Positions 1 to 32,769 of a stretch of DNA of 32,769 nucleotides are shown here, one piece after another. The notes beneath the pieces are model-generated. The model was not told where the DNA came from. It made no database searches and saw nothing but the letters and a program-made list of their open reading frames with translations. How positions within the stretch are numbered: position 1 is the stretch's first letter; each line of letters opens with the position of its first letter. The stretch is from Polyangiaceae bacterium (GTDB taxonomy: Bacteria; Myxococcota_A; Polyangia; Polyangiales; Polyangiaceae). The translations under genes and the position numbers were made by a program. The DNA lies in the NCBI GenBank assembly GCA_009781005.1, contig WQYX01000048.1:1-32769 (forward strand). Reading direction: 5' to 3'.

Positions 1-143
1 ATCCCTTTGCTGCAAAGGTCGTACGGCGCTCCTCGAGCCTGCGGCGTACGTACAGTACGCCTCGGCTCTGCGGTGCGGCGTGCGCCCTTCTCGCTGCGGT
101 CTCGGCCGTCTGCAGAAATCGCGGCATGAATGATCCGGGCTAG
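1..143. repeat. Family-3 palindromic repeat, truncated by window start
   Basis: A non-coding imperfect palindrome. Its tip is a perfect stem GGCGTAC (43-49) / GTACGCC (55-61) around a 5-base loop, extended by GAGCC (35-39) / GGCTC (64-68). The right end is GATCCGGGCTAG (132-143), and the same 12 bases recur inverted at 7477-7488. The architecture (long arms, GTAC-type tip) parallels the family-2 elements, but the arm sequence differs. The left end may lie outside the window. Family-1 copy A follows one base later. The stretch from the end of that copy (265) to the stop of the next gene (367) holds nothing I recognise. Confidence 0.6.
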
Positions 144-144
144 C

Positions 145-264
145 CCGCTTTCGATTTGACGAGATCTCATCGTTGGGGCCTGCGGTGCGGACCTCAAAGC
201 CACACAGGCTGTTCCGGTCCGCTCCTCGGCCCCGCCTCGACCTCGCGTCAACTTGAAAGCGGTC
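145..264 (-). repeat. Family-1 palindromic repeat, copy A
   Basis: 120 bp, inverted relative to copies C and D. One end reads CCGCTTTCGATTTGACGAGA and the other, on the opposite strand, GACCGCTTTCAAGTTGACGC. The centre has the AGCC/GGCT apical stem with loop ACACA. It is bounded by TAG on both outer sides (CTAGCC and, on the opposite strand, TTAGACC). It lies 3' of the minus-strand gene that ends at 367. Confidence 0.85.
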
Positions 265-366
265 TAACCCCAAATGCCGAAGCAAACGTCGACGCAAATC
301 GATGCAATTTGCCACCAAGGAGTCAAGCTCGCACACTCCGCAGGCGCGCGCGTCGCAGCGCACGAA

Positions 367-1236
367 TTATGAGCGTGCTGAGAGAGCAGAGACCACGTTC
401 GCTAGCACCGCCGGCGCTGTGGGTCCCATGCTGCGCATCGCGGAGACGAATGCTGCGTTGACGATGGCGACGGTAAGGAAAGCTTTGCGATGCGCGGCGA
501 CCTCCGCGTCGAATACCGCACGTAGTTCGGATACGTCGAAAGACTCGCGCCGCACGTCCTCGAGCGTCACGATGTCGAGCTCCGCTTGCCGCCGCAAAAC
601 ATCGTCGCACGCGAACACGAGGAGCCGGTAGTCGCGCAAGGCCGACGGGATCGACTCTGGCGCCGTGTGCGCGAGCGCCTGTTGGATCGCGAGCGCCGAA
701 CCATGCATCGAGCGCGTGTCGCGCTCCTCTCCCTTTGGTGACGATCCGCGCTCGATCGCCCAATGGTCCTTTAGCAGGCGCACGAAGTGAGGCTCGAGAT
801 CTTCGTCCCCGCGCACGCACGCGAGGTAGTGCTGTTGGGTGACGAGCTTGAGGTGGAGCGCGAGGATGAGCAGCGCATGCGGTGAGGCGTTGGCGAGCTT
901 CCGCGCGAGATCGTCCGTATTCTGCACGTAACGGGGTTCGACGGGAAAAACCTCGACGAAGGCGGCTTTGAAGGAGCGGAAGAGATCGCGGTGGTCGAAC
1001 GAGTCGAGCCGCAGGAGCGGCGCGATCGTGTTGCGGGCCTGAAAGTCACTCGTGGCTCGCGACCGCACGGCCGACGCGAGCGCGCCTTCGAAGAGATCGA
1101 ACAGGTGCACGTAGCCCGACGCGCGGATCTGGTTGAGCAGACGTCGGTCCCTTTCGCCGAGCAAACGCACCGGCAGGATGCCCGCGAGTGCCTCGGGGAG
1201 GAAGTGACGCGAAAGCTGGAGCTCCGAATCGGTCAT
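367..1236 (-). CDS. Helical protein, possibly ferritin-like (hypothetical)
   Basis: 289 aa, all-helical in appearance, with no signal peptide or membrane segment. Start chosen at ATG 1236 (MTDSELQL) because it follows a purine-rich GGGGAAGGG ribosome-binding sequence; the open frame extends upstream without further support. From memory, the conserved-looking stretches (LFDLFEGAL, FDHRDLFRSFKAAF, LLILALHLKLVTQQHY, FVRLLKDHW, RQAELDIVTLE) resemble a myxobacterial family of uncharacterised ferritin-like proteins in which HW is followed by EEAxHAxLD. Here that stretch is replaced by a low-quality sequence, while an alternative frame reads ARHALDAW at the same place. A short compensated frameshift is therefore possible (see findings). 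It is monocistronic, flanked by repeat A downstream and a 516-bp divergent spacer upstream. Function is unknown. Confidence 0.65.
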   Translation of the reverse strand: MTDSELQLSRHFLPEALAGILPVRLLGERDRRLLNQIRASGYVHLFDLFEGALASAVRSRATSDFQARNTIAPLLRLDSFDHRDLFRSFKAAFVEVFPVEPRYVQNTDDLARKLANASPHALLILALHLKLVTQQHYLACVRGDEDLEPHFVRLLKDHWAIERGSSPKGEERDTRSMHGSALAIQQALAHTAPESIPSALRDYRLLVFACDDVLRRQAELDIVTLEDVRRESFDVSELRAVFDAEVAAHRKAFLTVAIVNAAFVSAMRSMGPTAPAVLANVVSALSARS

Positions 1237-1752
1237 TGCCCTTCCCCTCACCTCAGCTCGCGGGCGCGGGGCGCGCGGGCGTTGGACTGCCCCGGTAGTA
1301 TCCACAGACTCGAACGCCATCCGAACGCACATATCCGTCCACCCAAACGAACCAGCTCGGCGTCGCAATGCGCGGCGGCCGCGGTCGACGTACGGTGCGC
1401 TCGCGGTCGACTCGCGGATGCAAACGTGAGGCGGAGGACATCACGAGATGCGACGCAATGGCGATGCCATCACGCCGCAAGGCCCCAACGATGAGATCGC
1501 GGCAAATCGAAAGCGGTCGAAGCGCCACGCCCGTAGCATCGTGGTGCGCGTAAACCCGACCCTTGCACGCGCGGTGTTACCCCCTTTGTCGCATCCGGCA
1601 AAGCATGCTTGCCGCGACGTCGAATGGATATGTGGGTATCCACAACATGCCACCATCGAGATTCATTGGAGTCGCATGCGTAGCACATATGCCGCGTGCT
1701 CCCCTGGATCGCCGAAGGCCGAGGTACGCAGGTTGCTCGAGAGGTGATGACC
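1237..1752. other. Divergent intergenic region, 516 bp
   Basis: Lies between the divergent starts at 1236 and 1753 and must hold both promoters. Visible elements are a half copy of repeat family 1 (1475-1518) and two short inverted repeats: CGGCAA/TTGCCG around a 7-base loop (about 1599-1617) and TGTGG-GTAT-CCACA (about 1632-1645). The second region could be an operator for the biosynthetic cassette, but there is only one copy of each. No convincing ORF was found. Confidence 0.5.
1475..1518 (+). repeat. Family-1 repeat, right-half fragment (copy E)
   Basis: GGCCCCAACGATGAGATCGC at 1481-1500, followed by a terminus reading AAATCGAAAGCGGTC, matches the right half of copy C almost base for base. 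The left half is missing, so this is a degraded or half element. It is the only family-1 member in the window that does not touch a stop codon. Confidence 0.75.
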
Positions 1753-2757
1753 ATGTCCTTTTCAACCGACGTGCTGACGATCGACTGCGCAGAAGAGGTT
1801 CGGTCCATCGAGGAAGCCTTACGTGAGCAAGTCGGGCGCACCCTCCGACGCAAAGGCATCGTCGTCGGTGTCTCCGGTGGGATCGACAGCTCTGTCGTGA
1901 CGGCCCTTGCTGTGCGATCCATGGGCTGCGAGCGGGTGGTCGCGCTGTTCATGCCGGAACGCGACTCATCGCCCGCGTCCCTCGAACTCGGGAAAATGCT
2001 CGCGACCCACTTCGGGATCGCCGCGGTGATCGAAGACATGGGTCCCACCCTCTCCGCCGTGGGTTGCTATGCACGCCAGGATGCGGCCATCCGCACGGTG
2101 TTTCCGGAATATGAAACGGCAAAAGGATGGACATGCAAGCTCACGCTCCCATCCATCCTGGATGGGGATCGCATCAATGTCTCCCAGCTCACCGTGCGCT
2201 CGCCGGAGGGGAAGGAGAGGACGTCGCGCATGCCGCCGGATGCTTACCGACAGCTCGTTGCGGCCACGAACTTCAAACAGCGAATGCGCAAGATGATGGA
2301 GTACTACCATGCCGATCGTCTTGGCTACGCAGTTGCAGGTACGCCGAACCGCCTGGAATATGACCAAGGCTTCTTCGTGAAGCAGGGGGACGGCGCCGCC
2401 GACGTGAAGCCCATCGCCCACCTCTACAAGACACAGGTCTACCAACTTGCAGAATACCTTGGTGTACCGAAGGTGATTCGCGAACGACCGCCAACCACGG
2501 ACACCTTCTCCATGGAGCAGACGCAAGAGGAGTTCTACTTCGCCCTGCCCTACGACAAGATGGATGTATGCCTCTATGGCAAGAATCACGGCGTCCCCGC
2601 CGGCGACGTTGCAAAGGCGCTCGGCATGACCCAAACGCAAATCGAACGCGTTTATCACGATATCGACAGCAAGCGTCGGACGACGCACTGGCTGCATACG
2701 CAGCCACTGTTCGTCCAGCCGGTGCCGGAAATATCGCTCGAGAATCGAGGTCTCTAA
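1753..2757 (+). CDS. NadE-like ATP-dependent amidating ligase
   Basis: 334 aa member of the NAD synthase / ATP-pyrophosphatase superfamily, which adenylates a carboxylate and replaces AMP with ammonia. The PP-loop SGGIDSS is at residues 41-47. The NadE-type middle motif (NFKQRMR, 173-179) and the AGTPNRLEYDQGFF block (195-208) are intact, followed by KPIAHLYKTQVYQLA. It has no glutaminase domain. It is about 60 residues longer than ordinary ammonia-dependent NadE, mostly because of an insertion at about 100-172. ATG 1753 is chosen over ATG 1747 because GAGAGG (1739-1744) is 8 bases away. The stop shares one base with the next start (TAATG), so it is coupled to the AsnB homologue. This context suggests a specialised amidation rather than housekeeping NAD synthesis; that is inference, and plain NadE remains possible. 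Confidence 0.88.
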   Translation: MSFSTDVLTIDCAEEVRSIEEALREQVGRTLRRKGIVVGVSGGIDSSVVTALAVRSMGCERVVALFMPERDSSPASLELGKMLATHFGIAAVIEDMGPTLSAVGCYARQDAAIRTVFPEYETAKGWTCKLTLPSILDGDRINVSQLTVRSPEGKERTSRMPPDAYRQLVAATNFKQRMRKMMEYYHADRLGYAVAGTPNRLEYDQGFFVKQGDGAADVKPIAHLYKTQVYQLAEYLGVPKVIRERPPTTDTFSMEQTQEEFYFALPYDKMDVCLYGKNHGVPAGDVAKALGMTQTQIERVYHDIDSKRRTTHWLHTQPLFVQPVPEISLENRGL

Positions 2758-4784
2758 TGTGCGGGATTGCCGGAATCACGGCGCTGTCCGCCGCCGCGCG
2801 TGATCCATCGCGCGAAGAGCTCGGACGCATGGGACGTGCTCTCTTGCACCGAGGACCCGACGCACTTGGCCTCTACGCGGAAGGTCCTCTAGGCCTCGCG
2901 CACACGCGCCTGTCCATTATCGATTTGACGGGCGGACGGCAGCCCATGTCCGACGGGCGACGAGTGATTGCCTATAATGGCGAAGTCTTCAATTACGTCG
3001 AGCTTCGTGCCGAGCTCGTGGCACGCGGACGCCGTTTCTCGACCGAGAGCGATACCGAGGTCGTGCTCCAAGCATGGGCGGAGTGGGGCGAAGATTCCCT
3101 TCTTCGCTTCAACGGCCAATTCGCGTTCGCGTTGTGGGACAAGCTCGAAAAGACCCTGACACTCGTACGCGACAGGCTCGGTGTCAGGCCCGTTCACACC
3201 TGCGTCCACGCCGGAAGGTTGTATTTTGCAAGTGAAGCAAAAGCTATCTTCGCGGCAAACCGCGATATCCCGCGCGCACTCGATCCGCGCGGCATCGACG
3301 AAACCTTCACGTTCTGGAGCCCCATCGCTCCGCGCACGGCGTTCGTTGCGGTCGACGAGCTGCCGCCTGGGCACCTTCGGACGTACCGTATCGGGTCGAC
3401 GGCGCCGTCGGAACGGCAATGGTTCTCGCCTCGCTTTCCGAAGCGCAGCGAGCGCACGTCCGTGGGCAACGTCGAAGATGCCATCAACGTGGTGAGTGAT
3501 GCTCTCATGCGCGCCGTTCGGCTGCGCATGCTCCGCGCAGACGTCCCCGTTGGTGCATACCTTTCGGGCGGCCTCGACAGCTCGCTGGTTGCCGCGCTCG
3601 CACAAAAAGCAACCCAACGGTTTTCCACGTTCTCGATTCGCTTCGACGACGCCGAGTACGACGAAACGCCGTTCCAGCGGCTCGTCGCGAATGCCCTCGG
3701 CACCGATCATCACGAGCTTCTCGTGCGGCGCGAAGATATCGCGCGCGCACTGCCGTCGGTCGTGCGCCACGCCGAACGCCCCATGCTGCGCACGGCGCCC
3801 GCGCCACTCTACCTTCTCTCCGGACTCGTGCATCATGCAGGCATCAAAGTCGTGCTCACGGGCGAGGGCGCGGACGAGGTGTTTGCGGGGTACGATTTGT
3901 TCCGCGAGGGCAAGGTCCGACGCTTCTGGGCGCGTCACCCGCATTCGACGATGCGGCCTCGCCTCCTCGATCGGCTTTACCCATATCTCGCGCGCTCGCC
4001 GGTCGCGCAGCGCGCGATGGCGCGCAAATTCTTTGGGCGCGATCTCGATCGCGCGAACGTGCCCGGGTTCGCGCACGGTCCGCGTTGGCAGGGCGCGCAC
4101 GCCATGAAACGCCTCTTTTCACGTGAGCTCCGCGCCGAGCTCGAGGGGTTTGACGCGAAGAGCGAACTCTTGGCCATTCTGCCCTCCGAGATCCCCGAGT
4201 GGTCACCGCTCGCACAAGACCAGTGGATTGAGATGCGCACACTGCTCGCGGGCTACCTCCTTTCATCACAAGGCGACCGCATGTTGATGGCCCACTCGGT
4301 CGAAGGCCGCTTCCCATTCCTCGACGCCGAGGTCGTCGAGCTCGCATGCGCGTTACCTGACGACGTGAAGCTCCGCGTTCTCGACGAGAAACACGTGCTC
4401 AAACGCATCGCGAGCCGGTTTTTGCCCGCCGAGGTTGCAAGGCGAAAGAAGCAACCTTACCGGGCTCCGGACGTCCTCGCCCTCACGCACCCCGCCGCGC
4501 GCGACTACGCCGAGGCGCTGCTCGATCGCAAGGAGATCTCGCACGCCGGCATCTTCGATCCCGACGCCGTTCGAAGCCTCTGGGGCAAGTGCCGCTCGCA
4601 GATCGAACGCGGCCCCTTGTCGAACACGGACAACATGGCCCTCACCGGCGTCGTGTCGACACAGCTCTTGTACGACGCGTTCGTCGCAAATTTCGAAGCC
4701 CCGCGCGACGTCGCGCACGCCACGATTTCTCACGAGTCACCATCCCATGAATCCCTGCTCGATGCCGTCGAGGTAAGCGCATGA
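2757..4784 (+). CDS. Asparagine synthase (glutamine-hydrolysing) family amidotransferase
   Basis: 675 aa. The N-terminus MCGIAG supplies the Cys2 nucleophile of a class II glutaminase, followed by HRGPDALG (31-38) and YNGEVFNY (73-80). The C-terminal synthetase half has the PP-loop SGGLDSS (270-276), GEGADEVFAGYD (369-380) and, further on, EGRFPFLD. The family hydrolyses glutamine and uses the ammonia to amidate an adenylated carboxylate. Start is fixed by the need for Cys at position 2; the ATG overlaps the preceding TAA. The stop overlaps the next start (ATGA). Pairing with an acyl-AMP ligase and a carrier protein points to amidation of a secondary metabolite or polysaccharide decoration rather than free asparagine (inference). 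It resembles the amidotransferases of exosortase-A polysaccharide loci, but no exosortase is present here. Confidence 0.93.
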   Translation: MCGIAGITALSAAARDPSREELGRMGRALLHRGPDALGLYAEGPLGLAHTRLSIIDLTGGRQPMSDGRRVIAYNGEVFNYVELRAELVARGRRFSTESDTEVVLQAWAEWGEDSLLRFNGQFAFALWDKLEKTLTLVRDRLGVRPVHTCVHAGRLYFASEAKAIFAANRDIPRALDPRGIDETFTFWSPIAPRTAFVAVDELPPGHLRTYRIGSTAPSERQWFSPRFPKRSERTSVGNVEDAINVVSDALMRAVRLRMLRADVPVGAYLSGGLDSSLVAALAQKATQRFSTFSIRFDDAEYDETPFQRLVANALGTDHHELLVRREDIARALPSVVRHAERPMLRTAPAPLYLLSGLVHHAGIKVVLTGEGADEVFAGYDLFREGKVRRFWARHPHSTMRPRLLDRLYPYLARSPVAQRAMARKFFGRDLDRANVPGFAHGPRWQGAHAMKRLFSRELRAELEGFDAKSELLAILPSEIPEWSPLAQDQWIEMRTLLAGYLLSSQGDRMLMAHSVEGRFPFLDAEVVELACALPDDVKLRVLDEKHVLKRIASRFLPAEVARRKKQPYRAPDVLALTHPAARDYAEALLDRKEISHAGIFDPDAVRSLWGKCRSQIERGPLSNTDNMALTGVVSTQLLYDAFVANFEAPRDVAHATISHESPSHESLLDAVEVSA

Positions 4785-6337
4785 TCCCCGCCGTTCCGCT
4801 TCTTCACGATTCCCTCATCCACTCCTCGGCACGCCTGCCGTCCAAGTTCGCCGTCGTGTGTCAGGGGCAGCGCGTGACGTACGCGGAGATCGACGCGCGA
4901 TCGAACGCCCTGGCCAACGCGCTCGCGCGCCGCGGTGTCGAACGAGGCGATCGCGTCGTCGTGTTCATCGATAATTCGGTCGAGGCAGTCGTCGCGTTCT
5001 GGGCGGCGCTCAAGGCCAACGCGGTCGTGTCGATGATTCATCCGCACACGAAAGCCGACAAACTTGCTTGGCTTCTCAACGACTGCCGCGCCACGGCGCT
5101 CGTCACGCACGCGAACCTCGCATCGATCTTCACGGATGCTGCGCAACGGAGCAAACATCTCAAGAGCGTCGTCGTCGCAGGCGCCTTCGATCGCGAACGC
5201 TACGGCTGGCACGAAGGCTCGGTCGCGTGGAACGAAGCCGTTGCGAACGAGCGCTCGGACATTGCACCGCCCCGGCGATGCATCGACATCGACCTCGCCG
5301 CCATCATCTACACGTCGGGCAGTACGGGCGAGCCGAAGGGCGTCATGCTCACGCACCGCAACATGATGACGGCGGCCAAGTCCATCACGACGTACCTGGA
5401 GAACCGCGAAGACGACGTCATCATCGGCCTTTTGCCATTGTCGTTCGACTACGGGCTTTATCAAATGATCATGGCGTTCACCGTGGGCGCGAAGCTCGTG
5501 CTCGAGAAGGGCTTCACCTACCCGACGCAGGTGATGAAGACCGTGGTGGACGAAGGCGTCACCGGCTTTCCCGGCGTGCCCACCATCTTCGCCATGATGA
5601 CGGAGATGAAGAACATCAAAGACTACGATCTCCGCAAAGTCCGCTACGTCACGAACACGGCGGCAGCACTGCCCGTCAAACATATCCTTGCATTGAAGGA
5701 TCTCTTTCCCACGGCGCGGATCTTCTCGATGTACGGCCTGACGGAATGCAAGCGCTGCACGTACCTGCCGCCCGAGGATCTCGATCGCAAGCCAACGAGC
5801 GTGGGCATCGCAATCCCGAATACCGAAATGTGGATCGTGGATGATCAAGGCAATGTCGCTGGACCGAACGTCGTTGGGCAACTCGTGATTCGCGGCGCGA
5901 CCGTGATGGCTGGATATTGGGAGAAGCCCGAGGAGACCGCGCGAAAGCTGAAGCCGGGGCCCGTCCCTGGCGAGCGCGTGCTTTACACCGGCGATCTCTG
6001 CAAGATGGACGAAGAGGGTTATCTTTCTTTCGTCGGACGACTCGACGACATTATCAAATCGCGCGGCGAAAAAGTGGCGCCCAAAGAGATCGAGGCCATT
6101 CTCTACAGCATCGAAGGAGTCAAGGAAGCCGCCGTCATCGGCGTTCCAGATGCAGTATTCGGTCAGGCACCGAAAGCGTTCGTCGCGCTCGAACAAGGGG
6201 CCACGGTCGACGACAAAGAACTCCGGCGCGTCTGCCAAGAGCGTCTCGAGAGTTTCATGGTGCCCAAGTATTTCGAAATCGTCAAATCACTGCCAAAGAG
6301 TGACAACGGAAAGATTGATAAAAAAGCGCTCGCTTGA
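4781..6337 (+). CDS. Acyl-AMP ligase (class I adenylate-forming enzyme)
   Basis: 518 aa ANL-superfamily enzyme that activates a carboxylic acid as acyl-AMP and passes it to a thiol, here most likely the carrier protein encoded next. Motifs: phosphate loop YTSGSTGEPKGVMLTH (about 175-190), MYGLTEC (about 316-322), YTGD near 401-404, GRLDDIIKSRGEKVAPKEIE hinge region, and the C-terminal PKSDNGKIDKKAL with the catalytic Lys at 511. No fused carrier or condensation domain is present. It overlaps the upstream gene by 4 bases, showing translational coupling. The family resembles the AMP-forming acyl-CoA ligases of exosortase-associated loci and stand-alone NRPS adenylation enzymes; substrate cannot be read from sequence. 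A hairpin straddles the stop codon (6326-6345). Confidence 0.92.
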   Translation: MIPAVPLLHDSLIHSSARLPSKFAVVCQGQRVTYAEIDARSNALANALARRGVERGDRVVVFIDNSVEAVVAFWAALKANAVVSMIHPHTKADKLAWLLNDCRATALVTHANLASIFTDAAQRSKHLKSVVVAGAFDRERYGWHEGSVAWNEAVANERSDIAPPRRCIDIDLAAIIYTSGSTGEPKGVMLTHRNMMTAAKSITTYLENREDDVIIGLLPLSFDYGLYQMIMAFTVGAKLVLEKGFTYPTQVMKTVVDEGVTGFPGVPTIFAMMTEMKNIKDYDLRKVRYVTNTAAALPVKHILALKDLFPTARIFSMYGLTECKRCTYLPPEDLDRKPTSVGIAIPNTEMWIVDDQGNVAGPNVVGQLVIRGATVMAGYWEKPEETARKLKPGPVPGERVLYTGDLCKMDEEGYLSFVGRLDDIIKSRGEKVAPKEIEAILYSIEGVKEAAVIGVPDAVFGQAPKAFVALEQGATVDDKELRRVCQERLESFMVPKYFEIVKSLPKSDNGKIDKKALA

Positions 6338-6345
6338 ACGAGCGC
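6326..6345 (+). promoter_or_regulatory. Hairpin across ligase stop codon
   Basis: Perfect 7-bp stem GCGCTCG/CGAGCGC with a 6-base loop CTTGAA, preceded by an A-run and followed by CCCTTATTC. It contains the ligase TGA and sits 27 bases before the carrier-protein ATG. It could be an mRNA stabiliser or processing site that sets the ligase:carrier ratio, or a weak terminator; the U-tract is poor. Confidence 0.5.
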
Positions 6346-6371
6346 CCTTATTCGAAGAAGGGATTTTGGTC

Positions 6372-6686
6372 ATGTCAAAGCAGCCCCACGAGATCATCCG
6401 CGCATTCATTGCCTCCAATTTCTATGTGCCGGATGCACAAGCCCTCGGCGACGACACGTCGCTGCTCGACCAGGGCATCGTGGACTCCACGGGCGTCCTC
6501 GAGGTAACGGCGTTCCTCGAGTCGGAATTCGGTATCAAGGTGGCCGACGACGAAATCGTGCCGGAAAACCTCGATACCATCGCGAACATCGTCGCATTCG
6601 TGCGGTGCAAGACAAAAGAGCCCGTCGCCGCGGGTGCCGCCGCTGTCGCGGGTGCAGACACCAGGACGAGCGCCGTTCCGGCGTAA
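6372..6686 (+). CDS. Acyl carrier protein
   Basis: 104 aa. The core is a typical PP-binding four-helix domain with the modification site GIVDSTG, in which Ser39 would carry phosphopantetheine, followed by FLESEFGIKVADDEIVPEN, a normal ACP helix II-III region. After about residue 80 there is an Ala/Val/Gly-rich tail that is not part of the fold. ATG 6372 is chosen because it begins the domain and has GAAGAAGGG about 10 bases upstream; the open frame before it is out-of-frame ligase sequence. It is a discrete carrier 34 bases after the AMP ligase, and probably its thioester acceptor. It is not the fatty-acid-synthesis AcpP, judging by context and the sequence around Ser39. Confidence 0.93.
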   Translation: MSKQPHEIIRAFIASNFYVPDAQALGDDTSLLDQGIVDSTGVLEVTAFLESEFGIKVADDEIVPENLDTIANIVAFVRCKTKEPVAAGAAAVAGADTRTSAVPA

Positions 6687-6708
6687 CTCGTGCAAGTTCG
6701 TGCCCCGT

Positions 6709-6731
6709 CGTCGCGCTGTGAGGGCGCGACG
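6709..6731 (+). promoter_or_regulatory. Intercistronic hairpin after ACP
   Basis: Perfect 8-bp GC-rich stem CGTCGCGC/GCGCGACG with a 7-base loop, 22 bases after the ACP stop. No T-run follows, so a Rho-independent terminator is unlikely. It could stabilise the 3' end of the upstream mRNA or attenuate transcription into the acyltransferase genes. Confidence 0.45.
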
Positions 6732-6787
6732 CGATGTCTCGCGCAAACCACTTCGAAGCTTGAGCCTCGGAAGGCAGGGTGCCATTC

Positions 6788-7480
6788 ATGGCTGCGATTG
6801 TTGATAGATTGATTCAGGCAGTGCAAAGGCACCGCGAGCTCCCACCCAGCGAGCTCGCGCGGAAGATTCGCGACAATGTGAAGGCTTTGCTTCTTGCACG
6901 TCTTCGCTTGCGCTCATGCACGACCGTTGGGGCGCGCGCCCGTGCGTTCGGCAGGCGACCGGATATCCGCAACGAAGGAACGTTGCGGATCGGCGAAGAC
7001 TTCGCGATGAGCTCGGTTTTCGGCACGGTGCAGCTCGCGACGGCGAAGCACGCGGTGCTCGAGATCGGCAACGACGTCACCATCAACTACGGCACATCCG
7101 TCTCGGCGCGTGCCCGCGTGCGGATCGGTGACGGCTCGAAGATTGGACCGTATTGCGTGATTGCCGACAGCGAGCTGCCGCTGCCGCTCGATCCACCCGA
7201 CGCCGATGCGCCTATGCCCATCGAAATCGGCCGTAACGTGTGGCTCGGCGGACGTGTCACGGTGCTTCCGGGAGCGTGCATCGGCGACGGCGCGGTCATC
7301 TCCGCCGGAAGCGTCGTTGCGGGCGTCATCCCGGCAAACGCGATCGCCTCGGGCGTGCCCGCGCGCGTGTTGCGTATCGCGGCGGCTCACTATTCCGGAA
7401 CTCCGCCATCGGGTGCCAGGCTGCGTGCCGCGAGCAGCGGTGGCGGCGTCCTTCCTAGCGACTCTGCCAACACGACCTAG
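6788..7480 (+). CDS. Left-handed beta-helix (hexapeptide) acyltransferase 1
   Basis: 230 aa. Residues from about 50 onward show hexapeptide turns typical of the LbH acetyl/acyltransferase family: IRNEGTLRIGEDF, VLEIGNDVTINYGTSVSARARVRIGDGSKIGPYCVI, then IEIGRNVWLGGRVTVLPGACIGDGAVISAGSVV and the closing IPANAIASGVPARVLR. Such enzymes are trimeric and acylate hydroxyl or amino groups, often on sugars. A Ser/Gly/Ala-rich tail follows. ATG 6788 is preferred over an upstream GTG because AGGCAGGG lies 8 bases before it. It probably belongs to the preceding ligase/ACP cassette and may use ACP-bound acyl groups, although acetyl-CoA is the family's usual donor. Its TAG stop is inside a fragment of repeat family 3. 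Confidence 0.85.
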   Translation: MAAIVDRLIQAVQRHRELPPSELARKIRDNVKALLLARLRLRSCTTVGARARAFGRRPDIRNEGTLRIGEDFAMSSVFGTVQLATAKHAVLEIGNDVTINYGTSVSARARVRIGDGSKIGPYCVIADSELPLPLDPPDADAPMPIEIGRNVWLGGRVTVLPGACIGDGAVISAGSVVAGVIPANAIASGVPARVLRIAAAHYSGTPPSGARLRAASSGGGVLPSDSANTT

Positions 7481-7488
7481 CCCGGATC
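7477..7488 (-). repeat. Family-3 repeat terminus fragment
   Basis: CTAGCCCGGATC is the exact inverse of the family-3 end at 132-143. It contains the TAG stop of the upstream acyltransferase and joins family-2 copy 1 directly, so two repeat families abut here. Confidence 0.55.
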
Positions 7489-7637
7489 TAAGAGCGTGTT
7501 TACCAGCCGTTGCGAGCGAATCGAGGCTAGGGCGGAGCGCGAGGAGCCCGCGTAAGCGTACTTTTCGTACGTGCGCAGGCACCGCAGCGCCCAACCGACG
7601 TATCGATTCGCGCAGCAGGCTGCCCTACACGCTCTAA
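7489..7637 (+). repeat. Family-2 palindromic repeat, copy 1
   Basis: 149 bp with ends TAAGAGCGTGTTTACCAGCC and, on the other strand, TTAGAGCGTGTAGGGCAGCC. The tip at 7557-7571 is the perfect hairpin CGTAC-TTTTC-GTACG. The long arms are imperfectly complementary. It lies directly between the two acyltransferase genes, so any read-through mRNA would carry this structure. Copies 2 and 3 are at 23557-23821. The two-hairpin module seen in copy 3 is absent here. Confidence 0.85.
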
Positions 7638-7699
7638 GTGAATTTCTCCGGGCTAACGCGTTCGGCGGGCGCGATTTCGCACGAGGAGTGCCCTTATCC

Positions 7700-8254
7700 A
7701 TGTATTTTACAAATAATCCCTTAACTGAACTGCGCTCGCTCCTGAGCGAGCGACTCGCATCCGCGATCTTGCGACGCCACTGCGACACGGTCGGCGACGG
7801 CGCAACCGTCCTTGGTCGCCCTGTCATCATGAACGCAGGCCGCATCGAAATCGCAAGCGGCTTCATGCTCTCTTGCTCCCCCGTGCCTTCGCACCTCGCG
7901 ACAGGATCTTCTGGGCGGCTCATCGTGGGGCGCAACGTGCGCATCAGCAGCGGGGCATCGCTCTTCGCCAACGAGCTCATCGAGATTGGTGACGAGACCA
8001 CGATTGGTCCGATGGCGATTGTCCTCGATATCGATTTTCACGAAGTCAAAAGCCGCGACTCGCGCGGCGATGCGCGCCCCATTCGCATTGGACGAGGCGT
8101 GCGCATCGGAAGCGGAGTCGTCATCTTGCGCGGCGCCGTCATCGGCGATGGCGCGCACATCGGACCGAGCAGCGTCGTCGCACGCGCGGTGCCGCCGGGC
8201 GTCTACGCCGAAGGCGTCCCCGCGCGACCCATCGGTCACGCGCACGGCTGGTAA
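7700..8254 (+). CDS. Left-handed beta-helix (hexapeptide) acyltransferase 2
   Basis: 184 aa, a second LbH-fold acyltransferase of the maltose/galactoside O-acetyltransferase type. The repeats run from about residue 34 (ATVLGRPVIMNAGRIEIA) through LIVGRNVRISSGASLFANELIEIGDETTIGPMAIVLDIDFHEV to IRIGRGVRIGSGVVILRGAVIGDGAHIGPSSVV and the closing GVYAEGVPARPIG. The DFH in the LDIDFHEV loop supplies the His expected of the active site. ATG 7700 is chosen because GAGGAG lies about 11 bases upstream and the earlier open frame is repeat copy 1. The last codons and TAA stop fall inside a 20-bp family-2 terminus, so the present C-terminus may have been created by a repeat insertion. It presumably acts with the neighbouring cassette. 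Confidence 0.85.
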   Translation: MYFTNNPLTELRSLLSERLASAILRRHCDTVGDGATVLGRPVIMNAGRIEIASGFMLSCSPVPSHLATGSSGRLIVGRNVRISSGASLFANELIEIGDETTIGPMAIVLDIDFHEVKSRDSRGDARPIRIGRGVRIGSGVVILRGAVIGDGAHIGPSSVVARAVPPGVYAEGVPARPIGHAHGW

Positions 8255-8263
8255 ACATGCTCT
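8244..8263 (-). repeat. Family-2 repeat terminus fragment (copy 4)
   Basis: ACGGCTGGTAAACATGCTCT is the inverse of the left end of copy 1 (7491-7510) with one mismatch. It encodes the final Gly-Trp and the TAA stop of acyltransferase 2. With copy 1 it brackets that gene with inverted 20-mers. Confidence 0.75.
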
Positions 8264-8333
8264 GAGAGCCCGCGAAAGCGTCGGTCACGAATCTCGATTC
8301 TCTCGCACGAGATCGAACCGCCTATGTAAAAGC

Positions 8334-8362
8334 TTGAAGCTTCGTTTGCCTTTGACTATAGT
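8334..8362 (+). promoter_or_regulatory. Predicted sigma-70-type promoter for cytochrome b561-like gene
   Basis: TTGAAG (8334-8339), a 17-base spacer, then TATAGT (8357-8362). Transcription would start near 8369, at the foot of the long inverted repeat at 8371-8446, giving a leader of about 150 bases. This is a prediction from consensus only. Confidence 0.5.
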
Positions 8363-8370
8363 GGCACTCA

Positions 8371-8446
8371 CTTGCGTTGAGCCCGAAATCCCGTGACTCA
8401 CGCTCCGCTTCTTTCGAGAGCCACGGCTTTCGGGCTCAACCAAGCG
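8371..8446 (+). promoter_or_regulatory. Long leader inverted repeat upstream of cytochrome b561-like gene
   Basis: Perfect 13-bp arms GTTGAGCCCGAAA and TTTCGGGCTCAAC. They are extended outward (CTTG/CAAG) and inward (CCGTG/CACGG) with small bulges, around a loop of about 26 bases. No T-run follows. If the predicted promoter is right, this is the first structure in the mRNA leader. Confidence 0.6.
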
Positions 8447-8480
8447 TGACGTGTGTGCATCGCCATGGGACTTTTCATTC

Positions 8481-8499
8481 AGCGCAACTGAGTTGCGCT
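8481..8499 (+). promoter_or_regulatory. Perfect 19-bp palindrome before start codon
   Basis: AGCGCAACT-G-AGTTGCGCT, 9-bp perfect arms, ending 19 bases before the ATG at 8519. It could be a repressor operator or an RNA hairpin controlling ribosome access; the only Shine-Dalgarno-like sequence (AAGG, about 8502-8505) follows it immediately. Confidence 0.6.
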
Positions 8500-8518
8500 G
8501 TAAGGCAATAGCCAATCA

Positions 8519-9109
8519 ATGCAAACGAAGCATCAATTCCCGCTTTTACACAGGATCCTTCATTGGACGATTGCACTAGGAATCGTAGGGATGCTGCTGA
8601 CGGTCTTTCTGCGGTCCGGATGGATGAGTCAAGGTAGCATCTCAGGAATCCTCATGGAGGATCTGTCGGCGAAGAACGTCACCCTCCCGAAGAATGAGGT
8701 GACGGCCATCGCCAGACACATCGCAAGACCCATGTGGAATTGGCACGTCTACGTGGGATACGCCCTGGCGGGGATGTTCGCGGTAAGAGTCCTGTATATC
8801 TTCACGAAGGGGACGAAGTGCGGCAACCCCTTCTCCAAGAAATTGACCAGCATGCAGGAGCGAATCCAGGCGGCTGTGTACTTCTTATTTTATTTGTCTC
8901 TTGGGGTCACGCTTCTGTCCGGACTCATGATGAAACTCGGACCAAGCGGCTACAATCGAATATTCAAACCATTTCACGAACCGTCCTTATATTTCATGGT
9001 TGCGTTCTTGGCAGTTCATCTCATGGGAATTCTCATGGGAGAACACGGTGACGAAAAGGGTGTTGTCTCGGCCATGATTCACGGCGGCGAGAACGACGAA
9101 AAGAATTAA
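8519..9109 (+). CDS. Cytochrome b561-family membrane protein
   Basis: 196 aa integral membrane protein with four predicted helices: about 15-32, 75-95, 115-140 and 155-175. Histidines positioned as haem ligands are HRILHW (11 and 15), the His of NWHVYVGY in helix 2, and the pair in FKPFHEPSLYF and FLAVHLMG. This is the usual layout of cytochrome b561 / Ni-Fe-hydrogenase b-type subunits, which move electrons between the quinone pool and a partner. No partner gene is adjacent. Base composition is clearly lower in G+C than its neighbours (28 of the first 60 bases) and codon choice differs, suggesting recent acquisition. It has its own promoter and leader with two inverted repeats. A family-4 repeat begins 11 bases after the stop. 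Confidence 0.88.
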   Translation: MQTKHQFPLLHRILHWTIALGIVGMLLTVFLRSGWMSQGSISGILMEDLSAKNVTLPKNEVTAIARHIARPMWNWHVYVGYALAGMFAVRVLYIFTKGTKCGNPFSKKLTSMQERIQAAVYFLFYLSLGVTLLSGLMMKLGPSGYNRIFKPFHEPSLYFMVAFLAVHLMGILMGEHGDEKGVVSAMIHGGENDEKN

Positions 9110-9119
9110 GAAGTTCTCA

Positions 9120-9229
9120 TTTGGAAACGTCGCGAGCGACGCAAAGCGAGGAAGGCCGACCGAGGAATACTCGGAGTATTTTGAGGGAGGCCTCACGTTA
9201 CGATTTGCGGGCGCGCAGCAGTTTCCGAA
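9120..9229. repeat. Family-4 palindromic repeat
   Basis: 110 bp imperfect palindrome. The outer ends TTTGGAAAC and GTTTCCGAA pair. The mid arms carry GCAAAGCG versus CGATTTGC and GGCC versus GGCC. The tip at 9166-9180 is the perfect palindrome AATACTC-G-GAGTATT. Only one copy is present in the window. The single-long-hairpin plan is the same as in families 1-3. Confidence 0.6.
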
Positions 9230-9296
9230 TGGGAACTCTGCGCTTGACATGGCGGCGCTCCTTCGCCATCGTGCGCGGCCCTTCAAGGAAAAAGTC

Positions 9297-9461
9297 ATGG
9301 TCTCGTCCACTCAGCAATTCGAGCGAATCCGCAGGCGCAAGAAGACTACATCCGGCAAGCGTAACAAGCGCGAGCTTCGCCGTATCGGAACCCCTGCTTT
9401 CCCAATTCACCCCGAAGGCTACAGCGCGAGCGCAGCCGACGCGAAGCGCAAAAAAGCCTAG
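9297..9461 (+). CDS. Small basic protein (hypothetical)
   Basis: 54 aa, very rich in Lys and Arg (RIRRRKKTTSGKRNKRELRR, residues 9-28), with the tail GTPAFPIHPEGYSASAADAK ending in RKKA. Start ATG 9297 has AAGGA 7 bases upstream; the frame open before it has no ribosome-binding sequence. Codon use matches the genome (GC-rich third positions). The ordered TPAFPIHPEGY segment looks conserved rather than random. A nucleic-acid-binding role is possible from charge alone, but I recognise no family. It is flanked by repeat family 4 and the kinase promoter region. Confidence 0.55.
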   Translation: MVSSTQQFERIRRRKKTTSGKRNKRELRRIGTPAFPIHPEGYSASAADAKRKKA

Positions 9462-9565
9462 TGTTAGGCCCGGCCGTGGCGCGAACAGTTCCCTGCGATC
9501 GATGTTCCCGCTTCTGTTTGGTGCAGATCATTCAATCTTTTTTCGTCTCCACGTGACGCTCCTCC

Positions 9566-9571
9566 TATAAT
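9566..9571 (+). promoter_or_regulatory. Candidate -10 box upstream of kinase gene
   Basis: A perfect TATAAT, 52 bases before the kinase ATG in an otherwise gene-free stretch (9462-9623). The -35 position (TCGTCT) is weak, so an activator or a different sigma factor may be needed. Confidence 0.35.
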
Positions 9572-9623
9572 CCGGCTTATTCTGGCTTTCGAGCATCAAG
9601 AACAGATCGAGCTGCTCCCGGGC

Positions 9624-11213
9624 ATGGCGCTCGGTCCTTACGTGCTCGTCGCTCCCATTGGAGCCGGCGGCATGGCGCGAGTGTGGGTTGCTAGCGTCCA
9701 AGGTACGAGGCAACTCGCGGCGGTGAAGGTGCTGCTCGCGCAGCTCGCGGAGAATGTCTCCTTCCGCCAGATGTTCTTCGACGAGGCGAGCATCGCGTCG
9801 CGCGTGCGCCATCCGAACGTGTGCGCGACCTTCGAGCTCGGTCAGCACGATCGCACGCTCTACATCGCGATGGAGTGGGTGGACGGCCCGTCACTCATGC
9901 GAGTCCTGCGCCCGGGGCCGGCAACGAGCGTGACGGGGGCCGAGAACGACGATGCACCGCGTATTCCTATCCGGCCGCGTCTCGCCGCGCGAATCGTCGC
10001 GGACGTCTGCGCTGGTCTGCACGCGGCGCATGAACTCGTTGGCAACGACGGACGGCCGCTCGGCGTCGTGCACCGCGACGTCTCCCCACACAACATCCTC
10101 ATCACCTCGGACGGCTACATCAAGGTCACCGACTTTGGCGTCGCCAAGGCGCTCGGCAAATCTCACATGACCGTGGCGGGCCAACTCAAAGGCAAGCTCG
10201 CGTACATGTCCCCTGAGCAACTCATGGGCGCCACCGTCGATCGGCGTGCCGACGTGTTCGCCCTTGGCTGCGTGCTCTACGAGATTACGACTGGGCAGCG
10301 ACCGTTCGTCGGCGAGCATGATCCGCAGGTGATGGCGCAAATCATGATGGGGCACTACGAGCTGCCAAGCACGTTCGTGGCTGGCTATCCGCTCTCTCTC
10401 GAGGCGATCGTGGAACGCGCACTCCGCAGCGATCCGGAGCAACGCTTCGAGAGCGCCGAGCACATGCGCCAAGCGCTCGAAGCGTACCTGCGGGAGAGCG
10501 GGCCGCCCGTTACCTCGATTCAAATCGCCGAGTTGCTTCGTGAGCGATGCGGCAAAGATATCGATGATCGAGCACGTCTCGTCGCGAAACTGTGGACCGC
10601 TCAACCCGCAAGCGGTCCGCGCGTAGTCAGTGCGGCAGCGCGTGAACGAACGCCCTCGTTCGATGCAGACGCTGTGCCCTTTGCGCGCCCGCGTCCTGAT
10701 CGGCGATCGCTCTTGATGTTCACCCTGGCCGTTCTGCTCGGCGCCGGGCTCGGGTTCGTTGTCCTCGCCTACGTGCATTCTACACGAAAGGGACACGCGC
10801 AACAGACCCCGTCGACGGCGGAAGTCACCGGCCCTACCGCACCGGGCACGGCGCCCAGCACCGTGACGGACGCGACGGTGGAGCCCTCCAATCCAACCTC
10901 CGACACACAGCGCCCGGCAATCCGGAGCATCGTGCATTTTCACGTCAAACCCGAGTCCGCGATTCTGCTCATTGGCAACATCGCACTGCCGCCAGGTGCC
11001 CGCTCGATCGCGCGGCCGGACGACGGCGGCACGGTGAGCGTACTTTTTCGCGCCGATAAGCACGAAGACAAGACGATCGTCGTCAATCACGACACGGCCG
11101 ACAACGTGAATGTCGAGCTCACACCCATCCGGCCACCAAGGACTGCGCCCCCCAGGAAGAACAACGGAGGGGCGGAAGGCGCGGCCCCCGGGCCGCCGCC
11201 GAACCCTTACTAG
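9624..11213 (+). CDS. Membrane-anchored Ser/Thr protein kinase (PknB-like)
   Basis: 529 aa. The N-terminal Hanks-type kinase domain (about 1-290) has all key elements: glycine loop GAGGMARVW (13-21), ATP-anchoring Lys35 in AAVKVL, helix-C Glu54, catalytic HRDVSPHN (150-157), metal-binding DFG (170-172) and MSPEQ (195-199). It should be active. A single membrane helix follows at about 362-384 (LLMFTLAVLLGAGLGFVVLAYV). The extracytoplasmic part of about 140 residues is Thr/Pro-rich, then a PEGA-like beta segment (IVHFHVKPESAILLIGN), ending in a Pro-rich tail. This matches myxobacterial receptor kinases. The 34-bp gap to the S55 peptidase gene suggests co-transcription and a link between surface sensing and that secreted pair (inference). 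Alternative starts were not supported by a clear ribosome-binding site. Confidence 0.93.
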   Translation: MALGPYVLVAPIGAGGMARVWVASVQGTRQLAAVKVLLAQLAENVSFRQMFFDEASIASRVRHPNVCATFELGQHDRTLYIAMEWVDGPSLMRVLRPGPATSVTGAENDDAPRIPIRPRLAARIVADVCAGLHAAHELVGNDGRPLGVVHRDVSPHNILITSDGYIKVTDFGVAKALGKSHMTVAGQLKGKLAYMSPEQLMGATVDRRADVFALGCVLYEITTGQRPFVGEHDPQVMAQIMMGHYELPSTFVAGYPLSLEAIVERALRSDPEQRFESAEHMRQALEAYLRESGPPVTSIQIAELLRERCGKDIDDRARLVAKLWTAQPASGPRVVSAAARERTPSFDADAVPFARPRPDRRSLLMFTLAVLLGAGLGFVVLAYVHSTRKGHAQQTPSTAEVTGPTAPGTAPSTVTDATVEPSNPTSDTQRPAIRSIVHFHVKPESAILLIGNIALPPGARSIARPDDGGTVSVLFRADKHEDKTIVVNHDTADNVNVELTPIRPPRTAPPRKNNGGAEGAAPGPPPNPY

Positions 11214-11246
11214 AAACGCGTTCTTTACTTTACGGCGTGCTCTGGG

Positions 11247-13154
11247 GTGCGTAACGATCTGGCCGTGCGAAAAGAATCCCTTCCGGCATTCGCGTTGGCG
11301 ATCGGAACGCTCGTTGGCATAGGGTCGTCCATCCCGCTCGCACACGGTGACGCGAAGCCCATGACGATCTCGATCGACGAGATCAAAGAAGGCATGAAGG
11401 GCTACGGCCTGACCGTGTTCAAGGGGACCGATCCCGAGCGCTTCGATGTCGAAGTCATCGGGGTCCTCAAAAACTTCCGGCCAGGGCAAGAACTCATTCT
11501 CGTAAAAACGCCGCACCCGCGTCTCAACGTCACGAAGAACGTGCGCGGAATGAGCGGCAGCCCCATCTACCTCGATGGACGGCTCGCGGGCGCATATGCG
11601 TATTCGTGGTCAACATTCCAGATCGAGCCCGTGGCGGGCGTCACGCCCATCAAACCCATGCTGACGGAGCTCCGACGACCCATTCCGCCTGGTTTCTGGC
11701 CGCTCGAGAGCAACGCACCGCTACCGAAAACGACCAGCAGAGAACGCGTGAGCCTCAACACCGAGGCCCGAGGTGACAACCGAACGACAGCGTATCGCGG
11801 CGAGCCCGGCGCCTACGATCTCGAGAAGCACGCCGAGCAGATCCGCGAGCGCATGAGCGTCGGGCTCGATCCGGCGCCTGCCGTCGTGCCCGCAAAAACG
11901 CCACTCTTGCTCGCGGGCATGAGCGACCGCTCGCTAGCCATCGTAAGCAAACTCTTTGGTCCACTCGGACTCGAACCCGTGCAGGCGGGCGGTGGTGGAA
12001 ACCAAATCGATCCGAACGCGCCACTTCACTACGTCAACGGCGGCGGCCTCGGCATCCAGATGGCACGCGGCGACGTCTCGTTCATGGGGCTCGGCACGGT
12101 CACCTATGTCGAGGGCACGAAGTTGTGTGGCTTCGGCCATCCCATGATGGAGGCCGGCGTGACGGCGCTGCCCGCGGCCATCGGCAAAGTGCTCTGGATC
12201 TTCGCGAGCGATCAACACTCCTCGAAGATCGGCGACGCCGCGCGTCCGCTCGGCGCCCTCGTGCAAGATCGCCAGAGTGCGGTCATCGTCGACGAGACAC
12301 GGACAGCGCCAACTTTCCCCTTTACCATTACGGTGCGCGGCGCCGAGGGCGCTCCGAAGAAAGATTGGAACATCGAGGTCGCTGAAGAGCGCTTCATGAG
12401 CGCTTCGCTCGTCGCCTCGGTGCTCGGGTCCGTTGTCGACGCGACCGTCAACGAGAAACGCGACGTCACGTGGCGTCTCGTCTCGAAACTCAGCGTGCGA
12501 GGACATGCGCCGATCGAGCTGGAAGACTTCGGTGTTGCGCTCGGCGGCATGCCGGACGCCGGTGAATTCGCTCATTCGAAGATCGGACGCGCCATCGGCG
12601 AGGTTCTCAACAACCCCTGGGAGCTCACCCACGTCGACAAGATCGAGTCCGTCCTCACCGTCGACTACACGCGCGATCTGTTGCGAGTGCGCGGCGTCGA
12701 CGTGGTCGAACCCGTCGTGGAGCCGGGTCAGACCGCGCGCTTTCGCGTGCATCTTGCACCGTTCGCGGGCCCCGAGATCACGAAGATCGTCGACGTGAAA
12801 CTTCCCGACGAGCTCGAAGGCAAAGAGGTCGATCTCGAGGTCTTGCCTGGTTACCAGGTCATGCCCGAACTCGCAGCACCGCAAACGCTGGAAGATCTTC
12901 TGGTAAATTCCACGAGGCAGAGCGTGCTGCCGAAGAGTCTCGTCGTGCAATACCGCATCCGCGGACAAGGTGTCTCGTTCAAGGGCCACGTTGCCGACCG
13001 TCTGCCGTCGTTCGCGCTCGATGCTCTGCGACCCGCGACGTCGGATACCGGCCCGGAAGCATTCGCAAGCTACGCACGCGTCATCGTACCGCTCGATCGC
13101 TATATCGAAGGTTCTGACCGAGCGAGAGTGAAAGTCCGAAAACTCGTTCGCTGA
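11247..13154 (+). CDS. Secreted SpoIVB-type (S55) peptidase domain protein
   Basis: 635 aa from GTG 11247 (GTG 11265 is equally possible). An N-terminal signal peptide (SLPAFALAIGTLVGIGSSIPLAHG) predicts export. The conserved block KGYGLTVFKGTDPERFDVEVIGV precedes NVRGMSGSPIYLDGRLAGA (about 98-116), the S55 serine motif, and GVTPIKPML. A second block GTVTYVEGTKLCGFGHPM (ending about residue 300) supplies the GxGHP histidine. The C-terminal half is beta-rich without a family I recognise. The order Ser-then-His is opposite to that in Bacillus SpoIVB. The 16-bp spacing to the next gene, a secreted beta-propeller, indicates an operon. The role may be proteolysis or scaffolding in the periplasm; no substrate is evident. 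Confidence 0.85.
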   Translation: MRNDLAVRKESLPAFALAIGTLVGIGSSIPLAHGDAKPMTISIDEIKEGMKGYGLTVFKGTDPERFDVEVIGVLKNFRPGQELILVKTPHPRLNVTKNVRGMSGSPIYLDGRLAGAYAYSWSTFQIEPVAGVTPIKPMLTELRRPIPPGFWPLESNAPLPKTTSRERVSLNTEARGDNRTTAYRGEPGAYDLEKHAEQIRERMSVGLDPAPAVVPAKTPLLLAGMSDRSLAIVSKLFGPLGLEPVQAGGGGNQIDPNAPLHYVNGGGLGIQMARGDVSFMGLGTVTYVEGTKLCGFGHPMMEAGVTALPAAIGKVLWIFASDQHSSKIGDAARPLGALVQDRQSAVIVDETRTAPTFPFTITVRGAEGAPKKDWNIEVAEERFMSASLVASVLGSVVDATVNEKRDVTWRLVSKLSVRGHAPIELEDFGVALGGMPDAGEFAHSKIGRAIGEVLNNPWELTHVDKIESVLTVDYTRDLLRVRGVDVVEPVVEPGQTARFRVHLAPFAGPEITKIVDVKLPDELEGKEVDLEVLPGYQVMPELAAPQTLEDLLVNSTRQSVLPKSLVVQYRIRGQGVSFKGHVADRLPSFALDALRPATSDTGPEAFASYARVIVPLDRYIEGSDRARVKVRKLVR

Positions 13155-13170
13155 TACAGGTTTGTTCCAT

Positions 13171-15225
13171 ATGGTCATGCATTCGTCGTTTGCGCGCTGG
13201 GGTCTCGTCGCGGCGCTCGTTGCCGCCCCACTCACTGTCTCGCCTGCGTATGCCGTCGGCACGCGCACGTTCGTCCTCGACACTCTCGACAAACTCTCTG
13301 GCGGCGATCTGAAAGGTGTCTCCGTGAGTTCGGACGGCACCGTGCGCGCAGGCTTCACGCTCGGCAGCGTTCCTGTGCCTGACGCAAGCGCCACATTCTC
13401 CGCCCTCACGCTCAGCGACGGCGCTCTCCTCGTCGGCACGAGCCCGAACGGCAAGGTCTTCAAGATCACGGGCGACAGTCTCTCGCTCTTCGCCGACACG
13501 GGGGCACTCGCCGTCACCTCCATGGTGCAAGCGAAGAACGGTGCGATCTACGCGGCGACGATCCCGGACGGAAAGATCTTCCGATTGTCTCAGGGCAAAG
13601 CCGATGTCTTTGCCACACTCCCGGAGACGAGCCATGTTTGGTCGCTCGTGCTCGATCGCACGGGCACGGGTCTCTTTGCTGCGACCGGCCCGGACGGCAA
13701 AATCTTCCGCATCGAACCGAGCGGAGCGAGCTCCGTCTACTTCCGCAGCACCGAGAGTCAGATCGTCTCGCTTGCCATGCTGGACAACGGCGAACTGCTC
13801 GCGGGCTCGAGCGGCAAAGGACAACTTTTTCGCGTGACGGGTCCCGGGCGCGCCACCGTGATTGCCACGATGCCCGGCGAGGAAGTCAAAGCTATCGCAG
13901 TTGGCAAGGGCGGCGTCTTCTGGGCCATCTCGAATGAGTACGGCGAAGCACCGGAGCCGCCGAGGCGATCGCCGTCGGCAAGTCGCGCCGCACCCGGTCC
14001 AACAGCTGGCTCGAGACCCAAGCCTGGCAAGGGCACGCTCGTCCGCTTCGATGCGCAGGGGCAGAGCGAGAGGATGATGAAGCACGACGACACGCATTAC
14101 ATGTCGCTCGCGCTCGACGAGCAGGGGCGCCCGTACGTCGGCACGGGCGCGGAAGGCCGCGTGTACACGGTCGATGACGCCCACGTCGTCACGCTCGTCG
14201 CTGACGAGGACGAGCGTCAGATCGGCGCGCTCGCCGTCGCAAACGCAAAGGGCTTCATCGTCACGAGCGACCCGCCCGTCGCGCATCGAATCATGGGACG
14301 CGGGGGCGCCGATGCAGTCTGGACGAGCAAGCCCCTCGACGCCGGATTGCGCGCCCATTTCGGAACGTTGTCGTGGCGGGCAAGCGGTCCGCTCGAATGG
14401 TCGACGCGTACGGGCAACACCGCCACACCAGATGCCACGTGGAGCGCGTGGAGTCACCCGATCACGGCGCCCACACCGATCGGCGGCGGACAAGCCCGCT
14501 ACATCCAAGTGCGCGCGCGATGGATGCACGATGCGAATGCCGTGTTGAGCGAGGTGACGATCCCGTTCGTGACGGAAAACGTGCGCCCTGTCGTCACCGA
14601 AGTCACAGCGAGTTCGAAGGGCGGCTCAACGAAAGAACCCGTATCGTCGATCCCCGCGAGCGGTGGCGAAGTCGGCAAGCACGATAGCGTCGTCAAGGTG
14701 GCGTGGAAGGTCGACAACCCCGACAACGATCCGCTCCGCTACCGCGTTGCGTTCCGGCGCGAGGGGCAGACTCTCTGGCGCGACGCGCTCAAGTCCGACG
14801 ACGTACACACCAAGACCGAGCTCGATTGGGACACGGCTGCTCTTCCGGAGGGCAAGTACCGCGTGCGCATCGAAGCGAGTGATGAGCAAGCAAACCCGCC
14901 CGATCAGGTGCGCAAGCACGCACTCGAATCTGAAACGGTCCTCGTCGACAACACGCCGCCGCGCATCGAAACCTTACATATGAACGGTCGGCGGCTCCAT
15001 GCACGCGTCGTCGATGGCACGTCGCCCATTGCACGTGTCGAGATCGCGGTCGACGGCCGGCTCGAGTGGCGACCGCTCGGCGCCGCCGACGGCATCTTCG
15101 ACACTGCGGATGAGTCCGTGGACAGTGACGTGTCGATGATCGTCCCGCCGGGCTCGCACATCGTCGTCATCCGAGCGTTCGACGCGGCCGGCAACGCCGT
15201 CACGCGCGACCTCGAAACGCATTGA
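13171..15225 (+). CDS. Secreted beta-propeller protein with C-terminal Fn3/Ig-like domains
   Basis: 684 aa from ATG 13171 (ATG 13177 also possible). The signal peptide ends near AYA-VG. Residues about 35-250 consist of repeated blades with recurring cores: TSPNGKVFKI, TIPDGKIFRL, TGPDGKIFRI, SSGKGQLFRV. These are typical of NHL/SMP-30-like propellers. A Pro/Ser-rich linker with APEPPRRSPSAS breaks the propeller before a further blade (YVGTGAEGRVYTVDD). The C-terminal third is beta-sandwich-like: WKVDNPDNDPLRYRVAFRREGQ and LPEGKYRVRIEASDEQANPP resemble fibronectin type III, and the final segment IVVIRAFDAAGNA resembles bacterial Ig-like domains. It probably works with the peptidase encoded 16 bp upstream. 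The stop TGA overlaps the end of repeat copy B. Confidence 0.85.
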   Translation: MVMHSSFARWGLVAALVAAPLTVSPAYAVGTRTFVLDTLDKLSGGDLKGVSVSSDGTVRAGFTLGSVPVPDASATFSALTLSDGALLVGTSPNGKVFKITGDSLSLFADTGALAVTSMVQAKNGAIYAATIPDGKIFRLSQGKADVFATLPETSHVWSLVLDRTGTGLFAATGPDGKIFRIEPSGASSVYFRSTESQIVSLAMLDNGELLAGSSGKGQLFRVTGPGRATVIATMPGEEVKAIAVGKGGVFWAISNEYGEAPEPPRRSPSASRAAPGPTAGSRPKPGKGTLVRFDAQGQSERMMKHDDTHYMSLALDEQGRPYVGTGAEGRVYTVDDAHVVTLVADEDERQIGALAVANAKGFIVTSDPPVAHRIMGRGGADAVWTSKPLDAGLRAHFGTLSWRASGPLEWSTRTGNTATPDATWSAWSHPITAPTPIGGGQARYIQVRARWMHDANAVLSEVTIPFVTENVRPVVTEVTASSKGGSTKEPVSSIPASGGEVGKHDSVVKVAWKVDNPDNDPLRYRVAFRREGQTLWRDALKSDDVHTKTELDWDTAALPEGKYRVRIEASDEQANPPDQVRKHALESETVLVDNTPPRIETLHMNGRRLHARVVDGTSPIARVEIAVDGRLEWRPLGAADGIFDTADESVDSDVSMIVPPGSHIVVIRAFDAAGNAVTRDLETH

Positions 15226-15394
15226 CCTCTTTCGATTTGACGCGATCTCGGCATCGACGGCGCCTTCGGCGCTGTCGGCCCCGCCTACGGCGGGAACCTC
15301 AGGGGGGCCTGCGCTGCGGTCCTCAAAGCCAGAACAGGCTGTTCCGGTCCGCTGCTCGGCCCCGCCTCGACCTCGCGTCAACTTGAAAGCGGTC
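15224..15394 (-). repeat. Family-1 palindromic repeat, copy B, with inserted module
   Basis: 171 bp. Ends are GACCTCTTTCGATTTGACGC and, on the opposite strand, GACCGCTTTCAAGTTGACGC. The apical AGCC/GGCT stem has loop AGAACA. It is about 50 bp longer than copies A, C and D because of a two-hairpin module at 15251-15303. Its first two bases lie inside the TGA stop of the beta-propeller gene. Nothing further was recognised in 15395-15556. Confidence 0.88.
15251..15303 (+). repeat. Two-hairpin module inside family-1 copy B
   Basis: Contains GCGCC-TTC-GGCGC and CCCGCC-TAC-GGCGGG, both with three-base loops, and ends CCTCAGG. A near-identical module in inverse orientation lies in family-2 copy 3 (23732-23782). 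It is absent from the other members of both families here. Confidence 0.8.
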
Positions 15395-15556
15395 TAACTA
15401 ATACTCGGGTGACCGCGACACCGGCGTCATGATGGGTGCCGCGGACGAGTCAACGACCGCCTGCTAATCTCTTGCAATTCTCGGCACTTGAACGAAAAAC
15501 GAAGGAGGCGCCGAGTCGGCACGCACTGTGGATCCACGAGCATTCCGCGTGCTTGA

Positions 15557-16477
15557 ATGTTTCGAGCCAACCTCCCACAGGCGGAGCTCTCTTTGTGCAG
15601 TGTTAGCTTGACCAGGACAATGATCGCGCTCGGGCTGACCGGCGCCGTGACCGCTGCGATGGGTTGCGCCGCAAGCAGCGCGCTACCGTTTGACCTCAAC
15701 CCACCGTCCGATGGCGGCACGCAGACGGGGACAGCGGGGTCGGCAGATGGCGAGCCGAGCGACGTCGACCGTACCCCAGACGCTCCGACGTCGAACTACC
15801 GCGGTAGCCCTCTTTGCCGTGTCAGCACGACGGCGGAGGGCTGCATGCCCGATGACACGGGCACTGAAGTTGCGTGTTACACGGACCCGCCCAGCACGGA
15901 CGGCAGCACGAACGTCACCGACATCCAGGGATGCAGGCTCGTTCGCACGGACACGGATGTTGCGCCCGAATGCGTCGCAGCGAACCTGGATGGCACCGAT
16001 GGCAGGGGCTGCTCTGCTAGTGAAGAGTGCGCACCTGGTTTCGACTGCGTTGCCGGGGCCGGTGGATGGGTATGCCGTCGCTACTGCTGCGCCGGTACGT
16101 GCGACGATCAAGTGACCCAGAGCGGAGGGCCAACGTTCTGCGATGTCCAACTCCTCGCCAACTCCGCAATCACGGCACCCGTCTGCATGCCGCTCAAGAG
16201 ATGCACTCTTCTCGAGCCTGGCACATGCGCCGAGGGCGAAACATGCGCGGTCGTCAGCGACGCCGGTGACACCGGCTGCGTGACTGTGGGCGACGCAGGA
16301 GCCGGCGCCTTCTGCGAAGACACGCACTGCGCAACGGGTCTGACGTGTCTCGGCGCACCCGGCAATCGAAAATGTTACGAGCTGTGCAGAGTCTCGGACA
16401 GCACATGCAGCGGGGGACAAACCTGCAAGACGAGCGCGCTCTTCAAGGACCCCACCTACGGCGTCTGCCAAACTTAG
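15557..16477 (+). CDS. Cys-rich lipoprotein (hypothetical)
   Basis: 306 aa from ATG 15557. TTG 15593 has a better-placed GCGGAG and is a plausible true start. The signal segment TRTMIALGLTGAVTAAMGC carries a lipobox with lipid-modified Cys37. A low-complexity Asp/Ser/Pro/Thr linker follows. The rest has about 24 cysteines in short spacings (CSASEECAPGFDC, CRRYCCAGTC, CAEGETC, CEDTHCATGLTC), a pattern common in myxobacterial surface proteins with many disulfides. No catalytic motif is visible. It is convergent with lptD, with only 17 bases between stop codons, made of two repeat-end sequences. The function is unknown; a surface or matrix role would be a guess. Confidence 0.8.
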   Translation: MFRANLPQAELSLCSVSLTRTMIALGLTGAVTAAMGCAASSALPFDLNPPSDGGTQTGTAGSADGEPSDVDRTPDAPTSNYRGSPLCRVSTTAEGCMPDDTGTEVACYTDPPSTDGSTNVTDIQGCRLVRTDTDVAPECVAANLDGTDGRGCSASEECAPGFDCVAGAGGWVCRRYCCAGTCDDQVTQSGGPTFCDVQLLANSAITAPVCMPLKRCTLLEPGTCAEGETCAVVSDAGDTGCVTVGDAGAGAFCEDTHCATGLTCLGAPGNRKCYELCRVSDSTCSGGQTCKTSALFKDPTYGVCQT

Positions 16478-16494
16478 AGCGCTTGAAAGCGGTC
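16474..16494 (-). repeat. Hybrid repeat remnant between convergent stops
   Basis: TTAGAGCG (the family-2 terminus) runs into GCTTGAAAGCGGTC (the family-1 terminus, opposite strand). The TAG of the Cys-rich lipoprotein is in the first part and the TAG of lptD abuts the second. CGCTT-GA-AAGCG can form a small hairpin. Confidence 0.5.
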
Positions 16495-18483
16495 CTACTT
16501 CGTGGTGGCGAAATCCAACGCCATCCACACGTCGACACCGTTTCGGCCGATGCGATGGGCCGCCATCGCGCGGAGGGTAATGCATCGGCATCGATCGCGC
16601 AGCTCGATGCCGCCTCGAACATCCACGATCTCGCCGTGTGTTGCATCTGCGTCTGCTGCTGCCGACGTTGTCAGCAAGGGTGACCACGGAACGACAATGG
16701 CTGCTCCTCCGGTCGTTCCTTGTTGCGTGAGAAACCCTGCCGACGGTTCGAGCGGCGCATCGACGAGCGCGCGCGCAAGGATCGGATCGACACCGGACAG
16801 AGTCGCAAGGTTACCGAGGATCCGCGCCCCGTTCTCGAGACCGAGTCGAAGTCGTGCCACGGTCGCTGCGCCTGCGCCTGCATCGGGATTGGACGAAGCA
16901 TCGCCTGAACCGAGAACGTACGCGCCGTCGAGCGTGGCGCCCGCCCACGTCAATGTTGCTGCCGCTCGCGCGCGCGCGAGCGGCCGCGCCCCCGAGCTAG
17001 CGACGCCCGATCCGAATGCGGCACCTGCCGCAGCTTGGATCGAAATCGCCTTGCGTGTCCCCCACTGCCCGAGCGACGTCGCAACGCCCGCTTCAGCAAC
17101 GCCCGCAACACCTACGACCGATGAAGTCCCTTGCCCCGGAGCGATGCCGAGCATGCCGTCGCCTTTCGCACCAAGGATGGATGCTTCGGCAAACGGCTCG
17201 ACGAGGTGAATCCACGGATCGTTCGGCGCGCTCGCATCATCGAACGTTCGCGACAAGGGCAGCGAGAATCGGGCGCGCGCTGCACCCGCGCGATCGGTGC
17301 CGCTCGTGTCGCTGTCCGCGGTTACGTCGACCACGCCGCGAAGGGAGAGCGACGCGGCCACCGGTCCAAACGACGTTGCGCCGAGAGTTCCTGCTTCGGC
17401 ACGCGCGAAGCTAAGTGCGGACCCCGATGTCTCGAGCACGCCACCCTCCACTGTCTCGAGCACGCCACCCTCCACGCTCGCGTCGTAGGCGATGCCTGTT
17501 GCGAGAGCGCCGGACGACCGCACGCGCGCAACCGGGCCCCACGCATCTACGAGAGAGAGCGATCCACCTCGACGCGTGACACCGACAAGCGCTGTCGACA
17601 CGACGAGTGGTCCGGCGCGAAGTGCCGTCTCCGCGCTGGCACGGTCCCACGGTTTCGCGGCCGCGTTGAGCTCCGTCGTCGAAGCGACGCCGCGCGCTCC
17701 GCGCAAGACATCTGCGTCCCACGCGATGCCGGCCTCTCCATCGTTCATCGCGCCGCGTGAATCGATGAGGAGCCCATCGCCTCTCGTCGTGCTCGCGGGC
17801 GCCACGCCAAGTGGTGTGGGGTTCGAGCTACGCGGGAGACTGTCGAAGCGGATCCTCGTCGTGCTCGTCGGAGTCCTCAAATACGCGTCGACTGCGAAAC
17901 CCGAAAGCACGTAGACGCCGCCGCGCAGATCGACGGAGTACGCCCCGCGGTCCCACGGCACGTGCACACCCTCACCAACGAAAAGCCCATCGCCACCGCG
18001 GTACGCGATGTCCGGCGGCAAGAGTCCCAACTTTTCGTCCGACCGCAGCCAAAAGTACGGCAGATAGAAAACGGGCACGCCGTAGATGCGCAGAACTGGC
18101 GACGACAAAACCAGATCACCCGGTGCGACGATGGCGTGATTGAAGTCGACACGCAGAGGCGTGCCGAGACACGGACAGAACGCGAGCTGCCCTTTGCCAT
18201 CGACCTCGACGCCATAGCGTGTGCGCGCGAGCGTGAGGCGATCGGCGCGAAGATGAAACGGTGCCGAGTCGATACGGACGTTGCCAGACAGTTCGAGGGT
18301 GCGAAGTCGAAGATCGAAAGCTACTTCTTCGGCGTGCGTGCGAAAGGCCGATCCGAGAGCGTCACCTTCGAGCGACACGTCACGAGCGCTGTCTTCGTCC
18401 TTGGCTGCCGGCAACGTCTGCGCGAAAACCTGAGACGGCACGACCAGCGCAGCGACAGTGGCCCCCAGAAGTCGGCCTCGCAT
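16495..18483 (-). CDS. lptD: LPS-assembly outer-membrane protein LptD-like
   Basis: 662 aa with a signal peptide (residues 1-21, cleavage after VFA). Residues about 48-110 form an OstA/LptA-like domain (FDLRLRTLELSGNVRIDSAP, LRADRLTLARTRYGVEVDGKG). The diagnostic LptD segment VLRIYGVPVFYLPYFWLRSDEKLGLLPP follows, then a long beta-rich region ending DVWMALDF, as expected of a barrel. LptD receives LPS from the periplasmic bridge and inserts it into the outer leaflet. It contains exactly four cysteines: C103 and C105 near the N-terminus, C632 and C634 near the C-terminus. It is somewhat shorter than E. coli LptD and carries an 8-residue tandem duplication (VEGGVLET twice). It is cotranscribed with the AMIN-like gene 20 bp upstream. 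The start ATG 18483 has no strong ribosome-binding site. Confidence 0.82.
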   Translation of the reverse strand: MRGRLLGATVAALVVPSQVFAQTLPAAKDEDSARDVSLEGDALGSAFRTHAEEVAFDLRLRTLELSGNVRIDSAPFHLRADRLTLARTRYGVEVDGKGQLAFCPCLGTPLRVDFNHAIVAPGDLVLSSPVLRIYGVPVFYLPYFWLRSDEKLGLLPPDIAYRGGDGLFVGEGVHVPWDRGAYSVDLRGGVYVLSGFAVDAYLRTPTSTTRIRFDSLPRSSNPTPLGVAPASTTRGDGLLIDSRGAMNDGEAGIAWDADVLRGARGVASTTELNAAAKPWDRASAETALRAGPLVVSTALVGVTRRGGSLSLVDAWGPVARVRSSGALATGIAYDASVEGGVLETVEGGVLETSGSALSFARAEAGTLGATSFGPVAASLSLRGVVDVTADSDTSGTDRAGAARARFSLPLSRTFDDASAPNDPWIHLVEPFAEASILGAKGDGMLGIAPGQGTSSVVGVAGVAEAGVATSLGQWGTRKAISIQAAAGAAFGSGVASSGARPLARARAAATLTWAGATLDGAYVLGSGDASSNPDAGAGAATVARLRLGLENGARILGNLATLSGVDPILARALVDAPLEPSAGFLTQQGTTGGAAIVVPWSPLLTTSAAADADATHGEIVDVRGGIELRDRCRCITLRAMAAHRIGRNGVDVWMALDFATTK
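17429..17476. repeat. 24-bp tandem duplication within lptD
   Basis: Two adjacent 24-bp copies differing only in the last base encode VEGGVLET twice. It is in frame and likely lies in a barrel loop or strand. It could be a slippage product. Confidence 0.85.
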
Positions 18484-18503
18484 GCAACCAAATCGTTGCG
18501 CGG

Positions 18504-19142
18504 CTACCGCGTCGACTTCGTGTCTGCTGGGAGAAAGTTGCCCTTTGGGAAATCGATCGTAAGCTGCGCGGTCTTATCGGGGCCCTCTTGCATCTTCCAC
18601 GTTGGGGTCACCTCGGAACGCAGATCGACGACGAAGAGCAAATCTTTGCCGCGTGGAACGAGGCGCGCGCGAGAGGCGGGGGTGTTGAAGTGAACCGTGA
18701 CGAGCGAGTTTAGGTTGTTCGACAAGCGAACGTGCGCGCCTTTGAGAACGTAGGTGAGTGTGCCCCGCGCTTTGCGCTCCTCGACGGGTACCGACTGCGT
18801 GAGTTGCACGAAGAACCGTGAACCCCCGTCGCCACGTTGTTCGAAGCCCGGAAACGTTGCTGTTGGTCCAGAGGATTCGTGATGCACCGATCGAGGAGCG
18901 TGACTCGCTTTTTTTGCTGGTTTGTTCGAGTACGAGTAGCCAGTTGCGGGCGTCTTCTTTTCCGCGCCAGCATCTTGCGACGTGTCTGCCGATGGTTCCG
19001 GGGCGTTGCTCGGTGCGCCCGGGGCTGGCGCGCCCGGTGGAGGAGCGGGCGATGCGGGAGGGGAGGAAGCTTGCGCCAGTGCTGCGGCCGGCGCGAACCA
19101 TGCGAGTGCGAGCGCGCAAACGCTACGAGCGGAGAAGCTCAT
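18504..19142 (-). CDS. Exported AMIN-like domain protein
   Basis: 212 aa from ATG 19142 (MSFSARSV); an upstream GTG is open but unsupported. A signal peptide ends near ALAQA, followed by a Pro/Ala-rich linker (residues about 25-75). The C-terminal ~110 residues form a beta-rich domain: GGSRFFVQLTQSVPVEER, GTLTYVLKGAHVRLSNNLNSL, TPASRARLVPRGKDLLFVVDLR, QLTIDFPKGNFL. These resemble the AMIN domain, which targets periplasmic proteins to the cell wall or outer-membrane complexes. It precedes lptD by 20 bp on the same strand, so it may assist outer-membrane assembly; that role is inferred from position. It is divergent from the bactofilin gene. Confidence 0.7.
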   Translation of the reverse strand: MSFSARSVCALALAWFAPAAALAQASSPPASPAPPPGAPAPGAPSNAPEPSADTSQDAGAEKKTPATGYSYSNKPAKKASHAPRSVHHESSGPTATFPGFEQRGDGGSRFFVQLTQSVPVEERKARGTLTYVLKGAHVRLSNNLNSLVTVHFNTPASRARLVPRGKDLLFVVDLRSEVTPTWKMQEGPDKTAQLTIDFPKGNFLPADTKSTR

Positions 19143-19234
19143 GGCGCTAGTAGAGCATGCCCGCACGGGCGCCTACAAAGACGCGGCTCTTTAATTGCCA
19201 AGGTCCGGTGCGCCTGCTAACCGGTGCGGCCACG

Positions 19235-19594
19235 ATGGACGCGCTCCCAGCTACTGAAATCACCGCGCTACTCGGTCGCGGCACTCGCTTCGAAGGCAAG
19301 CTTTTCTTCGAGGGTCGCGTGCGCATCGACGGAATGTTCAAGGGGGAGATCAAGAGCGACGACACGCTCATCATCGGCGAGGGTGCCGAGGTGCACGCGG
19401 AGATCGATGTTGCCACGGTCATCGTTCGCGGCGGCGCCGTTCACGGCAACATTCGCGCAAGCACCGCTCTCGAGATCCACACACCTGGCAAGGTGATTGG
19501 CAACATCCACTCGCCGTCGCTCTTCATCGAGCGTGGTGTCGAGTTCCAGGGCTCCTGCCGCATGGATGCGATCGAGTCCGCCACGTCCGCGTGA
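19235..19594 (+). CDS. Bactofilin (polymer-forming cytoskeletal protein)
   Basis: 119 aa. The single bactofilin domain starts at about residue 8 (TALLGRGTRFEGKLFFEGRVRIDGMFKGEI). It continues with KSDDTLIIGEGAEVHAEIDVATVIVRGGAVHGNI and ends VIGNIHSPSLFIERGVEFQGSCRM, the regular beta-helix turns and GxI pattern of the family. These proteins self-assemble into filaments that position cell-wall and chromosome machinery. ATG 19235 gives the usual short N-tail; the open frame before it (ATG 19157) overlaps the divergent gene. It overlaps the next gene by 4 bases (GTGA). Placement next to lptD and an exported AMIN-like gene fits an envelope-organisation role. Confidence 0.88.
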   Translation: MDALPATEITALLGRGTRFEGKLFFEGRVRIDGMFKGEIKSDDTLIIGEGAEVHAEIDVATVIVRGGAVHGNIRASTALEIHTPGKVIGNIHSPSLFIERGVEFQGSCRMDAIESATSA

Positions 19595-20055
19595 AGATCT
19601 TCCTCCTGTGTGGTTCGCTCATGCTCGGTGCGTGCAGTCGTTCGCCGACGCACGCGCCAAGCCCACTGCGTCCAAGCAACGAGAGCGTGGACAAGAATGC
19701 CGGGACCGCGGTCATAGCGTCATCGCCACCGATATCGCTCGACGAGCTCGCGTCCGAAGGTCCTGCAGTCGCTCCGCTCATGCGCGAAGTATTGCGAGCC
19801 GATCTCACGCCGGGGCAGAAAGCCGAGATCGTTGTCGATCACGATCTCTGTCTGCGCGCAGCGTTCGCTTCGAACGAACCCGCACGTGCATGGTTCGAAG
19901 ACGGCTCTGGCGCTCGGCGTGGTGAAGCCACGCACGCGACTCACGACGTCGTTCCTCCGCGCGGCCCCGTGTGCGCAACGAAGGGCGAAACACTGCGCCT
20001 CATCGTCTCCGGCCCGCCGAACGTCGTCGCGCGCGCCGTCATCTGGTCGTCGTAG
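19591..20055 (+). CDS. Small lipoprotein coupled to bactofilin
   Basis: 154 aa from a GTG overlapping the bactofilin stop. The signal peptide MKIFLLCGSLMLGAC has a lipobox with Cys15. The mature part starts with a Ser/Pro-rich linker, then segments such as LTPGQKAEIVVDHDLCLRAAFASNEPARAWFED and GETLRLIVSGPPNVVARAVIWSS that look like a small beta-sandwich. I recognise no family. The tight coupling suggests it works with the filament at the membrane. Its 3' end overlaps the convergent glycosylase gene by 17 bases. Confidence 0.75.
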   Translation: MKIFLLCGSLMLGACSRSPTHAPSPLRPSNESVDKNAGTAVIASSPPISLDELASEGPAVAPLMREVLRADLTPGQKAEIVVDHDLCLRAAFASNEPARAWFEDGSGARRGEATHATHDVVPPRGPVCATKGETLRLIVSGPPNVVARAVIWSS

Positions 20056-20698
20056 ATTTTCCGAGGCCGATCGATCTGCGCGGCGGGCGCGACACGAACG
20101 CGCTCTCTTTGTCGAAGAAGCGCCACGGTGCCTCGGCGATCTCGCCGGCATACGCCACACCCACGCGCGCGGACACGCCGATGCATGGCCTCTTCGTGCG
20201 TGGTGTCACGAAGATCTCGCTGTTGCCTGCGAGATCGACGCCGTCATGTGTGCGCGTGATGCCGAGAGCGCGCGTGAGCCGCCCAGGACCGTCCGCGCGA
20301 ACGTCATTCGGGATCCCGAGCACGGGCTCGCCCGCGCGAACGAGCACGGCATGACCCCTTCCCTCTTCGAAGCAAACGATATTGAAGCAATCGTACATGC
20401 CGTAAATGAGATACACGTAGGCATGTCCTGGATCGCCAAACAGCGTCCGCGTGCGCTTGGTGAGACCTGCGCGCGCATGTGAAGCGCGATCCTTCGGCCC
20501 GCAATACGCCTCGGTTTCCACGATGCGCACGGCGCGCGTCTTGTCGCCGTGACCCGGCGGCAGAGCATCGTCGCGCCGATCATGCGGCGTGCGCACGACG
20601 AGATACGTCCCTAGGAGAGCGCGCGCGAGCACCCTCGCATCGCGCGCATAGTCCTTACGCGTGAACCCATCACCGACCAAAAAAGATGCGCTCTTCAA
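20039..20698 (-). CDS. DNA-3-methyladenine glycosylase (AAG/MPG family)
   Basis: 219 aa. The AAG-type fold is recognisable from DYARDARVLARALLGTYLV, RIVETEAYCGPKDRASHARAGLTKRTRTLF with the catalytic Glu in VETEAY, and GHAYVYLIYGMYDCFNIVC, then AVLVRAGEPVLG, GPGRLTRALGIT and RVGVAYAGE. It removes alkylated purines such as 3-methyladenine in base excision repair. The frame opens at TTG 20698; no ATG lies near the expected N-terminus and the ribosome-binding site is weak, so the start is uncertain. It is convergent with the lipoprotein gene (17-bp overlap) and starts head-to-head with the next gene with about 26 bp between. Confidence 0.9.
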   Translation of the reverse strand: MKSASFLVGDGFTRKDYARDARVLARALLGTYLVVRTPHDRRDDALPPGHGDKTRAVRIVETEAYCGPKDRASHARAGLTKRTRTLFGDPGHAYVYLIYGMYDCFNIVCFEEGRGHAVLVRAGEPVLGIPNDVRADGPGRLTRALGITRTHDGVDLAGNSEIFVTPRTKRPCIGVSARVGVAYAGEIAEAPWRFFDKESAFVSRPPRRSIGLGKSTTTR

Positions 20699-20724
20699 TA
20701 TTTGAACTCTGCTACCGATTGGCC

Positions 20725-21297
20725 ATGGATGTCTCGGTGTTCTTGGAGCCCATCGATCTCACGCGCCTCGCAGAAATCCTCGATGGTCTTGGTCACGAAG
20801 GTCGCGTGCATGCGATCCGTACATGGACGAAGCACCATCAGGCTGAACTCTTCGAGGCCGCCAAAGGCAAGAGACCGCTCGATCTCGACTTTCTCGTCCC
20901 TGCGAATACCGGGGCACTCGTCGAAGTGATTCACGACGGGCAGAACAGCCGGCCAATCTTTCATCACTTCCAGAAGCGCTTCGTGAAGCTCGAAAATGAA
21001 GACTTTGCCATTGGCGGCTACAACCATCAGGCAATGTCGGCTGCCACGGGTCCGGGTTACTTCGTCGTCCGCAAAGGTGACGGCGAGCACGAAGGCGAGC
21101 TCGCGATCGACTACGCGAAGCTCCCCAAGCACAAACCCGCGAGTTGGCCAGCCATCAAGTCAAACACCGGCCTCCGCTCGTTCCTTTATGGCGGCACAGT
21201 CGACTACCTGCGCGGGATTTCGCAACATGTGTCAATTGGCCGCGCATACAGGGGCAAGGCCATGGACACATGGTTTGCCCTCGTGCGCAAAAACTGA
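20725..21297 (+). CDS. Conserved-looking hypothetical protein
   Basis: 190 aa, soluble, with no signal peptide. Start is placed at ATG 20725 (MDVSVFLEPIDL); ATG 20686 is possible but overlaps the divergent glycosylase start. Blocks such as LGHEGRVHAIRTWTKHHQAELFEAAKG, LDLDFLVPANTGALVEVIHDGQNSRP, HHFQKRFVK, GYNHQAM, GPGYFVV, ELAIDYAKLP and YGGTVDYLRGISQHVSIGRAYR look like a globular conserved domain. I remember similar proteobacterial proteins of unknown function but cannot name a family. The TGA stop lies in the first bases of repeat copy C. Confidence 0.75.
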   Translation: MDVSVFLEPIDLTRLAEILDGLGHEGRVHAIRTWTKHHQAELFEAAKGKRPLDLDFLVPANTGALVEVIHDGQNSRPIFHHFQKRFVKLENEDFAIGGYNHQAMSAATGPGYFVVRKGDGEHEGELAIDYAKLPKHKPASWPAIKSNTGLRSFLYGGTVDYLRGISQHVSIGRAYRGKAMDTWFALVRKN

Positions 21298-21418
21298 CCG
21301 CTTTCAAGTTGACGCGAGGTCGAGGCGGGGCCGAGCAGCGGACCGGAATAGCCTGCTTTGGCTTTGAGGACCGCAGCGCAGGCCCCAACGATGAGATCGC
21401 GTCAAATCGAAAGCGGTC
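21296..21418 (+). repeat. Family-1 palindromic repeat, copy C
   Basis: 123 bp with ends GACCGCTTTCAAGTTGACGC and, on the opposite strand, GACCGCTTTCGATTTGACGC. It fills the whole space between two convergent genes. The plus-strand TGA (21295-21297) and the minus-strand TGA (21419-21417) both read TGACCGC into the element. The apical stem AGCC/GGCT has loop TGCTTT. It could act as a bidirectional terminator. Confidence 0.9.
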
Positions 21419-22193
21419 ACCGGTAATTGTCTTTTGCTTTGCGGATCGCACCCAGCGCGTCCTCGGACGAAGCGTTCACCGGAATACCGAGTGATGAACG
21501 GATTTCCGGTGAGTGTGTGCGCAAAAACGGATTGTAACAAAGTTCGTTTTCGATCGTGGACGGAACGGTGGGTTTGCCGTTCTTGCGTAACGCCGCAGTA
21601 TGTATCCGCGCCTCGGTGATAGCGTGGTTCAGTGGCTCGACATGCGCAGCGAACTTCAAGTTTGACTCCGTGTACTCATGACCGCAATAGACGCGCGTGC
21701 GCCCATCGAGCCGTGCGAGCTTTTGCAGCGACTCTTGCATCGCCGGTGGTTGGCATTCAAACAAGCGGCCGCAGCCGGCGACAAATAGCGTATCACCGGT
21801 AAATACTGCCGGATCGCCGTCGCCCGTCACGACGTACGCGACTGCGCCCGTCGTGTGTCCTGGGACATGCAGAACCGAGACTTTGAGTTTGCCAATCTCG
21901 AACGTGTCGCCGTCCCTCAAGCCGTGAGTCTGGCTGGGAATGCGGCCCTTGTCGCTCTCGTGCCCGTAGATGCGAAGGACGCCGAGCGTGAGTGCAACTT
22001 CTTGGTTGCCTCCAACATGATCGTGGTGGTGATGCGTGCACAAGATGGCCGCAACGCTCGCGGTCTCACGAGCGAGCGCGCGAAGCACGGGGCCAGGTTC
22101 CGCGGGATCCACGATGGCTGCCTGCTTCGTCTCGGGGCACACGAGCAAGTACGCGTAGTTGTCGGAGAGACACGCAATGGGGATAACGGGCAT
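21417..22193 (-). CDS. gloB: Hydroxyacylglutathione hydrolase (glyoxalase II)
   Basis: 258 aa metallo-beta-lactamase-fold enzyme hydrolysing S-lactoylglutathione in methylglyoxal detoxification. The metal site motif THHHHDHVGG is at 53-62, followed by VPGHTTGAVAY, FTGDTLFVAGCGRLFE and the glyoxalase II signature CGHEYTESNLKFA. The C-terminal domain (IENELCYNPFLRTHSPEIRSSLG) matches the substrate-binding region of GloB. Start ATG 22193 (MPVIPIACLSDNYAYLL) gives the expected N-terminus. It is 13 bp downstream of the sulfatase-like gene. The last codon and TGA run into repeat copy C. Length is normal for the family. Confidence 0.94.
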   Translation of the reverse strand: MPVIPIACLSDNYAYLLVCPETKQAAIVDPAEPGPVLRALARETASVAAILCTHHHHDHVGGNQEVALTLGVLRIYGHESDKGRIPSQTHGLRDGDTFEIGKLKVSVLHVPGHTTGAVAYVVTGDGDPAVFTGDTLFVAGCGRLFECQPPAMQESLQKLARLDGRTRVYCGHEYTESNLKFAAHVEPLNHAITEARIHTAALRKNGKPTVPSTIENELCYNPFLRTHSPEIRSSLGIPVNASSEDALGAIRKAKDNYR

Positions 22194-22206
22194 GACCGTC
22201 AACCTA

Positions 22207-23556
22207 CTATGGATTCTTCTTTTTCGCGTATGCGCCGTTCAGGCAGTCTTCTCCGCATGCATAAGGTGCGACTTGTTGTACCGCCTTCGACATCGCGCGA
22301 TAGCGCTTCGCCATCCTGTCGAAATCATCGCCTTTGGTCATTGGCGAATTCTCTTTTGGATCGGCCTCGAGATCGAAGAGCTGGAGGGCCTCGGTCTTTC
22401 CGAATGCGATGATTTTCCACTTCCCCACGATAAGCGCGCGTCGCTTGTCGTTGTTGCTCGTCATGGGGAGATCCACGACAACGTCGCGATCCTCCGCGGC
22501 AGCGCCATAGATCTCGGGCACGAGGCTCTTGCCCATGAAACCTGGATCCGGTGCCACGCCAAAAAACTCGAGGATTGTGGGCGCGAGATCGATGGCGCTG
22601 CGCGGCGTATCGATGTGACGCGCAGCGGCGCCAGGCGCGATCACGAAGAGAGGGACGCGCACGAGGTTTTCCCACACCTCGAATCCGTGCGCGTAGCGTC
22701 CGTGTTCGCCGAAAGCCTCGCCGTGATCGCTCGTGACGACGATCACCGTGCGCTTGGACCAAGGTTTCTCCGCGACGAAATCGAAGAGTTTGCCGAGCCA
22801 GCGGTCGGTGAATGTCACCTCGGCGTCGTAGCGATCACGCAGCGATTTCCCGTACGGGACAATGCCGTCTTTGTCGTGCGGCATGTACTGGTCGTGTGGA
22901 TCGAGAAAATGAAACCATGCAAAAAAGCGCATCGAGTCGAGCGCGGGATCGGACAAGAGCCGCTCGGCGATCGCTTCGTGTTGCGGGCTCGTGACGTTTA
23001 CGTCTGTCTCGCTGTTGAAGACGAGATTCGGCACGAGCTCCCACTGGTCGAAACCTTGCTTGAATCCGGCTGTCCCGAAGTAGGTATGCGCGTGAGCACC
23101 GATGGTGCGAATTCCTTTTTCTTGGAGAAGCTCAGGGAAAAAAAGATTCGACTCGGGGTAGGTTCCAAAAAAGTAACCGCTTCGTTTGAGCTCGCTCGGT
23201 AGCCTGCCCGACAGAAAGCCGCCGATGCTCATCGACGTGTACGACGAGACGGCGTAGGCGCGTGTATAGCTCACGCTTCTCTTTTCGAGCTCGGTAAGAC
23301 GTGGAGCAATGGCGCGCGGATAGCCGGCCCACGGCATGTCGGCGCGCAGACTGTCGATGGAGACGACGAGAACATTCAGATCTTTGGGGGGCAAGTTCGC
23401 CGCAGCCGAAGACGCAGGCGCGGTCGTCGCACTCACATGAGCATCGGCGTCGGCGCTCGCGTCTGCGGGCGCATTGCGCGATCCGCGGCAAGCACCAAGG
23501 CTTGCAACGATGAGCGTCGCAACAGCAGCGGAGGCAACCGAACGTACGTTACTCAT
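22207..23556 (-). CDS. Sulfatase-like lipoprotein (alkaline phosphatase superfamily)
   Basis: 449 aa. The signal peptide has lipobox SLGAC (residues about 18-22), so the enzyme is lipid-anchored. The alkaline-phosphatase/sulfatase fold is shown by NVLVVSIDSLRADMPWAG (first metal Asp), FAWFHFLDPHDQY, VIVVTSDHGEAFGEHG (second metal Asp-His) and HGFEVWENLVRVPLFVIAPG. At the nucleophile position it reads AVSSYTSMSIGGFLSG. The Cys/Ser-x-Pro-x-Arg motif needed for formylglycine is missing, so a Ser or Thr nucleophile (phosphotransferase or phosphodiesterase-like) or loss of activity is likely. The ATG at 23556 directly abuts a family-2 repeat, and no Shine-Dalgarno sequence is visible in the repeat end. 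It ends 13 bp before gloB. Confidence 0.85.
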   Translation of the reverse strand: MSNVRSVASAAVATLIVASLGACRGSRNAPADASADADAHVSATTAPASSAAANLPPKDLNVLVVSIDSLRADMPWAGYPRAIAPRLTELEKRSVSYTRAYAVSSYTSMSIGGFLSGRLPSELKRSGYFFGTYPESNLFFPELLQEKGIRTIGAHAHTYFGTAGFKQGFDQWELVPNLVFNSETDVNVTSPQHEAIAERLLSDPALDSMRFFAWFHFLDPHDQYMPHDKDGIVPYGKSLRDRYDAEVTFTDRWLGKLFDFVAEKPWSKRTVIVVTSDHGEAFGEHGRYAHGFEVWENLVRVPLFVIAPGAAARHIDTPRSAIDLAPTILEFFGVAPDPGFMGKSLVPEIYGAAAEDRDVVVDLPMTSNNDKRRALIVGKWKIIAFGKTEALQLFDLEADPKENSPMTKGDDFDRMAKRYRAMSKAVQQVAPYACGEDCLNGAYAKKKNP

Positions 23557-23626
23557 TAGAGCGTGTTTACCAGCCGTTGCGAGCGAATCGAAGCTAGGAC
23601 GGAGCGCGAGCACCGTTAGCGAAAAC
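23557..23626 (+). repeat. Family-2 palindromic repeat, left-half fragment (copy 2)
   Basis: About 70 bp, matching the left arm of copies 1 and 3 (AGAGCGTGTTTACCAGCCGT, then GCGAGCGAATCGAAGCTAGG), ending before the tip hairpin. Its outer end touches the sulfatase-like start codon. Copy 3 begins immediately after, in the same orientation. Confidence 0.8.
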
Positions 23627-23821
23627 TTAGAGCGTGTTCGCCAGCCGTCGCGAGCGAATCGAGGCTAGGGCGGAGCGCGAGGAGCCCGCGAAAGCGTACT
23701 TTTCGTACGTGCGCAGGCACCCGAGCGCCCACCTGAGGTCCCGCCGTAGGCGGCCGGGCAGCGCCGAAGGCGCCATCGAAGCGAATCGATTTCGCGCAGC
23801 AGGCTGGCGAACTCGCTCTTA
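23627..23821 (+). repeat. Family-2 palindromic repeat, copy 3, with inserted module
   Basis: 195 bp. The ends TTAGAGCGTGTTCGCCAGCC and, on the opposite strand, TAAGAGCGAGTTCGCCAGCC are nearly identical inverted repeats. The tip CGTAC-TTTTC-GTACG is at 23695-23709. It is longer than copy 1 because of the module at 23732-23782. The opposite-strand TAA end is the stop codon of the adjoining lipoprotein gene. Confidence 0.88.
23732..23782 (-). repeat. Two-hairpin module inside family-2 copy 3
   Basis: Inverse of the module at 15251-15303 with only a few differences. It starts CCTGAGG and contains CCGCC-GTA-GGCGG and GCGCC-GAA-GGCGC. Confidence 0.8.
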
Positions 23822-24622
23822 CTGATCGCGCGCATCGATCACGCGCACGTTCGCAGAAACCTGACGCTCTATTGGCAGTAACCCGACAATCGGTACTTCG
23901 AGTCGCGCGATGTACTCGCCTGGTACGAGCGGCACGGGAAACGTTTTGGGCACGATGAGATGATCTGCGCTGTCACGGTACGCCGGCGCGGGCGCCGGAA
24001 TGCGCATCGCCCAAAAAGACACGACGTGTGTGAGTTTGCCGCCCGGTGGCACGCGCACGGCCACGATGCGAGCCGGTGAAGGCAGTGCGCTTGGAGCGAG
24101 CATGGGCAACGCATCGACGGATCGTTCGTGCGTATCGAGCGTGACGAGCGGAAACACGATGCGCGAACCGGTTGTCGGATCGCCTCGGAGTTCGGGCCCT
24201 CCAGCAAGCCGTGACCAGTCTGGATGCGCGAGACTGCCTGGCGCCGCCACCTCGAACGGAACGAGGATCTCGCGACGTGTTCCATTCGCGACCGCAAGCC
24301 GGAGGAGCGTCGTGCCGCCTTGCGGGACCTCAGGAGGATCGGCTGCGAGCGTGATCTCCAGCGCGCGAGCGAGATCGTGCACGATCTCGCTCGGTGGATG
24401 CGAAAGAATGCATGTTACATCCTTCTCCGCGAGATCCAGTGCCCCCGTTCGCACGCATCCTTCGCGCACGGACGGCGACTCGACCGCGCTGTCTGCTGCG
24501 CTCGGCGCGGGCAACGTCACGATCTTCGCCGATGGCTCCGGCTCGGAGCGCTTCGAGCACCCGGCACCAACGACGAGCGCGCACAACGCGACGCCCACGA
24601 TGAATCGAAGGCTGGTCAGCAT
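23819..24622 (-). CDS. Lipoprotein (hypothetical)
   Basis: 267 aa. The N-terminus MLTSLRFIVGVALCALVVGAGC has a lipobox with Cys22. A Ser/Pro/Ala linker follows, then a beta-rich region: ALEITLAADPPEVPQGGTTLLRLAVANGTRREILVPFEV, RIVAVRVPPGGKLTHVVSFWAMR and VPLVPGEYIARLEVPI. This resembles an Ig-like sandwich of the kind found in extracytoplasmic binding proteins. No catalytic motif was found and no family recognised. Its start lies 7 bp from repeat copy D and its TAA stop is supplied by repeat family 2, so both borders are repeat-derived. Confidence 0.75.
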   Translation of the reverse strand: MLTSLRFIVGVALCALVVGAGCSKRSEPEPSAKIVTLPAPSAADSAVESPSVREGCVRTGALDLAEKDVTCILSHPPSEIVHDLARALEITLAADPPEVPQGGTTLLRLAVANGTRREILVPFEVAAPGSLAHPDWSRLAGGPELRGDPTTGSRIVFPLVTLDTHERSVDALPMLAPSALPSPARIVAVRVPPGGKLTHVVSFWAMRIPAPAPAYRDSADHLIVPKTFPVPLVPGEYIARLEVPIVGLLPIERQVSANVRVIDARDQ

Positions 24623-24629
24623 ACTCTTA

Positions 24630-24752
24630 GACCGCCTTCAAGTTGACGCGAGGTCGAGGCGGGGCCGAGGAGCGGACCGGAACAGCCTTGAAGGCTTTGA
24701 GGACCGCACCGCAGGCCCCCAACGACGAGATCGCGTCAAATCGAAGGCGGTC
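24630..24752 (+). repeat. Family-1 palindromic repeat, copy D
   Basis: 123 bp. Ends are GACCGCCTTCAAGTTGACGC and, on the opposite strand, GACCGCCTTCGATTTGACGC. Both arms carry the same T-to-C change relative to copies A-C, so pairing is kept. The apical stem is AGCCT-TGA-AGGCT. It fills the gap between the nuoI stop and the next start codon. Confidence 0.9.
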
Positions 24753-25412
24753 TCAATGATGAGCGTGTTCTCGTGTTAGCCCCGGGTGCGTTGGATCGCC
24801 CGGCTCATGGCGTGGGTTCGCCGTCTTGTGACTGCCGTCACGCGCGGCAAGACCGAGCAAGAGATCCTTGGTGTAAATGAATTGATTGCGCGAGTCGTAC
24901 GGGGCAGCGTGCACGCCTGTGTCCATGCGGATGGCGTCGCACGGACATGCCTCGACGCAGAAGCCACAGAAGATGCAGCGTATCTCGTCGATCACGAATT
25001 TGACCGGGTAGCGCTCGTAGCCGCGGCGCTTATCGCCTTCGGGATATTCGCCCGCTTCGATATAGATGCATTGTGCAGGGCATGCGGTCGAGCAGCAGAG
25101 ACATGCAACGCAGCGCGGGCTTCCGTCTTCGCGCGTCGTCAAACGGTGCAGACCCCGGAAGCGATCCGGGTACGGGCGCTTCTGCTCCGGATAACTAATG
25201 GTCGTCACGCCATCGGCCCAACGCTCGGTCACGGGATCGGGCCGTGTGCCGCGGATCATGTCGCGTGTGTTGGCGAAGAAGTGACGCATGGATGCGCCGA
25301 TGCCCTTGAAAATCTCAGGCAAGTACGACTGCACCTCAGGCGTCCTCTCCGTGTAGCGGAGAGTGACGGCGTTGATGGACGACGGGGGCTTCTTTGGAAA
25401 TGCGCGAGGCAT
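24753..25412 (-). CDS. nuoI: NADH-quinone oxidoreductase subunit I
   Basis: 219 aa ferredoxin-like subunit of the peripheral arm of complex I, carrying two [4Fe-4S] clusters (N6a/N6b). The two motifs are C101-x2-C104-x2-C107-x3-C111-P and C146-x2-C149-x2-C152-x3-C156-P, both intact. Flanking sequence RFRGLHRLTTREDGSPRCVAC is typical. The C-terminal extension after about 185 is His/Pro-rich. Last gene of a nuoG-nuoH-nuoI run; the nuoH stop is 4 bp upstream. The stop TGA abuts repeat copy D, which may terminate the operon. Confidence 0.95.
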   Translation of the reverse strand: MPRAFPKKPPSSINAVTLRYTERTPEVQSYLPEIFKGIGASMRHFFANTRDMIRGTRPDPVTERWADGVTTISYPEQKRPYPDRFRGLHRLTTREDGSPRCVACLCCSTACPAQCIYIEAGEYPEGDKRRGYERYPVKFVIDEIRCIFCGFCVEACPCDAIRMDTGVHAAPYDSRNQFIYTKDLLLGLAARDGSHKTANPRHEPGDPTHPGLTREHAHH

Positions 25413-25416
25413 GATA

Positions 25417-26841
25417 TCAAATCACCTGCAATTCTTTGGTGCCACCTGCAGCGGCTGCATACGTCGCACTGGAACCCACGATGGCCGTCGAACGACGCGG
25501 CGTACGAACGAATCCAATCACGCCCCAGACGACGAGCGCCGTGAGCACGAAAGCCGTGATGCCTTGCGTGATGTCGGCAATCACCCTGAGTCCTGATGCC
25601 GCCGTTTCGCCACCGCGTTGCAACGCGAGCCACACAATGGCCGTGACGAAGATATTCGCGAGGGATGCCGGCAAGAGCACGGTCCAGCCAAGCTTCATGA
25701 GCCTGTCGTATCGGAAGCGCGGCAGACTCCAACGGATGAACGCCTGGATCCAGCAGAGGACCAGCGTCTTTCCGAAGAACGTGAGCACTCCAAGGATGAT
25801 CATCCAGATGTGCGGGATCTTCTGCTGGATCAGCACCACGTCGCCGAAGGCCAGCGTCAAGCCGTCGCGGTGCAAGAAAGGAAGCGTCCAGCCACCGAGA
25901 AAGATCGTGACGAGAAGCATCGAGCTCGTGACGACTTCTGCGTACTCGGCAAAGTAAAACATGCCGAACTTCATTCCGGAGTACTCGGTGAAATATCCGC
26001 TGACCAACTCGCTCTCGGCCTCTGGGAGGTCGAAGGGAACGCGCTTGCTCTCGGCGATCAATGCCGCGAAAAAGAGAAAAAAGGCGAGCGGCTGAACGTA
26101 AATCCCCCACGCATTTTCGCCTTGCCAACGAACCATCTCGTCGAGGCGAATGGTGCCGTAGATCATCATGGCGCCGATGAGCGTCAGCCCCATCGTGACT
26201 TCATAGCTGACCATCTGGCTGGCGGCGCGAAGCGCGCCCATGAGCGAGAATTTGTTGTCGCTTGCCCAGCCGGCGATCGCAGCGCCAATGATCCCTTGCC
26301 CTGCCATGGCGAAGACGAAAAGGAGTCCCACGTTGAGCGGTGCAACCACGAGATCGACCGGCTGCGAGCCCATGCTGACCCCGAGACGCTGCGCTGCCGG
26401 AAAGATCGTGTGCATCGTGTAGCCGGCTTGGCAGACGCCGTTCACCGGCAACATCCCGCCACCGCCGCCCTCCTTGAGGCAAACGTGCTTCCAAAGAAGG
26501 TCGGTGCTGATCGCGTCGCCAAACGGGATGACCGCGATGAGCGCGAAGACCGGCATGAACGCCAAGATCGGCGCGAGGCCAAAAAGAAGCTTGTCCGCGT
26601 TCGGCGGCAGGAAGTCTTCCTTCGTGAAGAACTTCACGCCGTCTGCTGCCGTGTGCAGAAGCCCTGCGAGGCGGAGTCGGAATTTGCCAATTGCCAAAAA
26701 CGCGCGGTTCGGGCCGACGCGATCCTGCATCATCGCGCCACCGCGCCGATCGTACCAAGTGAGGATGCCGGCAACGTTGATGAGAAAGCCCACCATCACC
26801 GCGATTTTGACGATGGTCCAGATGAGAGCTGTGGCTGTCAT
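25417..26841 (-). CDS. nuoH: NADH-quinone oxidoreductase subunit H
   Basis: 474 aa membrane subunit at the junction of the peripheral and membrane arms, forming part of the quinone chamber. About eight helices are visible, with family signatures GPNRAFLAIGKFRLRLAGLLHTAADGVKFFTKED, MVSYEVTMGL and AESKRVPFDLPEAESELVSGYFTEYSGMKFGMFYFAEY, which carries the conserved Glu/Arg cluster. It is longer than the E. coli subunit because of a Gly-rich insertion with two Cys (about residues 118-155, HVCLKEGGGGG ... GVCQAGY) and an extended C-terminus. The ATG overlaps the nuoG stop (ATGA). Confidence 0.95.
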   Translation of the reverse strand: MTATALIWTIVKIAVMVGFLINVAGILTWYDRRGGAMMQDRVGPNRAFLAIGKFRLRLAGLLHTAADGVKFFTKEDFLPPNADKLLFGLAPILAFMPVFALIAVIPFGDAISTDLLWKHVCLKEGGGGGMLPVNGVCQAGYTMHTIFPAAQRLGVSMGSQPVDLVVAPLNVGLLFVFAMAGQGIIGAAIAGWASDNKFSLMGALRAASQMVSYEVTMGLTLIGAMMIYGTIRLDEMVRWQGENAWGIYVQPLAFFLFFAALIAESKRVPFDLPEAESELVSGYFTEYSGMKFGMFYFAEYAEVVTSSMLLVTIFLGGWTLPFLHRDGLTLAFGDVVLIQQKIPHIWMIILGVLTFFGKTLVLCWIQAFIRWSLPRFRYDRLMKLGWTVLLPASLANIFVTAIVWLALQRGGETAASGLRVIADITQGITAFVLTALVVWGVIGFVRTPRRSTAIVGSSATYAAAAGGTKELQVI

Positions 26842-28436
26842 ATCGATGCACTCGCCGTCACGTCATTTCCGTTCGGCACGCTCGCACCAACGAGCATGCT
26901 GCGCAGATCTTTGAGTTTCGCGAAATTTACTTCGAGTCCGAGTGCGCGGCCCACGAGACGCGCGTGCTCCCACGCGGGACGCGATGCGCCTTGCGGCTCG
27001 ATCGCCTTGTCGGCGATCTGGCGGATGCCTTGCTTGTTCACGTACGTGCCCGCTGCCTCGGTCCACGACGTTGCTGGAAGGACCACGTGCGCCGCGTCCG
27101 TGAGTGCACCCTTGTGGGCAGCAACGACGACCAACGTGCCGAGCATGCTGAGTGCCGTGGCGTCTTCGGGATCACTCGTCGGCGAGATGCCGCCGAGAGC
27201 GAGCACGTGGGAGACGAGGCCGGCGCGCACGTCGTCGAGCAATCGCGTGAACGACATCGCGTGTGGTGCAAGTTGCCTGACGCCGGTGGTATTCGGATTC
27301 TTGTCCTTGTTGATGAGGATATCGTCGGCGTAGCCGTCGCCCGCGCCGCTCACGTAAAGCGCCGCTGTGCCGAGCAGCGTTGCAATCTCGCGCATGGCGA
27401 GATTGTCTTCGAGCGAGTGCTGCGCCGAAAGCACCACGGCAATCGATTCTTTCGGGCCGTTCGAGAGACGCTTGCCCGCCTCCGCAATCGCCATCTCGAC
27501 CGAGACCTTCTTCGGGCCGATGCGCGCGTCGATCACGCGACCTTCATGAGCCGCGTGATAGGAGAGCATGCCCTCGTCGCACATCCAGTATTTGTTGACG
27601 GCTTCGTTGTCGCGCGGTCGATAACGAAACACCTTGTTCGAGCGCGGGTCGTAATCCAGATAACTGTTGCAGCCCGTTGCGCATCCTTGGCAGATGCTCT
27701 TGGCCGAGCGCAAGAACCAGACGCGCGCCTTGAAGCGAAAGTCCTTCGTCGTGAGCGCACCAACGGGGCAGACGTTCTCGGTCATGAACGTGTAATGGCC
27801 GTCGAGCTGGCGACCCGGAGCCACCGTGACTTCGTTCAAGTTGCCGCGTTCTCGGAGCTCGAGAACCGGATCCTTGGCCACTTCTTCCATGAAGCGGATA
27901 CAGCGCGTGCACATCACGCAGCGCTCGGCGTCGTAGACGATCGTGGGACCGAAGACGACGGCCTTCGGTTTGTGGATCGGCTCGTCGCGCATGCGCTTGC
28001 CAGTCGTTTGATATTCGAGCCAGTAATCTTGCAGTTTGCACTCACCGGCTTGATCGCAGATGGGGCAATCCACCGGGTGATTCAGAAGCAAGAACTCTTG
28101 CACGTGCGCGCGCGCCTCGGCGACGTGCTTGCTCGATTCCGACAGGACTTCCTGGCCATCCACTGCGGGCATTTGACAGGCCGGCAGGAGCTTCGGTTTC
28201 TGCGCGGGCTTGTACTCGCCGGCCTTTGCGTCCCACTCGACGATGTCGAGCATCATCGCGCGCTGGTTCGGTCCGGGCTTGATCTCGACGAGACACATAC
28301 GGCAGTTGGCGGGGGCACTGAGACCCGGATGCCAGCAATAATGCGGGACTTCGGTCCCCTGACGATGGGCAGCCTTGATGATGGTCTCACCCGGCTCGAA
28401 GGGGACGTCCTTGCCGTCAAGCTTGAAGGAGGGCAT
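26838..28436 (-). CDS. nuoG: NADH-quinone oxidoreductase subunit G
   Basis: 532 aa iron-sulfur subunit. The N-terminal ferredoxin domain has HYCWHPGLSAPANCRMC and the later PACQMP for [2Fe-2S] N1b. HPVDCPICDQAGECKLQD binds N5 with its His ligand, CVMCTRCIRFMEEV with CPVGAL binds N4, and the SICQGCATGC start of the molybdopterin-like domain carries the extra cluster motif. The C-terminal molybdopterin-fold part is much shorter than in E. coli. ATG 28436 (MPSFKLDGKDV) is preferred to an upstream TTG. It is first in the visible operon; nuoE and nuoF are not upstream, where a divergent gene begins instead, so complex I genes are split in this genome. Confidence 0.94.
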   Translation of the reverse strand: MPSFKLDGKDVPFEPGETIIKAAHRQGTEVPHYCWHPGLSAPANCRMCLVEIKPGPNQRAMMLDIVEWDAKAGEYKPAQKPKLLPACQMPAVDGQEVLSESSKHVAEARAHVQEFLLLNHPVDCPICDQAGECKLQDYWLEYQTTGKRMRDEPIHKPKAVVFGPTIVYDAERCVMCTRCIRFMEEVAKDPVLELRERGNLNEVTVAPGRQLDGHYTFMTENVCPVGALTTKDFRFKARVWFLRSAKSICQGCATGCNSYLDYDPRSNKVFRYRPRDNEAVNKYWMCDEGMLSYHAAHEGRVIDARIGPKKVSVEMAIAEAGKRLSNGPKESIAVVLSAQHSLEDNLAMREIATLLGTAALYVSGAGDGYADDILINKDKNPNTTGVRQLAPHAMSFTRLLDDVRAGLVSHVLALGGISPTSDPEDATALSMLGTLVVVAAHKGALTDAAHVVLPATSWTEAAGTYVNKQGIRQIADKAIEPQGASRPAWEHARLVGRALGLEVNFAKLKDLRSMLVGASVPNGNDVTASASI

Positions 28437-28570
28437 GCGTGGCAAAGGGGTTTACGACGATTTGCGCGCCGTTGGAAGTACGCAATTCAAGCGGCCTCAT
28501 CCGCGCGTTTCGATCCGCTCACGCGCCGCCTTCCTCTGAGAGAGATCGTGGATCGTGATAAACCCCGAGG

Positions 28571-31381
28571 ATGGCGATCCGCCGGCACTTCGCTGCCATT
28601 GTCGTTCTCTGCGCGCTTGGATTTGGGGGGTGTTCCCACACGATGCTCGCGAGATCGACCAATGCGAGCAACGCCCGCGTCGTCCCTCGGGAAGCGCCTC
28701 CACCCTCCGCCGATGTAGGGCCCCCGCTATCACAGGACGAGATCTGCACGCGGGCGCCCATCGCGCATGCTGCGAGCCTGCCCGGGAAAAAGCCGTTCAC
28801 CGATCTCGATCCGCAATGCGGCAACGAAGACGAGGACCATTTTTGCAACGCCGTTGCCAAGACGCCTGATCCGCAAGCAGCGTGCTACGTCACCAATGAC
28901 GACATCGCCCGCGCCGAGCGAGAGAGCCAGATGCAACGAGGCATGGCGGCGTCGACGTCGGCAGAGTGGGACGGTACGACGAGCCCGAAGTATCTCGAGC
29001 GCATCGATGCGCACTTGCACCTCACGCCGGAGGAGCACGACAAGCTCCGGAACAATCACTTCGTGGTGCTCGATCGGCTCGCGTTCACCGATTACGCGAG
29101 TGCGTTCCATACAATCTTCCAGGAGCAGCTTCCGCTCTTCGTCGGGGTCGATCCGATCCTCCACGCGGTCTATCGCGGCACCGAGTTCGCACTCGAGTAC
29201 GTCGAGCAAGAGCGCCTCGTTCCTGCGCTCGCATCGCTCCTGAAGAAGCTTCGTGCATCTCTTGTCGCATCGGCGGCAACGATGGACGCCGAAACCCGGG
29301 CAGACCTCGACATCTATCTCGGCGTGGCGGCGACTCTCGCGGATTCGAAGTTCAACGACTCCCGCGAATCGCAGTCCTCGCTCTCGTCGCTGAAGAACCC
29401 GGCGAGCGACGCGACGATCCGGGCGCTCCGCAAGAAGGCAACCGCCAATCGTGAACTGGAAACGGTCGCTCTCTTCGGTCGCGAGCGCATGATCGACTTC
29501 TCGCAGTTCGAGCCGCGCGGGCACTACACGGACGACTCGGAGCACGAGCCCTTATCGAACTACTTCATGGCGATGATGTGGCTCTCACGCCTGGAGCTGA
29601 ATCTGGTCTCGCGCTCATCGCGGAGCAGCAGCGTGCAGATCGATCCAAGCGAGACGCCGCGGGAGGTGAAAGACGCACTCGCGCTCTCAGAGCTCATCGA
29701 ACGCTCGGGCGCGTCGACGGAGCTTCGCGCATTCGATGAGATCTACTCAACCTTTGCCGGGCGCCGTGAGGACGTATCTCCAGCGAAGCTCCGCGCGCTG
29801 GCGAAAGCGAACGGCATAAGAGCTACGGACGCGTCGGCCGCGCCGAAGCTCAAAACGGCGATCGGCGAGGGTTTCAAGCGCACCGCACGCACGCACTTCA
29901 CGCCCGAGAATGCCCCTGATCTTCCGGTGATCTTCACGATGATGGGGCCGCGCATCGTCCCGGACGTGGCGCCGCTCACGCGCGTGGTCCACGACGAAGT
30001 CCCGGAGCGCAAGTGGCCCACGGCGGCCGACGTTGGTTACATCCTTGGCCATGATCGCGCTCGCGCGTTCATCGACGACTTCGAGGACTTCCCAGGCTTG
30101 CCCGACAAATTCAAAGCGGCACGCAAGGAGCTGCAGAAGAACGCGGCGGCATCGAAAGACATCTACGGCCTCTGGCTGCAATCGGTCCTGGCACTCGGGG
30201 CCCGGCCGCAAGGCGTGGTGCCGTCGTTCATGAAAACCGAAGCCTACGCCGATCACCGGCTCAACTCCGCCCTCGTCGGGTACGGGCAGATCCGGCACAC
30301 GTTCGTCCTGCTAGCGGCGCAGGCCTACGGCATGGTCGGCTGCGAGATCCCGGATGCGTACGTTGAGCCGTTACCCGCGGTGTTCGATGGGCTCCTCAAT
30401 CAGGTACGCACGATGAAGGCGCAGGCACGTGGTTGGAACGGTCTCGAGCGTGTGCTCGCCATGCTTGCCGGCATCGCGCACAACGAGACGAGCGGCCGCA
30501 TCCTCAGCGAACCCGAGCGACGCTGGCTCGCGATGGTCTCGGAGAACATTCCGATGGACGGGTTCGCCACGGGACAGCCGCCAAGGTATACCGGCTGGTA
30601 CTTCGATATGTTCGAAGATCGCGAGCGCGGCGCGACCAAGGCAACATCCTTCATCGCCGACTACCTCACGCTCACGGATGTAGAGCGAGTTCTTTACCTG
30701 GGCGCAGAAGGTCCGCGCCTTGCCGTCTTCATCGTCGACGCGGGCGGTGAGCCGCGGGCAATGGTCGGTCCGGTCGCGAAAGGATTCGAAGCAAACGCGC
30801 CCATCGCGGGACGTCTTTCGGACGACAAAGTCTTTGGCGACGGCACCACGAAGACCGCGCGCTGGCGTACGAGTTACGCCGTTGCGCCGCGCGCAGAGCC
30901 CGCGCTGGGACTCGAAGGGCAGATCGTCTCGTGCTACGAGGAGCCAAGGGCCCCTGACGGACCTGACGGACCGGTCGAGTGGCGGATCGCGATCCGGAGC
31001 ACGCGGGCGTCCGCCGGGCCAACAACGATCACGCTGCTTGATCATCACGCAGATCCATTGACGGCAAAGCTGACGATCGATGTCGATCGCGAGTGGAAGA
31101 TCGCGGTCTTCGACATGCCTCCGGAGCTCGCGAGGTCTCGCCTCGATGTCGAAGCGTTTCACCTCCGCATCGAAGATTTGGCGCGATCACGAACGGGGAC
31201 CGGCTCCTACGACTACACGAGTTCGCCGAGCGTCTTCGTTCGCGGCTACCACAGCGACGATAGCGACGACGACAGCAGCCATGACAGCGTTGAAGAGCGG
31301 ATGCCTACGCTGCCACATGGCATGGGTGCGTTTGCGATTGGCGTGTTGCCAAGCTCTGGGAGCAAAGACGCCGGACCTTGA
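28571..31381 (+). CDS. DUF3160-family lipoprotein
   Basis: 936 aa. Signal peptide with lipobox FGGC (Cys21). After a Pro-rich linker, from about residue 155, the sequence matches what I remember of DUF3160: NNHFVVLDRLAFTDYASAFHTIFQEQLPLFVGVDPILHAVYRG, then a long helical region with ALFGRERMIDFSQFEPRGHYT, YFMAMMWLSRLEL and MVGCEIPDAYVEPLP. This is followed by a beta-rich C-terminal part (FIVDAGGEPRAMVGPVAKGFE). The acidic patch YHSDDSDDDSSHDSVEER near the C-terminus is odd. The function is unknown; these are large exported proteins common in myxobacteria. ATG 28571 is fixed by the signal peptide. Five bases separate its stop from the MATE gene. Confidence 0.85.
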   Translation: MAIRRHFAAIVVLCALGFGGCSHTMLARSTNASNARVVPREAPPPSADVGPPLSQDEICTRAPIAHAASLPGKKPFTDLDPQCGNEDEDHFCNAVAKTPDPQAACYVTNDDIARAERESQMQRGMAASTSAEWDGTTSPKYLERIDAHLHLTPEEHDKLRNNHFVVLDRLAFTDYASAFHTIFQEQLPLFVGVDPILHAVYRGTEFALEYVEQERLVPALASLLKKLRASLVASAATMDAETRADLDIYLGVAATLADSKFNDSRESQSSLSSLKNPASDATIRALRKKATANRELETVALFGRERMIDFSQFEPRGHYTDDSEHEPLSNYFMAMMWLSRLELNLVSRSSRSSSVQIDPSETPREVKDALALSELIERSGASTELRAFDEIYSTFAGRREDVSPAKLRALAKANGIRATDASAAPKLKTAIGEGFKRTARTHFTPENAPDLPVIFTMMGPRIVPDVAPLTRVVHDEVPERKWPTAADVGYILGHDRARAFIDDFEDFPGLPDKFKAARKELQKNAAASKDIYGLWLQSVLALGARPQGVVPSFMKTEAYADHRLNSALVGYGQIRHTFVLLAAQAYGMVGCEIPDAYVEPLPAVFDGLLNQVRTMKAQARGWNGLERVLAMLAGIAHNETSGRILSEPERRWLAMVSENIPMDGFATGQPPRYTGWYFDMFEDRERGATKATSFIADYLTLTDVERVLYLGAEGPRLAVFIVDAGGEPRAMVGPVAKGFEANAPIAGRLSDDKVFGDGTTKTARWRTSYAVAPRAEPALGLEGQIVSCYEEPRAPDGPDGPVEWRIAIRSTRASAGPTTITLLDHHADPLTAKLTIDVDREWKIAVFDMPPELARSRLDVEAFHLRIEDLARSRTGTGSYDYTSSPSVFVRGYHSDDSDDDSSHDSVEERMPTLPHGMGAFAIGVLPSSGSKDAGP

Positions 31382-31386
31382 GCCCC

Positions 31387-32769
31387 ATGCCCGTCCCTTC
31401 CGGCGCGCCCGTGGCCCGCGCACAGAACCCCGGCGTGCGCCGTGAGCTTGGGCGCATCCTGTGGCTCGCGCTGCCGATCTCGCTCGCGCAATTCGGCCAG
31501 ATGCTCCTCGGCCTGGTCGACGTCGCGATTCTTGGTCACGTTTCGTCGACGGAGCTCGGCGGCGCGTCGATCGGCCGCGCCATCGGCTTCGTCTCCACGT
31601 CGCTCTGCATCGGCGTAGCCGCGGCACTCGAGCCTCTCGCCGCGCAAGCGGTGGGCGCCTCCGAAGAGCGCACGGCGTGGGAGGCCTTCACCGCGAGCCT
31701 TGGAGCCAGTGTCGCGGTGTGCCTGCCAGGCTGCATCCTCGCGATTCTCTCGACGTGGCTGCTCGAACCGCTCGGCATCGAGCGTGCGCTCATCGCACCG
31801 GCGCGCGCGTTTCTGGTGGCGCAGGTCCCGGGCCTGCTTTTCTTCGCGCTCTTTCTGTCCGCGAAAACGTACTTGCAAGCGCACGGACGCACGGCGCCCG
31901 CCCTGCTCGCCGCCGTGACTGCGAACGTCGTCAACGTCGTCGTGTGCAACGTGCTCGTGCGCGGATCGCTCGGCATCGGCACTTGGTCGCTCGGACTCGG
32001 AACACCGCCGCTCGGCGCGTTCGGTGCGGGCATTGCGAGTTCGATCGCGAGCTTCGTGCTCGCATCGTATGTCCTCGTCGCCGCGTTGCGCTTGCGCCCG
32101 CACAGCCGCGGAGTCACGAAAACACCTTACGGCGCGCGCTTGCGCAAGGTCGTGCGCATCGGCACGCCCATCAGCTTGCAGATCCTCGCCGAGATCGGCG
32201 TCTTTTCGCTCGTCGCCGTTCTGGCGGGACGGCTCGGTGCAGTCGCGGCATCCGCGCACTCGATCGCCGTGGGCCTCGCGAGCTTCGCGTTCATGGGCGT
32301 GCTCGGCGTGAGCGGTGCAACCGCGGTGCGCGTGGGTCACGCGATTGGCGAAGGTCGCTCACCTCGACAGAGCGGTCTCATCGGCATCGGCGTCGGCGCC
32401 ACGTTCATGGCTCTGTTCGGGATCGTGTTCCTTGCAATACCGGACTTTCTCATGAGCCTATTTACGAATGACGTTCATATCCGAGCGCTCGGCGTCACGC
32501 TCCTGCGCATCGCCGCAGCTTTCGAAATCTTCGACGGTGTGCAAGTCGTTGCCGCGGGCGCTCTGCGCGGCGCCGGCGACATTCACTACCCCTTCCTCGC
32601 CACCCTTGGCGCCCACTGGACCATCGGTTTTCCGCTCGCCCTCTTTCTCGCCTTTCACGCGGGGTGGGGGGCACCCGGACTATGGTGGGGTCTGCTCGTC
32701 GGACTCGTCCTCGTCGCCTTCCTCTTGACCGATCGCTTCCTCCGCATCTCCCGCGGCCTCATCAAGAGG
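31387..32769 (+). CDS. MATE-family efflux transporter (3' truncated by window)
   Basis: 461 codons are visible with no stop before the window end. It is a polytopic membrane protein with about 12 helices. MATE features include ILWLALPISLAQFGQMLLGLVDVAILGHVSSTELGGASIGR at the N-terminus, the mid-protein repeat ISLQILAEIGVFSLVAVLAGRLGAVAASAHSIAVGLASFAFM, GVSGATAVRVGHAIGEG, and AFEIFDGVQVVAAGALRGAGD in the C-terminal half. Such proteins export drugs or metabolites using Na+ or H+ gradients. It starts 5 bp after the DUF3160 lipoprotein, so the two are probably coupled. Nearly the whole family length is present; only the last residues should be missing. Confidence 0.92.
   Translation, partial: MPVPSGAPVARAQNPGVRRELGRILWLALPISLAQFGQMLLGLVDVAILGHVSSTELGGASIGRAIGFVSTSLCIGVAAALEPLAAQAVGASEERTAWEAFTASLGASVAVCLPGCILAILSTWLLEPLGIERALIAPARAFLVAQVPGLLFFALFLSAKTYLQAHGRTAPALLAAVTANVVNVVVCNVLVRGSLGIGTWSLGLGTPPLGAFGAGIASSIASFVLASYVLVAALRLRPHSRGVTKTPYGARLRKVVRIGTPISLQILAEIGVFSLVAVLAGRLGAVAASAHSIAVGLASFAFMGVLGVSGATAVRVGHAIGEGRSPRQSGLIGIGVGATFMALFGIVFLAIPDFLMSLFTNDVHIRALGVTLLRIAAAFEIFDGVQVVAAGALRGAGDIHYPFLATLGAHWTIGFPLALFLAFHAGWGAPGLWWGLLVGLVLVAFLLTDRFLRISRGLIKR

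Follow-up and report, generated by a model that had tools for sequence, protein, structure and literature searches.

How does one short stretch of DNA come to lie within two repeats that seem to have little else in common? This is the question raised by the 32,769-nucleotide window analyzed here, contig C48 of a 4.77-Mb genome (199 contigs) of a Polyangiaceae bacterium. The original prediction held that a near-identical module of two hairpins is inserted in one copy each of two palindromic repeat families, F1 and F2, and might be a nested, independently mobile unit or a functional cassette such as a protein-binding RNA module. The relevant features of the window are the following.

15253-15303, plus strand: two-hairpin module in F1 copy B (match to covariance model R1, 75.4 bits, E 4.5e-16)
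15259-15272, plus strand: hairpin 1 of this module, GGCGCC-TTC-GGCGC, identified from the sequence
Within 15253-15303, plus strand: hairpin 2 of this module, CCCGCC-TAC-GGCGGG, then the 3' border ACCTCAGG, identified from the sequence
15226-15398, plus strand: F1 copy B, filled; the module lies 5' of the internal junction
145-262, plus strand: F1 copy A, empty, a comparison site
21298-21416, minus strand: F1 copy C, empty
24632-24750, minus strand: F1 copy D, empty
1480-1518, minus strand: F1 end fragment
23732-23780, minus strand: two-hairpin module in F2 copy 3 (match to R1, 71.0 bits, E 6.4e-15)
23630-23818, minus strand: F2 copy 3, filled, with TIR GAGCGTGTTCGCCAGCC / GGCTGGCGAACTCGCTC
23627-23629 (left) and 23819-23821 (right), no strand: TTA, the 3-bp target duplication of the F2 copy 3 host
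7492-7634, minus strand: F2 copy 1, empty, flanked by TNA target duplications that match
23559-23611, minus strand: F2 half copy adjoining F2 copy 3

The module and its two hairpins

The two modules are indeed near-identical, with 45 of 52 alignment columns the same, and both display the two hairpins (GGCGCC-TTC-GGCGC and CCGCC-TAC-GGCGG) and the ACCTCAGG border. Their bit scores, with E values of ~1e-15 genome-wide, exclude a chance match. As had been claimed, the module is absent from all other complete copies in the window, that is, three of F1 (A, C, and D) and one of F2 (copy 1). Elsewhere in the window, a large ORF holds a perfect 24-bp tandem duplication (17428-17475).

The module is 47-48 bp long and made up of two adjacent hairpins. 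Four loosely conserved nucleotides precede GGCGCC-TTC-GGCGC-nG(n)-TCGG-CCCGCC-TnC(n)-GGCGGG-ACCTCAGG, in which the loops are mostly triloops, some being of 4 nt. The module ends with ACCTCAGG on one side and with a variable TTNAC-like stretch on the other, and it has no TIR of its own, which leaves this criterion for a MITE unmet. Double-sided changes occur in 9 of the 16 pairs of its hairpins, giving a covariation score of 0.132 versus 0.096 in shuffles. None of 500 shuffles reaches this score, and sliding the partner abolishes the signal. Such compensatory changes, seen in sequence alignments only, support both hairpins, with the caveat that the alignment had been fitted to the tested structure and hence leans towards it.

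Copies across genomes and inside protein genes

A covariance model of 49 positions was run over the whole genome, and an unbiased 400-kb genome sample and targeted stretches were analyzed besides. There were 116 matches at E <= 0.01 (~108 of them strong), and we examined the sequence contexts of 111. While ~50 copies lie in F2 and 24 (~25) in F1 at the site seen in the window, two or three further F1 copies (C32, C105) hold the module at a second F1 site, in opposite orientation. The search in other contexts that the original prediction had called for also found it in F2b (3 copies), in F4 (a TAGCCCGGATAATTCATGACG palindrome; 7 copies), in F5 (7 modules in five copies, two of these with two modules each), in F6 (~10 modules, some truncated, in the apical loop), and, without any host repeat, in protein genes (5 clear copies and 1 degenerate). 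The two-module F5 elements lie at C20:24016-24143 and C1:85287-85413. Sub-variants of the module, with TCGG and CCCGG spacers, recur across several hosts. With ~110 sites, spread over five or more repeat families and, in frame, over protein genes, the module is a tiny mobile element in its own right rather than merely part of a single repeat. The proposal of a nested, independently mobile unit is thus supported, and neither of the outcomes that would have spoken against it, confinement to one repeat lineage or homology of the host families throughout, came about, since the module also lies in protein genes without a host repeat and in F4, F5, and F6, for which no resemblance to F1 or F2 could be detected.

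Among 108 genomes of the family, the module was found in the source genome, in its closest relative WQZB01 (Polyangiaceae), which has 8 modules, at least five of them in genes, and in a third genome, G010, with a few matches to the covariance model; two others gave weak matches. An exact-pattern search of GTDB species genomes yielded one further record, WQZB01, and no viral contig contained the exact pattern. Most data derive from two metagenome-assembled genomes, and present-day movement was not observed, which limits the evidence. The genic copies are as follows.

D-Tyr-tRNA deacylase (DTD) gene, source genome: module inside, no host repeat
Lhr-type helicase gene, source genome: module inside
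Gene for a protein with an MrfA Zn-binding domain, source genome: module inside
GAF-domain protein gene, source genome: module inside
Gene of an unnamed protein, source genome: module inside
PEGA/TPR protein gene, source genome: degenerate module copy
Two alpha-2-macroglobulin paralogue genes, WQZB01: module inside each
Response regulator gene, WQZB01: module inside
Big_5 protein gene, WQZB01: module inside
Kinase-like protein gene, WQZB01: module inside

Module-free orthologues, in up to five relatives, are available for the DTD, Lhr-type helicase, MrfA-type, and unnamed protein genes of the source genome, and likewise for the alpha-2-macroglobulin paralogues, response regulator, and Big_5 protein of WQZB01. 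In the clearest cases, the comparison reveals a clean gap of 48 bp, as expected of insertions of this length, and a target duplication could not be detected. The clearest border is that of the WQZB01 response regulator, where CTCGTC/TGCTGGCGCC...ACTTCAGG/GTGATG (slashes mark the borders) stands against CTCGTCGTGATG, without duplication, and none is recognizable in the gene pairs with alignable flanks. Repeats of 3-5 bp at the DTD, MrfA-type, and C5 sites were rejected as target duplications, having no common register and disagreeing with the reading frame. Exact genic borders are uncertain by about ±2 nt in most cases because the ancestors were inferred from relatives that are ~70-87% identical. 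The DTD gene is single-copy in the genome, and its protein, when compared with PDB 2dbo and 1jke, exhibits one insertion of exactly 16 residues.

Measured from GGCGCC to CCTCAGG, 10 of 11 genic copies are 44 nt long, which corresponds to a 48-bp insertion, and the modules in 49 of 49 F2 and 7 of 7 F4 copies are 43 nt long. Lengths that keep the frame are found in 10 of 11 genic versus 8 of 96 repeat copies (p ~1e-8). The repeats, with mostly frame-breaking lengths, provide a built-in control against which selection becomes visible. As far as can be inferred from sequence, this is a sign of selection on the copies within genes and indicates that these are truly coding. Since the module is read in different frames and from either strand in different genes, it is conserved as DNA, not as peptide. 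For the same reason, a protein motif, VHGAFGAVGPPxGGTSG, was rejected as the cause of the genic copies. As a separate observation, the GTPase EngB/YsxC gene (L246, C55, ORF 471-1325, minus strand) contains a complete F4 palindrome, in frame, with the module nested in it; the insert adds ~75 residues and is absent from the WQZB01 protein.

Host repeats and exchange between them

Empty F1 is 117-120 bp long between the ends CCGCTTTC...GAAAGCGG, and empty F2 142-145 bp between GAGC...GCTC; each has at least 40 copies in the genome. F1, F2, and F4 are each a long palindrome bearing TIRs. A TNA duplication flanks F2 in 60 of 70 copies, filled copies having TNA too, and its TIR together with a duplication of fixed length make F2 a MITE-type transposon. 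No target duplication is recognizable for F1, whose flanks are mostly GA ... TCTA. An F4-type end (ATCCGGGCTAG) directly adjoins F1 copy A (131-142 in the window). Among the outer arms of F2 there are the variants GAGCGAGTTCGAC, GAGCATGTTTCCC, and GAGCGTGTAGGGC (e.g., 23630-23818 in the window and L107:10230-10417), and the matching variant is often present on both arms, as if one arm had templated the other.

That the hosts share little sequence stands only in part. Compared directly, F1 and F2 are weakly similar (z 3.2), but F2b bridges them, with 27 aligned bases and two mismatches relative to F1 and similarity to F2 over most of its length. Consequently, the F1 and F2 hosts are mosaic and partly homologous. 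Filled and empty versions coexist in F1, F2, F4, F5, and F6, but the junctions are not clean, with 3-6 host bases replaced. As different hosts also share a GGCWT-like 5' extension of the module, recombination or template switching is suggested as an additional mover between hosts. When the empty versions of five hosts are folded, the module's entry site lies in or beside a loop, either internal or apical. A Fisher test, post hoc and covering these five sites only, gives p 0.008 when RNA parameters are used and 0.004 when DNA parameters are used.

Filled F2 copies do not have one another as nearest neighbors (0.33 observed versus 0.37 expected). One insertion into F2 with later amplification was rejected because the host sequences of filled copies form no cluster, albeit at low resolution, and this lack of clustering, together with the spacer variants common to several hosts, argues for several transfers. 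That recombination between repeats also contributes follows from chimeric repeats (an F1 left half, the module, and an F2 right half) and from a second cassette common to F1 and F2, a long 3' hairpin arm with CCCCGAGCAGGTTGCGGACCGAGTATTTTGGCCGAG... (L097:18125-18377, L015, L019, L024, and L091:1-94). A further hairpin, GTGCGTGTGCTA..TAGCACACGCAC, is found in F1, the F1 long arm, F2, and another context (L099:12498, L100:19333, L094:16210, and L204, the last downstream of the F4 copy), and may be a third unit with module-like behavior.

Could the main mover then be recombination between hairpin-forming repeats, or template switching among them, with no transposition of a defined unit at all and with the genic copies as rare by-products? 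The chimeras, the junctions with replaced bases and a common extension, the cassettes shared by F1 and F2, and the failure to find a transposase all speak for this, but the constancy of the 48-bp unit, which two species carry in ~9 unrelated genes without visible homology at the target, speaks against it, and we regard so exclusive a role as unlikely. Descent of the module from one palindrome superfamily, as an ancestral branch immobile by itself and lost from the "empty" copies, is very improbable. While the module occupies the same structural place in F1, F2, and F2b, and 27 bp are common to F1 and F2b, it sits at other structural places in the unrelated F4, F5, and F6, two F1 copies hold it at another site and in the other orientation, genic copies lack a surrounding host while their orthologues lack the module, and WQZB01 has F1 and F2 without the module yet genes with it; for the genic copies and F4-F6, this explanation is already refuted. 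We give slightly less credence still to a structure with a function, be it as protein-binding RNA, terminator, or IHF-like site, that selection would add to repeats and genes, since two strongly paired, covarying hairpins would suit it but copies lie on either coding strand, in different frames, and in unrelated proteins, no Rfam family matches the module at the gathering threshold, and the data do not require a protein-binding RNA cassette.

Possible mode of movement and known systems compared

The module is therefore probably an independently mobile miniature element of the REP-dimer/RPE-like kind. We infer that it would also colonize the loops of palindromic MITE-like repeats, which would then carry it along, and that within these hosts it would multiply as they transpose and pass from one host to another. 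In genes, only insertions with multiple-of-three lengths would survive, each adding 16 residues. Movement as a folded single strand into unpaired DNA, whether loops of host palindromes or the lagging strand, is an inference; it is the likeliest mode, but unproved, and we propose it only tentatively. The absence of a duplication, the two-hairpin unit, and the loop targets are compatible with transposition of a single strand, as in the IS200/IS605 or REP systems. The hairpins and the missing duplication would suit a Y1/HUH transposase acting in trans, but no credible partner gene was identified: WQZB01 has no Y1_Tnp gene, despite its 8 modules, and the source genome has one, which is IS200-like and has end hairpins that, as read from its sequence, differ from the module. 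This gene is on an odd, small contig (L311, C187) that may be foreign to the bin.

The F1 and F2 copies examined in WQZB01 are empty, and its modules are mainly in genes, a pattern suggesting that the module existed as a free element in the genus; either it entered repeats on the source-genome branch or it was lost from them on the WQZB01 branch. A bolder idea, which we doubt, is that of a structure-recognizing DNA-hairpin parasite, whose folded single strand inserts into loops of any palindrome or into exposed lagging strand by an undescribed enzyme. If true, host palindromes would grow into branched trees of nested hairpins, and the long 3' arm and GTGCGTGTG hairpin cassettes would move likewise. 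With ~110 filled sites that have empty counterparts, the transposition mechanism of tiny palindromes becomes testable.

ERIC and RU elements are MITEs with internal insertions. F1, F2, and F4 resemble such nested systems, being palindromic with TIRs, with a 3-bp TNA in F2 and coexisting filled and empty copies, but here one insert is common to several MITE-like families, some of them mutually unrelated. Two adjacent stable hairpins also form the elements that spread in mitochondrial genomes. In overall build alone, the module is like these in its hairpins and its spread, and it differs in the type of genome; they go by the name of double-hairpin elements (PMC4478555).

Similar in build are REPs, REP dimers, and REPINs, which are short GC-rich hairpins of high copy number in dimeric arrangement, some inside longer palindromes, as is the case for REP dimers of the GTAG-15 group in A. 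variabilis and CGTC-1 in H. neapolitanus (PMC3733652). However, the module lacks the unpaired GTAG/GGAG-type tag at the hairpin end of the GTAG superfamily, and no TnpA_REP/RAYT gene flanked by module hairpins was found in the source genome or WQZB01. The CGTC superfamily is defined by a CGTC tag and a hairpin with a 4-5 nt loop (PMC3733652), whereas the module has no conserved CGTC tag and mostly triloops. It further differs from REPs in that one module occupies at least five host families and coding sequence.

Rickettsia palindromic elements (RPE) are small and palindromic, and lie in frame inside unrelated protein genes and between genes (PMC10969869). The module likewise lies in frame in unrelated protein genes and is absent from orthologues, which meets this criterion. 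RPE, however, are ~150 bp long, while the module has 48 bp and two hairpins, occurs in Myxococcota, in no fewer than three of the six reading frames, and also resides inside other repeat families. In-frame palindromic gene inserts (RPE) and REP dimers inside palindromes are known separately, but an element that does both, or that enters several MITE-like families unrelated to one another, was not described in the literature searched. With the module, the process by which selfish DNA adds peptides to enzymes can be studied in a second lineage, one far removed from Rickettsia.
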